From contig JAJYAM010000001.1 of NCBI GenBank assembly GCA_021779535.1, positions 97,152-161,151 on the forward strand: 64,000 nucleotides of DNA, read 5' to 3'. This DNA comes from Pseudomonadota bacterium (lineage in GTDB: Bacteria > Pseudomonadota > Gammaproteobacteria > Steroidobacterales > Steroidobacteraceae). The position numbers were made by a program, and so were the translations under genes. The notes under the pieces were generated by a model, which worked only from the letters and a program-made list of their open reading frames with translations, did not search any database and had not been told where the DNA came from. Below are positions 1 to 64,000 of the stretch, one piece after another. The stretch's first letter is position 1. Each line of letters opens with the position of its first letter.

Positions 1-1403
1 TTGGTCACCCCGAACCGGGCGCCGAGATCACGCTCGAACTGGTCGGTCACGACGACGATGCGCGCCTCGATCAGCACCTGTTTCACCGGGACGTCGAGCT
101 TGCGGACCAGCGCACGGATGCTCGCGAGCCGCTCGTCGGTGTCCTTGATCAACAGGGTGTTGGTGCGCTCGTCGACCGACAGCGCGCCGCGCTGCGAGAG
201 CATCGAGTTCTTGCCGCCGCCCGCCTTGATCAGCGCCGCGAGATCCGACGCCTTCGCGTAATTGACCTGCAGGAACTCGGTGTGCAGCGGTTCGAGCTGC
301 TGGATCTGATCGCGCGCCGCGAGGTGCGCCTTCTCCTCCGCGGCCAGCTCGGCGGTCGGACCGACGATCAGCACGTTGCCCTCGCGCACCTTGTCGAGAC
401 CCTTGGTCCGCAGCACGATGTCGAGCGCCTCGTCCCAGGGGACGTTCTGCAGGCGCAGCGTGAGATTGCCGGTGACCGCGTCGCTGACCACGATGTTCTG
501 ACCACCGGTGTCGGCGAGCAGCTGCAGCACGGAGCGCACGTCGATGTTCTGGAAGTCGAGCGTGAGCCGCTGGCCGTTGTAACGCTTCTTGCCTTCGGCG
601 CCGGCAACCTCGGTCTTCGGCTTGACCTCGATCACGTACTGGGAGTCGGCCTGATAGGCGAGCTGGTCGAATTCGCCGTGCGCATGGATCACGATCCGCG
701 TGCTGCCGTTGCGGCGCATCGCGTCGAGCGATTCGACCGGGGTCGCGAAGTCGGTGACGTCGTAGCGGCGCATCAATTGGGCCGGCAGATGCGCACCCGA
801 GAAGTCGACGACGATCCGATTGCCTTCCTGCCGCGTGTTGACCGCAATGCTCGCATCCGACATGTTCACGATGACGCGACCGGTCCCGTTCGGGCCGCGG
901 CGAAAATCGATCGTCCGGATCGAGTGCGCCGGCGCGGCCGCCGCCTGAGCGCCGACCGGGGTCATGCCGCGTTCGGCCATCGCCGTCGGCTGCGCCGCGG
1001 GCCGCGCGCCGAGATCGACCAGGATCTCGTTGCCCACGACCCGGGTCGTGTACGGAATCAGCGTGTCCAGGTCGACGACGACCCGCGTGCGCCCATCGGC
1101 TTCGGCGGCGAGCACCGAGTCGACGACGCCCGAGCGCACGTCGATCCGCCGCGACGGCAGCGCGAGCGAGACGTTGGGCAGGTCGAGCGCGATCCGCGCC
1201 GGCTTGTCGACCGTGAACGCGAGCGGCTGGGGCGCCGGTCCGCTCAGATGCAGGGTGAGGAGCACTTGCTGGCCGGCCAGCGTCCGCACGTCGATCGACT
1301 GGAGCTTGTTGGGTGCGGCGCCCTGGGCACGCGCGCCGATCGCGGCGAGTACGAACAAGGCGAAGCCCGCCAGGCTCGCGATCCGTGTCTTCGAACTGGT
1401 CAT
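1..1403 (-). CDS. pilQ: Type IV pilus secretin PilQ (3' end outside window)
   Basis: PilQ is the outer-membrane secretin through which the type IV pilus passes. This entry is missing from the ORF track because the frame runs off the window edge. From the ATG at 1403 I read 467 codons: a signal peptide (about residues 1-28), two AMIN-type beta domains that bind peptidoglycan (about 33-135 and 155-245), the secretin/TonB short N-terminal domain (VLQLLADTGGQNIVVSDAVT, near 270) and the start of the NHF/secretin N-domain (LEPLHTEFLQVNYAKASDLA). The secretin pore domain lies beyond base 1. It is the last gene of pilMNOPQ, 20 bp after pilP. Identification is firm from domain order and operon position. 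Confidence 0.96.
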   Translation of the reverse strand, partial: MTSSKTRIASLAGFALFVLAAIGARAQGAAPNKLQSIDVRTLAGQQVLLTLHLSGPAPQPLAFTVDKPARIALDLPNVSLALPSRRIDVRSGVVDSVLAAEADGRTRVVVDLDTLIPYTTRVVGNEILVDLGARPAAQPTAMAERGMTPVGAQAAAAPAHSIRTIDFRRGPNGTGRVIVNMSDASIAVNTRQEGNRIVVDFSGAHLPAQLMRRYDVTDFATPVESLDAMRRNGSTRIVIHAHGEFDQLAYQADSQYVIEVKPKTEVAGAEGKKRYNGQRLTLDFQNIDVRSVLQLLADTGGQNIVVSDAVTGNLTLRLQNVPWDEALDIVLRTKGLDKVREGNVLIVGPTAELAAEEKAHLAARDQIQQLEPLHTEFLQVNYAKASDLAALIKAGGGKNSMLSQRGALSVDERTNTLLIKDTDERLASIRALVRKLDVPVKQVLIEARIVVVTDQFERDLGARFGVT

Positions 1404-1423
1404 GCGTTGCTCTCCGTGAGGCT

Positions 1424-1939
1424 TCAATTGGCCAGAGCCAGCGAAGCCGGTCGCTTGATATAGCCGCCGAGGCCGTCGGGGACGATTTCGACGATGCTGA
1501 TCCTGCTCGGCGTGATCGACACGATCCTGCCGTCGCTCTGCCCGACGTAATTGCCGATCTGCACCTTGTGAACCAATCCGTCCTTCGTCTGGACCAGACC
1601 GTAGAAGCGGCCGCCGATCCGGATCGTTCCGACCATCTTCAGCGTGTCCAGCGAAAAGCGCTCGAGGAACTCGCGCGGCCGATGCAGGTTCGGATGCACC
1701 GAGGAAGGTCCGGTGTCCGAGGGTCCCTGCGGCTGGAACGGCGAGCGCAGATTCGCGGCGCTGTAGGTGAACGACTCGTAGGGCTTCACCTCGGGGAGCG
1801 GCTCGATGCGGCCGCCGGGCCGCTTTTCCATCTGCGCGATCCAGGCTTTGAGATTCGCCTGACCGCCCGAGCAGCCCGCGATCGCGGCGCTTGCGAGCAT
1901 TGCGGCGACCAGCGCCGCGGTGCGGGTCGATCGCCTCAC
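1424..1939 (-). CDS. pilP: Type IV pilus lipoprotein PilP
   Basis: PilP is an inner-membrane-anchored lipoprotein that bridges PilN/PilO to the N-domains of the PilQ secretin. The 171-aa product has a lipoprotein signal with lipobox IAGC, so Cys23 is the expected acylated residue. A Pro/Glu-rich linker follows, then the C-terminal homology domain (LKMVGTIRIGGRFYGLVQTK...VQIGNYVGQSDGRI), which is the PilP beta-sandwich signature. Its start overlaps the pilO stop by 4 bp, which suggests translational coupling. It lies between pilO and pilQ as in other Gammaproteobacteria. Confidence 0.96.
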   Translation of the reverse strand: MRRSTRTAALVAAMLASAAIAGCSGGQANLKAWIAQMEKRPGGRIEPLPEVKPYESFTYSAANLRSPFQPQGPSDTGPSSVHPNLHRPREFLERFSLDTLKMVGTIRIGGRFYGLVQTKDGLVHKVQIGNYVGQSDGRIVSITPSRISIVEIVPDGLGGYIKRPASLALAN

Positions 1940-2598
1940 TTTGCGCCTCCCAGTTTCTTCGCCGGTCCCTTGCCGGTCGCCGGTCCCCTGCCGCCCGACT
2001 TCTCGTCCTCGATGTAGCGGTAGGTCTTCGCCGTGACGTCCATCGTCAAGTCGTCGAAATTGCTGCCGTGGCTGTCGACCGGCGCGATGTGGATGTCGTG
2101 CAGGGTCACGATGCGCGGCAACGCGGCGATCCCGCTGACGAACTTGCCGAATTCGTGATAGCTGCCGACGAGCCGGATCCGGATCGGCAACTCGGCGTAG
2201 AAACCCTTGTCGACCTCGGGCCCCGGCTGGAAGAGCTTCTCCTGCAGGCCCGCGGCGAGACCGGTCTGCGAAATGTCCACCAGCAGGTTCGGGACCTCGG
2301 TTCGTCCGGGCAGTTGTCGCAGCATCGCACCGAAGCTGCGCCGCATCTCCGCGAGCTGCGCCTTGTAGGCGTCGAGGTTCGCGGCGCGCTGCTGCTTGGT
2401 CATGAACTCCTGGCGCAGCGTCTGCTCCTGCGCCTCGGCCCGCAGCAGCTGCGGCCGGTCCTGCGTCCAGACCAGCAGATACCAGAAGATCACCGCACTC
2501 GCGACGAAGATCAGCCCGACGAAGAACACGCGCACCGTGGTCGGCCAGCGACCCGGATCACGCGGATCGAGTGTCCGCAGTTGTTCGATGAAGTTCAT
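1936..2598 (-). CDS. pilO: Type IV pilus inner-membrane protein PilO
   Basis: PilO forms a heterodimer with PilN in the inner membrane and aligns the pilus motor with PilP/PilQ. The 220-aa product has a short cytoplasmic N-terminus, one membrane segment (VFFVGLIFVASAVIFWYLLV, about residues 24-43), a coiled-coil (about 50-95) and a ferredoxin-like periplasmic domain containing the typical YHEFGKFVSGIAALPRIVTL stretch. It overlaps pilN by 4 bp and pilP by 4 bp. Length and topology are normal for the family. Confidence 0.96.
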   Translation of the reverse strand: MNFIEQLRTLDPRDPGRWPTTVRVFFVGLIFVASAVIFWYLLVWTQDRPQLLRAEAQEQTLRQEFMTKQQRAANLDAYKAQLAEMRRSFGAMLRQLPGRTEVPNLLVDISQTGLAAGLQEKLFQPGPEVDKGFYAELPIRIRLVGSYHEFGKFVSGIAALPRIVTLHDIHIAPVDSHGSNFDDLTMDVTAKTYRYIEDEKSGGRGPATGKGPAKKLGGAK

Positions 2599-3182
2599 TT
2601 CGCCGCGACCTCATGGCGCTGGTTCTTGTCGCCGCTCGAACCGGCGCCGACCGTGTTCACGAACAGCACGAACTTCGATCCCCCGGTCGGCGAGCTCTTC
2701 GCCGCCTCGACGACCTGCAGCACCGGGTCGTCCATCCACACCGATGCGTCGATGTTGCGCATCAGCGTCGACACCCGGGTGCTGGACTGCGCGATGCCGT
2801 CGATCTCGAGCTTCGCACCGGACTGCTTCAGCGCGGTCAGGTACACCCCTTCGGGCACCGCGCGCGCGATCGCGTCGAACAGGTGCACGATCTCGGGACG
2901 GCTGCGCTGCAGCTTCTCGATGATCTCCATGCGGGCGACCAGGCGCTGTTTGCGGTCCTCGAGATTCAGGATGTCGGCGATCTTCGCGTCGAGCTTGTGG
3001 ATCTCGCTCTGCAGCAGCTGGTTGCGCGCGAGCTGCGCGTCGATCCGGCCGGCATAGATCAGCTTTCCAAGCAGCGCGAACATGATCGCCCCGAGGACCG
3101 CGGCGCCGGCGGCGAGCGCGAATTCCTTGCGGCGAAGCGTCCGTTGCTGTTCACGCCAGGGCAGTAGGTTGATACGCGGCAT
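2595..3182 (-). CDS. pilN: Type IV pilus inner-membrane protein PilN
   Basis: PilN binds the cytoplasmic actin-like PilM through its conserved N-terminus and pairs with PilO in the membrane. The ORF track begins at 3221, but the protein begins at the ATG at 3182, which yields the hallmark N-terminal motif MPRINLLPWREQQR (the INLLPWR segment is the PilM-binding motif). The 195-aa product then has one membrane helix (FALAAGAAVLGAIMFALLGK), a coiled-coil and a ferredoxin-like domain. It begins 8 bp after the pilM stop and overlaps pilO by 4 bp. Confidence 0.96.
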   Translation of the reverse strand: MPRINLLPWREQQRTLRRKEFALAAGAAVLGAIMFALLGKLIYAGRIDAQLARNQLLQSEIHKLDAKIADILNLEDRKQRLVARMEIIEKLQRSRPEIVHLFDAIARAVPEGVYLTALKQSGAKLEIDGIAQSSTRVSTLMRNIDASVWMDDPVLQVVEAAKSSPTGGSKFVLFVNTVGAGSSGDKNQRHEVAAK

Positions 3183-3190
3183 GGTGGCCC

Positions 3191-4255
3191 TCAGTCGAAG
3201 CTGCGCAACGCGAGTCCGCACGCGGTCAATAGCGCCGTCGCGTCACGCTCCACGCCCTGCGCTCGAGCCTTTGACGACACTTTCATCGCACCGAGCGGAT
3301 CGCCCTTCTCGGCCGGCACTCCGACGCGGCTGGAGACCACGTCGGCGACGCCGGCAATGTTCGCGCAGCCGCCGCAGATCAGGATCTGGTCCGGCTGCGC
3401 GCGGCCGCTTCCGGAGGCGAGGTAGAACTGCAGCGATCGGCTGACCTGCTGCGTCATGTCGTCGATGAACGGGTCGAGCACCTCCGGCTGATAGTTGCTC
3501 GGCAAGCCGCCCTCCTTCTTCGCTCGCCCCGCCTCTTCCATGCTGAGGCCGTAGGTGCGCATGATCTCCTCGGTGAGCAGCTGGCCCCCGAACGCGAAAT
3601 CGCGGGTGTAGATCACCTTCAGGTCGCGCAGCACGCTGAACGTCGTGCTGCTCGCGCCGAAATCGACGACCGCGATCGTGCGGTCCATCCCCCCGTCGGG
3701 CATCTGATGGCGCATCAACGCGCACGCGTTTTCCAGCGCGAACGCTTCGACGTCGACGAGCTGCGCGGTCAGGCCCGAGGTCTGCACCGCGGCGCGGCGC
3801 TGCTCGACGTTCTCGGTCCGCGTTGCGACCAACAGCACGTCGATCATGTCCGAGTCCTTCTCGGACGGCCCGATCACCTGGAAGTCGTAGCTGACCTCCT
3901 CCATCGGGAACGGGATGTACTGGTCGGCCTGCATCTCGACCTGGGCTTCCAGGTCGCTTTCGCCGAGATTCTTCGGCATCTGGATCACTTTGGTGATCGC
4001 CGCGTCGCCGCTGATCGCGACGGCCGCGAGCCGGCTCTTCGCGCCGGAACGCTTGACCGCGCGCCGGACGGCTTCGCCGACCGCCTCGGCGTCGACGATC
4101 GCCTTTTCGTTGATCGCGTTGTGCGGCGTCGGTTCCGCCGCGTAGGACTCGACCCGATATTGATCGCCGGCCATCGTCAACTCGATCAACTTCACCGACG
4201 ACGTGGTGATGTCGAGCCCGAGCAGGGGGCGATACCGCTTAACGAACGACCACAC
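3191..4255 (-). CDS. pilM: Type IV pilus actin-like ATPase PilM
   Basis: PilM is the cytoplasmic actin-fold protein that docks on the PilN tail and links the pilus motor to the alignment complex. The 354-aa product carries the family's phosphate-binding motif near the start (LLGLDITTSSVKLIEL), a second nucleotide motif (VVDFGASSTTFSVL, about residue 195) and a late glycine motif (ILICGGCANIAGV). The chosen start is GTG at 4255, preceded by an AGGA stretch. It is the first gene of pilMNOPQ and is preceded by a roughly 370-nt leader that begins with a cyclic-di-GMP-I riboswitch, so the whole operon is probably under c-di-GMP control. Confidence 0.96.
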   Translation of the reverse strand: MWSFVKRYRPLLGLDITTSSVKLIELTMAGDQYRVESYAAEPTPHNAINEKAIVDAEAVGEAVRRAVKRSGAKSRLAAVAISGDAAITKVIQMPKNLGESDLEAQVEMQADQYIPFPMEEVSYDFQVIGPSEKDSDMIDVLLVATRTENVEQRRAAVQTSGLTAQLVDVEAFALENACALMRHQMPDGGMDRTIAVVDFGASSTTFSVLRDLKVIYTRDFAFGGQLLTEEIMRTYGLSMEEAGRAKKEGGLPSNYQPEVLDPFIDDMTQQVSRSLQFYLASGSGRAQPDQILICGGCANIAGVADVVSSRVGVPAEKGDPLGAMKVSSKARAQGVERDATALLTACGLALRSFD

Positions 4256-4401
4256 GATTTTTCCTTTTTTGGTCAGTATCTTGTAGGTCGAAACTTGTGC
4301 ATCAGATTAGCTATGGATCGAAAACTTATCAAGAAACTGTTAAATCGACCGTGATCCTACTCACGTTAATCGCTCTCGGCCTGCCGGCGACCGGCACTTC
4401 T

Positions 4402-4427
4402 CCCCGGAGACGCTGTCTCTAAAGGGG
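4402..4427 (-). other. GC-rich hairpin in pilM leader
   Basis: On the pilM strand the sequence can form a nested stem: outer CCCC/GGGG, inner GAGAC/GTCTC, loop AGC. There is no U-run after it, so it does not look like a standard intrinsic terminator. It may be part of the riboswitch expression platform or an RNA-stabilising element; this is inference. Confidence 0.4.
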
Positions 4428-4504
4428 TGAGCCAAGTCGGTCGGAGGGTATGATGGCTGCGCCTGGACGAAGCGGGTGCCGGCGTGTACAGATCGCGTGG
4501 GTCG

Positions 4505-4528
4505 CGGGTTCGCGATCGCGCGAACCCG
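4505..4528 (-). other. Perfect 10-bp hairpin immediately after the c-di-GMP aptamer
   Basis: CGGGTTCGCG and CGCGAACCCG are exact reverse complements separated by a 4-nt ATCG loop. On the pilM strand this stem begins about a dozen bases after the aptamer 3' side. No U-tract follows on either strand. The position suits an expression-platform stem, possibly Rho-linked or anti-terminator-like. The structure is seen; the function is inferred. Confidence 0.5.
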
Positions 4529-4535
4529 GCACCTC

Positions 4536-4626
4536 GAAATCCGGCAACCCCGCTATCCTAGGCACGGTCGGCCCTTAGACCGGAAGCTTTGCGTCCCCAC
4601 CTTTCGATGAGTATGCCCCTTGATCA
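4536..4626 (-). ncRNA. Cyclic-di-GMP-I (GEMM-I) riboswitch in the pilMNOPQ leader
   Basis: Read on the minus strand, the sequence contains the conserved GEMM-I parts in order. These are GGGGCATACTC, a GAAA tetraloop closing a 6-bp stem, the near-invariant GGGACGCAAAGC, then CCGGTCTAA, and finally a receptor-like CCTAGGATAGCGGGGTTGCC. By alignment with the Vibrio Vc2 aptamer as I remember it, the ligand-contacting positions are G at G20 and A at A47. That fits c-di-GMP rather than the A20 cGAMP-type (GEMM-Ib) variants. It lies directly upstream of pilM, on the same strand, about 280 nt before the start codon. Whether c-di-GMP turns expression on or off is not visible. Confidence 0.87.
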
Positions 4627-4630
4627 GGCG

Positions 4631-4660
4631 GTAATATGCTTTCGCAATCCCGCCGGTCAA
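4631..4660 (-). promoter_or_regulatory. Candidate sigma-70 promoter for the riboswitch-pilMNOPQ transcript
   Basis: On the minus strand TTGACC (4660-4655) is followed after 18 bp by TATTAC (4636-4631). The predicted start near 4624 falls just before the riboswitch 5' end, which supports the pairing. The -35 box lies only about 20 bp upstream of the ponA start codon on the other strand, so the two genes share a compact divergent control region. Confidence 0.55.
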
Positions 4661-4679
4661 TAAGTTAGAACGGTTTTAC

Positions 4680-7214
4680 GTGCTCAAACGATACCTGGTT
4701 CTCATATCTCGCATTTGCATCCTCGGTGTTGGCGCCGCAGCATTGTTCGTCTTCTCGAACGTCTGCGCGTACGTCTACCTGAAGCCGAGCCTGCCGAACG
4801 TCGACACCCTGCGCGACGTGCAGCTGCAGGTGCCGCTGCGGGTCTATACGCGCGACGGGCGCTTGATCGCCTCGATCGGCGAGCAGCGGCGCATCCCGGT
4901 GCGTTACGACGAAATCCCGAAGTTGCAGGTCGACGCATTCCTCGCCGCCGAGGACGATCGATTCTTCAAGCATCCCGGAGTCGACTGGGAAGGCATCGTC
5001 CGCGCGGCCCTCGCGGACCTGCGCGCCGGGGGCGTGCGCGAAGGCGGCAGCACGATCACGATGCAGGTCGCGCGCGACGTCTACCTTTCGCCGCGGCGCG
5101 ACATGAAGCGCAAGCTGAGCGAGATCTACCTGTCGCTGTTGATGGACGCGCAGTACTCGAAGCAGGACATCTTCTCGATCTACGCGAATCGGACCTTCCT
5201 CGGCGAGCGCGCCTACGGCATCGGTGCCGCGGCCGAGGTGTACTACGGCAAGACGCTCGATCAGCTCACGCTGCCCGAGATGGCGATGATCGCGGGGCTG
5301 CCGAAGGCGCCGTCGGATATCAATCCCGTCGTGAATCCGGCGGCGGCACGGATCCGCCGTGCGTACGTGCTCGGCCGGATGCGCGACCTCGGTTACATCA
5401 CCCGGGCCGAGTACGCCGACGCGATCGCAAGTCCGGTGGCGACCTACGTCCACGGACCCACGCGCGAGGTGCAGGCGCCGTACGTCGCGGAAATGGTGCG
5501 CTCGGCATTGCTCGCGATGTACGGTAACGGGATCTACACCAGCGGATACAAGGTCGTCACCACGATCGACTCGCGGCTGCAGCTCGCCGCCAACGTGGCG
5601 CTGCGCACCGGCCTGCTGGAATACGATCGCCGCCACGGTTATCGAGGCCCGGTCGGCCACTTGCGCCTGCGCGGCGTACCGACCCCGCGTGCTCTGAATA
5701 CCGCGCTCGGCCGCTTCCCGGACGTCGGCGGGCTGCGTCCGGCCGTGGTCGAGAGCGTCGCGCCGAGGAGCGCCCAGATATTCGTCGAGAACCTGGGCGC
5801 GGTCACGCTGCCCTGGGACAAGATCGAGTGGGCGCGGCGGGCGCTCGCCGGCGGCAACGTCGGCGCGGCGCCCCGCACCGCCGCGGCCGTGTTCCACCGC
5901 GGCGACGTGATCTACACGGTCGGCACGACGGCGCAGAACCTGCAGTTCGTGCAGGTACCGCAAGCGCAGGCGGCGCTCGTCGCGATCGACCCGCATGACG
6001 GAGCGATCGCCGCGCTCGACGGCGGTTTCGATTACTACCAGAGCAACTTCAATCGCGCGACCCAGGCCGAGCGCCAGCCGGGCTCGGCGTTCAAGCCGTT
6101 CATCTACGCCGCCGCGTTCGACAAGGGCTACACGCCGGCGAGCGTGATCCTCGACGCGCCGATCGTGCTCGGCGGGGCGACCGATGCGCAGGCGTGGCGG
6201 CCGAAGAACGACGCGAACAAGTTCTACGGACCGACGCGCTTGCGGATCGCGCTGATGCGCTCGCGCAACCTGGTCACGGTGCGCCTGATGCGCGACATCG
6301 GCGGCGAGTACGCGCGCAACTACGTGACGCGATTCGGCTTCAGCAAGGCGCAGCTGCCGGACAACCTGACCCTCGCGCTCGGCACCGCGGACGTGACGCC
6401 GCTGCAGCTCGCCGAAGCCTATGCACCGTTCGCGAACGGCGGTTTCCGGGTGAGCCCGTACTTCATCGATCAGATCGTCGATGCGACCGGGCGCACGGTG
6501 TTCCAGGCCGATCCGCCGATCGCGTGCTTCGACTGCGGCGAGCAGGCGCTACCCCCGGCGCAGGCGCTCGGCTCGCTCGGTACGAGCGGGTCCGAGACCC
6601 CGCCGCCCGCGCCGGCCACGCCACTCACCCCGGGGACGCCGCTCGTCGCGGCCGGGAGCGCGGCCGCGTCGTCGGCCCTCGACACGGGCCAATCGGACGG
6701 CAAGTTCCTGATCCCGGGCCAATACCTCGCGCCGCAGGTGATCCGCCCACAAATCGCCTACCTGCTCGCCGACATGATGGCGGACGTGATCCGCCACGGG
6801 ACGGGTATTCGCGCCCGCGTGCTGAACCGCGATGACGTCGCCGGCAAGACCGGCACGACGAACGATCACCGCGACGCCTGGTTCTCGGGCTTCAACGGCG
6901 ACCTGGTTGCGACGGTCTGGGTCGGTTTCGACCAGGATCAGCCGCTCGGTGCGGGCGAGGAAGGCGGGCGCACCGCGGTGCCGATCTGGACCTACTTCAT
7001 GCATCAGGCGCTCGAGGGCGTGCCCTTGCGCCGGGTGCCGATGCCCAACGGGATCGTGACCGCGCGGATCAATCCCGAGACCGGACTGCTGGCGAGCGCC
7101 GACGATCCGAACGCGATCATGGAGAAATTCATCGAGGGCAACCTGCCGAAACCGGAGGCGCCGGGAGGCAAGGGGGGCACGAAGCCGGCCGAGTCCGAGA
7201 AATCGATCTTCTAG
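4680..7214 (+). CDS. mrcA: Bifunctional penicillin-binding protein 1A
   Basis: Class A PBP (ponA/mrcA): an N-terminal GT51 glycosyltransferase polymerises lipid II and a C-terminal transpeptidase cross-links peptidoglycan in the periplasm. The 844-aa product has a membrane anchor (about 5-33), then GT51 motifs EDDRFFKHPG (about 90) and GGSTITMQ (about 122). The transpeptidase active-site motifs are GSAFKP (SxxK, about 469), SRN (about 525) and KTGTT (about 722). A Pro/Ala/Ser-rich, probably disordered insert of about 45 residues lies between SRN and KTG. The start is GTG at 4680. It is divergent from pilM, a conserved arrangement in Gammaproteobacteria. Confidence 0.97.
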   Translation: MLKRYLVLISRICILGVGAAALFVFSNVCAYVYLKPSLPNVDTLRDVQLQVPLRVYTRDGRLIASIGEQRRIPVRYDEIPKLQVDAFLAAEDDRFFKHPGVDWEGIVRAALADLRAGGVREGGSTITMQVARDVYLSPRRDMKRKLSEIYLSLLMDAQYSKQDIFSIYANRTFLGERAYGIGAAAEVYYGKTLDQLTLPEMAMIAGLPKAPSDINPVVNPAAARIRRAYVLGRMRDLGYITRAEYADAIASPVATYVHGPTREVQAPYVAEMVRSALLAMYGNGIYTSGYKVVTTIDSRLQLAANVALRTGLLEYDRRHGYRGPVGHLRLRGVPTPRALNTALGRFPDVGGLRPAVVESVAPRSAQIFVENLGAVTLPWDKIEWARRALAGGNVGAAPRTAAAVFHRGDVIYTVGTTAQNLQFVQVPQAQAALVAIDPHDGAIAALDGGFDYYQSNFNRATQAERQPGSAFKPFIYAAAFDKGYTPASVILDAPIVLGGATDAQAWRPKNDANKFYGPTRLRIALMRSRNLVTVRLMRDIGGEYARNYVTRFGFSKAQLPDNLTLALGTADVTPLQLAEAYAPFANGGFRVSPYFIDQIVDATGRTVFQADPPIACFDCGEQALPPAQALGSLGTSGSETPPPAPATPLTPGTPLVAAGSAAASSALDTGQSDGKFLIPGQYLAPQVIRPQIAYLLADMMADVIRHGTGIRARVLNRDDVAGKTGTTNDHRDAWFSGFNGDLVATVWVGFDQDQPLGAGEEGGRTAVPIWTYFMHQALEGVPLRRVPMPNGIVTARINPETGLLASADDPNAIMEKFIEGNLPKPEAPGGKGGTKPAESEKSIF

Positions 7215-7229
7215 CGAGCTCGACGCCCG

Positions 7230-7844
7230 ATGACGAAGCGGTTTTCCCAGCGTGCCGAGGATCTGCGCCGCATGCTCGCCGAAGAGGCCGCGCGCTGGAT
7301 CGGCGATCACGGGATCGAGGATTACGGCCAGGCGAAGCGCAAGGCGGCCGAGCGTCTCGGCGTGACGGATGCCGCGGTGCTGCCGCGCAACGTCGAGATC
7401 GAGGCGGCGCTGCGAGAGCGCCAGCGATTGTTCGGGGGCGCCGCGCACGGCGCGAGCCTCAAGGAACAGCGCCGCGCCGCGCTCGACGCGATGCGCTTGC
7501 TCGGGGAGTTCGAGCCGCGCCTGGTCGGGCCGGTGCTCTCCGGCACCGCGACCCCGCACAGCGAGATCAACCTGCATGTCTTCGCGGACCGGTCCGAGGC
7601 GGTCGCGATCCACTTGCTGGAGATCGGCATACCGCACTCGATCCACGAGCAGCGCCTGAAGATGGACGCCGATCGCAGCGTGAGCGTCCCGGCGCTGCGC
7701 TTCCAGGCCGGCGAACGGACGATCGCCGCGACGGTGTTCCCGGTCGACGGGATTCGCCAGGCGCCGTATTCGCCGGTCGACGGCCGTCCGATGCGGCGCG
7801 CGGACGTGCGCGAAGTCTCGGCGCTGCTCGACTCGCCGGCCTAG
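7230..7844 (+). CDS. Nucleotidyltransferase-fold-like protein of unknown function
   Basis: The 204-aa product has a helical N-terminus rich in Arg/Glu (RRMLAEEAARWIGDHGIEDYGQAKRKAA, quoted in part) and a mid segment GPVLSGTATPHSEINLHVF. That segment resembles the helix-Gly/Ser-acidic core of nucleotidyltransferase folds (GSxxxGTAxxxSDIDL). From memory, related proteins are often mislabelled UDP-N-acetylmuramate-alanine ligase, but no Mur-ligase motif is present. The usual second catalytic Asp is Asn here (EIN in place of DID), so catalysis is doubtful. It follows ponA by 15 bp, so it is probably co-transcribed. Its stop overlaps the convergent protease stop inside CTAG. Confidence 0.7.
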   Translation: MTKRFSQRAEDLRRMLAEEAARWIGDHGIEDYGQAKRKAAERLGVTDAAVLPRNVEIEAALRERQRLFGGAAHGASLKEQRRAALDAMRLLGEFEPRLVGPVLSGTATPHSEINLHVFADRSEAVAIHLLEIGIPHSIHEQRLKMDADRSVSVPALRFQAGERTIAATVFPVDGIRQAPYSPVDGRPMRRADVREVSALLDSPA

Positions 7845-9385
7845 GGTCCGGCGACCGGCCGCGATCGCGCCGCCCGCCAAACGGCCATCGTGTCCGCGGA
7901 GCCCTGCGCCCGCACGTCGTTGTCGCCGAGGATCTTCGCGGTCGCGGCGAGCATCGCGCGCCGAGGGAACACGAGCGTCTCGCCGGTGTTCTGGTCGAAC
8001 TCGAAGGTCACGAACTCGCCGTGCGCGTCGCGCAGGACCCCGACGAGCTGATCGAGGCTGGCGATCGGAACGCCGTCGACGGCCGACACGACCCATCCGA
8101 GAGGATTCGAGTAGCCGATCGCGAGTTGGCTCGGAAAGAACGGCGAGGCGACCACGACGAGTTCCCGGCGTTGCGGCGTCGGCCGGTCGAGCGCCGCGGA
8201 CAGCAGCGGGCTGTCGATCAGGCCGATCGTCCGGGCGAGGTTCGCGTTCTGCAGGAACGACAGGAACTGCCAGGACACTTTGGAGAACACCAGCGGCCCG
8301 TAGATGAAGTACGACGGGTACCGTCCGTCGAGGTTCTGCACGAGCGTGTGCCGCCCGGTGTCGACCGGCAGCTCGATGTGCCGCGGCGTGCCGTCGCGGA
8401 CGACCTCGAGCGGGAGCCGCCCGTTGCGTGCGAGCTTCTGCACGAGGTAGCGGAAGTCGACGCGCAAATCGTCGCGGATCTTCACCATCCCCTCGTCGTC
8501 GATCGGCGTGCCGCCGATTCGCGTGATCACGTCCCATTTCTTCAGCGGATAGCCGGGGTCGGCGTCGTAGGGCCGATAGACGACCACGCCGTGGACCGAC
8601 GGCCCCGCCTTGAGGAACGCGCGCAGCGCCGGATTCTGCAGCGTCTGCAGCTCGTCGTACATTCCGGGCTTGCCCGCGTACCGGCCGTCGTGGATCTCGG
8701 AGAGGAACAGGTCGATCTCTTCGTTTGGAATGATGTAGCCGATGTTCTCGGCGTTGCCGAGACGGCTGAACGTGAGACCGATCATTCGTCCGTCGACGAC
8801 CGCCGGGCCACCGCTGTTGCCCGGGTTGATCGCCGCATCGATCTGGATCCGCAAGCCCGAGACCGGGAAATTGTACGGGACGAATTCGATCCGCGAGACG
8901 ATCCCCTTCGTGATCGACAGCGACGAGCCGCCGGTCGGGAAGCCGTACGCGAGCACGGTATCCTTCACCTGCGGCAGCCCGGCCGCGCGCGGCAGCGGCG
9001 GATGCGCGCGGAAGAACGCCGGATCGTCCAGTTTCAACACCGCCAGATCGATCCCCGGCGCGACCGCAACCACGTGCGCCGGGATCTTGTCGCCGGACTG
9101 ATGCCCCTGGACCTCGATCTGCGCCGCATACAGCACGACGTGCGCGTTCGTGAGGATGCGGTCGCCCTCGATCACGACCCCGGACGCGCTGATCTCGGCC
9201 GGCCCCTGCTTCGTCCACGGCCGATAGGGGTTCGGATAGCGCATCGTCGCGAAGATCTTCACCACGGAGTTCGAGACGTCGGTCGGGGCGGTCGCCGCGG
9301 CGGCCCGCAAGGTCACCGCGAACGCGAGCACGGTGCCGACCGCGAGCATCGAGAAGATCCCGAATCCACCGGAACGGGTGTTCAT
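7841..9385 (-). CDS. Periplasmic trypsin-like serine protease with PDZ domain(s)
   Basis: A secreted S1C/Do-like protease. I start at the ATG at 9385 (MNTRSGGFGIF...), 30 codons inside the ORF track, because it gives a clean signal peptide ending in AAAA; this makes 514 aa. The catalytic triad is visible: His82 in LTNAHVV, Asp113 in GIDLAVLKL, Ser191 in NPGNSGGP. The C-terminal half contains PDZ-like segments (YPLKKWDVITRIGGTPIDDEG and NPLGWVVSAVDGVPIASL, quoted in part). It is longer than DegP and has a different C-terminal layout, so I do not assign degP/degQ. It follows the PQQ-type gene by 19 bp and may be in one transcript with it and gltA. Confidence 0.85.
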   Translation of the reverse strand: MNTRSGGFGIFSMLAVGTVLAFAVTLRAAAATAPTDVSNSVVKIFATMRYPNPYRPWTKQGPAEISASGVVIEGDRILTNAHVVLYAAQIEVQGHQSGDKIPAHVVAVAPGIDLAVLKLDDPAFFRAHPPLPRAAGLPQVKDTVLAYGFPTGGSSLSITKGIVSRIEFVPYNFPVSGLRIQIDAAINPGNSGGPAVVDGRMIGLTFSRLGNAENIGYIIPNEEIDLFLSEIHDGRYAGKPGMYDELQTLQNPALRAFLKAGPSVHGVVVYRPYDADPGYPLKKWDVITRIGGTPIDDEGMVKIRDDLRVDFRYLVQKLARNGRLPLEVVRDGTPRHIELPVDTGRHTLVQNLDGRYPSYFIYGPLVFSKVSWQFLSFLQNANLARTIGLIDSPLLSAALDRPTPQRRELVVVASPFFPSQLAIGYSNPLGWVVSAVDGVPIASLDQLVGVLRDAHGEFVTFEFDQNTGETLVFPRRAMLAATAKILGDNDVRAQGSADTMAVWRAARSRPVAGP

Positions 9386-9404
9386 CGAATTCCCCCTGAC
9401 GAAA

Positions 9405-11018
9405 TCACTTCGCATCGACCGAGAACGCGAGCACCAGACCCGCGGCCGGTGTGCCGTGCGCGCGATCGACCGCATCGACGAACGCCATGCCGTTCACGAC
9501 CGTCGGGCCGTCGCGATCGAGGGGGCCGCCGCGGACCAGGCCGTCGTTGACCGTCGGCAGCACGCGCGCCGCGTCGAAGTCCCAGATCGTCATGCCGTCG
9601 ATCGTCGAATAGGCCCGCAGATGGCCGTCGCGCGAGCCGCAGAACAGGATCCCGGGAATCACCGTGACCGCATGGGCGCGGATCGGATCGCAGCCTCGCG
9701 CCGCCGCGCACGGCGGCTGCGGTGCGGCCTTGCGCCAGCGCAACGCACCGGTCGCGATATCGATCGCGGCGATCACCACGTTATCGCGGCCGGCCTGCGG
9801 AACGCGCCTCGCCGCCGCGACGTACACCTTGCGATGGTCCGCGGCATGACTCCACTCGACGCCGCCGGCGGCCGGCAGCACCGACGTGCGCCACAGCAAA
9901 GTTCCACGGTCGGGATCGAACGCGTCGACGACGCCCGACGCGCTCGCCGTGAGCAGCACCTGACGCCCGTCCGCCAAGGACTGGAGAATCGGCGGATCGA
10001 CGGCGGGCGGTTGCGATGAGGCGGCGGGCGGCGCCGGGACCCCGGACGCGGCGGCGTGCTTGCGCCGGGCGGAACGCGTCGCCGCGCGCTTCGCGCGTGT
10101 CGCGTCCGGCGGCGCCGGGACGATCGGCTCGGCGGGCGCCTGGCCTACCCAGCGCAGCGTGCCGTCGGCGAGATTCAACGCGACGAGACTGCCGGAATCG
10201 CCGATTGCGACGTAGAGCGCGCGCCGGCGCGAATCGATCGTCGGCGACGTCGGGGCGGCCGTGCCGGCGTCGCTCGCGCCATGGACGACGAGCGGCGGAG
10301 ACTGCCACAGGATCGCGCCGCTGGTCGGATCGAGGGCGACGACCCAGCCGGCACCGCCCGCCGTCGACGCGACCGGCACGTACAATCGGCCGTCGGCGGC
10401 GACCGGGGCGGCGCTCACGGCGCCATGCAGACGCGCGCCGAGCGCCGCCCGCCACAAGACCGTTCCACGATTGGCGTCGAGTGCGGTGACCGTTCCGGCC
10501 GCGTCTCCGAAGATCGCCGCGCTCGGTGGCTCGATCACCCGGATGTGCGCCTTTTGCAGATGCCAGCGGCGCCATCGCGGCCGCAGCGTGACCGGCTTGC
10601 CGAGCGCGCCGATCACGATCGGCGTATCGATCGGTGCCGCGGCGTCGAAGGTCCAGTAGGTGCACCCGGTGCGTGCATCGAGCGAATAGACCCAGCCGTT
10701 CGAGCTCGCGACGAACACCCGTCCGCCGACGACGGTCGGCTGCGAATACGCCCGCGCCGGCGCGAGCGCGTACGCCCACCGCAGCGCGAGTTTCGGCACG
10801 TCGGTCGCGCGCAGCGCGGGTTCCGGTTGATAGCGGCTGTTGCCGTCGTCGCGCCCCCAGCCGTTCCACTCGGCGGTGCCGATCGCGACCGGCGCTCCGG
10901 GGTTCGCGGGTGCCGGACACGGCCGATCGGCCGTCGCGGCATGCACGCGCCCGGCCACGGACCAGGCAACGACGGCGAGCGTCGCGGCGAGCGCGCGAGA
11001 GCGTGCCGCCCGCACCAC
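9405..11018 (-). CDS. Secreted PQQ-type beta-propeller protein (polyvinyl-alcohol-dehydrogenase-like)
   Basis: The 537-aa product has a signal peptide (about 1-27) and repeated propeller blades of the form DARTGCTYWTFDA, DANRGTVLWRA, DPTSGAILWQS, DPDRGTLLWRT and DIATGALRWRK. The N-terminal WNGWGRDDGNSRYQ resembles the start of polyvinyl alcohol dehydrogenases. No CxxCH heme motif is present. A Lys/Arg/Pro/Ala-rich insert (about residues 300-340) interrupts the propeller. It could be a quinoprotein dehydrogenase or a non-catalytic propeller; PQQ and Ca ligands cannot be confirmed by eye. The start is GTG at 11018, one base after the gltA stop. Confidence 0.78.
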   Translation of the reverse strand: MVRAARSRALAATLAVVAWSVAGRVHAATADRPCPAPANPGAPVAIGTAEWNGWGRDDGNSRYQPEPALRATDVPKLALRWAYALAPARAYSQPTVVGGRVFVASSNGWVYSLDARTGCTYWTFDAAAPIDTPIVIGALGKPVTLRPRWRRWHLQKAHIRVIEPPSAAIFGDAAGTVTALDANRGTVLWRAALGARLHGAVSAAPVAADGRLYVPVASTAGGAGWVVALDPTSGAILWQSPPLVVHGASDAGTAAPTSPTIDSRRRALYVAIGDSGSLVALNLADGTLRWVGQAPAEPIVPAPPDATRAKRAATRSARRKHAAASGVPAPPAASSQPPAVDPPILQSLADGRQVLLTASASGVVDAFDPDRGTLLWRTSVLPAAGGVEWSHAADHRKVYVAAARRVPQAGRDNVVIAAIDIATGALRWRKAAPQPPCAAARGCDPIRAHAVTVIPGILFCGSRDGHLRAYSTIDGMTIWDFDAARVLPTVNDGLVRGGPLDRDGPTVVNGMAFVDAVDRAHGTPAAGLVLAFSVDAK

Positions 11019-11019
11019 G

Positions 11020-12312
11020 TCAGCGCCGATCGAGCGGCAGGTAGTCCCGCTTCGTCGGCCCGGTGTACAGCTGCCGGGGACGGCCGATCCGCATGTGCGG
11101 ATCCGAGACCATTTCCTGCCAGTGAGCGACCCAGCCGGCGGTACGCGCGATCGCGAACATCACCGTGAACATCGAGCGCGGGATGCCGAGCGCGCTATAG
11201 ATGATCCCGGAGTAGAAATCGACGTTCGGGTAAAGCTTGCGGGAGACGAAGTATTCGTCCTTCAGTGCGATTTCCTCGAGCCGCAACGAGAGCTCGAACA
11301 ACGGCGTTTCCGCGCGACCGAATTTCTCGAGCACGCGGTAACACATCGAGCGGATGATCTTCGCGCGCGGGTCGAAGTTCTTGTAGACGCGATGGCCGAA
11401 GCCCATCAGCCGCACGTGATCGCGCTTGTCCTTCACGCGCGCAAGGAACGCGTCGATGTTCGACACGGAACCGATCGACTCGAGCATGTCGAGCACCGCT
11501 TCGTTCGCACCGCCGTGCGCCGGCCCCCACAGGGCCGATACGCCGGCCGAGATCGCCGCGTACGGGTTCGCGCCGGTGCTGCCCGCGAGCCGGACGGTCG
11601 AGGTGCTCGCGTTCTGCTCGTGGTCCACGTGCAGGATCAGCAGCAGGTCGAGCGCCTCGGCGGCGATCGGGTCGATCGAGTAGGGTTCGCAGGGCACCGC
11701 GAACAACATGTTCAGGAGGTTCGAGCAGTAGCGCAGGTCGTTTCGCGGGTAGACGAACGGCTGGCCGAGCGAGTGCTTGTAGGCGGCCGCCGCGATCGTC
11801 GGCAGCTTCGCGATGATCCGGTGCGCGAAGATCTCCCGATGCCGCGGGTCGTTGATGTCGGTGCTGTCGTGATAGAAGGCCGCCATCGACGCGACGACCG
11901 CCGACACCATCGCCATCGGATGGGCGTTGTGGTGAAAATCCTCGAAGAAGCGCAGCAGCTGCTCGTTGATCATCGTATGCCGCGTGATCGAGCACTGGAA
12001 CGCGTCGAGTTCCTGCTTGGACGGGAGCGATCCGTAGATCAGCAGATTCGCGACCTCGAGGAACGTCGACTTCTCCGCGAGCTGCTCGACCGGGTAGCCG
12101 CGATACAGCAGCACGCCCTCGTCGCCGTCGATGAACGTGATCTTGCTCTCGGTGCTCGCGGTCGCCATGAATCCGGGATCGAAGGTGAAGACGCCGTGGT
12201 CCTTCGGGATCGGCGCGATGTCGAGCACCGGCGGTCCCATCGTGCCGGCGCGCGCCTCGAGAGTGGAGGTCTTGCCGGTCGCCAGATTCTTCAGTTCGTA
12301 CTTCGTGCTCAT
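11020..12312 (-). CDS. gltA: Citrate synthase (type II)
   Basis: Condenses acetyl-CoA and oxaloacetate to citrate, the entry step of the TCA cycle. The 430-aa product has the N-terminal beta domain typical of the hexameric, NADH-regulated Gram-negative enzyme. The catalytic histidines lie in [10 protein letters not shown] (His about 264) and [15 protein letters not shown] (His about 306), matching the E. coli spacing. Upstream, 265 bp separate it from rpmE, so it probably has its own promoter there. Downstream the PQQ-type gene begins after a single base. Confidence 0.98.
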
Positions 12313-12577
12313 GCGCTCATCCGATGCTCAAGGGGACCGCGGGTTTCGAGATTCGGAAGGTTTGCACGAGCGCGCCAACGAAAGCAAGCGGCCGCGCCGC
12401 GCGGGATGTACCGCGCACGGCGACGCGCACGGCGCGCGTGGCGCAGGTCGCGACGGATCGCGCGACGACGGATTTGGAAGTGGTTCGCGTTCGGCCGCGC
12501 CGGCTCGCAGCGGTCCGCACGCAGCGCCTCGCGCGCACGGCGCGAGCCGGCGCGTTCGGCGGGCGGTCGCGCGGCGC

Positions 12578-12793
12578 TCAGCCGCGCGCTGCGGTCGCCG
12601 CGTATTTCTTGCGGAACTTGTCGACCCGGCCGCCGGTGTCGACGATCTTCTGCTTGCCGGTGTAGAACGGGTGGCAATTCGAGCACACTTCGATCTGCAG
12701 ATCGTGCCCGATCGTCGAGCGTGTCTTGAACGTGTTCCCGCAGCTGCAGGTCACCGTGATGTCTTGGTATTCGGGATGAATGCCGGCCTTCAT
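12578..12793 (-). CDS. rpmE: 50S ribosomal protein L31 (zinc-binding type)
   Basis: The ORF track entry is extended; the real start is the ATG at 12793 ([16 protein letters not shown]), which makes 71 aa. The zinc-binding C+ form is shown by Cys16, Cys18 (CSC) and Cys37, Cys40 (CSNC). The C-terminal [13 protein letters not shown] is the usual basic end. It is a monocistronic-looking gene between gltA and the AT-rich 12794-13203 gap. Confidence 0.97.
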
Positions 12794-13203
12794 GATCTGA
12801 TCCTCGAGAGTCCTCAAAGTGTCATCCGGGCAGAATCGCCGCGCGCCTCGCGACGCGACGCCATGCCGCCTGATCGTGCCGTCCCGGTCCGATCCGCCGG
12901 CGCCAAACGGGCCGCGCAGTTTAGCCGTTCCCCCGGACGGCGACAAGCGAGCTGCTGCGTCGGCCCGAAGCGGTCACTGTTGCGCCGCGATTGTCCACAA
13001 TTCCTGTGGATAACTCTGTGGAGGAAGGAAGCCGAGCGGACCCACAGACGCACAAATTAGCGAAATTGTTGAGATGGTCAAAAAATAGGCAGGCTGTTTT
13101 ATCTTATTAAAACAATGAGTTACTGACACCATTTGACCTATTGCCATTGCAATGTCTCGTAGGTGTCGCATTCATCCGGGGGCTTCTCGGGATGTGCATA
13201 AGC
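12794..13203. other. AT-rich intergenic region with DnaA-box-like sequences (410 bp)
   Basis: No gene is seen. The rpmE-proximal part (12794-12980) is ordinary GC-rich DNA. From about 12990 to 13165 the composition changes sharply: TTGTCCACA (12991-12999) and TGTGGATAA (13005-13013, an exact reverse-strand DnaA consensus) face each other. They are followed by TGTGGAGGA and then about 110 AT-rich bases. These include GTTTTA/TAAAAC (13096-13113) nested inside GGTCAAA (13076-13082) and TTTGACC (13132-13138). The rpmE promoter should lie in this gap too. Confidence 0.7.
12991..13025. promoter_or_regulatory. DnaA-box-like cluster
   Basis: TTGTCCACA on the plus strand is one base from TTATCCACA. 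Five bases later TGTGGATAA is an exact match to the consensus on the other strand, and TGTGGAGGA (13017-13025) is a weaker third copy. Such pairs occur at replication origins, dnaA promoters and DnaA-titration sites. Neither dnaA, dnaN nor rpmH is nearby. Confidence 0.5.
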
Positions 13204-14349
13204 TCAGGTGAGGAATTCGGCTTGCAGGTCGTTGAGGAACCGCTGGCCGAGCTCGGTCGGTCGCCAACCGTCCGGCCGAACGTCGAGGAGACCGCGTCGC
13301 CCGGCGCGCTCGAGCGCGGCCGCGATTCGATCGATCCCGAGGCCGGTGCGTTCCTCGAACCGGGCACGGTCGAACCCGTCGACCAAGCGCAGCGCATTCA
13401 GCAGGAACTCGAACGGCAGATCCGCGGGCGCGATCGGCGTTCGCTCGCCGCGCCGGCCGGCGGTTGCGGCGGCGACGTAGGCACCGGGCATCCGCGGCTT
13501 CACGCTGCGCCAGACCCCCTCGGGCAACTCGACGCTCACCTTGCCGTGCGCGCCCGCGCCGATGCCGAGGTAGTCGCCGAATTCCCAGTAATTCAGATTG
13601 TGCCGGCAGCGGGCGCCCTCGCGCGCGTACGCCGAGACCTCGTACTGGCGATAGCCGGCGTCGGCGAGCGCGCGTACGCACTCCACCTGCATCGTCCACG
13701 CCGCGTCCTCGTCGGGCAGCACCGGCGGCCTTGCATGGAACGGCGTTCCCGGCTCGAGCGTGAGTTGGTAGTGGGATACGTGCGCCGGTCCGAGCGCACA
13801 GGCTGCGACGACGTCCGCGAGCGCGCGCTCCGGGGTCTGGCCGGGAAGCGCATACATGAGGTCGAGATTGAAGTTCTCGAGACCCGCGGCGTGCAGTTCC
13901 TCGACCGCCGCCAGCGTCTCGCGCGGCGAATGAATCCGTCCGATCGCACGCAGCGCCGCCGCATCGAAGCTTTGCGCGCCGAGCGAGACGCGGTTGATCC
14001 CCGCCGCGCGGTAACCGGCGAACGTTCCGCGCTCGACCGTGCCGGGGTTGGCCTCGAGCGTGATCTCCGCGTCGCTCGCGAACGGCGCGCGCGCGCGCAG
14101 TCCGCCGATCAGGCGGGCGACCTCATCGGCCGCGAACAGGCTCGGCGTGCCCCCGCCGAGGAACACGGTCTCGATGCGGCGGTTCCCGACCGACGGCAGC
14201 TCGGCCTCGAAGTCGGCGAGCAGCGCATCGACGTAAGCCGGATCCGGACGCGCGGTGCGCAGCTCATGCGAATTGAAATCGCAGTACGGGCACTTGCGGA
14301 CGCACCACGGCAGATGCACGTAGAGCGACAGCGGCGGCGGCGCATTCAC
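13204..14349 (-). CDS. hemW: Heme chaperone HemW (radical SAM, HemN-like)
   Basis: HemW is a radical SAM protein now regarded as a heme-delivery chaperone, formerly annotated as a coproporphyrinogen III oxidase. The real start is GTG at 14349, overlapping the rdgB stop as GTGA, which yields 381 aa. The 4Fe-4S cluster motif is C16-VRK-C20-PY-C23. The radical SAM barrel shows VFLGGGTPSLF and LEANPGT, and the HemN C-terminal segment shows NLNYWEFGDYLGIGAGAHGK. The HemN-specific extra N-terminal region is absent, which favours HemW over HemN. It is the last gene of PP2C-rph-rdgB-hemW. Confidence 0.93.
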   Translation of the reverse strand: MNAPPPLSLYVHLPWCVRKCPYCDFNSHELRTARPDPAYVDALLADFEAELPSVGNRRIETVFLGGGTPSLFAADEVARLIGGLRARAPFASDAEITLEANPGTVERGTFAGYRAAGINRVSLGAQSFDAAALRAIGRIHSPRETLAAVEELHAAGLENFNLDLMYALPGQTPERALADVVAACALGPAHVSHYQLTLEPGTPFHARPPVLPDEDAAWTMQVECVRALADAGYRQYEVSAYAREGARCRHNLNYWEFGDYLGIGAGAHGKVSVELPEGVWRSVKPRMPGAYVAAATAGRRGERTPIAPADLPFEFLLNALRLVDGFDRARFEERTGLGIDRIAAALERAGRRGLLDVRPDGWRPTELGQRFLNDLQAEFLT

Positions 14350-14978
14350 CGGCGGCGGTCCCGCGCGCCCGCATCGAGCCGTTCGAGGCGCTCGCGCAGC
14401 ACGCGCATCGCGACACCCCGATGGCTGACGCGGTTCTTGCACGCCGGATCCAGCTCCGCCGCCGTGCAGCCGAGGTCGGGCACGAGGAAATGCGGGTCGT
14501 AGCCGAAGCCCGCGGCGCCGCGCGGCGCATCGACGATTCGCCCCTCCCAGGCCCCCTCGGCGATCAGCGGCGCGGCCGCCGGGTCGGCCGGCAGGTAGAC
14601 GAGCACGCAGCGATAGCGGGCGGCCCGCCGCTCCGGCGGCACACCGGCGAGCGCGGCGACGAGCCTGGCGTTGTTCTGCGCGTCGCTCGCGCCGAGCCCG
14701 GCATAGCGCGCCGAACGGACGCCGGGCGCGCCGTCGAGCGCGTCCACCTCGAGCCCCGAGTCGTCCGCGATCACGGCGAGCCCGCTCGCCGCGCGCGCGT
14801 GCCGCGCCTTCAGCAACGCATTGTCGCGCAATGTCGCGCCGGTCTCCTCGGGGGATGCGACCGCGTACTCCGCGAGACCCGCGACCTCGAACGGCAAGCC
14901 CTCGAGCAGCGCACGCAGTTCGCGCCACTTGCCCGGATTGCCGGTCGCGATCAGGAGCCGGTCAGCCGCCGCGCGCAC
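14346..14978 (-). CDS. rdgB: dITP/XTP pyrophosphatase RdgB (HAM1 family)
   Basis: Hydrolyses dITP, ITP and XTP to monophosphates and so keeps deaminated purines out of DNA and RNA. The 210-aa product starts with the family motif [18 protein letters not shown] and contains [21 protein letters not shown] and, near the end, [13 protein letters not shown] (the S/THR motif). Its first 17 bp overlap the end of rph and its stop overlaps hemW, so translation of the three is probably coupled. The order rph-rdgB-hemW is common in Gammaproteobacteria. Confidence 0.96.
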
Positions 14979-15684
14979 CGACTTGCGCCGCGTGCAAGCG
15001 GCCGATCCCGGCGGTGGCGAGGTCGAGCAGGCGGTCGAGTTCGTGGCGTCGGAACGCGTGACCTTCGGCCGTGCCCTGGATCTCGATGAACGCGCCCCCG
15101 CTGTTCATCACCACGTTCATGTCGGTCTCCGCATCGGAATCCTCGGCATAGTCGAGATCGAGCACGGCGACGCCGCGGTAGATACCGACCGAGACCGCGG
15201 CGACCTGGCCGTGCAGCGGGTTCGCGCGCAGCGCGCGTCGCTCGAGCAGCGCATCGATCGCATCGGCCAGCGCGACGTAGCCCCCGGTGATCGCCGCGGT
15301 GCGCGTGCCGCCGTCGGCCTGCAACACGTCGCAATCGATCGTGACCGTCCGCTCGCCGAGCGCCTTGAGATCGACGACCGCGCGCAGGCTGCGGCCGATC
15401 AGCCGCTGGATCTCCTGCGTCCGGCCCGATTGCTTGCCCCGCACCGCCTCGCGCGCGCCGCGCGTGTGCGTCGCGCGCGGCAGCATGCCGTACTCGGCCG
15501 TGATCCACCCCTGGCCCTTGCCGCGCAGGAACGACGGCACGCCGTCCTCGACGGTCGCGGTGCAGAGCACGCGGGTGTCGCCGAATCCGACCAGTACCGA
15601 ACCCTCCGCGTGCCGCGTATAGCCGCGGGTGAACGCCAGGGCGCGCAATTCGTCCGGCGCGCGACCGCTCGGCCGCGCGCTCAC
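14962..15684 (-). CDS. rph: Ribonuclease PH
   Basis: A phosphorolytic 3'-5' exoribonuclease that trims tRNA 3' ends. I place the start at GTG 15684 ([14 protein letters not shown]), overlapping the TGA of the PP2C gene; the ORF track extension is not coding. The 240-aa product shows [37 protein letters not shown] and [19 protein letters not shown], all RNase PH signatures including the Arg/Asp active-site region. Length matches the family (about 238 aa). Confidence 0.96.
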
Positions 15685-16427
15685 GCGGCCCGCCAACGCA
15701 GCGCCGCGGCGCTCGTGTTGTCGCTGTAGGGCGCGGCTGCGTCCACCGCGCGGTTGCCCAACGCGGTCAGCGCCGCGCGCAGCGGCTCGTCGGTGACTTC
15801 GGCGAAGCGCAACAGGTCGTCCTCCTTCAGCCCGGACCAGAATCCGTCGGTGCACAGCAACAGCAGGTCCCCGGTTTCGAGCCGGCGGCGCGCCGACAGG
15901 CTCATCTCCGGCAGCACCGGATCCCCGCCGAGGCAACATTCCACGTAGTTACGCATCGGATGCCCGTGGATCTGCGCCTCCGTGATCAACCCCTCGCGCA
16001 ACAGCACCTCGACGTGGCTGTGATCCCGGGTGCGCTCGACGACCCGCTGCGCGCGCAGCTGGTACACGCGGCTGTCGCCGACGTGCGCCCAGTAGGCGGC
16101 CGCCGCCTGCACCAGGCAGACCGCGCAGGTGGCCCGCGGGCGCGCCTCGACCGCGAGGCCGCGGCCGAGCTCGGCCACCGCTTCGTGCGCGCGACCGATC
16201 GCGAGGTGCAGGAAGCCGAGCGGATCGAACACCGGATGCGCGGTCTGCCAGAACGCCTCCAGCAGCGTCGCGAGCGCGGTCTCGGCGGCACGCGCACCCT
16301 CGGCGTGACCGCCCATGCCGTCGACCACGACGAGCAGCGCGGCATGCTCGTCGGCGGCGGCCGCGACCCGATCCTGGTTCTCTTCGCGATGGCCGATCAA
16401 GCTCACGTCCGCGATCTCTATTTGCAA
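15681..16427 (-). CDS. PP2C-family serine/threonine phosphatase
   Basis: A metal-dependent protein phosphatase that removes phosphate from Ser/Thr residues, the usual partner of Hanks-type kinases; no kinase gene is in this window. The 248-aa product shows the PP2C motifs: REENQDR (about 15), [10 protein letters not shown] (about 39), [10 protein letters not shown] (about 120), CTDGFW (about 195) and a terminal DNTSAA. I choose TTG at 16427 because CAGGAGC sits 5 bases upstream and the PP2C fold begins at residue 5; there is no in-frame ATG or GTG between it and a non-coding stretch. It leads the operon with rph, rdgB and hemW and is divergent from yicC. Confidence 0.9.
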
Positions 16428-16445
16428 GGAACGCTCCTGGGGTTC

Positions 16446-16454
16446 TGCTAGACT
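16446..16454 (+). promoter_or_regulatory. Candidate extended -10 promoter for yicC-gmk-rpoZ-spoT-ridA-recG
   Basis: TGCTAGACT is an extended -10 element (TGn plus TAGACT) in the 63-bp gap between PP2C and yicC. No good -35 box lies at 16-18 bp, which is tolerated in extended -10 promoters. The predicted start near 16461 leaves a roughly 30-nt leader before yicC. Confidence 0.4.
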
Positions 16455-16490
16455 TTCGGCGATTATCACCGATTTACGGCCGCAAACCCT

Positions 16491-17354
16491 ATGATCCGAA
16501 GCATGACCGGCTTCGCCCGCCGCGAGAGCCATTTCAGCTGGGGCATGCTCGCGTGGGAGCTGCGGACCGTGAACCATCGCTTCCTCGAAGTCGCGCTGCG
16601 CCTGCCCGAGGAATGCCGGGCGGTCGAGGCGCGCATCCGCCACGCGATCGCGGCCGCGCTGCGCCGGGGCAAGGTCGACGGCACGCTGTCGTTCCGGCCG
16701 GCGGCGACCGCCGCCACCCTCGACGTCGACACCCGGCTGCTCGAATCGCTCGCGGCCCGGGCGCGCGATGCCGCCGCGCTCGCCGGCCCCGCCGCACGGA
16801 TCGAGGTCGTCGATCTGCTGCGCTGGCCCGGCGTGGTCAGCGACGCCGCGAAGGAGCCGGCGCCGATCCAGGAAGCCGCGCTCGCGTTGCTGCAGGACGC
16901 GCTCGCCGAACTCGGGCGGTTCCGCGACGCGGAGGGCGCGCGACTGCAGGCCGGCCTCGAGCAGCGCTGCGCGAGCCTGCTCGAACTCGCCGGGCGGGTG
17001 GCTGCGCGTCGCCCGGGCATCGTGGAGCGCCAGTACGCGAAGCTGCGCGAGCGGATCGCCGAGCTGGGTGTCACGGTCGACCGCGACCGCCTCGAGCAGG
17101 AGCTCGCGATCCTCGCGCAGCGGCTCGACGTCGACGAGGAAATCGACCGCCTGCGCGGTCACGTCACCGAGGTACGCACGGCGTTCGGTGCGAGCGAGCC
17201 CGCGGGTCGCCGGCTCGACTTCTTGATGCAGGAACTCAATCGCGAGGCCAACACGCTGTCCTCGAAGTCGCAGGACGTCGAGACGACGCGCGCCGCCGTC
17301 GACATGAAGGTGTTGATCGAGCAGATGCGCGAGCAGGTGCAGAACGTCGAGTAA
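16491..17354 (+). CDS. yicC: YicC-family endoribonuclease
   Basis: YicC proteins are stress-related endoribonucleases; E. coli YicC is linked to decay of the small RNA RyhB. The 287-aa product begins with the invariant MIRSMTGFAR and ends with the conserved RLDFLMQELNREANTLSSKS and KVLIEQMREQVQNVE. It is the first gene of a run continuing with gmk 6 bp later. The pairing with gmk, rpoZ and spoT is highly conserved in Proteobacteria. Confidence 0.96.
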   Translation: MIRSMTGFARRESHFSWGMLAWELRTVNHRFLEVALRLPEECRAVEARIRHAIAAALRRGKVDGTLSFRPAATAATLDVDTRLLESLAARARDAAALAGPAARIEVVDLLRWPGVVSDAAKEPAPIQEAALALLQDALAELGRFRDAEGARLQAGLEQRCASLLELAGRVAARRPGIVERQYAKLRERIAELGVTVDRDRLEQELAILAQRLDVDEEIDRLRGHVTEVRTAFGASEPAGRRLDFLMQELNREANTLSSKSQDVETTRAAVDMKVLIEQMREQVQNVE

Positions 17355-17360
17355 CCTCCC

Positions 17361-18023
17361 GTGGGGACCGATCGCGCCAACACCGGCGGCCACGGCCGCC
17401 TCTATGTGATCGCCGCGCCATCGGGCGCCGGCAAGACGAGCTTGGTCAATGCGCTGGTGCAGAGCGATCCCGGGCTGCGGTTCTCGGTCTCGTACACGAC
17501 CCGCGCGCAACGGCCGAACGAGGTCGACGGGCGCGACTACCATTTCGTCTCGGTCGAACGCTTCCGGGGGATGGTCGCGCGCGAGGAGTTTCTCGAGCAC
17601 GCCCAGGTGTTCGACAACTATTACGGCACCGGTCTCGAGGCCGTCCGCGGCGCGCTCGGCCGGGGCGAGCGGCTGCTGCTGGAGATCGACTGGCAGGGCG
17701 CGCGGCAAGTGCGGGCGCGGCTGCCGGAGGCGCGCACGATCTTCGTGCTGCCGCCGTCGCTCGCCGCGCTCGAGCAGCGGCTCCGCGGTCGCGGCACCGA
17801 CACGGACGAGGTGATCCGGCGCCGCCTGCGCGACGCGGTCGCCGACATCGGCCATTGCGTCGAGTTCGACTACATCGTCGTCAACGACCGCTTCGACCAG
17901 GCGCTCGCGGACTTGCGCGCGATCGTCTCGGGCGGCGGCGCGGACCTCGCGGCCGGGCGCGCGCAGGTTCGCGACCTGATCGCGGCGCTCGCGGCGGGCG
18001 CACCCGGCGGGCGGGCGGGCTGA
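17361..18023 (+). CDS. gmk: Guanylate kinase
   Basis: Phosphorylates GMP to GDP. The 220-aa product carries the P-loop APSGAGKTSLV (about residues 18-28), the GMP-binding segment SVSYTTRAQRPNEVDGRDYHFVS (quoted in part), and the lid and base regions EIDWQGARQVR and RGTDTDEVIRRR. The start is GTG at 17361. It lies between yicC and rpoZ, linking purine nucleotide supply to the ppGpp genes downstream. Confidence 0.97.
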   Translation: MGTDRANTGGHGRLYVIAAPSGAGKTSLVNALVQSDPGLRFSVSYTTRAQRPNEVDGRDYHFVSVERFRGMVAREEFLEHAQVFDNYYGTGLEAVRGALGRGERLLLEIDWQGARQVRARLPEARTIFVLPPSLAALEQRLRGRGTDTDEVIRRRLRDAVADIGHCVEFDYIVVNDRFDQALADLRAIVSGGGADLAAGRAQVRDLIAALAAGAPGGRAG

Positions 18024-18111
18024 AGCCCTGCCGGCCGGCCGCGATTTCTGCTACCCTGACCGATCTGTAACGGCAGCTGCCGTAGCGTTTGCGTGAGGAT
18101 CGAACCGACCC

Positions 18112-18390
18112 ATGGCCCGCATCACCGTCGAAGACTGTTTGCAGAACGAACCGAACTTGTTCAACCTCGTGCTGCTCGCGGCGAAACGCGCGCGACGGCT
18201 CGCGAACGGCGCCGAGGCGACCGTGGAATGGGAGAACGACAAGCCGACGGTCGTCGCGCTGCGCGAGATCGCCGCCGGCCACGTCACGATGGCGATGCTC
18301 GAGGAGCCCGAGGAGCCGGCACCGCAGGCGCCACCGGAACTCGAGATCCCGTCGGATTTTCGCGCACCGCAACTCGGTTTGGGGGATTGA
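18112..18390 (+). CDS. rpoZ: RNA polymerase omega subunit
   Basis: Omega helps assemble the beta-prime subunit and forms part of ppGpp site 1 on RNA polymerase. The 92-aa product begins [20 protein letters not shown] and contains the conserved [25 protein letters not shown] stretch (quoted in part) that packs against beta-prime. It is separated from gmk by 88 bp, in which TGCTACCCT (near 18050) could be an internal extended -10. It is followed by spoT, as in E. coli. Confidence 0.97.
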
Positions 18391-18418
18391 CCCCGGGCGC
18401 GCCCCCCGCCAGGGCCCG

Positions 18419-20599
18419 ATGGACTATGCGTCGTCGATACTCGGATTCCTGCCCGGAGTCAGGCGCTCGACCGGGATCGGCGGTCTTTTAGACAAGGTCG
18501 AGGCCTACCTGCCGCCCGCGCAGATCGAGCGGGTACGCGAAGCCTACGAGTTCGGCGCCGAGCGCCACCGCGGTCAGACGCGGGTCTCCGGCGAGCCGTA
18601 CATCACCCATCCGGTCGCGGTCGCCGGGATACTCGCCGATCTGCACCTCGACGGCGACACCCTGATCGCCGCGATCCTGCACGACGTGATCGAGGACACG
18701 CCGACCGCGAAGGCCGAGATCGCGGCCGCGTTCGGCGAGATCGTCGCCGACCTCGTCGACGGCGTCAGCAAGCTCGACCAGATCCAGTTCAAGAATCGCG
18801 AGGAGGCGCAGGCCGAGAGCTTCCGCAAGATGGTGTTCGCGATGGTCCGCGACATCCGCGTGATCATGGTCAAGCTCGCCGATCGGATGCACAACATGCG
18901 CACGCTCGGCGTGATGCCGCCGACCAAGCGGCGCCGCATCGCGCGGGAGACCCTGGAGATCTACTCGCCGATCGCCGAGCGGCTCGGTTTGTACGCGGTC
19001 AAGCTCGAACTCGAGGACCTCGGATTCCGCGCGCTCTACCCGCAGCGTTACAAGGTGCTCGAGAAGGAGGTCAAGCGCGCGCGCGGCAACCAAAAGGAGT
19101 TCGTCGCGAAGATCTCCGAGGCGCTGAAGGGCGCGCTCGCGAAAACCGGCGTCCAGGGGCGCGTCGAGGGCCGGGAGAAGCATCTGTACAGCATCTACAA
19201 GAAGATGCGCGCGAAGGCGATCTCGCTCGGCGAGGTCGTCGACGTGTACGGCTTCCGGATCGTCGTCGACTCGGTCGATGCGTGCTACCGCGCGCTCGGC
19301 GTCGTTCATGGGCTGTACAAGCCGATGCCCGGACGCTTCAAGGACTACATCGCGATCCCGCGCGTGAACGGCTACCAGTCGCTGCACACGACGCTGTTCG
19401 GCCCGAACGGCGTCCCGATCGAGGTGCAGATACGCTCCGAGGAGATGCACCACGTCGCCGAGTCGGGGATCGCCGCGCATTGGAAGTACAAGTCGGGCGG
19501 CGAGGCGTTCGGCGGGATCGAACACGACCGGGCGCGCGAGTGGCTCGCCGGCCTGGTCCAGATCCAGGAGGGCGGCAGCTCCGAGGAGTTCCTCGAGAGC
19601 GTGAAGGTCGACCTGTTCCCGGACAAGGTCTACGTGTTCACGCCGAAAGGCAGGATCCTCCGGCTCCCGAGCGGCTCGACCTGCGTCGACTTCGCGTACG
19701 CGATCCATACCGACGTCGGCAACCGCTGCGTCGCCGCCAAGGTCGACCGGCGGCTCGTGCCGCTGCGCACGCCGTTGCGCAACGGCCAGACCGTCGAGAT
19801 CATCACCGCGAAGGGCGCGACGCCGAACCCGTCCTGGTCGGGCTTCCTCGTGACCGCGAAGGCGCGGGCGGCGGTCCGGCAGTATCTGAAGAGCATGAAG
19901 CGCGGCGACGCGATCGATCTCGGCAAGCGGCTGCTCACCCTCGCGCTCGAAGAGCTGTCGCTGAAGTTGAGCAAGGTCCCGCCGGAGCAGATCGACGCGG
20001 CGGTCAAGGAGTTCAAGCTCAAGGACGCCGACGATCTGTACGAACGGATCGGCCTCGGGGAGCGGCTGCCGCAGCTGGTCGCGCGCCGGCTGCGCCCGAG
20101 CGGCGACGCCGAGCACGGTGCCACGACGCAAGGTCCGCTGACGATCGCCGGCACCGAGGGGCTGCTCGTCACGTACGCGCGCTGCTGCCATCCGATCCCG
20201 AACGATCCGATCATGGCCTATCTCAGCAGCGGCCGCGGCCTCGTGATCCACCGGCAGAACTGCGGCAACCTCGCGGACTACCGCAAGCAGCCGGAGAAGT
20301 GGTTGCCGGTCGCCTGGGAGCTGAATCCGGGCCGCCTGTTCAGCTCCGAGATCCAGCTGGAAATCGACAATCGCGTCGGCGTTCTCGCGGCGGTCGCCGC
20401 GAGCATCGCCGGGACCGGCACGAACATCGATCACGTGACGCTCGAGGAGCGGGACGCGTCGACCTCGGCGCTCACTTTCGAGCTGAAGGTGCGCGATCGC
20501 AAGCATCTCGCGCACGTGATCAGGACGATCCGCCGCATGCCGAACGTGCAGCGCGTGCACCGGACGCTCGCGACCGCGCGCTCGCGTGACAAATCATGA
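18419..20599 (+). CDS. spoT: Bifunctional (p)ppGpp synthetase/hydrolase SpoT
   Basis: Makes and degrades the stringent-response alarmones. I start at the ATG at 18419 (MDYASSILGFLPG), which makes 726 aa; the extra 110 codons in the ORF track are not coding. In order: an HD hydrolase domain with HDVIEDT (about 85); a synthetase domain with YGFRIVVDSVDACY; and the motif RFKDYIAIPRVNGYQSLHT, whose RxKD form marks bifunctional Rel/SpoT rather than RelA (ExDD). A TGS domain (KVYVFTPKGRILRLPSGST), the conserved CCHPIPND zinc/helical segment and a C-terminal ACT domain follow. It sits between rpoZ and ridA. Confidence 0.97.
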   Translation: MDYASSILGFLPGVRRSTGIGGLLDKVEAYLPPAQIERVREAYEFGAERHRGQTRVSGEPYITHPVAVAGILADLHLDGDTLIAAILHDVIEDTPTAKAEIAAAFGEIVADLVDGVSKLDQIQFKNREEAQAESFRKMVFAMVRDIRVIMVKLADRMHNMRTLGVMPPTKRRRIARETLEIYSPIAERLGLYAVKLELEDLGFRALYPQRYKVLEKEVKRARGNQKEFVAKISEALKGALAKTGVQGRVEGREKHLYSIYKKMRAKAISLGEVVDVYGFRIVVDSVDACYRALGVVHGLYKPMPGRFKDYIAIPRVNGYQSLHTTLFGPNGVPIEVQIRSEEMHHVAESGIAAHWKYKSGGEAFGGIEHDRAREWLAGLVQIQEGGSSEEFLESVKVDLFPDKVYVFTPKGRILRLPSGSTCVDFAYAIHTDVGNRCVAAKVDRRLVPLRTPLRNGQTVEIITAKGATPNPSWSGFLVTAKARAAVRQYLKSMKRGDAIDLGKRLLTLALEELSLKLSKVPPEQIDAAVKEFKLKDADDLYERIGLGERLPQLVARRLRPSGDAEHGATTQGPLTIAGTEGLLVTYARCCHPIPNDPIMAYLSSGRGLVIHRQNCGNLADYRKQPEKWLPVAWELNPGRLFSSEIQLEIDNRVGVLAAVAASIAGTGTNIDHVTLEERDASTSALTFELKVRDRKHLAHVIRTIRRMPNVQRVHRTLATARSRDKS

Positions 20600-20615
20600 G
20601 ATCCAGGGGGTAAGC

Positions 20616-20996
20616 ATGACGAAGCACATCATCTCGACGTCCGAGGCGCCGTCCGCGATCGGCACCTATTCGCAGGCGAGGCGCGTCGGGAACACGATCT
20701 GGGTCTCCGGCCAGATCGGGCTGGACCCGGCGACGATGGCGATGGTTGCCGGGGGCGTCGAGGCCGAGACGCGGCGGGTGTTCGCGAACCTCAAGGCGAT
20801 CGTCACGGCCGCCGGCGCGAGCCTCGACGACGTCGTCAAGGTCAACCTCTACCTGACCGACCTCGCCGACTTCGCGCTCGTCAACCGGATCATGGCGGAG
20901 TACTTCCTCGAGCCGCATCCGGCGCGCGCGGCGGTCGGAGTCGCGGCGCTGCCGCGCGGCGCGGTGATCGAAGCGGAGTGCATCGTCGCGCTGTGA
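20616..20996 (+). CDS. ridA: RidA-family reactive intermediate deaminase
   Basis: RidA hydrolyses reactive enamine/imine intermediates such as 2-aminoacrylate made by PLP enzymes. The start is the ATG at 20616, preceded by AGGGGGTAAGC; the ORF track start at 20586 is in the spoT tail. The 126-aa product has the family features SEAPSAIGTYSQA, VSGQIGLDP, the substrate-binding Arg in EPHPARAAVGVAALPRGA and the terminal EAECIVAL. It is between spoT and recG, and its stop overlaps the recG start. Confidence 0.95.
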   Translation: MTKHIISTSEAPSAIGTYSQARRVGNTIWVSGQIGLDPATMAMVAGGVEAETRRVFANLKAIVTAAGASLDDVVKVNLYLTDLADFALVNRIMAEYFLEPHPARAAVGVAALPRGAVIEAECIVAL

Positions 20997-23065
20997 CTCC
21001 GCCCACGCCGGTCACCGCGCTGCGCGGCGTCGGCGGTGCCGTCGCCGAACGGTTGCGCGCGCTCGGCGTCGAGTCGATCGCGGATCTGCTGTTCTTGCTG
21101 CCGCTGCGCTACGAGGACCGCACGCGGATCGTCCCGCTCGGCGAGCTTCGGCCCGGCCAGCGGGCCGCGGTCGAGGGCGAGATTCGCCTGGCCGAGATCG
21201 CGTTCCGCGGGCGACGGCAGCTGCTGTGCCGGATCGAGGACGGCACCGGCTTCCTGACCCTGCGCTTCTTCCACTTCAGTGCGGAGCAGCACCGCAGCCT
21301 TGCGCGCGGGTCGCGACTGCGGTGTTTCGGCGAGGTGCGCCGCGGCCCGGCGGGGCTCGAGATCGTGCACCCGGAATACCGGCGGGTCGACGGCGCCGCG
21401 GCGGCGGCGACCGATCACCTGACGCCCGTCTACCCGGCGACCGAGGGGCTCACCCAGGGGCGGTTGCGGCAGCTCGTCGGTGCCGCGCTCGAGCGCGCGC
21501 CGACCGCGGACATCGAGGACCTGCTGCCGCCCGCGCTGCTCGCCGCCGAGACGATGCCGAGTCTCTTCGAGGCGCTGCGCTACGTGCATCGCCCGCCGCC
21601 GGACGCGCCGATCGACGCGCTGCTCGCGCGGCGGCATCCGGCGCAGCGCCGGCTGGCGTTCGAGGAACTGCTCGCCCACCACCTGTCGCTGCAGCGCCTG
21701 CGCCGCCGCATCCAGTGCGACGCGGCCTGGGCCTTGCCGGTCCGCGACGAGTTGAAGCGGCGGCTGCTCGGATCACTCCCGTTCCGCCTCACCGCCGCGC
21801 AGGCGCGCGTGCTCGGTGAGGTCGAGGCCGACCTGGCGCGGCCGACGCCGATGCTTCGGCTCGTGCAAGGCGACGTCGGCTGCGGCAAGACCCTGGTCGC
21901 CGCGCTCGCCGCCTGCCGGGCGCTCGAGGCGGGCGCCCAGGTCGCGCTGATGGCGCCGACGGAATTGCTCGCCGACCAGCACGCGCGCAATTTCCACCGG
22001 TGGTTCGAACCGCTCGGCGTTTCGGTCGCGTTGCTCGCGGGGCGGCCGAGCGCGCGGACGCGGCGCGAGACCCTCGCCGCGGTGCGCAGCGGCGACGCCC
22101 GGATCGTGATCGGCACGCACGCGCTGTTCCAGGAGGGCGTCGAATTCGCCTCGCTCGCGGTTGCGATCGTCGACGAGCAGCATCGCTTCGGCGTGCACCA
22201 GCGGCTGAGTCTGCGGGAGAAGGGCTCGGCCGGCGACCGGCGGCCGCATCAGCTGATCATGACGGCGACGCCGATCCCGCGGACGCTCGCGATGACCGCG
22301 TACGCGGACCTCGACGTCTCGGTGATCGACGAGCTGCCGCCGGGACGCACCGCGGTGCGCACCGTCGTACTCGCCGACACCCGCCGCGACCAGGTGGTCT
22401 TGCGGATCCGGGAAGCGTGCCGCGGCGGACGCCAGGCGTATTGGGTGTGCCCGCTGATCGACGAGTCCGAGGAGATGCCGTTCCAGGCGGCCGAGGAGAC
22501 CGCCGCCGCGCTCGCGGCCGCGCTGCCGGAGATCCGCGTCGGATTGATCCACGGTCGCATGGCGGGCGCCGCGAAGGAAAGCACGATGCGTCTGTTCCAG
22601 CACGGCGAGATCCAGCTGCTGGTCGCGACGACCGTGATCGAGGTGGGGGTCGACGTGCCGAATGCGACCCTGATGGTGATCGAGAACGCGGAGCGGATGG
22701 GCCTCGCGCAGCTCCACCAGCTGCGCGGCCGGGTCGGTCGCGGCGCCCATGCGAGCAGTTGCGTGCTGCTCTACCGCGCACCGCTGGCGCCGCTCGCCCG
22801 GGAGCGCCTCGCGGTGCTGCGCGCGACCAACGACGGCTTCGAGGTCGCGCGGCGCGACCTCGCGCTGCGCGGGCCGGGCGAGCTGCTCGGCACGCGGCAG
22901 ACGGGGCTCGCGCAGTTGCGGGTCGCGGACCTCGCTCGCGACGCCGATCTGCTGCCGCGCGTGCAGGCCGCCGCCAAGACCCTGCTCGACCGCTGGCCGG
23001 AGCGGATCGAGCCGCTGCTCGCGCGCTGGATCGGCGGCGCCGAGCGCTATGGCAGCGTCGGCTAG
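20993..23065 (+). CDS. recG: ATP-dependent DNA helicase RecG
   Basis: RecG remodels stalled replication forks and Holliday junctions. I prefer GTG at 20993, overlapping the ridA TGA as GTGA, over the upstream ATG; this makes 690 aa. It shows the N-terminal wedge/OB domain (LLPLRYEDRT), Walker A GDVGCGKTLVAALA (about 292), the DEQH box IVDEQHRFGVHQR (about 393), the RecG signature TATPIPRTLAMTAYADLDVS and motif VI QLRGRVGRG. It ends the yicC-recG run. Confidence 0.97.
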   Translation: MTPPTPVTALRGVGGAVAERLRALGVESIADLLFLLPLRYEDRTRIVPLGELRPGQRAAVEGEIRLAEIAFRGRRQLLCRIEDGTGFLTLRFFHFSAEQHRSLARGSRLRCFGEVRRGPAGLEIVHPEYRRVDGAAAAATDHLTPVYPATEGLTQGRLRQLVGAALERAPTADIEDLLPPALLAAETMPSLFEALRYVHRPPPDAPIDALLARRHPAQRRLAFEELLAHHLSLQRLRRRIQCDAAWALPVRDELKRRLLGSLPFRLTAAQARVLGEVEADLARPTPMLRLVQGDVGCGKTLVAALAACRALEAGAQVALMAPTELLADQHARNFHRWFEPLGVSVALLAGRPSARTRRETLAAVRSGDARIVIGTHALFQEGVEFASLAVAIVDEQHRFGVHQRLSLREKGSAGDRRPHQLIMTATPIPRTLAMTAYADLDVSVIDELPPGRTAVRTVVLADTRRDQVVLRIREACRGGRQAYWVCPLIDESEEMPFQAAEETAAALAAALPEIRVGLIHGRMAGAAKESTMRLFQHGEIQLLVATTVIEVGVDVPNATLMVIENAERMGLAQLHQLRGRVGRGAHASSCVLLYRAPLAPLARERLAVLRATNDGFEVARRDLALRGPGELLGTRQTGLAQLRVADLARDADLLPRVQAAAKTLLDRWPERIEPLLARWIGGAERYGSVG

Positions 23066-23078
23066 GTAGAATGCGCCC

Positions 23079-23633
23079 ATGTTGAACGTGAGCCGATCGC
23101 GACCCGATCCGGTCGAGTGGGTCCCCGCGGAGCGCCTCGGCGGCCGCGAGGTCGGCGCGGTGCTGCGTCCCTGGCTGATCGGGCAAGGGTGGCTGACGCA
23201 GCGGTTGCGCGAGAAGTTCCGCGAACGCTTCGAGTGCCGGGCGGGCGATCCCTGGACCGGCCTCCTGAGCGGCGAGGAGCGCGCGTTCCTCGGAGCGAGC
23301 GATCCGGCCGGCCTCGTCCGCGAGGAATGGCTGCGGGTGGACGGCCACGACTGGGCGCTGTGCCGGGCGGTGTTGCCGGATTCGACGCTGACGGCCCATC
23401 CGTGGCTCGCGGAACTCGGTGAATCATCGCTGCCCGAGATGCTCGCGCAGCTCTCGGGCGTCACGCGCGGACCCTACGAATACGCGCGACTCACGGCCGA
23501 CGCGCCGCTCGCGCGCGCGGCGCTCGGTGAGCGAACGCGTGAGGGCTTGTGGGCGCGGCGCACGCGCCTGCGGCTGCGCGGCGCACCGCTCGCGTTGCAG
23601 GAGTTGTTCCTGCCCGCGGCCGGCGGCGGCTAG
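23079..23633 (+). CDS. ubiC: Chorismate pyruvate-lyase UbiC
   Basis: Converts chorismate to 4-hydroxybenzoate and pyruvate, the first committed step of ubiquinone synthesis. The 184-aa product shows WLIGQGWLTQRLREKF, the Arg-rich VREEWLRVDGHDWALCRAVLPDSTL block that binds the product (quoted in part), and a C-terminal LRLRGAPLALQELFLP. It is followed by ubiA 14 bp later. TAGAAT (23067-23072) ends only 6 bases before the ATG, so transcription from it would be leaderless; no Shine-Dalgarno is obvious. Confidence 0.93.
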   Translation: MLNVSRSRPDPVEWVPAERLGGREVGAVLRPWLIGQGWLTQRLREKFRERFECRAGDPWTGLLSGEERAFLGASDPAGLVREEWLRVDGHDWALCRAVLPDSTLTAHPWLAELGESSLPEMLAQLSGVTRGPYEYARLTADAPLARAALGERTREGLWARRTRLRLRGAPLALQELFLPAAGGG

Positions 23634-23647
23634 CGGAGACGGACGCG

Positions 23648-24616
23648 ATGCGAATGCCGCGATCCGGCGACGAGCTGGCACGGACGCTCCGCGCGCACGG
23701 GCGCCGGCTGCTGTACCGCGCGCGGTGCCATCGGTTCGTGACGCACGGATTGCCCCGCATCGGCGCGACCCTCGCGGATTACGGCCGCTTGATGCGGCTC
23801 GACCGGCCGATCGGGGGGTATCTCTTGCTCTGGCCCACGCTGTGGGCGGTGTGGATCGCGGCGAACGGGCGGCCGAGCGCCGAGATCTTCACGATCTTCG
23901 TCGTCGGCGTGCTGTTGATGCGCTCGGCGGGCTGCGTGATCAACGACTACGCGGACCGCGCGTTCGATCCGCACGTCGCGCGCACGCGCGACCGGCCGCT
24001 CGCCGCCGGCCGGGTGTCGACGACCGAGGCGCTCGTGCTGTTCGCGATCCTGTCGCTCGCGGCGCTGACGCTCGCGCTGCGCCTCGACCGCCTCGCGCTG
24101 CTGCTCGCGCTGGGCGGCGCGTTCCTCGCGGTCACCTACCCGTTCATCAAGCGTTTTCTGTCGATCCCGCAGCTCTACCTCGGACTCTCCTTCGGCTGGG
24201 GGATTCCGATGGCATTCGCGGCCCAGCTCGGCCGCGTTCCGCGCGTCGCCTGGCTGCTGTTCCTCGCGAACCTGCTCTGGGTCACGGTGTACGACACGCT
24301 GTACGCGATGGTCGACCGCGACGACGATCTGAGAATCGGGGTGCGCTCGACCGCGATCCTGTTCGGCGATTCCGACCGGCACATCATCGCGGTGCTGCAG
24401 GCGATGACGCTGTTCGCGCTCGCGCTGGTCGGCCGCCGCGCGCACCTCGGGGGTTGGTACGCCATGGGGCTCGCCGCGGCCGCCGCCCTGTTCGTGCGCC
24501 AGCTCTGGCTGATCCGGCGGCGCGAACGCGACGCCTGCTTCCGCGCGTTCTTGAACAACCACTACGTCGGGATGGCGGTGTTCATCGGGATTCTGCTGGA
24601 TTATCAATTCCGTTAG
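23648..24616 (+). CDS. ubiA: 4-hydroxybenzoate octaprenyltransferase UbiA
   Basis: A membrane enzyme that attaches the polyprenyl tail to 4-hydroxybenzoate in ubiquinone synthesis. I start at the ATG at 23648 (preceded by GGAGAC), which makes 322 aa; the track start lies inside ubiC. The two Mg-pyrophosphate motifs are present: NDYADRAFD (NDxxDxxxD) and DTLYAMVDRDDD (DxxYxxxDxxxD). About eight membrane helices are visible. It works on the product of the adjacent ubiC. Confidence 0.96.
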   Translation: MRMPRSGDELARTLRAHGRRLLYRARCHRFVTHGLPRIGATLADYGRLMRLDRPIGGYLLLWPTLWAVWIAANGRPSAEIFTIFVVGVLLMRSAGCVINDYADRAFDPHVARTRDRPLAAGRVSTTEALVLFAILSLAALTLALRLDRLALLLALGGAFLAVTYPFIKRFLSIPQLYLGLSFGWGIPMAFAAQLGRVPRVAWLLFLANLLWVTVYDTLYAMVDRDDDLRIGVRSTAILFGDSDRHIIAVLQAMTLFALALVGRRAHLGGWYAMGLAAAAALFVRQLWLIRRRERDACFRAFLNNHYVGMAVFIGILLDYQFR

Positions 24617-24629
24617 GCCTCGGCCACTC

Positions 24630-24662
24630 TCGTCAACCAGAGCGATGATTCTCGGTTGACTA
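24630..24662 (+). promoter_or_regulatory. BirA-like operator upstream of bioBCD
   Basis: GTCAACC (24632-24638) and GGTTGAC (24654-24660) are exact inverted repeats with a 15-bp spacer. They match the known BirA operator layout TTGTnAACC-N14/15-GGTTnACAA apart from the outermost bases. The right half-site overlaps the candidate -35 box TTGACT, so biotinoyl-AMP-BirA binding would block transcription. Confidence 0.68.
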
Positions 24663-24684
24663 CCGGAGTCCGCGGACGAATACT
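24656..24684 (+). promoter_or_regulatory. Candidate sigma-70 promoter for bioBCD
   Basis: TTGACT (24656-24661) and AATACT (24679-24684) are separated by 17 bp. The predicted start near 24691 leaves a leader of about 45 nt before bioB. The overlap with the BirA-like palindrome supports its reality. Confidence 0.55.
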
Positions 24685-24735
24685 GGCCGGCGCGGAACGG
24701 GCCGGGCATGCAAGCCCCGGCAGGGGGAAAGCGCG

Positions 24736-25734
24736 ATGGCGGAGCGGGGAGAGACGACGACGGTGCGCAGCGACTGGACGCTCGGCGAGGTGCGGGCGCT
24801 GTTCGCCCGCCCGTTCATGGATTTGATCTTCGAGGCGCAGCGCGTGCACCGGCGCTTCCAGCGGCCGAACGCGATCCAGGTGAGCACGCTGCTCAGCGTG
24901 AAGACCGGTGCCTGCCCCGAGGACTGCGGCTACTGTCCGCAGAGCGTGCGCCACGACACCGGGCTCGAGCCGGCGGAACTGCTGGAAGTCGAGACGGTCG
25001 CCGAACGCGCGCGGCTCGCGAAGGCGAGCGGCGCGACGCGCTTCTGCATGGGCGCCGCGTACCGTTCGCCGAAACCGAAGGATCTGCGCAAGGTGATCGC
25101 GATGATCCGGGCGGTCAAGGATCTCGGTCTCGAGACCTGTGCGACGCTCGGGATGCTCACCGCCGCACAGGCGCACGAGCTCAAGGACGCGGGGCTCGAC
25201 TACTACAATCACAACATCGATACGTCGCCCGCGTATTATCCGAAGGTCATCGGGACCCGCTCCTTCCAGGATCGGCTCGACACCTTGCAAGCGGTGCGCG
25301 CCGCCGGCATGCAGGTCTGCTGCGGCGGGATCGTCGGCATGGGCGAGGAGCCGGAGGATCGGGTCGCGATGCTGCACACGCTCGCGACGCTGCCGACGCA
25401 CCCGGAGAGCGTGCCGATCAACCGCCTGGTGCGCGTCGCGGGAACGCCGCTCGCCGACTCGGCGCCGATCGACTCGTTCGATTTCGTGCGCACGATCGCG
25501 GTCGCGCGACTCCTGATGCCGCGGGCGCACGTGCGCTTGTCCGCCGGCCGCGCCGAGATGAACGACGAGTTGCAGGCGCTGTGCTTCCTCGCCGGCGCGA
25601 ACTCGATCTTCTACGGCGAGAAATTGCTGACGACGGGCAATCCGGACTGCGAGCACGATGCGCGGCTGTTCGATCGCCTGAATCTCGTCGCCGAGCCCGG
25701 GCCCGAGGAGTCGCGGGTCGCCGCGACCGGCTGA
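24736..25734 (+). CDS. bioB: Biotin synthase
   Basis: A radical SAM enzyme that inserts sulfur into dethiobiotin, the last biotin step. The 332-aa product has the radical SAM cysteines C60-PED-C64-GY-C67 and the [2Fe-2S] ligand region with [10 protein letters not shown] and [22 protein letters not shown] near the C-terminus includes the Arg cluster ligand. It leads bioB-bioC-bioD; bioF and bioH are not in the window. BirA-type control is indicated by the upstream palindrome. Confidence 0.97.
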
Positions 25735-25746
25735 CGCGGCGCGCCG

Positions 25747-26655
25747 ATGCCGACGGGCGCCGAGGCCGCCGCCTATCGTTGCGACCGCGCCGCGGTGCGC
25801 CGCGCGTTCGGGCGTGCCGCGAGCAGCTACGACGCGGCGGCGATCGTGCAGGCGGAGGCGCGCGACGAGCTGCTCCGCCGGCTGGATTACGTCGCCGTCG
25901 AGCCGCGGCTCGTCGTCGATGCCGGTGCCGGCACCGGCCAGGCGAGCAGGGCCCTGAAGCACCGCTATCCGCGCGCCAGGGTGGTCGCGGTGGACGTCGC
26001 GTTCGCGATGCTGCGCGCGTCCGGGCGGCGCGCCTGGTGGCGCCGCGCGCCGCCGTTCGACCGGCTCTGCGGGGACCTGGAACGGCTGCCGTTCGCCGAC
26101 GCGAGCGTCGACTTGCTGTTCAGCAACCTCGCGCTGCCCTGGTGCGATCCCGACCGCGCGCTCGCCGAGGCGCGCCGGGTGCTCGCGCCGCGCGGCCTGC
26201 TGAGCCTGACGACCTTCGGCCCCGACACGCTGCGGGAACTGCGCGCCGCGTGGGCGCAGGTGGACGCCGGCGCGCACGTGATCCCGTTCATCGACATGCA
26301 CGATCTCGGCGACGCGCTCGTCCGCGCCGGATTCGAACAGCCGGTCCTCGACGTCGAGCGCCGCACCCTGCAGTACGCGGAGCTCGCGGACCTCGTCGCG
26401 GCGCTGCGCGCGAGCGGGAGCCGCAACGTGCTGGCCGCGCGCGCGCGCGGCCTCACCGGCCGGCGCAAGGCGCGCGCGGTGCGCGAGGCGTATGAACGCG
26501 AGCGCCGCGACGGCCGCCTCCCCGCGAGCTGCGAGATCGTGTTCGCGCACGCCTGGGCGGCGGTCGCGCCGACCGCGGCCCGACCCCGGGACGACCCCGC
26601 GGTGATCCCGCTCGAGACCTTGCGCAACGGTCTGCGCGACCGGCGGCGGCGATGA
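25747..26655 (+). CDS. bioC: Malonyl-ACP O-methyltransferase BioC
   Basis: Methylates the free carboxyl of malonyl-ACP so that fatty acid synthase can build the pimeloyl moiety of biotin. The 302-aa product has the SAM-binding motif VVDAGAGTGQASRAL (about residues 57-71), an acidic motif VVAVDVAFAML, and the SNLALPWCDPDRALAEARRVLAP block (quoted in part) typical of BioC. It is longer than E. coli BioC, mainly by a charged C-terminal extension. It begins 12 bp after bioB and overlaps bioD by 4 bp. Confidence 0.92.
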   Translation: MPTGAEAAAYRCDRAAVRRAFGRAASSYDAAAIVQAEARDELLRRLDYVAVEPRLVVDAGAGTGQASRALKHRYPRARVVAVDVAFAMLRASGRRAWWRRAPPFDRLCGDLERLPFADASVDLLFSNLALPWCDPDRALAEARRVLAPRGLLSLTTFGPDTLRELRAAWAQVDAGAHVIPFIDMHDLGDALVRAGFEQPVLDVERRTLQYAELADLVAALRASGSRNVLAARARGLTGRRKARAVREAYERERRDGRLPASCEIVFAHAWAAVAPTAARPRDDPAVIPLETLRNGLRDRRRR

Positions 26656-27368
26656 GCGCACTCGGGCTGTTCGTGACCGGGACCGATACCGGGGTCGGCA
26701 AGACCCGGGTCGCGGCCGGTTTGTGCCGCGCGTACGGCGCACGCGGCCTGCGCGTCGCGGCGATGAAGCCGGTCGCCTCGGGGAGCGTGCGCGGCCCGCG
26801 GGGACTGCGCAACGAGGACGCGCTCGAGCTGCAGCGGGCGATGACGGTTCGCGCGACCTACGCCGAGATCAACCCGTTCGCGTTCGAGCCGCCGATCGCG
26901 CCGCATATCGCCGCCGAGGAAGCGGGGACGCCGATCGATTTCGCGCGGCTCGAGTCGGCTTACCGGCGGCTCAGCGCGCGCAGCGACGTCGTGGTCGTCG
27001 AGGGCGCCGGCGGATGGCTCGCGCCGCTCGACGCCGCCCGCGGCTTCGCCGATCTGGCGGTCGCCTGGGGGCTCGACGTCGTGATCGTGGTCGGGTTGCG
27101 GCTCGGCTGCCTGAACCACGCATTGCTCACCGCCGAATCGGTCGAACGGCGGGGCTTGCGGATCGCGGGCTGGGTCGGCAATGCGATCGACTCGCGATTC
27201 GAGCGGCGCCGGGCGAACCTGGCGACACTGCGCGCGCGCTTGCCGGCACCCTGCCTGGGGCTCCTGCCGCATGCGCCCGTCGCCGATTGGCGCGCGATCG
27301 GCGAGCGACTCTCCCGCCGCCTGGTCCTGCCGCCGGAGCTCGGTCGCCGCCGCCGATCGCGCGTTTAG
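26652..27368 (+). CDS. bioD: Dethiobiotin synthetase
   Basis: An ATP-dependent carboxylase that closes the ureido ring of dethiobiotin. The 238-aa product has the P-loop FVTGTDTGVGKTRVAAGL (residues about 7-24), the catalytic KPVASG segment and the ATP/Mg-binding VVVEGAGGWLAPL. Its ATG overlaps the bioC stop (ATGA). It is the last gene of the bio operon; a new promoter candidate follows immediately. Confidence 0.96.
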   Translation: MSALGLFVTGTDTGVGKTRVAAGLCRAYGARGLRVAAMKPVASGSVRGPRGLRNEDALELQRAMTVRATYAEINPFAFEPPIAPHIAAEEAGTPIDFARLESAYRRLSARSDVVVVEGAGGWLAPLDAARGFADLAVAWGLDVVIVVGLRLGCLNHALLTAESVERRGLRIAGWVGNAIDSRFERRRANLATLRARLPAPCLGLLPHAPVADWRAIGERLSRRLVLPPELGRRRRSRV

Positions 27369-27398
27369 TTGCCCTTGATTTGCATTTGCTTCTAAGAT
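27369..27398 (+). promoter_or_regulatory. Candidate promoter for the cytochrome oxidase operon
   Basis: TTGCCC (27369-27374) and TAAGAT (27393-27398) are 18 bp apart in a locally AT-rich gap between bioD and the DUF2244 gene. The start would be near 27405, giving a roughly 30-nt leader. Confidence 0.4.
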
Positions 27399-27433
27399 AA
27401 CTCGCCGTCGGACAGCGCAAAGCGCGGAGCGGG

Positions 27434-27934
27434 ATGGAACTGCGCATCGACATAGCGCCGAACTGTTCGCTGAGCCCGGCGGGTGCGAAGCGATTCATGG
27501 CGTCGATCGGCCTGCTCTCGCTGCCGCTGTCGTTGGTGTGGGCGTGGCGGGGCTTCTGGCCGGTGCTGCTCTACTGGGCGCTCGAGATGGTCGCGCTCGG
27601 GATGGCGTTGCGGGTGTCGATGGGGCGGCGGTTCGAGTCGCAGACCGTTCGGGTCACGGAGTCGCAGGTGAGCCTGGTCACCCGCACGCGCCGCGGCGAG
27701 ACGCACGAGGTGTTCGCACGTCACTGGGCGAAGGTCCGGCTCGTGGGCGCGCGATCCGCGCAGAGCCGCAGCCGGCTGACGATCGAGAGCCGCGGCCGCG
27801 CGATCGAGATCGGCGGTTTCCTCACGGATGAGGACCGGCGGCGGCTCGCCGCGCGATTGCGGACCGTGGTCGGTGGGATGAATGAGTCGCCGCCGCTGGA
27901 AGTGAATAGCACCGTGGGGGATCCGTCGAGATGA
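27434..27934 (+). CDS. DUF2244 membrane protein
   Basis: The 166-aa product matches the layout of DUF2244 proteins: a short N-terminal strand (MELRIDIAPNCSLSPAGAKR), two close membrane helices (about residues 25-60) and a C-terminal beta-rich domain. It is commonly found just before coxB, and here its stop overlaps the coxB ATG by 4 bp. That points to a role with the oxidase, but the function is not known. Confidence 0.82.
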   Translation: MELRIDIAPNCSLSPAGAKRFMASIGLLSLPLSLVWAWRGFWPVLLYWALEMVALGMALRVSMGRRFESQTVRVTESQVSLVTRTRRGETHEVFARHWAKVRLVGARSAQSRSRLTIESRGRAIEIGGFLTDEDRRRLAARLRTVVGGMNESPPLEVNSTVGDPSR

Positions 27935-28920
27935 ATCTGAACCGGTTGACCGTGAACCACATTCGCCCAACCCGCACGCGGGGGGCGGTCCTGCGCAGGG
28001 CACTCGGCCTGCTCGCCGCCTCGCTGCTCGCCGGGTCGACCGGGGCACAGGCATTTCCGGCGATGAACATGCCGGTCGGTGTCACGGTGCTGAGCCACGA
28101 CATCTATCGCATCCACATGGAGGTGCTCTGGGTCTGCGTCGCGATCGCGGTCGCGGTGTTCGGCGTGATGATCACCGCGCTGATCCGGTTCCGCCATTCG
28201 AAAGGCGCGGTTCCCGACACGACGATGACGCACAGCACCGCCGCCGAGGTGATCTGGACGATCATTCCGGTGCTGATCCTGGTCGCGTTGGCGATCCCGG
28301 CCGCCCGGACGATGATCAAGATCGACGACACGACCCACGCCGGACTCACGATCCGGGTGACCGGCTATCAATGGAAGTGGCACTACACCTATCTCGGCGA
28401 TGCGTCGGGCATCCGCTTCTTCTCCACGCTGTCGCAGAACTCGAACTTCGCGAGCCAGCTGGACTCGGGCATCGATCCGCGGACCGTCCCGCACTACCTG
28501 CTGTCGGTCGACCACCCGCTGGTGATCCCGAGCGGGGTCAAGGTGCGCTTGTTGATCACCTCCGCCGACGTGATCCACGCATGGTGGGTGCCCGCGTTCG
28601 GCGTGAAGCGCTCGGCGATCCCCGGGTTCATCAACGAGCTGTGGGTCAAGGTCCTGCCGGGCCACGAGGGCGTGTACCGCGGCCAGTGCGCGGCGCTCTG
28701 CGGTCGCGGCCACGGCTTCATGCCGATCGTCGTCGACGTGAAGACACCGGCCGACTTCGCCAAGTGGGTCGCCGCGCAGAAGGCCGCGTTGAAGCAGGCC
28801 TCGGCGGCCCCCGTGCCGGCCGCGACCGCGCCGAACGAAGCCCCGGTCGCGCGGGCCCGCATCGCCGCGCCGGCCTCGCCGCTCGCTCGGCGCCCGCTCA
28901 CGGCCCGGATTTCCGATTAA
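27931..28920 (+). CDS. coxB: Cytochrome c oxidase subunit II
   Basis: Accepts electrons from cytochrome c at the dinuclear CuA centre and passes them to heme a. The 329-aa product has a signal-like N-terminus, two membrane helices (about 60-85 and 100-125) and a periplasmic cupredoxin domain. The CuA ligands lie in VIHAWWVP (His) and GQCAALCGRGHGFMPI (two Cys, His, Met). The aromatic electron-entry stretch is GYQWKWHY. No c-type heme site is present. The last 40 residues are an Ala/Pro-rich tail. Confidence 0.97.
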   Translation: MNLNRLTVNHIRPTRTRGAVLRRALGLLAASLLAGSTGAQAFPAMNMPVGVTVLSHDIYRIHMEVLWVCVAIAVAVFGVMITALIRFRHSKGAVPDTTMTHSTAAEVIWTIIPVLILVALAIPAARTMIKIDDTTHAGLTIRVTGYQWKWHYTYLGDASGIRFFSTLSQNSNFASQLDSGIDPRTVPHYLLSVDHPLVIPSGVKVRLLITSADVIHAWWVPAFGVKRSAIPGFINELWVKVLPGHEGVYRGQCAALCGRGHGFMPIVVDVKTPADFAKWVAAQKAALKQASAAPVPAATAPNEAPVARARIAAPASPLARRPLTARISD

Positions 28921-28960
28921 TACGGCTAGAGTCCCCCCTTCTTCAGAGAGTCCTCGCACC

Positions 28961-30562
28961 ATGGCCCACGCAATCGAGATCGCACCCGACGCGCACGACG
29001 CACACGCCGCTCACGACGGCCCGGACACCGGCATCAGGCGCTGGTTGTTCGCGACGAACCACAAGGACATCGGGACGATGTACCTGACGCTCAGCCTGAT
29101 CATGTTCTTCGTCGGCGGCGCGATGGCGATGGTGATCCGCGCCGAGCTGTTCGAGCCCGGTATGCAGCTCGTCGACCCGGCGTTCTACAACCAGATGATG
29201 ACGATGCACGCGCTGGTGATGATCTTCGGCGCGGTGATGCCGGCGTTCGTCGGCCTCGCGAACTGGATGATCCCGCTGCAGATCGGCGCCCCGGACATGG
29301 CGTTGCCGCGGCTCAACAATTTCAGCTTCTGGCTGCTGCCGTTCGCGTTCACGCTGCTGCTGTCCACGCTGCTGGTTCCGGGCGGCGCTCCGGCCGGCGG
29401 CTGGACGATGTATCCGCCGCTCGCGCTGCAGTTCGGCGACAGCTTCCCGATGCTGATCTTCTCGATCCACCTGATGGGAATCTCCTCGATCCTGGGTGCG
29501 ATCAACGTGATCGTGACGATCCTGAACCTGCGTGCGCCCGGGATGACGCTGCTCAAGATGCCGCTGTTCTGCTGGACCTGGCTGATCACCGCGTACCTGC
29601 TGATCGCGGTGATGCCGGTGCTCGCCGGCGCGGTCACGATGCTTCTGACCGACCACTTCTTCCACACCAGCTTCTTCAACGCGGCGGGCGGCGGCGACCC
29701 GTTGATGTACGAGCACATCTTCTGGTTCTTCGGGCACCCCGAGGTCTACATCATGATCCTGCCGGCCTTCGGGATCATCTCGGAAATCATCCCGACGTTC
29801 TCCCGCAAGCCGCTGTTCGGCGCGACCTCGATGATCTACGCGACCGCGTCGATCGCGTTCCTGTCGTTCATCGTCTGGGGTCACCACATGTTCGTCGACG
29901 GAATGCCGACGTCGGCCGACCTGTTCTTCATGCTGTCGACGATGCTGATCGCGGTGCCGACCGGCGTGAAGATCTTCAACTGGACCGCGACGATGTGGCG
30001 CGGCTCGCTGTCGTTCGAGCCGCCGATGCTGTTCGCGATCGGCTTCCTGTTCATGTTCTCGATCGGCGGCTTCTCGGGCCTGATGCTCGCGATGGTGCCG
30101 GCCGACTTCCAGTACAACCAGTCGTACTTCGTCGTCGCCCACTTCCACTACGTGCTGGTGCCGGGTGCGGTGTTCGCGATCATGGGCGGCGTTTATTACT
30201 GGCTGCCGAAGTGGACCGGCAACCTGTACAACATGAAGCTCGCGAAGACGCATTTCTGGCTGTCGACGATCTTCGTGAATGTGCTGTTCTTCCCGCAGCA
30301 CTTCCTCGGCCTCGCCGGGATGCCGCGGCGCATTCCGGACTATGCGGTGCAGTTCACCGACTGGAACATGGTCTCCTCGATCGGCGGCTTCGGTTTCGGC
30401 CTGTCGCAGATCCTGTTCGCGATCGCGATCATCCAGTGCGTCCGGGGCGGCAAGAAGGCGACCGCGGAGGTGTGGACCGGTGCGGCCCCGCACGGGCTCG
30501 AGTGGACGATCCCGTCACCCGCTCCGTATCACAGCTTCCAGACCGCGCCCGAAGTCCGGTGA
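28961..30562 (+). CDS. coxA: Cytochrome c oxidase subunit I
   Basis: The catalytic subunit carrying heme a, heme a3 and CuB, which reduces O2 and pumps protons. The 533-aa product shows 12 membrane helices. The ligands are His in MMTMHALVMIFG (heme a), WFFGHPEVYIMILPAFG (CuB His and the cross-linked Tyr), WGHHMFVDG (CuB His pair) and VVAHFHYVL (heme a3 and heme a). It is followed by a tiny membrane protein whose GTG overlaps its TGA. Confidence 0.98.
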   Translation: MAHAIEIAPDAHDAHAAHDGPDTGIRRWLFATNHKDIGTMYLTLSLIMFFVGGAMAMVIRAELFEPGMQLVDPAFYNQMMTMHALVMIFGAVMPAFVGLANWMIPLQIGAPDMALPRLNNFSFWLLPFAFTLLLSTLLVPGGAPAGGWTMYPPLALQFGDSFPMLIFSIHLMGISSILGAINVIVTILNLRAPGMTLLKMPLFCWTWLITAYLLIAVMPVLAGAVTMLLTDHFFHTSFFNAAGGGDPLMYEHIFWFFGHPEVYIMILPAFGIISEIIPTFSRKPLFGATSMIYATASIAFLSFIVWGHHMFVDGMPTSADLFFMLSTMLIAVPTGVKIFNWTATMWRGSLSFEPPMLFAIGFLFMFSIGGFSGLMLAMVPADFQYNQSYFVVAHFHYVLVPGAVFAIMGGVYYWLPKWTGNLYNMKLAKTHFWLSTIFVNVLFFPQHFLGLAGMPRRIPDYAVQFTDWNMVSSIGGFGFGLSQILFAIAIIQCVRGGKKATAEVWTGAAPHGLEWTIPSPAPYHSFQTAPEVR

Positions 30563-30684
30563 CCGCGGATCACTCGCCCGAACGCGAGCGGCGCGTCCGC
30601 CGTACCACCGCATTGATGGCGGCGGTCGCGCTGGTCTTCTACTTCGGTTACATCGCGATGAAGCTCTATCGCCACTACCATTAG
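30559..30684 (+). CDS. 41-aa single-helix membrane protein in the cox operon (small oxidase assembly protein-like)
   Basis: Too short for the ORF track as a separate entry. GTG at 30559 overlaps the coxA stop (GTGA) and the frame ends at TAG 30684. The peptide has a charged N-terminus (HSPERERRVRRTTA), one membrane helix (LMAAVALVFYFGYIAM) and a His/Tyr end (KLYRHYH). It resembles the small proteins sometimes annotated as cytochrome oxidase small assembly protein between coxA and ctaG. Here ctaG itself is missing and coxC follows after 12 bp. The family assignment is from memory of layout and is uncertain. Confidence 0.72.
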   Translation: MTADHSPERERRVRRTTALMAAVALVFYFGYIAMKLYRHYH

Positions 30685-30696
30685 AGAAAGAGGCCC

Positions 30697-31584
30697 ATGG
30701 CGCAATCCCACGTCCCGAACGCCGACAAGTACTACGTCCCGCACTCGAGCCCGTGGCCGATCTACGGCTCGGTGACCCTGTTCACGGTGATGGCCGGCGC
30801 CGTCGCGACCCTCGACGGCTGGCTGCCGGCGTGGTCGCTCCTGCCGGGCTTCGCGATGCTCGCGGGCCTTTTCATCCTGTGGTTCGGCACCGTGATCCGC
30901 GAGAACGAGCAGGGCCTGTACAACATGGCCGTGGACCGATCGTTCCGGATGGCGATGATGTGGTTCATCTTCTCGGAAGTGATGTTCTTCGCGGCGTTCT
31001 TCGGCGCGCTGTTCTATGCGCGCGCGCTGGTGATGCCGTGGCTGAGCGGCGACGGCACGAAGCTGATGACGAACATCCTGCTGTGGAGCCGGTATCACGG
31101 CACGTGGCCGACGAACGGGCCGGGCGCGCTCGGGCCGCGCGCGAACGGCAGTTTCGAATCGGTGCCCGCGCTCGGTTTGCCGGCGCTGAACACCGCGATC
31201 CTGCTGACCTCGGGCGTGACGATCACGATCGCGCACCATGCGCTGCTGCGCGGTCACCGCCGGCGCCTCGCGATCTTCCTCGCGGCGACGTTCCTGCTCG
31301 GCTTCGCGTTCGTCGCGCTGCAGGCGACGGAGTATCACGAGGCCTACACCAAGCTCGGCCTGCAGCTCGGCACCGGGATCTACGGCTCGACGTTCTTCCT
31401 GCTGACCGGGTTCCACGGGCTGCACGTGACGGTCGGCGCGATCATGCTGGTCGTGATCTGGTTCCGGGTGATGAAGGGTCACTTCACCCCGGAACGGCAT
31501 TTCGGGTTCGAGGCCGTCGCGTGGTACTGGCACTTCGTGGACGTCGTCTGGCTGGGGCTGTTCATCTTCGTCTATTGGCTCTGA
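30697..31584 (+). CDS. coxC: Cytochrome c oxidase subunit III
   Basis: A seven-helix subunit that stabilises subunit I and its oxygen channel. The 295-aa product contains WFIFSEVMFFAAFFGALFYAR (quoted in part), the lipid-binding Glu region LQATEYHEAYTKLG, the GFHGLHVTVG motif and the terminal WHFVDVVWLGLFIFVYWL. The start codon follows AGAAAGAGG. It ends convergent to the small DUF2909 gene. Confidence 0.97.
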   Translation: MAQSHVPNADKYYVPHSSPWPIYGSVTLFTVMAGAVATLDGWLPAWSLLPGFAMLAGLFILWFGTVIRENEQGLYNMAVDRSFRMAMMWFIFSEVMFFAAFFGALFYARALVMPWLSGDGTKLMTNILLWSRYHGTWPTNGPGALGPRANGSFESVPALGLPALNTAILLTSGVTITIAHHALLRGHRRRLAIFLAATFLLGFAFVALQATEYHEAYTKLGLQLGTGIYGSTFFLLTGFHGLHVTVGAIMLVVIWFRVMKGHFTPERHFGFEAVAWYWHFVDVVWLGLFIFVYWL

Positions 31585-31585
31585 C

Positions 31586-31613
31586 GCCCCCGGCCGCCCG
31601 CCCCGCCGGGGGC
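31586..31613. terminator. Possible bidirectional hairpin between coxC and the DUF2909 gene
   Basis: GCCCCCGGC and GCCGGGGGC are exact reverse complements with a 10-nt C-rich loop, just after the coxC stop. There is no U-run on either side, so it may act as a weak or Rho-aided terminator or only stabilise the 3' end. Confidence 0.4.
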
Positions 31614-31648
31614 GGGCGCACCCTCGCACGCTGCCGCGATCGCGGCGC

Positions 31649-31855
31649 TCAGCCCGTCGGTGGGTGGATCCAGCCCGCCCGGTAGGCGAGAATGAGCAGC
31701 AGGAACAGCGACACGGACAGGCCAACCCGCCAGGCCAGGGCCTTGACCATCTTGTCGCCGTCCTTCGGGTCGCGGCTCGACAGATGGAACAGGGCCTTGC
31801 CCAGACTGGCCAGGATCAGGACCAGTACCGCGATGACGAGTAGTTTGAACGGCAT
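31649..31855 (-). CDS. Twin-transmembrane protein (DUF2909-like)
   Basis: The 68-aa product has two membrane helices (LLVIAVLVLILASLGKALF and VGLSVSLFLLLILAYRAGW) joined by a charged loop SSRDPKDGDKMVKAL. This layout matches DUF2909 proteins, which are usually found antisense-oriented between coxC and SURF1 as here. Function is unknown; the conserved location suggests a part in oxidase assembly. Confidence 0.82.
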   Translation of the reverse strand: MPFKLLVIAVLVLILASLGKALFHLSSRDPKDGDKMVKALAWRVGLSVSLFLLLILAYRAGWIHPPTG

Positions 31856-31896
31856 GGATACGCTCCGTCGCCGGCATTGGCTGGGAGGATTATATC

Positions 31897-32649
31897 GTGA
31901 CGATCCGGTTCGGAAGCCGCGAGTTCGCGCCGCGCGCGTTCACGACGATGGTCACGATCGTCGTGTTCGCGATATTGATCGCGCTCGGCCGCTGGCAGGT
32001 GCGGCGCGCCGCCGAAACCCAGATTCTCTGGAACGAGTTCGCGGCCGGCTCGGACACGGCGGTCACGATCGACGCGACGACGCCACCCGTCCAGTTGTTC
32101 GGGCACCTGCGGGTGTCGGGCCGCTACGACCCGGCGCACCAGATCCTGATCGACGGGATGGAGGGCCCCGGGCACCGGAACGGCTACTACGTGCTGACGC
32201 CGTTCGAACTCACCGGCGGCGGCTGGATCCTGGTGAACCGCGGTTGGATTCCGCGCGAGAGCGATCCACGGGCCACTCCCGCGATTGCGGTGCCGGACGG
32301 GCCGCGAACGATCGTCGGCCGGGCCGACGAGTTGCCGCGGCCGGGCATCCGGCTCGGCGGCGGCGCGCCGCTCGCGCCGCCGTTCCCGGTCATCGCGCTG
32401 TATCCGCGGCTGCGTGACATCGGCGGGCTCCTGCACGTCACCGACTGGGCGCCGGCCGCACCGCAGGTGCTGCTCGATCCGGACCAGCCGGACGGCTATT
32501 ACCGCCATTGGACGCCGCCCGGATTCCCACCGATCCGGCATACCGCCTACGCGGTGCAGTGGTTCCTGCTCGCGGCGACCTTGCTCGTGATCTACGCGGT
32601 CACGAATCTGCGCCCGGTCGGCGGAGGCGGGGCGACGACCGATGACTGA
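31897..32649 (+). CDS. SURF1-family cytochrome oxidase assembly protein
   Basis: SURF1 (Shy1) proteins help insert heme a into oxidase subunit I. The 250-aa product has an N-terminal membrane helix (FTTMVTIVVFAILIALGRWQ), the family motifs GRYDPAHQILIDG, YYVLTPFELTGGGWILVNRGWIPR (quoted in part) and a C-terminal YAVQWFLLAATLLVIYAVTN helix. The start is GTG at 31897, with GGGAGG about 8 bases upstream. It overlaps the Sco-like gene by 8 bp. Confidence 0.93.
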   Translation: MTIRFGSREFAPRAFTTMVTIVVFAILIALGRWQVRRAAETQILWNEFAAGSDTAVTIDATTPPVQLFGHLRVSGRYDPAHQILIDGMEGPGHRNGYYVLTPFELTGGGWILVNRGWIPRESDPRATPAIAVPDGPRTIVGRADELPRPGIRLGGGAPLAPPFPVIALYPRLRDIGGLLHVTDWAPAAPQVLLDPDQPDGYYRHWTPPGFPPIRHTAYAVQWFLLAATLLVIYAVTNLRPVGGGGATTDD

Positions 32650-33271
32650 TCCTTCGAGGCTCGATTCCGCCGACCGGGTCCGCCGGCGGCGACGCCGCAC
32701 GGTGCTCGGCATCGGTGCGATCTTCTTCGTGCCGCTCGCCGTGGCGCTCTACCTCTTCTACGGATTGCCGGGCCTGCGACCCGTCGGCACGGTGAATCAC
32801 GGCGAACTCGTCGACCCGCCGCATCCGGTGCCGGCGCTGTCGCTGCCCCTGTTCCCCGTGGGTCGAACGCGGCCGGACTTCCTCGAGCGGCGCTGGACCC
32901 TGCTCTACGTCGGCACCGGGGTCTGCGGGGAGCGCTGCCGGGCGGCGCTCTACGAGACCCGGCAGATCCGCATCGCCCTCGGTCAAGACACCAATCGCGT
33001 GCAACGGGTATTCCTCGCGACGGGCCCGTGCTGCGACGCGCATTTCCTGCGGAGCGAACATCCGGACCTGATCACGGTCCGCGTGACCGCGGCCGCGGCG
33101 CCGCTGCTCGCCGCGCTGCCCCGATACGGCGCGACTTCTCCGCTGCGCGCGGGTCGCGTCTACCTGATCGATCCGCTCGGCAACCTGATGATGAGCTACC
33201 CCCCGAACGCAGCGCCGAAGGGCATGCTCGAAGACCTGCAGCGCCTTCTCCAACTCTCGACCATCGGTTGA
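32642..33271 (+). CDS. Membrane-anchored Sco1/thioredoxin-like protein
   Basis: The 209-aa product has one N-terminal membrane helix (VLGIGAIFFVPLAVALYLFYG) and a periplasmic thioredoxin-like domain. A CxxxC pair (CGERC, about residue 95) sits at the place where Sco proteins bind copper. A second Cys pair (GPCCDAH) lies about 35 residues later. The overall sequence is divergent from typical SenC/Sco1, so I do not name it sco. Its position between SURF1 and ctaA supports a role in CuA or CuB delivery, which matters because ctaG is absent here. Confidence 0.78.
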   Translation: MTDPSRLDSADRVRRRRRRTVLGIGAIFFVPLAVALYLFYGLPGLRPVGTVNHGELVDPPHPVPALSLPLFPVGRTRPDFLERRWTLLYVGTGVCGERCRAALYETRQIRIALGQDTNRVQRVFLATGPCCDAHFLRSEHPDLITVRVTAAAAPLLAALPRYGATSPLRAGRVYLIDPLGNLMMSYPPNAAPKGMLEDLQRLLQLSTIG

Positions 33272-33276
33272 ACGCC

Positions 33277-34257
33277 ATGCAACCCCAACGACGTGTTTTC
33301 TGGTTCCGGCGCATCGCGCTCGCCGGCGCCCTGCTCGCAACGATCGTGGTCGTGCTCGGCGCCTGGGTGCGCCTGACCGACGCCGGCCTCGGCTGTCCGG
33401 ACTGGCCGGGTTGCTACGGCCACGTGTTCCCGGAGGCGGGACGGGGCTTCCACAAAGCGCTGCACGAGATGATCCATCGGTATTTTGCGACCACGCTGGG
33501 GGTCGTGATCATGGTGCTGCTGTCGTGGGCGGTCGCAAACCGCAAGACGCGCGGCCAGCCGCTCGGCGCAGCGGTCGCGCTGTTCGTGATGGTCTGCGTT
33601 CAGGGTGCGCTCGGCGCACTGACGGTCACGATGCTGCTGAAGCCGCTGATCGTGACCAGCCATCTGCTCGGCGGCCTGACGACCCTGTCGATCCTCTGGT
33701 GGCTGTCGATGGAGCCGGAACGGCGGGACGCGTCCGCGCGCGAGCGCTCGCTGCGCGCATTCGCGCTCGTGTGCCTCGTGATCCTCGCGTTGCAGATCGC
33801 GCTCGGCGGCTGGACCAGCACCAACTACGCGGCGGCGGCCTGCCCCGACCTCCCGACCTGCCAAGGTGCCTGGTGGCCGCCGCGGATGGACTTCCGCGAC
33901 GCGTTCGTGCTGTGGCGTGGGCTCGACATCGACTACGCCGGCGGAATCCTGTCGAATCCGGCGAGGGTCGCGATCCAGGTCACTCACCGGCTCGGCGCGG
34001 TGATCACCGGGATCGCGCTGATCACGCTCGGGATCCTGACGGTGCGACGGGCCGCCGGACCGCGGCTGCGCCGCGCGGGCGCGTTTCTGGTCTTCGCGGT
34101 GCTGTTGCAGATCGCGATCGGCGTGTCGATGGTGCACTTCGGTTTCCCGCTGCCGCTCGCGACGATGCACAACGCCGGTGCGGCGCTGCTGCTGCTGTCG
34201 ATGGTGACCGTGCTGCGCCGGCTGTGGCCGTCGCCGGTTCTCGCCGTGGTAACCTAG
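33277..34257 (+). CDS. ctaA: Heme A synthase (CtaA/Cox15 family)
   Basis: Oxidises the C8 methyl of heme O to give heme A for the oxidase. The start is the ATG at 33277 (MQPQRRVFWFRR), which makes 326 aa; the track extension overlaps the Sco-like gene. Eight membrane helices are visible. The heme-ligating histidines lie in HEMIHRYFATTLG, VTSHLLGGLTT, VTHRLGAVITG and TMHNAGAALL. Two extracytoplasmic Cys pairs occur in CPDWPGC and CPDLPTC. ctaB follows 4 bp after the stop. Confidence 0.96.
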   Translation: MQPQRRVFWFRRIALAGALLATIVVVLGAWVRLTDAGLGCPDWPGCYGHVFPEAGRGFHKALHEMIHRYFATTLGVVIMVLLSWAVANRKTRGQPLGAAVALFVMVCVQGALGALTVTMLLKPLIVTSHLLGGLTTLSILWWLSMEPERRDASARERSLRAFALVCLVILALQIALGGWTSTNYAAAACPDLPTCQGAWWPPRMDFRDAFVLWRGLDIDYAGGILSNPARVAIQVTHRLGAVITGIALITLGILTVRRAAGPRLRRAGAFLVFAVLLQIAIGVSMVHFGFPLPLATMHNAGAALLLLSMVTVLRRLWPSPVLAVVT

Positions 34258-34261
34258 CCGG

Positions 34262-35179
34262 ATGTCGATCGTTCGGGAAAACTCCGTGATCGCGGCCGCG
34301 CCCGCCGGCCTCGGCCGGTGGCGCGATTTCCTCGAGCTGACCAAGCCGAGGGTCAGCCTGCTGATCGTGTTCACCGCGGTCGTCGGGATGTTGCTCGCGT
34401 CGCCGGGTATGGTGCCGCTCGAGCCGCTGCTGCTCGGCATCCTCGGCATCGCGATGGCGTCGGGATCCGCGGCGGCGTTCAACCACGTGCTGGACCGCCG
34501 GATCGACCAGCAGATGTCGCGCACGCGAGGCCGGCCGCTGCCGACCGGAAACCTCGCCGAGTCGCAGGCGGTCGCGTTCGCGACGGCGCTCGCGGTCGTC
34601 TCGATGGCCGTGCTGTGGTTCGGCGTGAACCCGTTGACCGCGGCGCTGACGTTCGCTTCATTGATCGGCTACGCGTTGATCTACACTCGCTGGCTGAAGC
34701 GCGCGACGCCCCAGAACATCGTGATCGGCGGCGCCGCCGGCGCGGCGCCGCCGCTCCTCGGCTGGGCCGCGGTGACCGGCCACGTCGACCCGCATGCGTT
34801 GCCGCTGTTCCTGATCATCTTCACGTGGACGCCGCCGCACTTCTGGGCGCTCGCGATCGCGCGACGCGACGAATACGCGAAGGTCGGGATCCCGATGCTG
34901 CCGGTGACTCACGGCGTCGAGTTCACGCGGCTGCAGATCGTGCTGTACACGGTCCTGCTGGTGCTGTGCACCCTGCTGCCGGTGCTCACGCGGCTTTCCG
35001 GGCTCGTGTACCTGGTCGCGGTGCTGCCGCTGAACGCCCGGTTCCTGTACTACGCGTTCGAGCTGCGCCGGGGTCGCCGCGCCGACATGGCGATGCGCAC
35101 CTTCCGCTACTCGATCACGTACCTGATGCTGTTGTTCGCGGCGTTGATCCTCGATCACTATTTCCTGATCCGCGCTTGA
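34262..35179 (+). CDS. ctaB: Protoheme IX farnesyltransferase (heme O synthase)
   Basis: Adds the farnesyl group to heme B to make heme O, the substrate of the adjacent CtaA. The 305-aa product shows the UbiA-superfamily motifs NHVLDRRIDQQMSRTRGRPLP and YTRWLKRATPQNIVIGGAAGAAPPLLGW (quoted in part), and about nine membrane helices. The name cyoE is also used, but in this aa3-type cluster ctaB fits better. Its last 65 bp overlap the convergent iorB-like gene. Confidence 0.96.
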   Translation: MSIVRENSVIAAAPAGLGRWRDFLELTKPRVSLLIVFTAVVGMLLASPGMVPLEPLLLGILGIAMASGSAAAFNHVLDRRIDQQMSRTRGRPLPTGNLAESQAVAFATALAVVSMAVLWFGVNPLTAALTFASLIGYALIYTRWLKRATPQNIVIGGAAGAAPPLLGWAAVTGHVDPHALPLFLIIFTWTPPHFWALAIARRDEYAKVGIPMLPVTHGVEFTRLQIVLYTVLLVLCTLLPVLTRLSGLVYLVAVLPLNARFLYYAFELRRGRRADMAMRTFRYSITYLMLLFAALILDHYFLIRA

Positions 35180-37346
35180 CGGCGGCCGCGCCCGGCGCGC
35201 GGCCCGAGACCAGCGGGAGCGAGCGGACCCGCTCGCCGGTCGCGGCGAACCACGCGTTGCAGACCGCCGGCGCGACGAGCGGCACGGCAACCTCGCCGAT
35301 CCCGCCCGGCGGCTCGTCGCTCGGCAGGAGCTCGACCACGATCTGCGGCATCTGGTTCGCGCGCAGCACCCGATAGCCGTCGAAGTTCGTCTGCTGCACC
35401 ACGCCGTTCGCGATCGTGATCTCGCCCCAGAGCGCCTCGGTCAGGCCGAACACGATCCCGCTCTCGATCTGGGATTCGACGATCCGGGGATTGACCATCT
35501 GCCCGCAGTCGACCGCGCAGACGATCCGGTGGACCCGCGGTGCGCCGCCATCGACCGAGATCTCGGCGACCTGGGCGATCCGCGTCGCATAACCCTCCAT
35601 CAGCGCGAGTCCGAGATGCCGTCCGGGCGCGGGCTTGCCCCACCCGGCGAGCCGGGCCGCGGTCTCGAGCACGCGGCGATGACGGGGCTTGGTCGCGAGC
35701 AGTTCCATCCGCAAATCGTACGGGTCCTTGCCGGCGAGCGCCGCGAGCTCGTCGACGAAGCTCTCGATCACGAAGCAGTTCGCCGCGTGGCTGACCGAGC
35801 GCATGTAGCCGACGTCGATGCCGATCTCCTGGCGCGTGTAGGTCACGAGGAAATTCGGGATTCCGTAGGCGCAGTTCACCGCCGCCTCGACGACCTCGGG
35901 GTCGACGCCGGTGACCGGCGGGAACATCCGCGCGGTGATCAGCGGGCTCACGATGTGCAGCTTGAACGAATCGACCTTGCCCGCGGCGTCGAATCCCGCG
36001 CTGATCCGCTCGAGCGCGGGCGGACGATAGGTATCGTGGGTCATGTCGTCTTCGCGGGTCCAGATGACCTTGACCGGCCGACCCAGCGCGTGCGACCCGG
36101 CGACCGCGGCCGGAATGAAATCGACGTCGAGGCGTCGCCCGAAGCCGCCCCCGAGGTAGGTCGTGTGGACCCGAACTCGATCGGGCGGCACGCCGGCGGC
36201 GACCGCCGCGGCCGCCTGCGACAACTGCTGGACCTGGGTGCCGACGTACAGATCGCAGCCGTCGGCATGCACGTCGGCGGTACAGTTCATCGGCTCCATC
36301 GTCGCGTGCGCGAGCAGCGGCACCTCGTAGATCGCCGAGTGAGTGCGCGCGGCGCGCTTCAAGGCGGTCTCGGCGTCGCCGTCGGCGCGCGCGACGAGCC
36401 CCGGATCGCCGGCCTCGGTGCGCCGCAGGGACTCACGGATCGCCGCATCGTCGAGCGTCGCGTTCGGACCCGGGTTCCAGCGCACCCGCAGCGCGCGACG
36501 CGCCGCGAGCGCCTGCCAGAAGTGATCGGCGACGACCAGGACGCCGCTGTCCAGCGCGAGCACCAGCCGGACCCCGGGCATCTTCTCGGCCGCGGCCGAA
36601 TCGACCGAATCGGGCCAGCCCCCGAGCACGGGGCTCTGCGCGAACGCCCCGTAGAGCATCCCCGGCAAGCGTACGTCGATCCCGAACTGCGCGCTTCCGT
36701 CGACTTTCGCCGGCGTGTCGGTCCGCGGCAAGCCGCGGCCGATCAACTCGAACCGGCTCGCCGGCTTCAACGCAACGCGGGCCGGCACCGGCTGCCGCGC
36801 CGCGTCCGCCGCGACCGCGCCGTAGGTGAGACGGTCCCCGGCGGCGTTGGTGATCACGCCGTGCCGTGCGCGGCACTCGCTCGGAGCGACGCCCCAGCGA
36901 GCCGCCGCGGCCGCGACCAGCATCGTGCGCGCCTGGGCGCCGGCCGTCCGTAACTTCACCCAGGCATCCTGGACGCTGTTGCTCGTGCCCGTGACCTGAC
37001 CGACGTTCGCCGCGTTGAAGTATGCGTCACCGACCGGAGCGGCGACGATCGCGACGCGATCGAGCTCGATCTCCAATTCCTCGGCGATCAAGGTGGGCAG
37101 CGCGGTGTAGACGCCCTGACCCATCTCGGAGCGGTCGACGAGGATCGTGATCGTGTCGTCCGGCGCGATCCGCAGCCAGGCGTTCAATTGAGCGGGCGCG
37201 CGGCCGGATCGGGTCGCGGCCCGCGCCGGCAGGGGCAGGTTCATCGCGATCACCAAGCCGCCGACGGACAACGCCGAACCCACGAATTCGCGGCGAGTCC
37301 ACTGCGCCGGCGCCGCGCCGGTCGCGCGATCGTTCTCGGTCGCCAT
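35115..37346 (-). CDS. Molybdopterin-binding subunit of a xanthine-dehydrogenase-family hydroxylase (IorB type)
   Basis: The large subunit of a two-component molybdenum hydroxylase of the isoquinoline 1-oxidoreductase/aldehyde oxidase type, exported by Tat. The start at the ATG 37346 gives 743 aa with a Tat signal (TRREFVGSALSVGGLVIAMN, about residues 16-35). Moco-domain features include EMGQGVYTALPTLIAEEL, EVPLLAHATMEPMNCTA, YLGGGFGRRLDVDF and a late GLTEALWGEI. The C-terminus runs 65 bp into ctaB on the other strand. The [2Fe-2S] partner lies 4 bp upstream; no cytochrome c partner is adjacent. The substrate cannot be read from sequence. Confidence 0.9.
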   Translation of the reverse strand: MATENDRATGAAPAQWTRREFVGSALSVGGLVIAMNLPLPARAATRSGRAPAQLNAWLRIAPDDTITILVDRSEMGQGVYTALPTLIAEELEIELDRVAIVAAPVGDAYFNAANVGQVTGTSNSVQDAWVKLRTAGAQARTMLVAAAAARWGVAPSECRARHGVITNAAGDRLTYGAVAADAARQPVPARVALKPASRFELIGRGLPRTDTPAKVDGSAQFGIDVRLPGMLYGAFAQSPVLGGWPDSVDSAAAEKMPGVRLVLALDSGVLVVADHFWQALAARRALRVRWNPGPNATLDDAAIRESLRRTEAGDPGLVARADGDAETALKRAARTHSAIYEVPLLAHATMEPMNCTADVHADGCDLYVGTQVQQLSQAAAAVAAGVPPDRVRVHTTYLGGGFGRRLDVDFIPAAVAGSHALGRPVKVIWTREDDMTHDTYRPPALERISAGFDAAGKVDSFKLHIVSPLITARMFPPVTGVDPEVVEAAVNCAYGIPNFLVTYTRQEIGIDVGYMRSVSHAANCFVIESFVDELAALAGKDPYDLRMELLATKPRHRRVLETAARLAGWGKPAPGRHLGLALMEGYATRIAQVAEISVDGGAPRVHRIVCAVDCGQMVNPRIVESQIESGIVFGLTEALWGEITIANGVVQQTNFDGYRVLRANQMPQIVVELLPSDEPPGGIGEVAVPLVAPAVCNAWFAATGERVRSLPLVSGRAPGAAAVKRGSGNSDRGSTPRTTASGT

Positions 37347-37350
37347 CGGT

Positions 37351-37815
37351 TCAGCGCTCCGCACGGGCGAGCGCGGCCGCGCGGTGCACCGCATGGCGGA
37401 TCCGCCCGTACGTCCCGCAACGACAGAGGTTGCCGGACATCGCCGCGTCGATGTCGGCATCGGTCGGCGCGGGGTGGCTGCGCAGCAGCGCCGCCGCCGC
37501 CATGATCTGTCCGGATTGACAGTAACCGCATTGCGGTACGTCGAGTTCGATCCACGCGCGCTGCACGGGGTCGGATCGATCCGGAGCCAGGCCCTCGATC
37601 GTCGTCACGGCCCGCCGGCCGACGTCGGCGATCGGCAGCACGCAGGAGCGTACGGCGGCGCCGTCGAGGTGCACCGTGCACGCGCCGCAGAGCGCGCGGC
37701 CGCAGCCGTACTTCGTGCCGGTGAGTCCCAGGTGGTCGCGCAACACCCACAACAGCGGCGTATCCGGCGCCGCCTCGACCCGCATCGGTCGGCCATTGAC
37801 CTGGATCTCGAACAT
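37351..37815 (-). CDS. [2Fe-2S] subunit of a xanthine-dehydrogenase-family hydroxylase (IorA type)
   Basis: The small electron-transfer subunit. The 154-aa product has a plant-ferredoxin-type cluster site [16 protein letters not shown] followed by a further Cys, and the second, helical cluster site [10 protein letters not shown] plus [10 protein letters not shown]. This two-cluster layout is that of the IorA/CoxS family. It starts the iorAB-like pair. The protein has no signal and would be co-exported with its Tat-dependent partner. Confidence 0.94.
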
Positions 37816-37915
37816 CGCTCCACCCCCGTCGTGCCCGCCGCCGGCGATTCGTCGTGCGTTCCGCGATGGTACCCGGTCCGGCCCACCGGCGGCATCCCGG
37901 TGCTAGGATGCGGCC

Positions 37916-38989
37916 ATGCCGGCCGCTTCCGCGTTCTATCCACGCGTCGTCGCGCTCGCCGTCGCGGGCCTGCTCGGGGTCGCGCTCTGGCGGATCTTCG
38001 CGCCGTTCGCGACCCCGATGGCTTGGGCGGCGGTGCTCGCGTTCCTGCTGTTCCCGCTGAACCGCCGGCTGCGCCGCCGGCTGCGCGGCCGAGCGGGCCT
38101 CGCGGCCGGCGTGCTGACCGTGCTCGCTCCCGTCGGGGTGCTGCTCCCGCTGTCGGCGCTGTCGATCGCGTTCGTCGCGCAGATCTCGGCGCTGCTGCGC
38201 CGGGTCGAAGCGGTCGCGCCGCGCTTCGCGCCGCTGTCGGCGGGCGACCTGCGGCAGTTTCCGGCCGCCGAGCGCATCTACGACTGGTTCGCCGCCCACG
38301 AGTTGTTCTCCGGCGCGGAGGTGCGCGGCTGGATGAGCTCGGGCGCGCGCGAGGCGCTGCAGCACGCGGCCGGGCTGGGCGGGTCCTTCTTCCTCGGCGC
38401 GGTCAGTTCGATCTTCGGGATCGCGCTGATGCTCGTGCTGCTGTTCTTCTTCCTGCGCGACGGCGATGCGATGATCGCGCGCGCCCGCGTTTGGATCCCG
38501 CTCGAACCGGGACACGAGCAGCGGCTCCTCGAGCGCTTGGGCGGCGTCACGCGCGCGATCGTCTACGGGACGACGATGACCGCGATCGTCCAGGGGATCG
38601 TGCTCGGCGTCGGCTTCGCGATCGCCGATCTCGCGTCGCCGGTCGTGTTCGGCGTGCTCGGCGCGCTCCTCGCGATGCTGCCGCTCGGCGGAACGGCGCT
38701 CGTTTGGGTGCCCGCCGCGCTGTGGTTGTTCGTGGACGGCCGCTGGGGATACGGGATCTTCATGTCGATCTGGGGACTCATGCTCTCGAGCATCGACAAC
38801 GTGCTGAAGCCGATGTTGATTTCGGGTCGCGCGCCGGTGTCCGCGCTGGTCGTCTTCATCGGCGTGCTCGGCGGGATCTCGGCGTTCGGACCGATCGGGA
38901 TCATCGCCGGGCCGATCATTCTCTCGCTCACCCTGTCCCTGGTGCTGTTCGCCGAAGAAACCCGGGCGCGGGGCACGCCGGCGGACTGA
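37916..38989 (+). CDS. AI-2E-family (PerM/UPF0118) membrane permease
   Basis: The 357-aa product has the family's layout: two N-terminal helices, a large loop (about 85-150), then a helical block with LVLLFFFLRDGD, GTTMTAIVQGIVLGVGF and a late SALVVFIGVLGGISAFGPIGIIAGPI (quoted in part). Members export small molecules or Na+/H+-linked substrates; the name reflects one E. coli paralogue and not proven signal transport here. TAGGAT (37904-37909) ends 6 bases before the ATG. It could be a -10 for a leaderless mRNA, or the AGGA inside it a Shine-Dalgarno. Confidence 0.88.
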   Translation: MPAASAFYPRVVALAVAGLLGVALWRIFAPFATPMAWAAVLAFLLFPLNRRLRRRLRGRAGLAAGVLTVLAPVGVLLPLSALSIAFVAQISALLRRVEAVAPRFAPLSAGDLRQFPAAERIYDWFAAHELFSGAEVRGWMSSGAREALQHAAGLGGSFFLGAVSSIFGIALMLVLLFFFLRDGDAMIARARVWIPLEPGHEQRLLERLGGVTRAIVYGTTMTAIVQGIVLGVGFAIADLASPVVFGVLGALLAMLPLGGTALVWVPAALWLFVDGRWGYGIFMSIWGLMLSSIDNVLKPMLISGRAPVSALVVFIGVLGGISAFGPIGIIAGPIILSLTLSLVLFAEETRARGTPAD

Positions 38990-39036
38990 ACCGGGGCCGC
39001 CGGCGCACCGCGCGGCGGCGATCACGCCGCTTACAG

Positions 39037-39042
39037 TACAAT
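39037..39042 (+). promoter_or_regulatory. Candidate -10 box of a nearly leaderless uvrD transcript
   Basis: TACAAT lies 10 bases before the uvrD ATG. The predicted start point (about 39049) would leave only about 4 nt of leader, and no Shine-Dalgarno sequence is visible. No convincing -35 box is seen. Confidence 0.35.
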
Positions 39043-39052
39043 TCCCGCCCTG

Positions 39053-41206
39053 ATGGACGTCTCACACCTACTCGATCGATTGAACGACGCGCAGCGGCAG
39101 GCGGTCGCGGCCCCGCTCGGCCCGGCGCTCGTGCTCGCGGGCGCAGGGAGCGGCAAGACCCGCGTGCTGGTGCACCGCGTCGCCTGGCTGATCCAGGTCG
39201 AGGGAGCCTCGCCCCAGAGCATCCTCGCGGTCACCTTCACGAACAAGGCTGCGGGCGAGATGCGCGGGCGGATCGAGAGCCTGCTGGGCATGCCGTCGTC
39301 GTCGCTGTGGATCGGCACCTTTCACGGACTCGCGCACCGGCTGCTGCGGCTGCACTGGCGCGAGGCGGGGCTCGCGCAGCACTTCCAGATCCTCGATGCC
39401 GAGGATCAGGCCCGGCTGATCCGCAAGGTGCTGAAGAGTCTCGATCTCGACGAGACCCGCTGGGTCCCGCGCGAGGTGCAATGGTTCATCAACTCGCAGA
39501 AGGACGAGGGTCATCGGCCCGCGACCCTGAAGGACGACGGCGATCCGACCCGGCGGCAGCTGATCCGGATCTACCTCGCGTATGAAGAGGCGTGCCAACG
39601 CGCCGGCAGCGTCGATTTCGCGGAACTGCTGCTGCGCGCGTACGAGCTGTGGCGCGACCGGCCGGATCTGCTGCGCCATTATCGTGAACGCTTCCAGCAC
39701 GTGTTGATCGACGAGTTCCAGGACACCAACGCGATCCAATATCGATGGTTCACGACGCTCGCCGGCCCGGCCGGTCGCCCGTTCGTGGTCGGCGACGACG
39801 ACCAGTCGATCTACCGCTGGCGCGGCGCGCGGGTCGAGAACCTGAACCGATTCCGCCGCGACTACCCCGGCGCGACGCTGCACAAGCTCGAGCAAAACTA
39901 CCGGTCGACCGGCACGATCCTGAAGGCGTCGAACGCGCTGATCGCGAACAACGCGGGACGGATGGGCAAGACGCTCTGGACGAGCGGCGAAGACGGCTCG
40001 CCGATCCAGATCTATGCCGCCTTCAACGAGCGCGACGAGGCCGATTTCGTCGTGAACCGGATCCGCGACTGGATCGAGCGCGGCGGCGCCCGCCGCGAGA
40101 TCGCGGTGCTGTATCGGTCGAACGCCCAGTCGCGGGTGTTCGAGGAGGCGTTCCTGAACGCCCGGATGCCGTACCGGGTCTACGGCGGGCTGCGCTTCTT
40201 CGAGCGCGCCGAGATCAAGGACGCGCTCGCGTACCTGCGCCTCGTCGCGAATCGCGACGACGACGCCTCGTTCGAGCGCGTGGTGAACCTGCCCGTACGC
40301 GGTATCGGCGCGCGCACCGTCGACTCGTTGCGCGAGACCGCACGCGAGGCCGGCGTCTCGCTCTGGGCCGCGGCGCGCAAAGCCGGCGGCGTGCTCGCGC
40401 AACGCGCCGCGCAATCGGTCGCCGCGTTCCTCGACCTGATCGATCGTGTCGCCGCCGAGACCGCCGGGCTCGACCTGCACGAGCAGGTCGATCGCGTGAT
40501 CGAGGCCAGCGGCCTCGTCGAGCACTTCAGCAAGGACAAGGGCGAACGCGGCGAGGGGCGGGTCGAGAACCTGCAGGAACTCGTCAGCGCAGCGCGGGGC
40601 TTCCTCGCCGATCGCGAAGAAGTCCTCCTCCCGCCGCTGGTGCAGTTCCTCGCCCACGCGGTGCTCGAGTCGGGCGAGGGACAGGCCGACGTCGGCGACG
40701 ATTGCGTGCAGATGATGACCCTGCACTCGGCGAAGGGGCTGGAGTTCCCGGTCGTGTTCCTCGCCGGCATGGAGGACGGCCTGTTCCCGCATCAACGCTC
40801 CGCCGCCGACCTCGCGGGACTCGAGGAGGAACGCCGGCTGTGCTACGTCGGGATGACCCGCGCGATGCGACGCCTGTACCTCACCTACGCCGAGCAACGC
40901 CGACTTTATGGCGTCGACACCTACGGCCAGCCGTCGCGCTTCATCGCGGAGATCCCGGCGGAGCTCGTCGAGGAGGTCCGACCGCGAATCCAGGTCTCCC
41001 GGCCGGCGTTCGTCGCCCGCAAGCCCGCCGTGGAGCCGGCGCCGGACGGGATGCGGATGGGCAGACGGGTCCGACACCTGAAGTTCGGCGAGGGCGTCAT
41101 ACTGAATTTCGAGGGCAATGGACCGCAGACGCGAATCCAGGTTAACTTTGAGAGACAGGGCACGAAGTGGCTGATGCTCTCTTATGCGAACCTCGAACTC
41201 GTCTAG
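39053..41206 (+). CDS. uvrD: DNA helicase II UvrD
   Basis: An SF1 3'-5' helicase that unwinds nicked DNA in mismatch and nucleotide excision repair. The 717-aa product shows the Q-motif LNDAQRQAV, Walker A AGAGSGKT (residues 29-36), VTFTNKAAGEM, the DEFQDTN Walker B, GDDDQSIYRWRGA, the VYGGLRFFERAEIKDALAYLR block (quoted in part) and MTLHSAKGLEFPVVFL. The C-terminal tail with GRRVRHLKFGEGVILNFEG, a Tudor-like domain binding RNA polymerase, identifies UvrD over Rep. Confidence 0.96.
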   Translation: MDVSHLLDRLNDAQRQAVAAPLGPALVLAGAGSGKTRVLVHRVAWLIQVEGASPQSILAVTFTNKAAGEMRGRIESLLGMPSSSLWIGTFHGLAHRLLRLHWREAGLAQHFQILDAEDQARLIRKVLKSLDLDETRWVPREVQWFINSQKDEGHRPATLKDDGDPTRRQLIRIYLAYEEACQRAGSVDFAELLLRAYELWRDRPDLLRHYRERFQHVLIDEFQDTNAIQYRWFTTLAGPAGRPFVVGDDDQSIYRWRGARVENLNRFRRDYPGATLHKLEQNYRSTGTILKASNALIANNAGRMGKTLWTSGEDGSPIQIYAAFNERDEADFVVNRIRDWIERGGARREIAVLYRSNAQSRVFEEAFLNARMPYRVYGGLRFFERAEIKDALAYLRLVANRDDDASFERVVNLPVRGIGARTVDSLRETAREAGVSLWAAARKAGGVLAQRAAQSVAAFLDLIDRVAAETAGLDLHEQVDRVIEASGLVEHFSKDKGERGEGRVENLQELVSAARGFLADREEVLLPPLVQFLAHAVLESGEGQADVGDDCVQMMTLHSAKGLEFPVVFLAGMEDGLFPHQRSAADLAGLEEERRLCYVGMTRAMRRLYLTYAEQRRLYGVDTYGQPSRFIAEIPAELVEEVRPRIQVSRPAFVARKPAVEPAPDGMRMGRRVRHLKFGEGVILNFEGNGPQTRIQVNFERQGTKWLMLSYANLELV

Positions 41207-41236
41207 ACGGCCCGCGACGGGGGAGCTGACCGCGCC

Positions 41237-42613
41237 GTGAAGATCATCATACTTGGAGCCGGCCAGGTCGGCCGGACCTTCGCCTACCATCTGTCGCGCG
41301 AGGAGGCGAACGAAGTCACCGTGATCGACTCGAACGAGGACGTGCTGCGCGATTTGCAGGACCGCCTCGACATTCGCTCGGTCAGCGGCAACGCGGCGAG
41401 TCCGCGAATCCTGGAGGCGGCGGGGATCGCGAGCACCGACGTGCTCGTCGCGTTGACCAACAGCGACGAAGTGAACATGCTCGCGTGCCACATCGCGTGG
41501 ACCTTGTATCGCACGCCGAAGAAGATCGCGCGGGTGCGCTCGGCCGACTTCACGGAACGCGACCGCCTGTTCGGCGAGCAGGGCATCGCGGTGGATCTGT
41601 GGATCAGCCCCGAACAGCTCGTCACGGAGCACGTCGCCCGCCTGATCCGCTATCCGGGCGCCCTGCAGGTCCTCGATTTCGCCGACGGTCGCGTGCGTCT
41701 CGTCGGGATCCGCGCGCTCCAGGGTGGACCGTTGGTCGGCCAGGCGCTGAAGACGCTGCGCGAGCACATCCCGACCAAGGAGGCGCGCGTCGCCGCGATC
41801 TACCGCGCCGGCAAGAGCGTCAAGCCGGAAGGCTCGACCGTGATCGAGGACGGCGACGAGGTGTTCTTCCTTGCGGCGCGGGACGACATCCGCGTGGTGA
41901 TGCGCGAGCTGCGCCGGGAGGAGGCGCCGGCGCGGCGCGTCGTGATCGCCGGGGGCGGCAACATCGGCTACCGGCTCGCGAGCGAGCTCGAGGACAAGAA
42001 TCAGGTCAAGCTGATCGAACGCGACGGCAAGCGCGCACGGCGCGTCTCGGAGCAGCTCAAGAGCACCACGGTGCTGCACGGGGACGCGGCCGACGAGGAC
42101 CTGCTGCTGGAGGAGAACATCGACAACGCCGACGTGTTCGCGGCGCTGACGAATTCCGAGGAGGCGAACATCCTCTCCGCGATGCTCGCGAAACGGCTCG
42201 GCGCGCACAAGGTGATGGCGCTGATCAACAAGCCGGCCTATTCGGAGCTGATCGAAAGCGGCTCGATCGACATCGCGATCTCGCCGCAGACGGTCACGAT
42301 CGGCTCGCTGCTCGCCCACGTGCGCCACGGCGACGTCGTCCGGGTGCATGCGCTGCGGCGCGGCGCGGCCGAGGCGCTCGAAGTGGTCGTCCACGGTGAC
42401 GCCGACAGCTCGCGCGTGATCGGCCGGCGCATCGAGGAGATCGCCTTGCCGGAGGGCACGACGCTCGGCGCGGTGGTGCGCGGCGAGGACGTGATCATCG
42501 CGCATCACGACACGACGATCCAGCCGGACGACCATCTGATCCTGTTCCTGACCGACCGCCGCCACATGGACGCGGTCGAGAAACTCTTCCAGGGCTCCAC
42601 GTCGTTCTTGTGA
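41237..42613 (+). CDS. trkA: Trk potassium transporter peripheral subunit TrkA
   Basis: A cytoplasmic NAD(H)/ATP-binding gating ring for the TrkH channel. The 458-aa product is a tandem RCK protein with two Rossmann domains, IIILGAGQVGRTFAYHL (residues 3-19) and VVIAGGGNIGYRLASEL (about 235-251). Each is followed by an RCK_C domain. The start is GTG at 41237. Its stop overlaps the trkH GTG (GTGA), so the two subunits are probably made in step. Confidence 0.96.
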   Translation: MKIIILGAGQVGRTFAYHLSREEANEVTVIDSNEDVLRDLQDRLDIRSVSGNAASPRILEAAGIASTDVLVALTNSDEVNMLACHIAWTLYRTPKKIARVRSADFTERDRLFGEQGIAVDLWISPEQLVTEHVARLIRYPGALQVLDFADGRVRLVGIRALQGGPLVGQALKTLREHIPTKEARVAAIYRAGKSVKPEGSTVIEDGDEVFFLAARDDIRVVMRELRREEAPARRVVIAGGGNIGYRLASELEDKNQVKLIERDGKRARRVSEQLKSTTVLHGDAADEDLLLEENIDNADVFAALTNSEEANILSAMLAKRLGAHKVMALINKPAYSELIESGSIDIAISPQTVTIGSLLAHVRHGDVVRVHALRRGAAEALEVVVHGDADSSRVIGRRIEEIALPEGTTLGAVVRGEDVIIAHHDTTIQPDDHLILFLTDRRHMDAVEKLFQGSTSFL

Positions 42614-44067
42614 AGCAGACGATCCTCCCGGTCGCGCACATCTTCGCGTTGGTGATCATGGGATTCGCCGCGACGATGCTCGCGCCGTTGCTGCTCGCGA
42701 TCTGGGGACAGGACCTCGCGCTCGGGTCGTTCGCGCTGTCGGCGGTCGCGACCTTCGCGATCGGCGCGGCGTTGTGGCTCGCGACGCGGCGCTACAAGCG
42801 CGAACTGAAGACACGCGACGGCTTGCTGCTGGTCGCGTTGACCTGGATCGCGCTGCCGGCGGTCGCGGCGTTCCCGCTGTGGCACTACCTGCCGATCGAC
42901 TTCACGCACGCGTACTTCGAGGCGGCGTCCGGGCTGACGACGACCGGCGGCACGGTGCTGTCGGGCCTGCAGTACCTGCCGCGCTCGATCAATCTGTGGC
43001 GACACCTGCTCAGCTGGCTCGGCGGGATGGGCATCATCGTGCTCGCGGTCGCGATCCTGCCGATGCTCGGCGTCGGCGGGATGCAGATCTATCGCGCCGA
43101 GATGCCCGGTCCGATGAAGGACGCGAAGCTCACGCCGCGGATCGGCCAATCCGCGAAGCTCCTGTGGACGGTGTACGCGGGCCTCACGCTCGCGTGCATC
43201 CTGTCGCTGCGGCTCGTCGGGATGGGGTGGTTCGACGCCGTCTGCCACGGCTTCTCGGCGCTGTCCCTCGGCGGCTTCTCGACCTACGACGACAACGTCG
43301 GGCACTTCAACTCGGTGCCGATCGAAATGGTGCTGGTCGTTTTCGAGGTGCTCGCCGCGCTGAACTTCGCGACCCATTACCAAGCGTGGAGGCAGCGCGG
43401 GCTGCGCGCGTACCTGCGCGACTCGGAGGCGAAGGCGACCGTCGGCGTGCTCGTGGCCAGCTCGTTCGGGATCGCGGTGTACCTGTTCGCGAAGGGAACC
43501 TATCCGAGCTTCGTGACGGCGCTGCGCGAGGCGACCTTCAACGTGGTGTCGATCGCGACGGACAGCGGACTGCACACGCAGGATTATTCGCGCTGGCCGG
43601 TGTTCGCGCCGATGTTCATGCTGTTCCTGTCCTGCGTGGTCGCGAGCTCGGGGTCGACCGGCGGCGGCATCAAGATGATCCGCACGCTGATCCTCGCGAA
43701 GCAGGCGAACCGCGAGCTCGAGCACCTGGTGCACCCGAACCTGGTGAGGCCGTTGAAGATCGGCGGCACGGTGATCGCGAATCGCGTGGTGTTCGCGGTG
43801 CTCGGCTTCGTGTTCCTGTATTTCATGAGCCTCGTGACGCTGGTGTTCATCGAGCTCGCGAGCGGCCTCGATTTCACGACCTCGCTGTCGGCGATCATCG
43901 CGTGCATCAACAACGTCGGCCCGGGCCTTGGGCTCGTCGGCCCGGACAGCAATTACAGCGTCCTGAACGACTTCCAGACCTGGATCTGCTCCATCGCGAT
44001 GTTGCTCGGCCGGCTCGAGGTGTTCACGATCCTCGTGCTGTTCACGCCGGCGCTGTGGCGCAAATAG
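42610..44067 (+). CDS. trkH: Trk potassium channel subunit TrkH
   Basis: The K+-translocating membrane subunit. The 485-aa product has the four-repeat superfamily-of-K-transporters architecture. Selectivity-filter glycines are visible in ASGLTTTGGTVLSG, HGFSALSLGGFSTYD, VSIATDSGLHTQDY and CINNVGPGLGLVGPD. The gate loop CVVASSGSTGGGIKMIRTLIL (quoted in part) is present. Its 3' end overlaps the convergent hydrolase gene by 26 bp. Confidence 0.97.
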   Translation: MKQTILPVAHIFALVIMGFAATMLAPLLLAIWGQDLALGSFALSAVATFAIGAALWLATRRYKRELKTRDGLLLVALTWIALPAVAAFPLWHYLPIDFTHAYFEAASGLTTTGGTVLSGLQYLPRSINLWRHLLSWLGGMGIIVLAVAILPMLGVGGMQIYRAEMPGPMKDAKLTPRIGQSAKLLWTVYAGLTLACILSLRLVGMGWFDAVCHGFSALSLGGFSTYDDNVGHFNSVPIEMVLVVFEVLAALNFATHYQAWRQRGLRAYLRDSEAKATVGVLVASSFGIAVYLFAKGTYPSFVTALREATFNVVSIATDSGLHTQDYSRWPVFAPMFMLFLSCVVASSGSTGGGIKMIRTLILAKQANRELEHLVHPNLVRPLKIGGTVIANRVVFAVLGFVFLYFMSLVTLVFIELASGLDFTTSLSAIIACINNVGPGLGLVGPDSNYSVLNDFQTWICSIAMLLGRLEVFTILVLFTPALWRK

Positions 44068-44941
44068 CCGCGCGCGGTGCGCCGAAGGCGCGCTCGAGGA
44101 AGCGCTCGATCGCGTGCAGCGATTCCGGCTCGTCGAGCAGCGGGACGTGGCCGCGGTTCGCGACCACCCGGATCTCGAGATCGTGCTTCAGTTCGAGCAT
44201 GCGCTCGAGGATCGCGGGACTCAGCAGGTCGGATAGCGCTCCGCGCAGCGCGAGCACCGGCAAATCCGCGAGCGCTTGCCACTGCATCCACAGGTCGAGC
44301 GGCGCGGCCGGCGCGGCGCGCATCGCCTCGCCGATCGCGGGGTCGGCGGCGGCCCGCAGCGCGCCCGGCGCGTCCTCGATGTAGGAGCGGCGCGCGAGCC
44401 TCTCCCAGCGATCCGGCGGCAAATCCGGCCACGCGACCGCATAGGCCGCGCGCATCTGTGCGATCGCCTCCGGCCAGTCGCGTGGCGGCGGCGAGCGGCC
44501 GGCATAGCCCTTGATCCGCTCGACGCCCGCCGGATCGAGCGCGGGACCGATGTCGTTCAGCACGATCCCGGCGAGGCGCGCCGGCCGGCTCGCGGCGTGC
44601 ACCATCGCCAGAATGCCGCCGAGCGACGTGCCGATGATCGCATACGGTCCGTGCTCGGCGGCCTCGGCGAAGATCGGCCGCAGATCCTCCAGGTACACCG
44701 GCACCTGGTAGTTCTCAGGTGCCGGATCGCGGTCGGACAGGCCGCGGCCGCGCAAATCCGGTACGAGCACCCGGTAGCGCGCCTGCAGGCGCGGCGCCAA
44801 ATCCTCGAAGTCGCGGGCGTTGCGCATCAGGCCATGCAGGCACAGCACGGTGGGCGCCGCCGGCCTCGGCCCCGGGTAGTGCCGCACGTGCAGGCGCAGG
44901 CGATCGGCCGCGCGAAGGAAGCGCGATTCGCAGGTGTCCAT
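44042..44941 (-). CDS. Alpha/beta hydrolase
   Basis: The 299-aa product has a classic alpha/beta hydrolase layout: oxyanion segment CLHGLMRNARDF, nucleophile Ser106 in GTSLGG, an acidic residue in RGALSDLLSP (about 240) and catalytic His in NRGHVPLLDEPES (about 270). I use the ATG at 44941; the track's first codon is a TTG. It is the last gene of a TonB-receptor/acyl-CoA-ligase/hydrolase operon, 15 bp after the ligase. An ester or lactone substrate is plausible, but the specificity is not readable. Confidence 0.88.
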   Translation of the reverse strand: MDTCESRFLRAADRLRLHVRHYPGPRPAAPTVLCLHGLMRNARDFEDLAPRLQARYRVLVPDLRGRGLSDRDPAPENYQVPVYLEDLRPIFAEAAEHGPYAIIGTSLGGILAMVHAASRPARLAGIVLNDIGPALDPAGVERIKGYAGRSPPPRDWPEAIAQMRAAYAVAWPDLPPDRWERLARRSYIEDAPGALRAAADPAIGEAMRAAPAAPLDLWMQWQALADLPVLALRGALSDLLSPAILERMLELKHDLEIRVVANRGHVPLLDEPESLHAIERFLERAFGAPRAAICATAPA

Positions 44942-44956
44942 CAATGCGCTCCCCGG

Positions 44957-46513
44957 TCAGTAGAGCCTTGCGTCGAGCTCGGCACGCAATTCACGCTTGA
45001 GGATCTTGCCGTTCGGATTGCGCGGCAGGCTGCCGCGCAAGACGACGTCGGCGAGGCGTTGCTGCTTGCCGACCCGCGCGTTGGTCCACTCGCGCAACTC
45101 CTCGGCGCGCGGGTTGGTCCCGGGAGCGGCGACGACGATCGCCACCGGTGTCTCGCCCCACTTGCGGCTGCGAAGGCCGATCACCGCGACCTCGACGATT
45201 TGCGGATGCTCTCGCATCACTCCTTCGATGTCCGCCGGATAGATGTTCTGCCCGCCCGAGAGGATCATATCCTTCTTTCGGTCGACGACGTACAGGAAGC
45301 CCTCCTCGTCGAGGCGGCCGAGATCACCGGTCCGCAGCCAGCGCTCGCCGGCGGCGTCGATCCAGGTCGCCTCGGCGCTCGCGGCGTCGCGGTTCAGGTA
45401 ACCCGCCATCAGCAGGGGCCCGCGACCAACGATCTCGCCGGTCGCACCCGCCGGCAGCGCCCGGTCGTCCTCGCCGATGATCTTGAGGTCGGTGCCGAGG
45501 AACGGCTTGCCGACCGACGCGGTCTTGCGCTCGAAATCCTCGGGCGCGAGGACGGTGCACACGCCCTCGGTGAGTCCGTAGAGCTCGATCAGCCGGCAGC
45601 CGAAACGATCGGGAAATCCCCGCTTCAGGTCCAGACCGAGCGGGGATCCGCAGCACATGAAGGTATCGAGGCTCGCGAAGTCGCGGCCCGCGAGCGGCGG
45701 TTCGGCGAGCATCCGCTCGATCTGCAGCGGCACGACGGTTCCGTGCGTGACCCGTTCGCGCTCGATGAGGTCCAGCGCCGGCCCCGGCCGGAACGAGGGC
45801 ATCACGACCATCGTTCCGCCGACGTACACGGTGCACAGCATCGCGACCCAGGTGATGTTCGAGTACAGTCCGAGCGAACAAAGCGTCACGCAGTCGCTAC
45901 GGTAGCGCAACACCTGCGCGAGGTCCGCCGCCCAGCTCATCCGGCAGCGATGCGTGTGAACGATTCCCTTCGGTGTCCCCGTCGTGCCGGAGCTGTAGAT
46001 CACGTTGCACTCTTGCCCGGGCGCGACCAGGGTCGCAAGATCGTGGGACTGCGCCCCGTGCCAATCGTCGAACCGGATCCACCCGGACGGTGCGGCGCCG
46101 ATCGCGACCCGGCATGCGGCCGCGGTCCTGGGCGAAAGCTCCGCCAGCGCGTCGATGCGCGCGCAATGGGCCCCCGACGCGAAGATGGCCCGAACCCCGG
46201 CGTCTTCGATCATCGCGCCGACCGCGGCATCGGGCACCGATACGTTGAGCGGCACCGCGACGCAGCCCTGGCGGATGATCCCGAAGAGCAGCAGCGCCAT
46301 CTCCAGGCTGTTGTCCATCAGCAGGACGACCCGATCGCCGGCGACCAGCCCGAGCGCCGCGAGCCCGTTCGCGGCGCGCGCGGTCGCGCGCTCGAATTCC
46401 TGCCAGTCGAGCCGGCGCTCGCCGACGATCAGCGCCTCGCGCCCGGCGCGCCAGCGGCCGTGCAGGCGGATCAGGTCGGCGAGCGTCGTCTCGCGCGGAG
46501 CGAACCAGGTCAT
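44957..46513 (-). CDS. AMP-forming acyl-CoA synthetase/ligase
   Basis: An ANL-superfamily enzyme that activates a carboxylic acid as acyl-AMP and then acyl-CoA. The start at the ATG 46513 gives 518 aa. Motifs: P-loop-like YSSGTTGTPKGIVHTH (about 165), LIELYGLTEG (about 320), the ATP-binding RTGDLGRLDEEGFLYVVDRKKD (quoted in part), and the catalytic Lys in NPNGKILKREL near the C-terminus. It is closer to fatty-acid/caiC-type ligases than to acetyl-CoA synthetase. It starts 20 bp after the TonB receptor stop and precedes the hydrolase. Confidence 0.92.
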   Translation of the reverse strand: MTWFAPRETTLADLIRLHGRWRAGREALIVGERRLDWQEFERATARAANGLAALGLVAGDRVVLLMDNSLEMALLLFGIIRQGCVAVPLNVSVPDAAVGAMIEDAGVRAIFASGAHCARIDALAELSPRTAAACRVAIGAAPSGWIRFDDWHGAQSHDLATLVAPGQECNVIYSSGTTGTPKGIVHTHRCRMSWAADLAQVLRYRSDCVTLCSLGLYSNITWVAMLCTVYVGGTMVVMPSFRPGPALDLIERERVTHGTVVPLQIERMLAEPPLAGRDFASLDTFMCCGSPLGLDLKRGFPDRFGCRLIELYGLTEGVCTVLAPEDFERKTASVGKPFLGTDLKIIGEDDRALPAGATGEIVGRGPLLMAGYLNRDAASAEATWIDAAGERWLRTGDLGRLDEEGFLYVVDRKKDMILSGGQNIYPADIEGVMREHPQIVEVAVIGLRSRKWGETPVAIVVAAPGTNPRAEELREWTNARVGKQQRLADVVLRGSLPRNPNGKILKRELRAELDARLY

Positions 46514-46533
46514 CGGCCGTTCCCCCCGCGCCC

Positions 46534-48906
46534 TCAATAATGATATTGGACGGTCGCACTGAACGTGCGGGGCGGCCCGTAGAAGCCGATCTGGCTGACG
46601 CCGCCGAGCAAACCGGTGCTGCCGAAGTCATAACCGGCGACCCGATACCAGCGGTTGAAGAGGTTCTTGCCGTCGACCGCGAAACGCCAGGTGCCGCCGC
46701 GGGTGGTGTAGGCAAGTCCGGCGTCGACGAGTCCGTAGGCGGGCTGGTCGGTCACGCTCGGCGTCGTGTTCGCGACCTTCGCGAAGCTGCGCCAATCCCA
46801 GCCGGCCCGGGCGAGGAGGTTCCCGCCCCCGAGCTGCCACGTATACATCGCGTAGGTCGATACCGTCCACGCCGGCGCGTTGATCGGCCGATTCTGGTCG
46901 GCGACGTTCACGGGCGGCGAATTCGCCGAGCAGCCGGCGGTGAACGCGGTGCAGCCGACGAGGAAATCCTGATAGTAGGAGTCGAGGTAGCCGACGTTCA
47001 GCCCGAGCGTGAGCGGCGCGATCGGCTTCCACTCCGACTCGATCTCGACGCCCTGGTTGATCTGCCTCCCGGCGTTCAACACGGCGGTGACGTTCTGCGG
47101 CACGCCGTTGGCGTCGACGAACTGCTGCACGCCGATTTGCGCATTCTTGTACGGATCGTAGAACAGCGTGACGTCGAGCAGGAGCGTGTCGTCGCGCAGG
47201 GTCGACTTCATGCCGAGCTCGTAGCTGTCCGCGGTCTCGGAGCCGTAGCCTTGTTCGGTTTGCGGATAGACGGCCGCGTTGCCGCGCATGTCGAAGCCGC
47301 CGCTCTTGAATCCCTTGCTGTAGCTCACGTAGCCCATCACGTGCGGCGTGAAGTGGTAGTCGAATCCCAGCCGGGGGGAGACGTTCGGAAAAGAGCGGCT
47401 CGCGGTGTAGTTCGTCAGGATGCCGGCGGCGGCGTCCGGGAACAGGAAGAACCCCGGCGGGGGGCTCGAGGCGTCGAAGAACGTCTGATTGGGCAGCAAC
47501 TGCGTCGGCGCGACGCTCGCATATTGCGCCTGGTAGACCTGCGCGGTCTTGCGATCCTGGTTCCATCGCACGCCGGCGTCGAGGTTCAACCGGTCGGTGA
47601 GCTTCCAGGTGGTGTCCGTGTACAGGGCGGTGCTGCGAGTCTGCACGCATCCGTCGACGAGCGAGGTCAGGTACAGCCCGTATACCGGCACCAGTACGCC
47701 GATCGAAGCGTTGTAGGCGCCGCAGGCGCTGCTGTTCATGTAGAACACGCCGCCGACGGCCTTCAGCCGGTCGCCGCTGTAGGTGAGTTTCGCTTCCCCG
47801 GAGGCCTGTCGCTCCCGATATTGCGCCGGCACCTGGAAGAGATTGGAGTCGAGTTCCTCGAAGTCGATGAACTGCCGCCCGTGACCCTCGCGGTACGCGC
47901 CGATCACCTTCAGCGCGAAGCGCGGGGCGAGATTCTGCGTATACACGGCCGCGATGCCGTTGCGGAAATAGCGGTCCTGATTCACCGGCATGTCCGTGCG
48001 GGTGTCGTAGCGGCTGTCGAGCGATGGCGCATACGCGTTGGTGAGCCGCTGGCCGCCGGAGGCGTTCGAGTGGTCCTGGGTCGTGTCCGCGGTGATCTCG
48101 AGCTTCGAGCTCGCGCCCCAGGTCGCGGTCACGTTGCCGCGGGCGGCCAGCACGTCGTAGTTCGACACGTCCTGGCCGATCGAGTTGTAGGGACTCGGCG
48201 CGGCGCCGGCCTGCGCGACCACGTGGCCGTAACCGTCGTGGTGCACGTCGGCGACCGCGAGCCCGGCGTAGAGATGGTCGGCGACCAGGGGCATCGAGCC
48301 GCTCAGCTTCACGTCCCTTTCGCCATAGGTCCCGCCGGTCACCGAGGCCTTCAGCGAGGGCGGTCCGACGATGTCGCGGGTCACGTACTTGATCGCGCCG
48401 GCGATCGTGTTCTTGCCGTACAGGGTCCCCTGCGGTCCGCGCAGCACCTCGATCCGCTGCACGTCGTAGACGTCGAGCAGCGCGGCCTGCGGGCGCGCCA
48501 GGTAGACATCGTCGATGTAGACGCCGACGCTCGGATCGAACCCCCACAGCGGATCGCTCTGCCCCACTCCGCGGATGTACACGTTGATCGTGCTGCTCGT
48601 CGCGCGGTCCGCGGAGATCTTCACGTTCGGGACGAAGGAGCCGAGGTCCGCGAGCGAGGTCACGTCGCGCACCTCCAGCTCATGGCCGGTGAGGGCGGTC
48701 ACCGCGATCGGCACGTTCTGCACGTCCTCGCGGCGGCGACGCGCCGTGACCACGATCTCGGCGAGCCGATCGTCGGGACGCGCCGCGGCCGGCGGCTGCG
48801 CGGCGGCGCCACTCGACGGATGCAGCGTCGCGATCAGCGGCAGCAGCGCCGAAACAGCGGAAGGAATGCGTGAGCGGCGTGGAGCCGTGCGCGGTGTCTT
48901 GTGCAT
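46534..48906 (-). CDS. TonB-dependent outer-membrane receptor (TetR-controlled locus)
   Basis: The 790-aa product has a signal peptide (about 1-36), a TonB-box-like segment AEIVVTARRR, a plug domain with NVPIAVTALTGHEL, VYIRGVGQSDP, VGVYIDDVYLARP and VEVLRGPQGTLYGKNTIAGA-type sequence, then a 22-strand barrel ending in the aromatic VQYHY. Receptors of this sphingomonad-like subtype take up diverse organic compounds rather than only siderophores. It heads an operon with an acyl-CoA ligase and a hydrolase and is divergent from a TetR gene. The substrate is therefore probably an organic acid or ester, which is inference. Confidence 0.93.
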   Translation of the reverse strand: MHKTPRTAPRRSRIPSAVSALLPLIATLHPSSGAAAQPPAAARPDDRLAEIVVTARRRREDVQNVPIAVTALTGHELEVRDVTSLADLGSFVPNVKISADRATSSTINVYIRGVGQSDPLWGFDPSVGVYIDDVYLARPQAALLDVYDVQRIEVLRGPQGTLYGKNTIAGAIKYVTRDIVGPPSLKASVTGGTYGERDVKLSGSMPLVADHLYAGLAVADVHHDGYGHVVAQAGAAPSPYNSIGQDVSNYDVLAARGNVTATWGASSKLEITADTTQDHSNASGGQRLTNAYAPSLDSRYDTRTDMPVNQDRYFRNGIAAVYTQNLAPRFALKVIGAYREGHGRQFIDFEELDSNLFQVPAQYRERQASGEAKLTYSGDRLKAVGGVFYMNSSACGAYNASIGVLVPVYGLYLTSLVDGCVQTRSTALYTDTTWKLTDRLNLDAGVRWNQDRKTAQVYQAQYASVAPTQLLPNQTFFDASSPPPGFFLFPDAAAGILTNYTASRSFPNVSPRLGFDYHFTPHVMGYVSYSKGFKSGGFDMRGNAAVYPQTEQGYGSETADSYELGMKSTLRDDTLLLDVTLFYDPYKNAQIGVQQFVDANGVPQNVTAVLNAGRQINQGVEIESEWKPIAPLTLGLNVGYLDSYYQDFLVGCTAFTAGCSANSPPVNVADQNRPINAPAWTVSTYAMYTWQLGGGNLLARAGWDWRSFAKVANTTPSVTDQPAYGLVDAGLAYTTRGGTWRFAVDGKNLFNRWYRVAGYDFGSTGLLGGVSQIGFYGPPRTFSATVQYHY

Positions 48907-49010
48907 GTCGAACCCCCTGTGCGGCCGTCGCTTGCGGCCGTCGTTTTCCGTCGATCCTCGCGTCGAGCTTTGCGCCGATCGCGGCGCCCCGTGCGGGGCG
49001 AGACCGATTA

Positions 49011-49026
49011 TTCAACAAATGTTGAA
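49011..49026. promoter_or_regulatory. TetR-type operator 1
   Basis: TTCAACAAATGTTGAA has perfect 7-bp arms (TTCAACA/TGTTGAA) around a 2-bp centre. It lies between the divergent TonB-receptor and TetR genes, about 105 bp from the receptor start. The AT-rich palindrome stands out in GC-rich surroundings. Confidence 0.7.
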
Positions 49027-49032
49027 GTAAAT

Positions 49033-49046
49033 TCAACAATTGTTGA
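49033..49046. promoter_or_regulatory. TetR-type operator 2
   Basis: TCAACAATTGTTGA is a perfect 14-bp palindrome with the same half-site TCAACA as operator 1. The two centres are 21 bp apart, two helical turns, so two regulator dimers could bind on the same face. It lies about 70 bp from the TetR start codon. Confidence 0.7.
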
Positions 49047-49116
49047 TTACGGGATCGGCGCCGGCGGGCCGGGGGGTCGCGTTGCGAGTCGGTTCGAGGT
49101 GCGGGAAAATGCGCCG

Positions 49117-49917
49117 ATGCGAATGATGCGACGCAAAACCCGCGCCCGGAACCCCGCCGCCGGACCCGCGAAACTGCGGATCCTCGACGCCGCCGAGGAG
49201 CGGTTCGCGCGCAACGGCTTCTACGGAGTGTCGGTCCGCGACATCACCGAGGCCGCCGGCGTCGACGTCGCGCTCGTCAGCTACCACTTCGGCGGCAAGC
49301 GCGAGCTGTTCGCCGCGGTGTTCCAGCGACGCGCGCAGACGTTGAACGCGGAGCGGCTGGCGCTGCTCGAGCAGGTGCGCCGGCAGGCCCTGCCGGGCAC
49401 GCCCGCGATCGAGGAGATCGTCAATGCGTTCACCTTCCCGTTGCTCGAGCGCTCCGCGAGGGGGGGGCCGGGCTGGAAGAGCTATTTCGCGCTGATCGCC
49501 CAGGTCAACAACTCGCCCGAGTGGGGCCCGGTGTTGATGACCGAGCATTTCGATCCGCTGGTCGAACGATTCATCGCCGTCCTGCGCGAGGCGCTGCCCG
49601 ATTGCGATCCACGGGAGATCTACTGGGGTTACCAGTTCCTGACCGGCGCGCTGACCTTGACCTTCGCCGAGACCGGCCGCATCGACAAGCTCTCCGGCGG
49701 GCTGTGCCGTTCGAGCGACCTCGACAGCGTGCACGCGCGGCTCGCGCGCTACGTCGCCGCCGGATTCCGCGCGCTGTGCGCGTATGCAAAACCGGCCGGC
49801 GTGAAGCCTGCGACGGGCACGGCGAGACCACGCCAGCGCGCCGCCAAGCCTCGCTCGCCGAGCCCGAGCCCCGGTCGTCGCGCACGCCGGCGCACATCGC
49901 CTGAACGCAGGCGATGA
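49117..49917 (+). CDS. TetR/AcrR-family transcriptional regulator
   Basis: The 266-aa product starts at the ATG 49117 (MRMMRRKTRARNP); the longer track ORF runs through the operator region and is rejected. The N-terminal HTH is ILDAAEERFARNGFYGVSVRDITEAAGVDVALVSYHF (quoted in part), a standard TetR DNA-binding domain. The C-terminal ligand domain contains GPGWKSYFALIAQV. It ends in a basic Pro/Arg/Ser tail (about 35 residues). It probably represses itself and the divergent receptor-ligase-hydrolase operon through the paired palindromes. Its stop overlaps the dtd start. Confidence 0.93.
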   Translation: MRMMRRKTRARNPAAGPAKLRILDAAEERFARNGFYGVSVRDITEAAGVDVALVSYHFGGKRELFAAVFQRRAQTLNAERLALLEQVRRQALPGTPAIEEIVNAFTFPLLERSARGGPGWKSYFALIAQVNNSPEWGPVLMTEHFDPLVERFIAVLREALPDCDPREIYWGYQFLTGALTLTFAETGRIDKLSGGLCRSSDLDSVHARLARYVAAGFRALCAYAKPAGVKPATGTARPRQRAAKPRSPSPSPGRRARRRTSPERRR

Positions 49918-50351
49918 TCGCGCTGCTGCAACGGGTCACCGAGGCGTCGGTCGCGATTGCCGGTGAGCGCGGTGCCGGGATCGGCCGGGGTCTCCTCGCC
50001 CTGATCGGCATCCGGCCGACCGACACCGCCGAGGCGGGCGATCGTCTGCTGGACCGCATGCTGCACTACCGCATTTTCGCCGACGAGCAAGGACGCATGA
50101 ACCGCAGCGTGACCGAGGTCGGGGGCGGCCTGTTGCTGGTCCCGCAGTTCACCCTCGCCGCCGACACCCACAAGGGACTGCGGCCCGGCTTCTCTCGCGC
50201 CGCACCACCGGAGCAGGCGCGCGCGCTGTTCGAGTCGCTGGTCGAACGCGCGCGCCAGCGGCATGCGCCCGTCGGCAGCGGCGTATTCGGCGCGGACATG
50301 CAAATCAGCCTGACCAACGACGGCCCGGTCACGATCTGGCTCGAATCCTGA
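49914..50351 (+). CDS. dtd: D-aminoacyl-tRNA deacylase
   Basis: Hydrolyses D-amino acids, and glycine, mischarged onto tRNA. The 145-aa product has the family start MIALLQRVTEASV, the dimer motif NDGPVTIWL near the C-terminus and LLLVPQFTLAADTHKGLRPGF. In E. coli the corresponding motif is SQFTL; here Ser is replaced by Pro, though the Gly-Pro cross-subunit motif that gives chirality is intact. ATG overlaps the TetR stop by 4 bp. Confidence 0.94.
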   Translation: MIALLQRVTEASVAIAGERGAGIGRGLLALIGIRPTDTAEAGDRLLDRMLHYRIFADEQGRMNRSVTEVGGGLLLVPQFTLAADTHKGLRPGFSRAAPPEQARALFESLVERARQRHAPVGSGVFGADMQISLTNDGPVTIWLES

Positions 50352-50444
50352 GCGTTGCCGCGCACCGGCCGATCCGGGCCAGCACGGGACCTTTCGCGTA
50401 TCATCGAGGGTCCAAGACTGCAGACGTGGATTCGGAGAATGGAA

Positions 50445-50684
50445 ATGATCGATTCAAAGATGCTGCTGGTGATCCTCGCGATCGTGCTCGTCGTGTTCGG
50501 CACCAAACGGCTGCGCTCGATCGGGTCGGATCTCGGCGCGGCCGTGAAGGGCTTCAAGGACGCGATGAACGAGGGTGAGACGCAGGAACAGGTCAAGCAG
50601 ATCAAGCAGGACGCGGACGCGGGCTTCGACGCGAGCGCGAAGCGCGAAGGCGAGACCAAGGTGCCGCCGAACCCGAGCGCGTGA
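50445..50684 (+). CDS. tatA: Twin-arginine translocase subunit TatA
   Basis: Forms the Tat translocation element in the inner membrane. I start at the ATG 50445 because GGAG (50434-50437) is 7 bases upstream; the nearer ATG at 50439 is too close to it. The 79-aa product has a short membrane helix ([13 protein letters not shown]), the hinge [22 protein letters not shown] amphipathic helix (quoted in part) and a charged tail. The hinge reads FGTKRLR rather than the usual FGPKKLP-like form. It is followed 7 bp later by tatB. Confidence 0.94.
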
Positions 50685-50691
50685 CGCCGCG

Positions 50692-51048
50692 ATGCTGGAT
50701 TTCGGTTTCTCGGAAATCCTGCTGACCTCGGTGATCGCGCTGGTCGTGCTGGGACCGGAGCGGCTGCCGAAGGTCGCCCGCCAGATCGGCAATTGGGTCG
50801 GCCGCGCGCGCGTGCTCAGCCGGCAGCTGAGCGAGCAGCTCGAGCGCGAAGTGAGCGCCGAGGAACTCCTGCGGCAGCGTTCGCGGCCGGCGTCCCCGGC
50901 CGCGAATGCGCAGCCCGCGACGACGGCCGCGCCGGATCCGATGCCCGCGGCGGGCCCGGAAGCGGACCCGTCCGCGGCGGCGCATCCCGCCGATGCGGCC
51001 GCGCCGGCGGCCGAGGCCACGCCCTCGATCCGCCCGCCCAATGACTGA
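50692..51048 (+). CDS. tatB: Twin-arginine translocase subunit TatB
   Basis: With TatC it forms the receptor for twin-arginine signal peptides. The ATG at 50692 gives 118 aa. It starts MLDFGFSEILLTSVIALVVLGPERLPK with the Glu in the membrane helix and the GPERLP hinge typical of TatB (quoted in part). An amphipathic helix and an Ala/Pro-rich tail follow. It overlaps tatC by 8 bp. The window contains a likely substrate, the IorB-type hydroxylase. Confidence 0.95.
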   Translation: MLDFGFSEILLTSVIALVVLGPERLPKVARQIGNWVGRARVLSRQLSEQLEREVSAEELLRQRSRPASPAANAQPATTAAPDPMPAAGPEADPSAAAHPADAAAPAAEATPSIRPPND

Positions 51049-51829
51049 ACCGGAAGGTACGAGCGAGGATCTTGCCGAGGGCACGCTGATCTCGCACCTG
51101 CTGGAGCTGCGCGATCGGCTGCTGAAAGCGATGATGGCGATCGGGATCTGCTTCATCCCGACCGCGACCTACATGAACCAGCTGTTCACGTGGGTCGCGA
51201 AGCCGCTGATTCACCGGCTGCCGGCCGGCTCGACCTTGATCGCGACGAGCGTGGTGGCGCCGTTCATGGTCCCGTTCAAGCTCGCGCTGGTCGCGGCGAT
51301 CGCCCTGGCGATGCCGTACGTGCTCTTCCAGGCCTGGGCGTTCATCGCGCCGGGGCTGTACCGCCACGAAAAGAAGCTCGCGATTCCGCTGCTGTTCTCG
51401 AGCGTGCTGCTGTTCTACCTCGGCGCGGCGTTCGCGTACTTCTTCGTGTTCCCGGTGATGCTCGGCTTCTTCGTCTCGACCACGCCGAAGGGCGTGATGA
51501 TGATGACCGACATGGGGAATTATCTCGACTTCGTGATGGTGCTGCTGCTCGCGTTCGGGGCGGCGTTCGAGGTGCCGATCGCGACCGTTCTGCTCGTCTG
51601 GGCGGGCATCGTGAAAATCACCAGCCTGACGAAGAACCGCGGCTTCGTACTGCTCGGGGTCTTCATCGTCGCCGCGTTCCTGACCCCGCCGGATGCGGTC
51701 TCGCAGAGCTTCATGGCGGTGCCGATGTACGTGCTCTACGAGGTCGGGATCGTGATGTCGAAGGTGCTGCTGAAAGACAAGATCGCCGCACGCGCGAAGG
51801 AAGAGTCCGAGCGGGGCGCTCCGGGCTAG
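51041..51829 (+). CDS. tatC: Twin-arginine translocase subunit TatC
   Basis: The core Tat receptor. The start at the ATG 51041 gives 262 aa with six membrane helices. The conserved N-terminal motif LISHLLELRDRLLKA, the Pro-rich periplasmic APFMVPFKLAL region, QAWAFIAPGLYRHEKK and the late AAFLTPPDAVSQ are all present. It ends the tatABC operon. An EamA transporter follows after 18 bp and may be co-transcribed. Confidence 0.97.
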   Translation: MTEPEGTSEDLAEGTLISHLLELRDRLLKAMMAIGICFIPTATYMNQLFTWVAKPLIHRLPAGSTLIATSVVAPFMVPFKLALVAAIALAMPYVLFQAWAFIAPGLYRHEKKLAIPLLFSSVLLFYLGAAFAYFFVFPVMLGFFVSTTPKGVMMMTDMGNYLDFVMVLLLAFGAAFEVPIATVLLVWAGIVKITSLTKNRGFVLLGVFIVAAFLTPPDAVSQSFMAVPMYVLYEVGIVMSKVLLKDKIAARAKEESERGAPG

Positions 51830-51847
51830 GCGCTCGCGTCCGCCGGC

Positions 51848-52780
51848 ATGCCAGTCGATTCCCGCCGTCCGGCGAAGCTCGCGCTGGCCCTCGCGACCGT
51901 CTACCTGGTCTGGGGCTCGAGCTTCCTGTTCACGAAGATCGGGGTGGCGCATCTGCCGCCGGCGCTGTTCGCCGGCGCACGTTTCGCGACCGCGGGGCTC
52001 GTGCTCACGCTGATCGCGCGCCGCTGGCTGCGCGAACCGTGGCCCGGCACGGGCCGTGATTACCGCCACGTCGCCGTGTGCGGCGTGTTGATGGTCTTCG
52101 GGAGCAACGGGCTCAGCGTCTGGGCGATGCGCTACTTGCCCTCGCACGAGGTCGCGCTGCTGAACGCCACCTCGGCGCTGTGGATCGCGACGCTCGGCGC
52201 ATTCGGCCGGCGGGGCCATCGACTGACGGTGGCGGCGATCGTGAGCCTCGCGCTCGGCTTCATGGGCACCGCGTTGATGCTCGCGCCGGCGGCGCAGCCG
52301 CAACCGCGGATGCTGACCGCGAAGCTCGCCGTCGTCGCCGGCTGCCTCGCCTGGTCGCTCGGCACCGTGTACTACCGCAACTCGGGAACGCGCATGACGC
52401 CCTTGATGTTCGTCGGCCTGCAGCTGATCGTCGGCGGCGCGCTGCTGCTCGCGACGGGATTCGCGACCGGCGAGGCCGCGCGATGGTCGCTCGATCTGCC
52501 CGGAGCCGTATCGCTCGCCTACCTGACGTTCGCGAGTTCCTGCCTCGCGTATTCCGCGTATGGTTGGCTCGCGGTCAACACGACGCCGACGGTGGTCGGC
52601 ACCTACAGCTACGTGAATCCGACGATCGCGACCTTCCTCGGTTGGCGGTTCCTGCACGAGACCTTGACCCGGCGGCAGATCGCCGGGATGGCGACGGTCA
52701 TCGCCGGCCTGCTGCTGTTGACGCGGAGCCAGGCCGGCCGGTTCGCACGGCGCGGCGGGACCGAGCCGGGCACGCGCTGA
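51848..52780 (+). CDS. EamA/DMT-family permease
   Basis: The 310-aa product has ten membrane helices in two EamA repeats. The first starts LALALATVYLVWGSSFLFTKIG and shows LLNATSALWIATLGAF; the second contains VGTYSYVNPTIATFLGWRFLHE (quoted in part), the typical DMT end of repeat 2. Members export amino acids, drugs or metabolites, and the substrate is not readable. It follows tatC by 18 bp. Confidence 0.9.
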   Translation: MPVDSRRPAKLALALATVYLVWGSSFLFTKIGVAHLPPALFAGARFATAGLVLTLIARRWLREPWPGTGRDYRHVAVCGVLMVFGSNGLSVWAMRYLPSHEVALLNATSALWIATLGAFGRRGHRLTVAAIVSLALGFMGTALMLAPAAQPQPRMLTAKLAVVAGCLAWSLGTVYYRNSGTRMTPLMFVGLQLIVGGALLLATGFATGEAARWSLDLPGAVSLAYLTFASSCLAYSAYGWLAVNTTPTVVGTYSYVNPTIATFLGWRFLHETLTRRQIAGMATVIAGLLLLTRSQAGRFARRGGTEPGTR

Positions 52781-52801
52781 GCGCGCGCCCCCACCCGGGC
52801 G

Positions 52802-53176
52802 TCAATCGCGCCGGACGATGATCTGGATCCGGCCGCGCGGCCCGATGAACCACGAGCCGATCATGCTCACGATGCTGACGATCAGCGCGCTCCAAAACGC
52901 CGCGGAGAAGCTCGCGACGTGCATCCCGGGAAGCATCCAGGCGACCAGCGCGACCATCCCGGCATTGATCACCAGCAGGAACAGTCCCAGCGAGAACACC
53001 GTCATCGGCAGCGTCAACAGGATCGCGACCGGTCGGACGACCGCGTTGACGACGCCGAGCAGCACGCCGGCGAGCAGGAGCGTCGCCGGACCGTCGATCG
53101 TGATGCCCGGGACCCACGCGGTCGCTATCCACAGACCCAGCGCAGCGATCGCGGCGCGAATCAGAAAGCCCAACAT
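52802..53176 (-). CDS. Four-helix membrane protein of the 'phage holin family 4' type (PF04020-like)
   Basis: The 124-aa product has four membrane helices and the family hallmark GVLLGVVNAVVRPVAILLTLPMTVFSLGLFLLVINAGMV (quoted in part). Despite the family name these are ordinary chromosomal membrane proteins; there are no phage genes nearby. Function is unknown. It ends convergent to the EamA gene. Confidence 0.85.
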   Translation of the reverse strand: MLGFLIRAAIAALGLWIATAWVPGITIDGPATLLLAGVLLGVVNAVVRPVAILLTLPMTVFSLGLFLLVINAGMVALVAWMLPGMHVASFSAAFWSALIVSIVSMIGSWFIGPRGRIQIIVRRD

Positions 53177-53257
53177 GTGAACCCTTCCTCCGTCGCCGGA
53201 ACCTGCGGGCGGGGCGTCAGGATATCAAGCGCAGCCGGCGGCGCGCGATCGGATCGA

Positions 53258-53773
53258 TCAATAGTCGAGGCCGGGGAGCGGCGGCTCGGCCGGCGGCTGC
53301 GGCAGCGGCTGCATTCGCGGGGGCTTCTCGAGCGCGACCTTCAGCCGCGCGAGGCCCCGCCCCCACCCGACCCGCACGCGCTTGTAGAACGCGTCCCAGG
53401 CGGCGGCCTCGGAGATCCCGGAGCCGAGTAACCGCAGCGACGTGCGGCCGGGCCCGTCGCGGGAATCGAGCAGGAAGTCGTCGACGATCGCGCTTGCGCA
53501 GGGCGGCATCCCGCGCTCGGCGAAGTAGATCAACCGCAGCCGCCGATTCGGGTCGTACACGTCGATCCGCGCTTCCCGGCCACGCTCGCGGTCGCCGACG
53601 CGGTACTGGCCGCCGGCGCGCGCGTCGATCCAGGCCTCCGCGCCCAACCAGATCCGCACCAGCGCGGGCTCGGTCAACGCACGCCAGACACGTGCCGGCG
53701 GCGCCTCGATGTCGGCCAGGCAGGCATAACCGCGGGTCCCGGTGCGGGCAGTTTTCAAGGGAGATCTCGTCAC
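53258..53773 (-). CDS. SRPBCC/AHSA1-like protein with a proline-rich tail
   Basis: A START-like domain protein of the AHSA1 group: IEAPPARVWRALTEPALVRIWLG at the start of the fold (quoted in part), DPNRRLRLIYFAE in the middle and the long C-terminal helix EAAAWDAFYKRVRVGWGRGLARLKVALE (quoted in part). I prefer GTG at 53773 (VTRSPLKTARTG), giving 171 aa, because the longer frame runs into the divergent promoter. The last 20 residues are Pro-rich (QPLPQPPAEPPLPGLDY). A ligand-binding or stress role is possible but unproven. Confidence 0.8.
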   Translation of the reverse strand: MTRSPLKTARTGTRGYACLADIEAPPARVWRALTEPALVRIWLGAEAWIDARAGGQYRVGDRERGREARIDVYDPNRRLRLIYFAERGMPPCASAIVDDFLLDSRDGPGRTSLRLLGSGISEAAAWDAFYKRVRVGWGRGLARLKVALEKPPRMQPLPQPPAEPPLPGLDY

Positions 53774-53814
53774 TTTCGGGACTGATAGAATCCCGCATCC
53801 GCGGAGGAACATCC

Positions 53815-54198
53815 ATGACGTACGTCGATATCGTGACCGGCCTCGCAGTTCTGCAGTACCTCGTGTTCGGATTCAAGGCCGGCGCCGCCCGCGAGCGCTA
53901 CGGCATACGGGCGCCGGCGGTCACCGGCCACGAGATCTTCGAGCGCCGCTTCCGCGTGCAGCAGAACACGCTCGAGCAGCTGATCGCGTTGTTGCCGGGC
54001 TTGTACCTGTTCGGCCGTTATCTCGATCCGCGCTGGGGCGCGGCGATCGGCGGCCTGTACCTGCTGGGCCGCGAACTGTATTCGGCCGCCTACGTCCGCG
54101 ATCCTGCGAAGCGCGGTCCGGGCTTCGGACTGTCGTTTCTCGCGGTCACGGTCCTCGTGCTCGGCGGCCTGGCCGGGGCGCTGCGCACGCTGTTCTGA
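53815..54198 (+). CDS. MAPEG-like small membrane protein
   Basis: The 127-aa product has four membrane helices and the MAPEG pattern RRFRVQQNTLEQLIALLPGLYLFG (the ERxxxxNxxE-like glutathione-binding helix; quoted in part) with later YLLGRELYSAAYVRDPAKRGPGF. Bacterial MAPEG proteins have glutathione-related activities, but many are uncharacterised. The ATG at 53815 follows GGAGGAAC, and TAGAAT (near 53786) is a possible -10. It is divergent from the SRPBCC gene. Confidence 0.87.
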   Translation: MTYVDIVTGLAVLQYLVFGFKAGAARERYGIRAPAVTGHEIFERRFRVQQNTLEQLIALLPGLYLFGRYLDPRWGAAIGGLYLLGRELYSAAYVRDPAKRGPGFGLSFLAVTVLVLGGLAGALRTLF

Positions 54199-54231
54199 GT
54201 CCGCGCCGGTGCGCGCGCGAGGGCGCACGCG

Positions 54232-54237
54232 TATAGT
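54232..54237 (+). promoter_or_regulatory. Candidate -10 box for the TPP riboswitch transcript
   Basis: TATAGT (five of six consensus bases) is placed so that transcription would start near 54244, exactly at the riboswitch 5' stem. No clear -35 box is seen in the GC-rich DNA upstream. Confidence 0.5.
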
Positions 54238-54240
54238 AGC

Positions 54241-54347
54241 CACCGCTGGGGTGGTCCCGTCGCCGGGGCCTGAGATGCCGAGCGGGCGCGATCCTGCGCC
54301 TCGCGGCAAACCCATAGAACCTGATCCGGTTAATGCCGGCGGAGGGA
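54241..54347 (+). ncRNA. TPP (THI-element) riboswitch
   Basis: All core TPP-aptamer blocks are present in order: CGCTGGGGTG, GGGGCCTGAGATGCC (the CUGAGA pyrimidine-sensing loop), CAAACCCATAGAACCTGATC and GGTTAATGCCGGCGGAGGGA. The closing P1 stem (CCGC near 54243 with GCGG near 54339) includes the first bases of the GGAGGGAG ribosome-binding site of the next gene. Ligand binding would therefore hide the site and switch translation off. There is no separate terminator hairpin. Confidence 0.95.
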
Positions 54348-54350
54348 GCG

Positions 54351-56501
54351 ATGCCTCGAATTCGAACGGCCCGGCGGGCCGCTTTCCTGATGTTCTACGC
54401 GTCGACCGTGCTGCCGTACGCCAGCGCGCACGCGGCGAGATCGGCCGCCGGCGGCGAGCCCGATACCCTGCGGAAGATCGTCGTGACCGCGACGCTGCGC
54501 GCAGTGCCGGACGTCGATCTCGCCGGCAGCGCGACCGTGCTCGGCGCGCACACCTTGCGCGCCGCCGGTGAGCAGCATTTCGAGGACGTGCTCCCGCTGG
54601 TGCCGAACCTCAACTGGTCCGGTGACACGTCGCGGCCGCGTTACTTTCAGATCCGCGGAATCGGCGAGCTGGAACAGTACCAGGGCGCGCCGAACCCCTC
54701 CGTCGGCTTCATCATCGACGACATCGATTTCAGCGGCCTCGGCTCCGCCGCGACGCTGTTCGACATCGCGCGGATCCAGGTGCTGCGCGGCCCGCAGGCG
54801 ACGATCGACGGGGCGAATGCGCTCGCCGGGCTGATCGTCGTCCAGAGCGAAGCTCCCGCCGACCGATTCGGGGGACGGGTCGAAGTCGGCGCCGGCGACT
54901 ACGGGACGCGGTCGTACGGCGCGGTGCTGACCGGCCCGGTTCCGGCGCTCGATTCGGCGTTTCGCATCGCCGCGCAGCGCTACGTCAGCAACGGCTTCTA
55001 CACGAACGTCTTCCTGCATCGGAACAACACCAACAACCGCGACGAGACCACGCTGCGCGGCCGCTGGCGTTACCGGCCGGATCCGAACCTGCGGGTCGAC
55101 CTGACGGTGCTGCATGTCGCGATCAACAACGGCTATGACGCGTGGGCGGTCGACAATTCGCGCACGACCGAGTCCGATCAGCCGGGGGAGGACGTGCAGC
55201 ACTCGACCGGCGTATCGCTGCACTCGATCTACCGGGGCTGGCACGCGGCGACGCTGACCGCGATCGCGACGTATGCACGCTCGTTGATCGGCTACGGCTA
55301 CGACGGCGACTGGGGGAATGAGCGCCTCTGGGCGCCCTACACCTACCAGTACAGCGAGTTCCAGGCGCGGAACCGCTCGACCCGGAGCCTCGAGCTGCGA
55401 CTCGCGTCGCCGGCGCGGCCGGGGATCGATTGGCTGGTCGGCGTGTACGGGTTCGAGATGCGCGAAGGCCTGAGCGACACGAATCTCGGCGTGTACGTCG
55501 ATCCGATACAGCAGTACGCGTCGACGACCGATTCGGTGCTGACGAGCCGTTATCGCGATCGCAACGTCGCCCTCTACGGCGAGATCGGCGGTGAGATCGG
55601 CTCGCGCACGCGATGGTCGGTCGGCGTGCGCGGCGAGCGGCACACGACGCGCTACCACGACCTGACGACCAATCTCGGTGCGCCGTCGACCAGCAACGCG
55701 TTCGCGCCGTCCTTCGCGCTGTGGGGCGGGCACCTGTCGATCGACTATGCGCTGCGGCCCGAAGAGCACCTCTATGCGTTGATCTCGCGGGGCTACAAGG
55801 CGGGCGGCTTCAACTTGAGCCAGGGCCTGCCGGCCGGCGAGCGCACGTTCGGCTCCGAGTCGCTGATCGATTACGAGATCGGGCACAAGCTCGTGGCCGA
55901 TCGCGGCCGCGTGCAGGCCGACACGTCGATCTTCTACATGCGCCGCCAGTCGCCGCAATTGAAGACCGGCACGCAGCTCGTCGCCGACGATCCGAACACG
56001 TTCGTGTTCTACACGGGGAACGCGAGCTCCGGCTATTCCTACGGGGTCGAAAGCAGCCTGCGCTGGCGGGCGACGCGGACCATGACGTTCGGCGCGGCGT
56101 TCGGATGGCTGCAGACGCTCTACCGCGGGTTCGTCCAGAACGGAATCCTGCTGCCCGACCGGCCCCTGCCGCATGCGCCGGACTGGCAGGGCGCGCTGAA
56201 CGCGCAATGGCAGGACCCGCGCGGACCCTACGCGCGCATCGACGTGACCGGCCTGGGCGGCTTCTACTACGATCTGCCGCCGAACCCGACCCGGTCACAT
56301 CCCTACGGGCTCGCGAACGTCAAGGTCGGCTGGAAGGACGCGCGCTACGACGTCGATCTGTGGGTCCGCAATGTGCTGAACAAGGACTACACGGTCCGCG
56401 GATTCTATTTCGGCGACGTGCCGCCGAACTTCCCGAACGCGCTGTATACGCAGCTCGGCGACCCGAGGACCTGGGGCGCGGACCTCACGGTGCGCTTCTA
56501 G
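54351..56501 (+). CDS. TonB-dependent receptor under TPP riboswitch control (candidate thiamine/precursor transporter)
   Basis: The start is the ATG at 54351, 2 bases after the GGAGGGAG site that ends the riboswitch; the track start at 54333 lies inside the aptamer. The 716-aa product has a signal peptide (about 1-29), TonB-box-like LRKIVVTATLR, plug motifs VPNLNWSGDTSRPRYFQIRG, VGFIIDDIDF and VLRGPQATIDGANALAG, and a barrel ending LTVRF. Thiamine-regulated receptors of this kind (Omr-type) are known from riboswitch surveys in other bacteria. Uptake of thiamine, TPP or a pyrimidine/thiazole precursor is inferred from regulation alone. No thi gene is adjacent. Confidence 0.92.
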   Translation: MPRIRTARRAAFLMFYASTVLPYASAHAARSAAGGEPDTLRKIVVTATLRAVPDVDLAGSATVLGAHTLRAAGEQHFEDVLPLVPNLNWSGDTSRPRYFQIRGIGELEQYQGAPNPSVGFIIDDIDFSGLGSAATLFDIARIQVLRGPQATIDGANALAGLIVVQSEAPADRFGGRVEVGAGDYGTRSYGAVLTGPVPALDSAFRIAAQRYVSNGFYTNVFLHRNNTNNRDETTLRGRWRYRPDPNLRVDLTVLHVAINNGYDAWAVDNSRTTESDQPGEDVQHSTGVSLHSIYRGWHAATLTAIATYARSLIGYGYDGDWGNERLWAPYTYQYSEFQARNRSTRSLELRLASPARPGIDWLVGVYGFEMREGLSDTNLGVYVDPIQQYASTTDSVLTSRYRDRNVALYGEIGGEIGSRTRWSVGVRGERHTTRYHDLTTNLGAPSTSNAFAPSFALWGGHLSIDYALRPEEHLYALISRGYKAGGFNLSQGLPAGERTFGSESLIDYEIGHKLVADRGRVQADTSIFYMRRQSPQLKTGTQLVADDPNTFVFYTGNASSGYSYGVESSLRWRATRTMTFGAAFGWLQTLYRGFVQNGILLPDRPLPHAPDWQGALNAQWQDPRGPYARIDVTGLGGFYYDLPPNPTRSHPYGLANVKVGWKDARYDVDLWVRNVLNKDYTVRGFYFGDVPPNFPNALYTQLGDPRTWGADLTVRF

Positions 56502-57421
56502 CGCATCGTGACCCGCCGGGCCCGGTTCGAGAACGCGCGCGCCTCGAGCCAGCGCCGGACGCGCACGGCATCGGCGACCCGCGTGTACTTTCCCCAGGAA
56601 TCCAGGAGCACGATCACGAGCCGGCGTCCGCCGATCACGGTCTCCATCACGAGGCAGTGGCCCGCGGCGTTGATGAAGCCGGTCTTCTGAACGATGATCC
56701 GCCACGCGCGATTGGCGACCAGCCCGTCGGTCGTGCCGAACTCCACCAGGCGCCGGCGCACGCGGACCGCATAGCGCCGGTCGGTCGAGAACCGCCGGAT
56801 CGTCGGATTATGCGAGGCGGCGACGACGAGCTTCTCGAGGTCCCCCGGCGTCGACACGTTGCGACTGGTGAGCCCGGTCGGGTCAGCGAAATGCGTGTGC
56901 GTCATCCCGAGCGCCAGCGCCTTGCGGTTCATCGCCAGTATGGCGGCCGGCAAGCCGCCGGGATAATTGTCCGCGAGCGTGCGCGCCGCCCTATTCTCCG
57001 AGGACATCAGCGCAAGATGCAGCAACTGGCCCCGGGTCAGCGTCGTCCCGACCTTCAGGCGCGAGTACCAACCCTTGCCGTGGATCCGGTCGGCCGGCTT
57101 GATCGTGATCCGCTGATCCAGCGGCTGGTTCGCGTCGAGGACCACCAGCGCGGTCATCAACTTCGTGATCGAGGCGATCGGCTGGACCGCGTCCGGCCGC
57201 TTCGCATACAGCACCGCGCCGTTGGTCGTATCGACGACCAACGCCGCGCTCGAGCGCACACCGGGACCGCGCAGCCGCGCCGGGTGGTGGAGCGGATGGC
57301 GCAGATGATGGCGGCCGTGATGATGGGCCGGGGTCGCGAACGACGGCGCACCGATCAGCAACGCGGCGAACGCTCCACAGATCGTCGCCGCCCTCTGAAG
57401 CCGTCGACCGTTGGCGGACAT
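56498..57421 (-). CDS. D-alanyl-D-alanine endopeptidase (PBP7/S11 family)
   Basis: A periplasmic penicillin-binding protein that trims peptidoglycan cross-links. The 307-aa product has a signal peptide (about 1-30), a His-rich linker (HHHGRHHLRHPLHHPARLRG) and the S11 active site: S84-ITK-87, SEN (141-143) and KTG (about 243). It lacks the C-terminal membrane-anchoring domain of PBP5/6, which favours the PbpG/PBP7 type. It converges on the thiamine-regulated receptor with a 4-bp overlap. Confidence 0.9.
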   Translation of the reverse strand: MSANGRRLQRAATICGAFAALLIGAPSFATPAHHHGRHHLRHPLHHPARLRGPGVRSSAALVVDTTNGAVLYAKRPDAVQPIASITKLMTALVVLDANQPLDQRITIKPADRIHGKGWYSRLKVGTTLTRGQLLHLALMSSENRAARTLADNYPGGLPAAILAMNRKALALGMTHTHFADPTGLTSRNVSTPGDLEKLVVAASHNPTIRRFSTDRRYAVRVRRRLVEFGTTDGLVANRAWRIIVQKTGFINAAGHCLVMETVIGGRRLVIVLLDSWGKYTRVADAVRVRRWLEARAFSNRARRVTMR

Positions 57422-57508
57422 GATTCTCCCTATCGAGCTTGCGCAACTTTACCGCGGGCCACGGGATCTGCAATAGGCCGCGCACGATCCGCGGTGATTT
57501 ATTTGACC

Positions 57509-58507
57509 TCAGGCCGGCGCTTCGGCGCCCGGCGCTCGCCGCAATTCCTTGTCGTGATACATCCGATGCTCCGCGAGACTCTGGAGTTCGCGCAGCTCGC
57601 GGGCATCCTTCGGATACGAGGCGGCGCCGATGCTCACGCTACAGCGAATCATTCGCGAACGCAGATCGAGGGTCGTCTTGAAGACGTTGTGGCGGATCCG
57701 GTTGACGATCGCCGCGGCGACCTCGGGAGGCGCCCCCGGCAACAGCACCGCGAACTCGTCCGCTCCGCAACGCGATGCGCGATCGCTCGAGCGGATGCTC
57801 CGCTGCAGGCACCGCGCGACCATCGTCAGCGCACCGTCGCCCGCGTCCCGGCCGAACTCCTCGTTGATCCGGTCGAGCTGGTTCACGTCGATGAACAGCA
57901 CCGAGTACGGCCGGTGATCGCGTTCGCGCGATCGGTGCTCCTGGTCCCAGACCGCCTCGAACGCGCGCGCGTTGAGCAATCCGGTCAGCGGGTCGTCGTG
58001 TGCCAAGCGCTCGATACGGTCCCGCGCCTCGGTCACGTCGGCCGCGAGAGTCGAGGTCACGTAGGCGACGAGCAGGATCGGCGCCATCACGCCGACCGTC
58101 CGTGCGCCCATCGCGAGCCAGTTCGGATCGAGCCCCGGAGTCGCGATGGCGAGACCCGCGTACACCGCGATGGCCGCGCCGACCTGCGCCATCGCGGTCG
58201 CCCGCCCGAGCGCGAACGCGCTGAGGATCAAGGGCAGCAGGTACAGGTTCACCAGCGGGCTGTTGGCCCGCCCGGTGAACCAGAGGACCGCGCTGACGAA
58301 TGCGACCATCGCCCAGGACTCGACCTGCACCCGGGTGCGGCTGCGGTTCGGCAGGAAGCGACGCGAACGGAACACCGCGATCGTCGCCGCAAACGCGGCC
58401 AGCAGCGACACGAGCGCCCAGGGATGCGCGCCGATCGAGCTCGACCAGACCAGCACCAGCGCCGCGAGCGCGAGGCACAGGATCTCGATGGAACGGATGC
58501 TGCGCAC
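57509..58507 (-). CDS. Membrane GGDEF-domain protein with a GADEF active-site motif
   Basis: The 332-aa product has about six membrane helices (residues 1-150) and a C-terminal GGDEF domain (about 165-325) starting HDDPLTGLLNARAFEAVW with the Mg/nucleotide motif FIDVNQLDRINEEFGRDAGD. The signature loop reads RCGADEF instead of RxGGDEF, so the second Gly is Ala. No upstream RxxD inhibitory site is obvious. It may be a weak diguanylate cyclase or a degenerate receptor. c-di-GMP is relevant here because a c-di-GMP riboswitch precedes pilM in the same window. Confidence 0.88.
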   Translation of the reverse strand: MRSIRSIEILCLALAALVLVWSSSIGAHPWALVSLLAAFAATIAVFRSRRFLPNRSRTRVQVESWAMVAFVSAVLWFTGRANSPLVNLYLLPLILSAFALGRATAMAQVGAAIAVYAGLAIATPGLDPNWLAMGARTVGVMAPILLVAYVTSTLAADVTEARDRIERLAHDDPLTGLLNARAFEAVWDQEHRSRERDHRPYSVLFIDVNQLDRINEEFGRDAGDGALTMVARCLQRSIRSSDRASRCGADEFAVLLPGAPPEVAAAIVNRIRHNVFKTTLDLRSRMIRCSVSIGAASYPKDARELRELQSLAEHRMYHDKELRRAPGAEAPA

Positions 58508-58522
58508 GCGTCCGTGCGTCCT

Positions 58523-59782
58523 TCAGCGCCGCGACGCGGACAGCGCGCGGTCGGGCGTCGCGCGGAGCCGCCCCAGCACCTCGACCGCGCGGCGCACCTC
58601 CGGATCGGTTCGGATCTGGGCCGGGGTCGAGGGCACGCCGCGGGCGGCGGGCGGCGGCGGCTTCAGGACGATGTCCGGCAGCAGCCCCGTGTGATTGATC
58701 GAGACGCCGGAGGGCGTGTAGTAGAGCGAGGTCGTGAGCTTCAGCGCACGCCCGCCGGGCAACGGCATCACCGTCTGCACCGAGCCCTTGCCGAAGGTGC
58801 GCTGGCCCATCAACGTCGCCCGGTGATGATCCTTGAGCGCGCCGGCGACGATCTCCGCCGCCGACGCCGAGCCGCCGTCGACGAGCACGACGATCGGCGC
58901 GCCGTGCAACAGGTCGCCCGGCGTCGCATCCATCTGGAAATTCGCATCCGGCGTCCGGCCGCGCGCGCTCACGATCACACCGCCGTTCAGGAAATCGCCG
59001 GCGACGGACACGGCCGCGTCCAGCACGCCACCGGGGTTCTCGCGCAGGTCGAGCACGAGGCCGCGGAGCGATCCGTGATTGCGCGCGAGCAACGCCTGCA
59101 GCGCCGCCTTCGCATCCGGACCGGTCTGCTGGGTGAACTCGGCGATCCGCAGGTAACCGATCCCGGAGCCGAGGTCGAGCGAACTGACGCTGCGCATCTC
59201 GACCGGACCGCGCTTGACCGTGAACACGATCGGCGTATCGCTCGAACCGCGGAGCACGCCGATCCGCACCGTCGTGCCCGATTTGCCGCGCATCCGATCG
59301 ATCGTTTCGGCGAGGCTCGCATTCGTGACCGGCGTGCCGTCGATCGTCGCGATCACGTCGCCCGGACGCAGCCCGGCCGCGGCGGCGGGCGACCCCGTGA
59401 ATACCGAGACGACGACGACTTCGCCGTCCTGCATCGACACCTCCAGGCCGACGCCGGAGTACTCGCCGGAGCTGTTGATCCGCACCTGCGTGTATTGGTC
59501 GCGATTCAAGTACTCGGAATACGGATCGAGCGAGGCGACCATCCCCCGGATCGCGGCCTGCAGCAGCCGGTGGTCACCGACCGGTTCGACGTAATCGCGC
59601 TCCACGCGGTCGAGCACGAGCGCGAACATCTGCGCGTCGTGCCAGGGCAGGTCGGCGCCGAGCGGCACGGATTTTTGCGCGAACACGCCGCGCGCGGTGC
59701 CGAGCGCGAGTCCGATCGCGACGCCGAGCGCGAGAGTGAGGAAACCACGGGCTCTAGGAGAGATCATCGGGAGGCGAAGCAT
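58523..59782 (-). CDS. S41-family carboxyl-terminal processing protease (CtpA type)
   Basis: A periplasmic serine protease that degrades or trims envelope proteins, in several bacteria peptidoglycan hydrolases. The 419-aa product has a signal/anchor (about 8-34), a PDZ domain (GVGLEVSMQDGEVVVVSVFTGSPAAAAGLRPGD, quoted in part) and the S41 core. The catalytic Ser is in DGGSASAAEI (about 305) and the Lys is 25 residues later in FGKGSVQTVMPL. The order envC-ctpA on one strand is conserved in Gammaproteobacteria. Confidence 0.93.
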   Translation of the reverse strand: MLRLPMISPRARGFLTLALGVAIGLALGTARGVFAQKSVPLGADLPWHDAQMFALVLDRVERDYVEPVGDHRLLQAAIRGMVASLDPYSEYLNRDQYTQVRINSSGEYSGVGLEVSMQDGEVVVVSVFTGSPAAAAGLRPGDVIATIDGTPVTNASLAETIDRMRGKSGTTVRIGVLRGSSDTPIVFTVKRGPVEMRSVSSLDLGSGIGYLRIAEFTQQTGPDAKAALQALLARNHGSLRGLVLDLRENPGGVLDAAVSVAGDFLNGGVIVSARGRTPDANFQMDATPGDLLHGAPIVVLVDGGSASAAEIVAGALKDHHRATLMGQRTFGKGSVQTVMPLPGGRALKLTTSLYYTPSGVSINHTGLLPDIVLKPPPPAARGVPSTPAQIRTDPEVRRAVEVLGRLRATPDRALSASRR

Positions 59783-59886
59783 ACGCGGTGCGGCGCCGCG
59801 GCAACAATCACGGGATACGCAGTTTTCCGAACCGATTCTCGCTGCGTTGCGTCAATCGCGACTCGACCCATCGCCTCCCCACCCCC

Positions 59887-61068
59887 TCAGCGGCGCCCGG
59901 CGAGCCAGGCTTGCGGATCGAGCGGCGTGCGGCCGTGGCGGATCTCGAAATACAGCTCCGGCGGGCTCGGCCCGGGCGCGCTGCTCATCGCGGCGATCAC
60001 GTCGCCCGGCGCGACCCAATCGCCGACCGATTTGTAGAGCACTTCCGCGTGCGCGTACAGGCTGAGATACCCATCGCCGTGCGAGAGGATCAGCAGCAGC
60101 CCGAGTCCCTGGAGCCAGTCCGCGTACACGACCCGTCCGAAGTACGGCGCGCGCACCCGCGCACCGGGTGCGGTCCGGATCAACAAGCCGTGCCAACGCA
60201 GCCTCCCTTGCGCGGCATCCATGCGAACGTCGCCGAAACGATCGACCACGCGGCCGGCGACCGGCCATGGCAGACGACCGCGCATCGCGACGAAATTCTT
60301 CGCCGGTCGCGTCGGGAACGATGGGATCACGCGCGCGAGCTGGTCGATCAGCGATTCGACCGAGTGTTGCTGCCGGCGCAGGTCCGCCAGGCGCTGCTCC
60401 GCGCTCTGCACGCGGGCAGCCGCGGCCTGCAGCGCGGCGGCGCGCTGCGCGCGCGCCGCGCCGAGCGCCGCGAGCGCCTTCACCGCGTCGTCCTGCAGAT
60501 CGTGCAAGTGCATCGCCTGCTGACCGGTCGCGCGGGCGACCGCGGCGAGCGACTGCATCCGGCCGCGGATCGCGGCGATCTGAGCGGCCCGCGCGCGGCC
60601 GAAATACCCGTAGTAGGCGAGCATCCGGCCGACCTCGCCGACCGCGCTCTGATTGAGCAACAGCTCGATCTGCTCGCGGCGCCCGATCATGTACGCGGCG
60701 ACGATCTGACCGGCGAGCGCCCGGCGCTCCTGCTTCAACGCGGCGAGATCGCGGGCCTGCTCGGCGCGCAGCGCGTCGAGCCGCTTGCGGGCCGCGGCCG
60801 CCGCGGTGCGCAGCGACTCCAGCGTGCGCCGCTTCGCCGCGATTGCGAGGTCCGCTCGGCGCAGCGCGGCGCCGAGCGCGTCGCGCCGCTGCAGATCCGC
60901 GTCGCGCCGCTTGGCGATCGCGGCGATCTGCGCACGCACCCGCGCGAGTTCCGCGTGCGCCCGGTGCGCGGCGGGCGAGTCGGCGGCGGGCGCGCCGAGC
61001 GCCGCCGCCGACAGCAGTGCGGCCGCCGCGGCGGCGGTCTTCCAGGATGGGATGCGTCGCAGGTTCAT
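59887..61068 (-). CDS. envC: EnvC-type murein hydrolase activator (degenerate M23 domain)
   Basis: EnvC activates cell-division amidases from the periplasm. The 393-aa product has a signal peptide (about 1-28), a long Ala/Arg-rich coiled-coil (about 35-245) and a C-terminal LytM/M23 domain. In the catalytic HxxxD position the sequence is RLRWHGLLIRT, lacking the metal-binding His and Asp of active M23 enzymes, as in E. coli EnvC (WKGMVI). It lies upstream of ctpA on the same strand and is divergent from the rhodanese gene. Confidence 0.9.
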   Translation of the reverse strand: MNLRRIPSWKTAAAAAALLSAAALGAPAADSPAAHRAHAELARVRAQIAAIAKRRDADLQRRDALGAALRRADLAIAAKRRTLESLRTAAAAARKRLDALRAEQARDLAALKQERRALAGQIVAAYMIGRREQIELLLNQSAVGEVGRMLAYYGYFGRARAAQIAAIRGRMQSLAAVARATGQQAMHLHDLQDDAVKALAALGAARAQRAAALQAAAARVQSAEQRLADLRRQQHSVESLIDQLARVIPSFPTRPAKNFVAMRGRLPWPVAGRVVDRFGDVRMDAAQGRLRWHGLLIRTAPGARVRAPYFGRVVYADWLQGLGLLLILSHGDGYLSLYAHAEVLYKSVGDWVAPGDVIAAMSSAPGPSPPELYFEIRHGRTPLDPQAWLAGRR

Positions 61069-61146
61069 CTCGCGCCGTCAAGCATACAAGGCTTCCCGGC
61101 GCTGCTATACTTGCGCGCCCGAAATTTCGACAGGTCCCGTCCGTTG

Positions 61147-61593
61147 ATGTCGCGTCTGCTCGCTTATGTCGTTCATCACCCGTGGTTGACCGCGGGGACC
61201 GCGCTGGTCGCAGTCGTGGTGCTCGCGTATGAGTTGCGGTTGCGGACCGCCGGCTCGATCGCCGTGGGCTCCGCCGAGGTCGTGCGGCTGATGAACCAGG
61301 GCGCGCTGCTGATCGATCTGCGCGCGCCGGAGTCGTACGAGGCCGGCCACATCGGCGAGTCGCGGCACGTGCCCACGGAACAGCTCGACGCCGAGCTCGA
61401 GGCCTTGAAGAAGTGGCGGGAAAAGCCCGTGATCGTGTACTGCGACAGCGGCGTGCGCAGCGTCGCGGCGGCCCGCAAGCTGCAGAAGGCGGGGTTCGCG
61501 CAGGCGGTGAGCCTCGACGGCGGCGTGCTCGCGTGGACCCGCGACAACCTGCCGCTCGTGAAGGGTGCCGCCGCAAAGCGGGCTGGCGCGTGA
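61147..61593 (+). CDS. Membrane-anchored rhodanese-like sulfurtransferase
   Basis: The 148-aa product has an N-terminal membrane helix (LTAGTALVAVVVLAYEL) and a single rhodanese domain with LLIDLRAPESYEAGHI and the active-site Cys99 in VYCDSGVRS. The start is the ATG at 61147; TATACT near 61106 is a likely -10. It precedes grxC with a GTGA overlap. The order rhodanese-grxC-secB-gpsA is common in Gammaproteobacteria (yibN in E. coli). Confidence 0.92.
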   Translation: MSRLLAYVVHHPWLTAGTALVAVVVLAYELRLRTAGSIAVGSAEVVRLMNQGALLIDLRAPESYEAGHIGESRHVPTEQLDAELEALKKWREKPVIVYCDSGVRSVAAARKLQKAGFAQAVSLDGGVLAWTRDNLPLVKGAAAKRAGA

Positions 61594-61856
61594 GCGCGCC
61601 GCCGATCACCGTCTATTCGGCGGGCTGGTGCCCTTATTGCCAGCGCGCCAAGGCATTGCTTCGGGACAAGGGTCTCGCATTCACCGAGATCGACGTCGAC
61701 GAGGATTCCGCGCGGCGCGCCGAAATGGTCGCCCGCAGCGGGCGGGGCACCGTGCCGCAGATCTTCGTCGGCGATCGACACGTCGGCGGCTGCGACGATC
61801 TGATTGCCAGCGACCGGAGCGGGGAACTCGACCGATTGGTGCAGGGGGATCGATGA
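61590..61856 (+). CDS. grxC: Glutaredoxin 3
   Basis: A small glutathione-dependent thiol oxidoreductase. I use GTG at 61590, overlapping the rhodanese TGA; the longer track frame is antisense-like noise. The 88-aa product has the dithiol active site C14-PY-C17, the cis-Pro loop GTVPQIFVGDRHVGG and the C-terminal glutathione-site CDDL. It overlaps the secB start by 4 bp. Confidence 0.95.
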   Translation: MSAPPITVYSAGWCPYCQRAKALLRDKGLAFTEIDVDEDSARRAEMVARSGRGTVPQIFVGDRHVGGCDDLIASDRSGELDRLVQGDR

Positions 61857-62335
61857 ACGAAGAGATCGCGAATGAGCCGCTGCCGGCGCAAAACGGCGTG
61901 CAGGTCACGCTGCAGACCGTCTATTTGAAGGACAGCTCCTACGAGTCGCCCAACGGGCCGCGGCTGCCGCCGAACCAGGCCTGGGAGCCGAAATTCCAGC
62001 TGAACATGAACACCTCGGCGGAAGAGATCGCCGCGGACGTGCGCGAGGTATCGCTCACGATCACGCTGGAAGCGAAGCAGGGCGAGGCCACGATGTACCT
62101 CGTCGAGGTCAAGCAGGCGGGCGTGTTCGCGATCGTCGGCGCCTCGGCCGATGACTTGAAGCGCTTGATCGGCAGCTTCTGCCCGAGCGTGCTGTTTCCG
62201 TACGCTCGCGAGGTCGTCTCGGATCTGATCACGAAGGGTGGTTTTCCGAACTTCCTGCTGCCGCTCGTGAATTTCGACGCGCTCTACCAGCAAGCGGCGG
62301 AGAGCGGGCAGACGCAGACGGGCACGGTCAACTAG
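61853..62335 (+). CDS. secB: Protein-export chaperone SecB
   Basis: A tetrameric chaperone that keeps preproteins unfolded and hands them to SecA. The 160-aa product contains the conserved QTVYLKDSSYESPNGP strand, FQLNMNTSAEEI and the C-terminal FCPSVLFPYAREVVSDLITKGGFPNFLLPLVNFDALY block (quoted in part) that binds SecA and client. It is between grxC and gpsA, as in E. coli. Confidence 0.98.
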   Translation: MNEEIANEPLPAQNGVQVTLQTVYLKDSSYESPNGPRLPPNQAWEPKFQLNMNTSAEEIAADVREVSLTITLEAKQGEATMYLVEVKQAGVFAIVGASADDLKRLIGSFCPSVLFPYAREVVSDLITKGGFPNFLLPLVNFDALYQQAAESGQTQTGTVN

Positions 62336-62367
62336 CCCCCGCGAATCGACCGGTTCCCGAACCGCCC

Positions 62368-63378
62368 ATGCCCGGCCCGGATCCCAGCGCGATCGTGGTC
62401 GTCGGCGCCGGCTCGTGGGGCACCGCGCTCGCGGTCCATCTCGCACGCTCGGGCCACCCGACCGTGCTCTGGGGCCGCGACCACGCCGCGCTCGCCGAGA
62501 TGCGCGCCGAACGGTGCAACCGGCGGTATCTGCCGCGCGCGGCATTCCCCGCGGCGTTACGGGTCGAGCCCGATCTCGGTGCAGCGCTCGCGGCCGCTCG
62601 CGACGTCCTGGTCGCCGTTCCATCGCACGCGTTTCGGGAGACCTTGAACGCGATCCGGCCGGAGCTCGGCGGGGAGGCCCGCGTCGCCTGGGCGACGAAG
62701 GGCTTCGAGATCGCGACCGGGCTCCTGCCGCACCAGATCGCGGCCGAGTTGCTCGGCGACCGGCCGACCGCGGTGCTCTCGGGACCGACGTTCGCGAGCG
62801 AGGTGGCCGCGGACCTGCCGACCGCGCTGGTGGTCGCCTCGCAGGACGCGCGCTTCGGCGAAGCGCTCGCACGGCGGCTGTCCGGCCCGAACTTCCGCGC
62901 GTACCGACAAACCGACGTCGTCGGTGTCGAGGTCGGCGGCGCGGTGAAGAACGTGATCGCGATCGGCTCGGGGCTGTCCGACGGGCTCGGCTTCGGCGCG
63001 AACACCCGGGTCGCGCTGATCACCCGCGGGCTCGCCGAGATGATGCGTCTCGGGGTGCGCTTCGGCGCGGCGCGCGAGACCTTCATGGGGCTCGCCGGCC
63101 TCGGCGACCTGGTGCTCACCTGCACGGACGATCAGTCCCGCAACCGCCGTCTCGGAATCGCGCTCGCGCAGGGCCAATCGTTCGACGCGGCGGCGAGCGC
63201 GATCGGCCAGGTCGTCGAGGGCGTGCCCGCCGCGCGCGCGGTGCGGCTGGTCGCGGAACGGGTCGGCGTCGAGATGCCGATTTGCGAGCAGGTCTACCGC
63301 ATCGTCCACGAGGGACACGACGCGCGCGAATCGGTCGGGCTGTTGATGCGCCGGGCGCTGCGCGCCGAAAGCGACTGA
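62368..63378 (+). CDS. gpsA: Glycerol-3-phosphate dehydrogenase [NAD(P)+]
   Basis: Reduces dihydroxyacetone phosphate to sn-glycerol-3-phosphate, the phospholipid backbone. The 336-aa product has the Rossmann motif VVVGAGSWGTALAVHLA (residues about 10-26), VLSGPTFASEVA, the catalytic Lys in GGAVKNVIAIGSGLSDGLGFG (quoted in part), NTRVALITRGLAEM and GLAGLGDLVLTCT. It ends convergent to trmL with 23 bp between the stops. Confidence 0.97.
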   Translation: MPGPDPSAIVVVGAGSWGTALAVHLARSGHPTVLWGRDHAALAEMRAERCNRRYLPRAAFPAALRVEPDLGAALAAARDVLVAVPSHAFRETLNAIRPELGGEARVAWATKGFEIATGLLPHQIAAELLGDRPTAVLSGPTFASEVAADLPTALVVASQDARFGEALARRLSGPNFRAYRQTDVVGVEVGGAVKNVIAIGSGLSDGLGFGANTRVALITRGLAEMMRLGVRFGAARETFMGLAGLGDLVLTCTDDQSRNRRLGIALAQGQSFDAAASAIGQVVEGVPAARAVRLVAERVGVEMPICEQVYRIVHEGHDARESVGLLMRRALRAESD

Positions 63379-63395
63379 GGGGCGCACACCGGGTC

Positions 63396-63410
63396 GGCGC
63401 CTCAGGCGCC
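63396..63410. terminator. Short GGCGCC hairpin between gpsA and trmL
   Basis: GGCGCC-TCA-GGCGCC forms a 6-bp stem with a 3-nt loop, and the loop is the trmL stop codon. There is no U-run. It could end transcription weakly for both convergent genes; this is a tentative call. Confidence 0.3.
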
Positions 63411-63863
63411 CGCGAAGCCGTGCTGGCGCCAGGCCTCGAACAGCACGACCGACACCGCATTCGCGAGATTCAAGCTGCGGCTCGGAGTCCGCATCGGGAT
63501 CGACACCTGGCGTTCGGCACCGCACCGCGCGAGCACCGCCGCCGGCAGGCCTCTCGTCTCGGGACCGAACAGGAACGCGTCGTCCGCGCGATAGTCGATC
63601 TCGCCGTAGCAGCGGCGCGCGCCGGTCTCGACCGCGAACACGCGCGAATCGGCGAGCGCCGCGAGGCAGGCGTCGAGGTCCGGATGCACGATGACCGGCG
63701 CGAGGTCGTGGTAGTCGAGGCCGCTGCGGCGCAGGCTCCGGTCGTCGAGACGAAATCCCAGCGGCTTGACCAGGTGGAGCGACGCGCCGGCGTTCGCGCA
63801 CAGGCGGATCACGTTGCCGGTGTTCGGCGGGATCTCGGGTTCGAACAGGATCACGTGGAACAT
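63402..63863 (-). CDS. trmL: tRNA (cytidine/uridine-34 2'-O)-methyltransferase TrmL
   Basis: A SPOUT-fold methyltransferase that modifies the wobble base of tRNA-Leu isoacceptors. The 153-aa product has the typical start MFHVILFEPEIPPNTGNVIRL, HLVKPLGFRLDD, the knot motifs FLFGPETRGLP and the C-terminal IPMRTPSRSLNLANAVSVVLFE (quoted in part). The length equals the family's single-domain form (about 155 aa). Confidence 0.96.
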   Translation of the reverse strand: MFHVILFEPEIPPNTGNVIRLCANAGASLHLVKPLGFRLDDRSLRRSGLDYHDLAPVIVHPDLDACLAALADSRVFAVETGARRCYGEIDYRADDAFLFGPETRGLPAAVLARCGAERQVSIPMRTPSRSLNLANAVSVVLFEAWRQHGFAGA

Positions 63864-63893
63864 CGTGGCCGTCGCGCCGCCGCTGCCGGCGCC

Positions 63894-64000
63894 TCAGCCG
63901 CCCGGCACGATCCGGCGCATCGGCACCGCGAAGCGAATGCCGCGCTGCTGGAACGACTCGACGATCGCGAGGTTCACGCGGTGCTGCAGGTCGAGCAGCG
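63894..64000 (-). CDS. MscS-like mechanosensitive channel, C-terminal end only (cut by window edge)
   Basis: Not in the ORF track. Only the last 34 codons are inside the window: LLDLQHRVNLAIVESFQQRG then IRFAVPMRRIVPGG and a TGA at 63894. The pattern of an amphipathic helix (INxxIxxxFxxxGI) leading into a short beta strand (FAVPxR) is the usual C-terminal end of small-conductance mechanosensitive channels. The rest lies beyond 64000, so the call is tentative. Confidence 0.6.
   Translation of the reverse strand, partial: LLDLQHRVNLAIVESFQQRGIRFAVPMRRIVPGG

Follow-up and report, generated by a model that had tools for sequence, protein, structure and literature searches.

A genuine and conserved c-di-GMP-I (GEMM-I) aptamer lies in the leader of the pilMNOPQ operon in the window, by which we mean the whole 64-kb stretch of DNA analyzed here, and it was confirmed by covariance search and by comparison with related genomes. 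Between this aptamer and pilM there is a CRP/Vfr-type operator with a promoter region, judged from sequence to be as conserved as the aptamer itself. That operator was not foreseen in the original prediction, and it changes the meaning of the aptamer, because with a promoter at this place the switch can gate the distal transcript only and not the whole operon. The riboswitch class is well known and this is one more use of it; what is new is the place, the pilMNOPQ leader. In the open-access literature, a scope outside which most subscription journals fall, we found no previous description of a c-di-GMP riboswitch ahead of pilM or pilMNOPQ in Gammaproteobacteria.

The operon is encoded on the minus strand and consists of pilM (3191 to 4255; GTG start, AAGGA at 4266-4262; PF11104, E 1.9e-122), pilN (2595 to 3221; PF05137, E 7.7e-23), pilO (1936 to 2598; PF04350, E 4e-54), pilP (1424 to 1939; PF04351, E 1.3e-47), and pilQ (3 to 1427; AMIN, STN, and Secretin_N domains), of which the N-terminal 475 amino acids are present before the window ends. 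The genes are tightly packed, with coding regions overlapping or abutting. On the other side of the leader, and outside the switch, a divergent gene on the plus strand (4680 to 7214) encodes an mrcA-like penicillin-binding protein 1A with Transgly, Transpeptidase, and PCB_OB domains. The aptamer had been predicted on the minus strand at 4536-4626, about 280 nt ahead of pilM. A cmscan search of the whole window against Rfam gave only two matches, one of them to RF01051 at 4627-4540 on the minus strand, so the predicted coordinates were correct within a few bases. The match was full length (model positions 1 to 87 of 87) and significant, with a score of 73.3 bits against a gathering threshold of 35 and an E value of 1.8e-12. 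The consensus pieces that had been quoted as marks of a GEMM-I RNA were found in the sequence, the GAAA tetraloop on P2 among them, and the distance from the aptamer 3' end (4540) to the pilM GTG (4255) was measured as 284 nt. Across 50 aptamers of the family, compensatory double changes were seen in 9 of the 22 consensus pairs, in support of the P2 and P3 stems. The P1 helix, which would close the junction, consists of about four weak pairs, paired in one register in 83% of cells and without covariation.

The choice between c-di-GMP and 3',3'-cGAMP was approached through individual residues, with Vc2 numbering placed on the window aptamer from what we take to be the Vc2 sequence. By alignment, the equivalents of G20, A47, and C92 are all three present, and position 20 is thus a G, as had been predicted, rather than the A by which a GEMM-Ib aptamer is recognized. 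The ligand-contact and highly conserved GEMM-I residues listed in PMC3764141 and PMC4744006 were likewise read as present. Departures in the window's genus are found at position 18, mostly G or U, and at position 24, with U instead of A; PMC3764141 lists neither position as highly conserved, and both changes might lower affinity. With a single exception, the intact pilM aptamers read at genus level, from the window and its clade (L004-L021), have U at Vc2 A24 (CAUAC for CAAAC). The Hypr type of GGDEF enzyme, which makes cGAMP, has Ser where the c-di-GMP type has Asp. The Asp of the GHxxGD-type motif is kept in all nine GGDEF domains that were read, eight with canonical motifs in the genome and one in the window. 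The last of these, in a 337-amino-acid membrane protein (57536-58003, minus strand), has the motif variants GRDAGD and GADEF and is a possible c-di-GMP enzyme. From these residues c-di-GMP rather than cGAMP is expected as the ligand, in agreement with the original prediction. A cGAMP switch would share its gene target with the pilM switch of Geobacter metallireducens, and the window aptamer has a U-G wobble near the P2 base as reported for Geobacter, in a region where mutations alter selectivity (PMC9262584). However, the G at position 20 and the nine c-di-GMP-type Asp residues speak against cGAMP, and we consider this reading very unlikely.

The leader was mapped for conservation as the mean pairwise identity of the window and six relatives whose PilM proteins are 92 to 98% identical. 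The aptamer showed 87% identity, with 65 of 88 columns invariant, and the segment immediately upstream (4664-4628) showed 85%. That segment contains the distal promoter candidate on the minus strand (4633 to 4660), which is TTGACC (4660-4655) and CATATT (4638-4633) separated by 16 nt. It ends 5 nt 5' of the aptamer, giving a predicted start at about 4627, the aptamer's 5' edge. A promoter candidate had been placed at just this end of the aptamer, and it proved to be the only sigma-70-like site within 4000-5200 and to be conserved in the relatives. Identity fell to 46 to 53% in the leader 3' of the aptamer; it was high again closer to pilM, at 87% over 4364-4290 and 93% at and near the pilM ribosome site. 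The fast-evolving leader thus contains two islands of conservation, one made up of the distal promoter and the aptamer and the other just before pilM, with about 175 nt of diverged sequence between them.

The second island holds the operator GTGAGTAGGATCAC at 4351 to 4364, with palindromic half sites GTGA-N6-TCAC, and a proximal promoter candidate on the minus strand, TTGATA-17-TAATCT (4304 to 4332). CRP/Vfr operators have GTGA-N6-TCAC as their consensus. Of 79 loci, 58 have a perfect match to it in the 230 nt ahead of pilM, compared to 0.3% in shuffled sequences. As read from the sequences, the operator center in the window's genus lies about 60 nt ahead of the predicted start, near 4297 in the window, which is class I spacing, and in other genera it lies about 41 nt ahead of a start predicted from a good -10 element (TATATA), which is class II spacing. 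The host genome encodes a CRP/Vfr orthologue (L128) that matched CRP and Vfr with E values of about 1e-73, versus 1e-60 for Clp. A Clp-type, c-di-GMP-binding regulator at this site was rejected on the ground that the orthologue is nearer to CRP/Vfr; the operator could also be bound by another protein of the CRP family. The operator is kept in loci in which the aptamer is decayed or gone (L011, L016, L022, L023, L066, L074, L075, L077, and L083). On this comparative evidence an aptamer-free pilM transcript is likely, and some pilMNOPQ mRNA should be made without passing through the switch.

The original prediction had gone further and supposed that assembly of the whole machine would be coupled directly to c-di-GMP. 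What stands of it is that the pilMNOPQ leader carries the aptamer; what is weakened is the exclusive control. If the riboswitch were the sole gate, all pilMNOPQ mRNA would start at the distal promoter and carry the aptamer. The conservation of the distal promoter together with the aptamer and the tight packing of the operon, with its overlapping genes, are in keeping with this, but the CRP/Vfr operator and its promoter region, found between the aptamer and pilM, are conserved to the same degree and persist in species with a lost or degraded aptamer. We therefore regard a sole gate as improbable and favor a switch that acts beside a bypass promoter.

The aptamer is widespread at this locus. A survey of pilM leaders in related genomes, which had been suggested along with the original prediction, was made by building a covariance model from the 50 aptamers and running it on 80 pilM loci of named public genomes; most of these genomes are Steroidobacteraceae or unclassified gammaproteobacterial metagenome-assembled genomes. 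A strong aptamer was found directly before pilM in 58 of the 80 and a decayed one in three (L011, L016, and L061); the set includes one locus masked at the aptamer's place (L013) and one without upstream DNA (L029). Further pilM loci of the order carried the aptamer in 9 of 29 cases, all in five other families (f4, f6, f10, f11, and f15); within the class but outside the order, it was absent from all 27 pilM loci searched. At L022 a near-complete deletion of the aptamer has left the distal promoter and the last aptamer bases. On the PilM tree, which by itself is unable to separate gain from loss, the aptamer trait requires 15 changes, compared to 44.9 in shuffles. Taken together, the relics, the L022 deletion, and the tree read as an old acquisition of the c-di-GMP link at this locus followed by repeated loss. 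The decayed aptamers of L011, L016, and L022, flanked by intact elements, form a natural loss-of-switch series that is useful for comparison.

GEMM-I aptamers are also common elsewhere in these bacteria. The host genome has three, and at least one was found in 100 of 120 family genomes, compared to none in 14 well-known control genomes. Of those in the host genome, one (C90; L003, 1501-1592) stands ahead of an M23 peptidase gene followed by a secA-like open reading frame. The same gene order is seen in L094 and similar first genes in L087, L090, and L098, so that the M23 peptidase gene may be another conserved target of GEMM-I in the family. Another (C65; L002, 1501-1595) stands ahead of a gene for an FAD-binding, ALO-type oxidase, an unusual target. 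Tandem GEMM-I aptamers about 110 nt apart were seen in another family genome (L095, 1501-1587 and 1310-1388), and L111 has two aptamers as well. A riboswitch of a different class, the TPP riboswitch RF00059, was found in the window at 54237-54364 on the plus strand (67.6 bits). It overlaps the predicted start (54333) of an open reading frame whose product has a TonB-receptor plug domain. Translation of that frame likely begins further downstream, and the arrangement suggests thiamine-regulated outer-membrane uptake.

How the aptamer may act on the leader was examined through its 3' strand. The region CGGAUU (4538 to 4543, minus strand) is common to the weak P1 and to a second helix, here called the switch helix, that is visible in pairing counts and in the ligand-free fold. 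Its partner, GAUCUG at 4489 to 4494 on the minus strand (consensus RGRYCUGA), is conserved 40 to 52 nt 3' of the aptamer in 16 relatives. In these 16 genus sequences, the five bases after GUUGCC pair with RGRYCU(GA) in 96% of cells, falling to 10 to 54% in slid controls; the element had been found by eye before the pairing was counted. Two of the pairs show double changes, with five double-change cells versus 1.7 in shuffles, of which 1 in 500 was as high. Complementarity of the aptamer 3' strand to the leader in single sequences was not significant (median P value, 0.28), and the evidence for the switch helix is thus the covariation count. In the ligand-free minimum-energy fold of the window, 4543-4538 is paired with 4494-4489, and the whole fold is not unusually stable (z score of -1.18). 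As one strand is able to form either P1 or the switch helix, the two would be alternatives. A similar helix could be seen by eye in some species among the distant group B leaders (GGUNCGAAC with GUUCGACC), but RNAalifold did not resolve it and we do not claim it.

The output of such a switch is a separate question. No intrinsic terminator, consisting of a stem plus a U-run, was found on the leader strand in 4000-5200, which speaks against a switch of the intrinsic-terminator type. The pilM ribosome site is more than 270 nt distant, has A-rich surroundings, and is predicted in the leader fold to be largely unpaired except for its GG. Downstream of the aptamer there is a C-rich, G-poor stretch of 78 nt (4424 to 4501, minus strand), a candidate Rho-utilization region by its composition. 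An excess of C over G is the composition of Rho-utilization sites. The difference between C and G has a mean of +0.052 in 54 aptamer-bearing leaders, and is above zero in 50 of them; the highest value along the window's own leader is 0.27, over 4501-4424. It is -0.037 at the same place in 12 aptamer-less loci and -0.012 in downstream coding sequence. A 5% bias of C over G is modest evidence for Rho. With the C-rich leader, no intrinsic terminator, and a remote ribosome site, Rho-dependent attenuation is nevertheless the likeliest output that we can infer.

Two other outputs have to be weighed against Rho. The switch helix could free or hide a ribosome site, which might belong to pilM or to a small open reading frame in the leader. 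In one subclade the partner element, GAGGUCUGAAUGGAUGA, resembles a ribosome site plus AUG and opens frames of 30 to 40 codons, and Vc2 reportedly acts on a ribosome site far from the aptamer, going by a reference title quoted in PMC7371385. A small leader frame 3' of the aptamer is plausible in that subclade but is not general, as the window's own clade has no start codon after the element, and the distance and open structure of the pilM site argue against direct control there; we consider translational control unlikely, although less so than a sole gate. The aptamer and leader might instead make up a small regulatory RNA, with pilM transcribed only from its own CRP/Vfr promoter. The two islands, with the diverged stretch between them, do look like separately conserved units, and another reference title quoted in PMC7371385 has Vc2 also controlling a putative small upstream RNA. 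Against this, there is no terminator-like site on this strand to end such an RNA ahead of pilM, and the aptamer's association specifically with pilM has been kept across the whole order. A free-standing small RNA is in our judgment as improbable as the sole gate.

The model that we prefer, a riboswitch-gated distal transcript with a CRP/Vfr bypass promoter, is one that we hold with somewhat better than even confidence. The distal promoter would produce a long pilMNOPQ leader transcript with the c-di-GMP-I riboswitch at its start. Binding of c-di-GMP would stabilize the weak P1 together with the three-way junction. When no ligand is bound, the bases immediately 3' of the aptamer would pair with the covarying element some 50 nt further on. 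Which fold forms would probably decide whether transcription of the 284-nt leader proceeds into pilM, most likely through Rho acting on the C-rich leader. We lean slightly toward c-di-GMP turning the long transcript on, a direction that is probable by analogy with Geobacter pilM and to that extent a guess. A second, riboswitch-free transcript would come from the CRP/Vfr-dependent promoter between aptamer and pilM, and with both transcripts the operon would integrate c-di-GMP with cAMP. The fullest form of the model, in which an order of Gammaproteobacteria uses a Rho-gated c-di-GMP riboswitch transcript and a cAMP/Vfr bypass promoter to combine both second messengers at one operon, is possible but tentative, and we would not bet on all its parts together. 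Control of type IV pili by c-di-GMP is mostly known at the protein level, through PilZ, FimX, and MshE-type ATPases. The aptamer would place such control at the mRNA of core pilus assembly genes in a large environmental group, where it probably governs one of two routes to pilus expression, and the two-promoter layout offers a concrete, testable case of cAMP meeting c-di-GMP at one operon.

Several known systems resemble parts of this arrangement. The class II riboswitch before a type IV pilin gene in Clostridioides difficile, as cited in PMC4744006, also puts type IV pili under c-di-GMP control, but it is an unrelated aptamer class in a Gram-positive bacterium and its target is a pilin gene rather than pilMNOPQ. 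Vc1 of Vibrio cholerae, ahead of gbpA, is a GEMM-I RNA with the G20, A47, and C92 equivalents, a long 5' leader, and an activating effect; its target is an adhesin, and no comparable second promoter is seen in the parts of PMC4744006 that describe it. The original prediction had named Geobacter as a precedent for GEMM control of pilus genes. That precedent is real, but the G. metallireducens pilM riboswitch is of the GEMM-Ib type, responds to cGAMP, and works as an ON switch through an intrinsic terminator (PMC9262584). The two share a GEMM-I-type aptamer in a pilM operon leader and a P1 strand that competes with a downstream strand. They differ in that the Geobacter switch has A20 and a terminator. 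The one described here has G20 and lacks an intrinsic terminator; its leader runs for 284 nt, and a CRP/Vfr promoter region follows the aptamer. Geobacter is a far-away lineage, and the two switches probably reflect independent recruitment. In V. cholerae, promoters on both sides of the Vc2 aptamer give tfoY transcripts with and without the riboswitch (PMC7371385). There, as we propose here, a c-di-GMP-I aptamer is carried on transcripts that start upstream of it and further promoters behind it yield aptamer-free mRNA; in contrast, VpsR drives the downstream promoters of tfoY, where the window has a CRP/Vfr site, Vc2 is a translational OFF switch, and its target is a regulator and not the pilus (PMC7371385). 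By target, the closest known case is therefore G. metallireducens pilM; by layout, it is V. cholerae tfoY.
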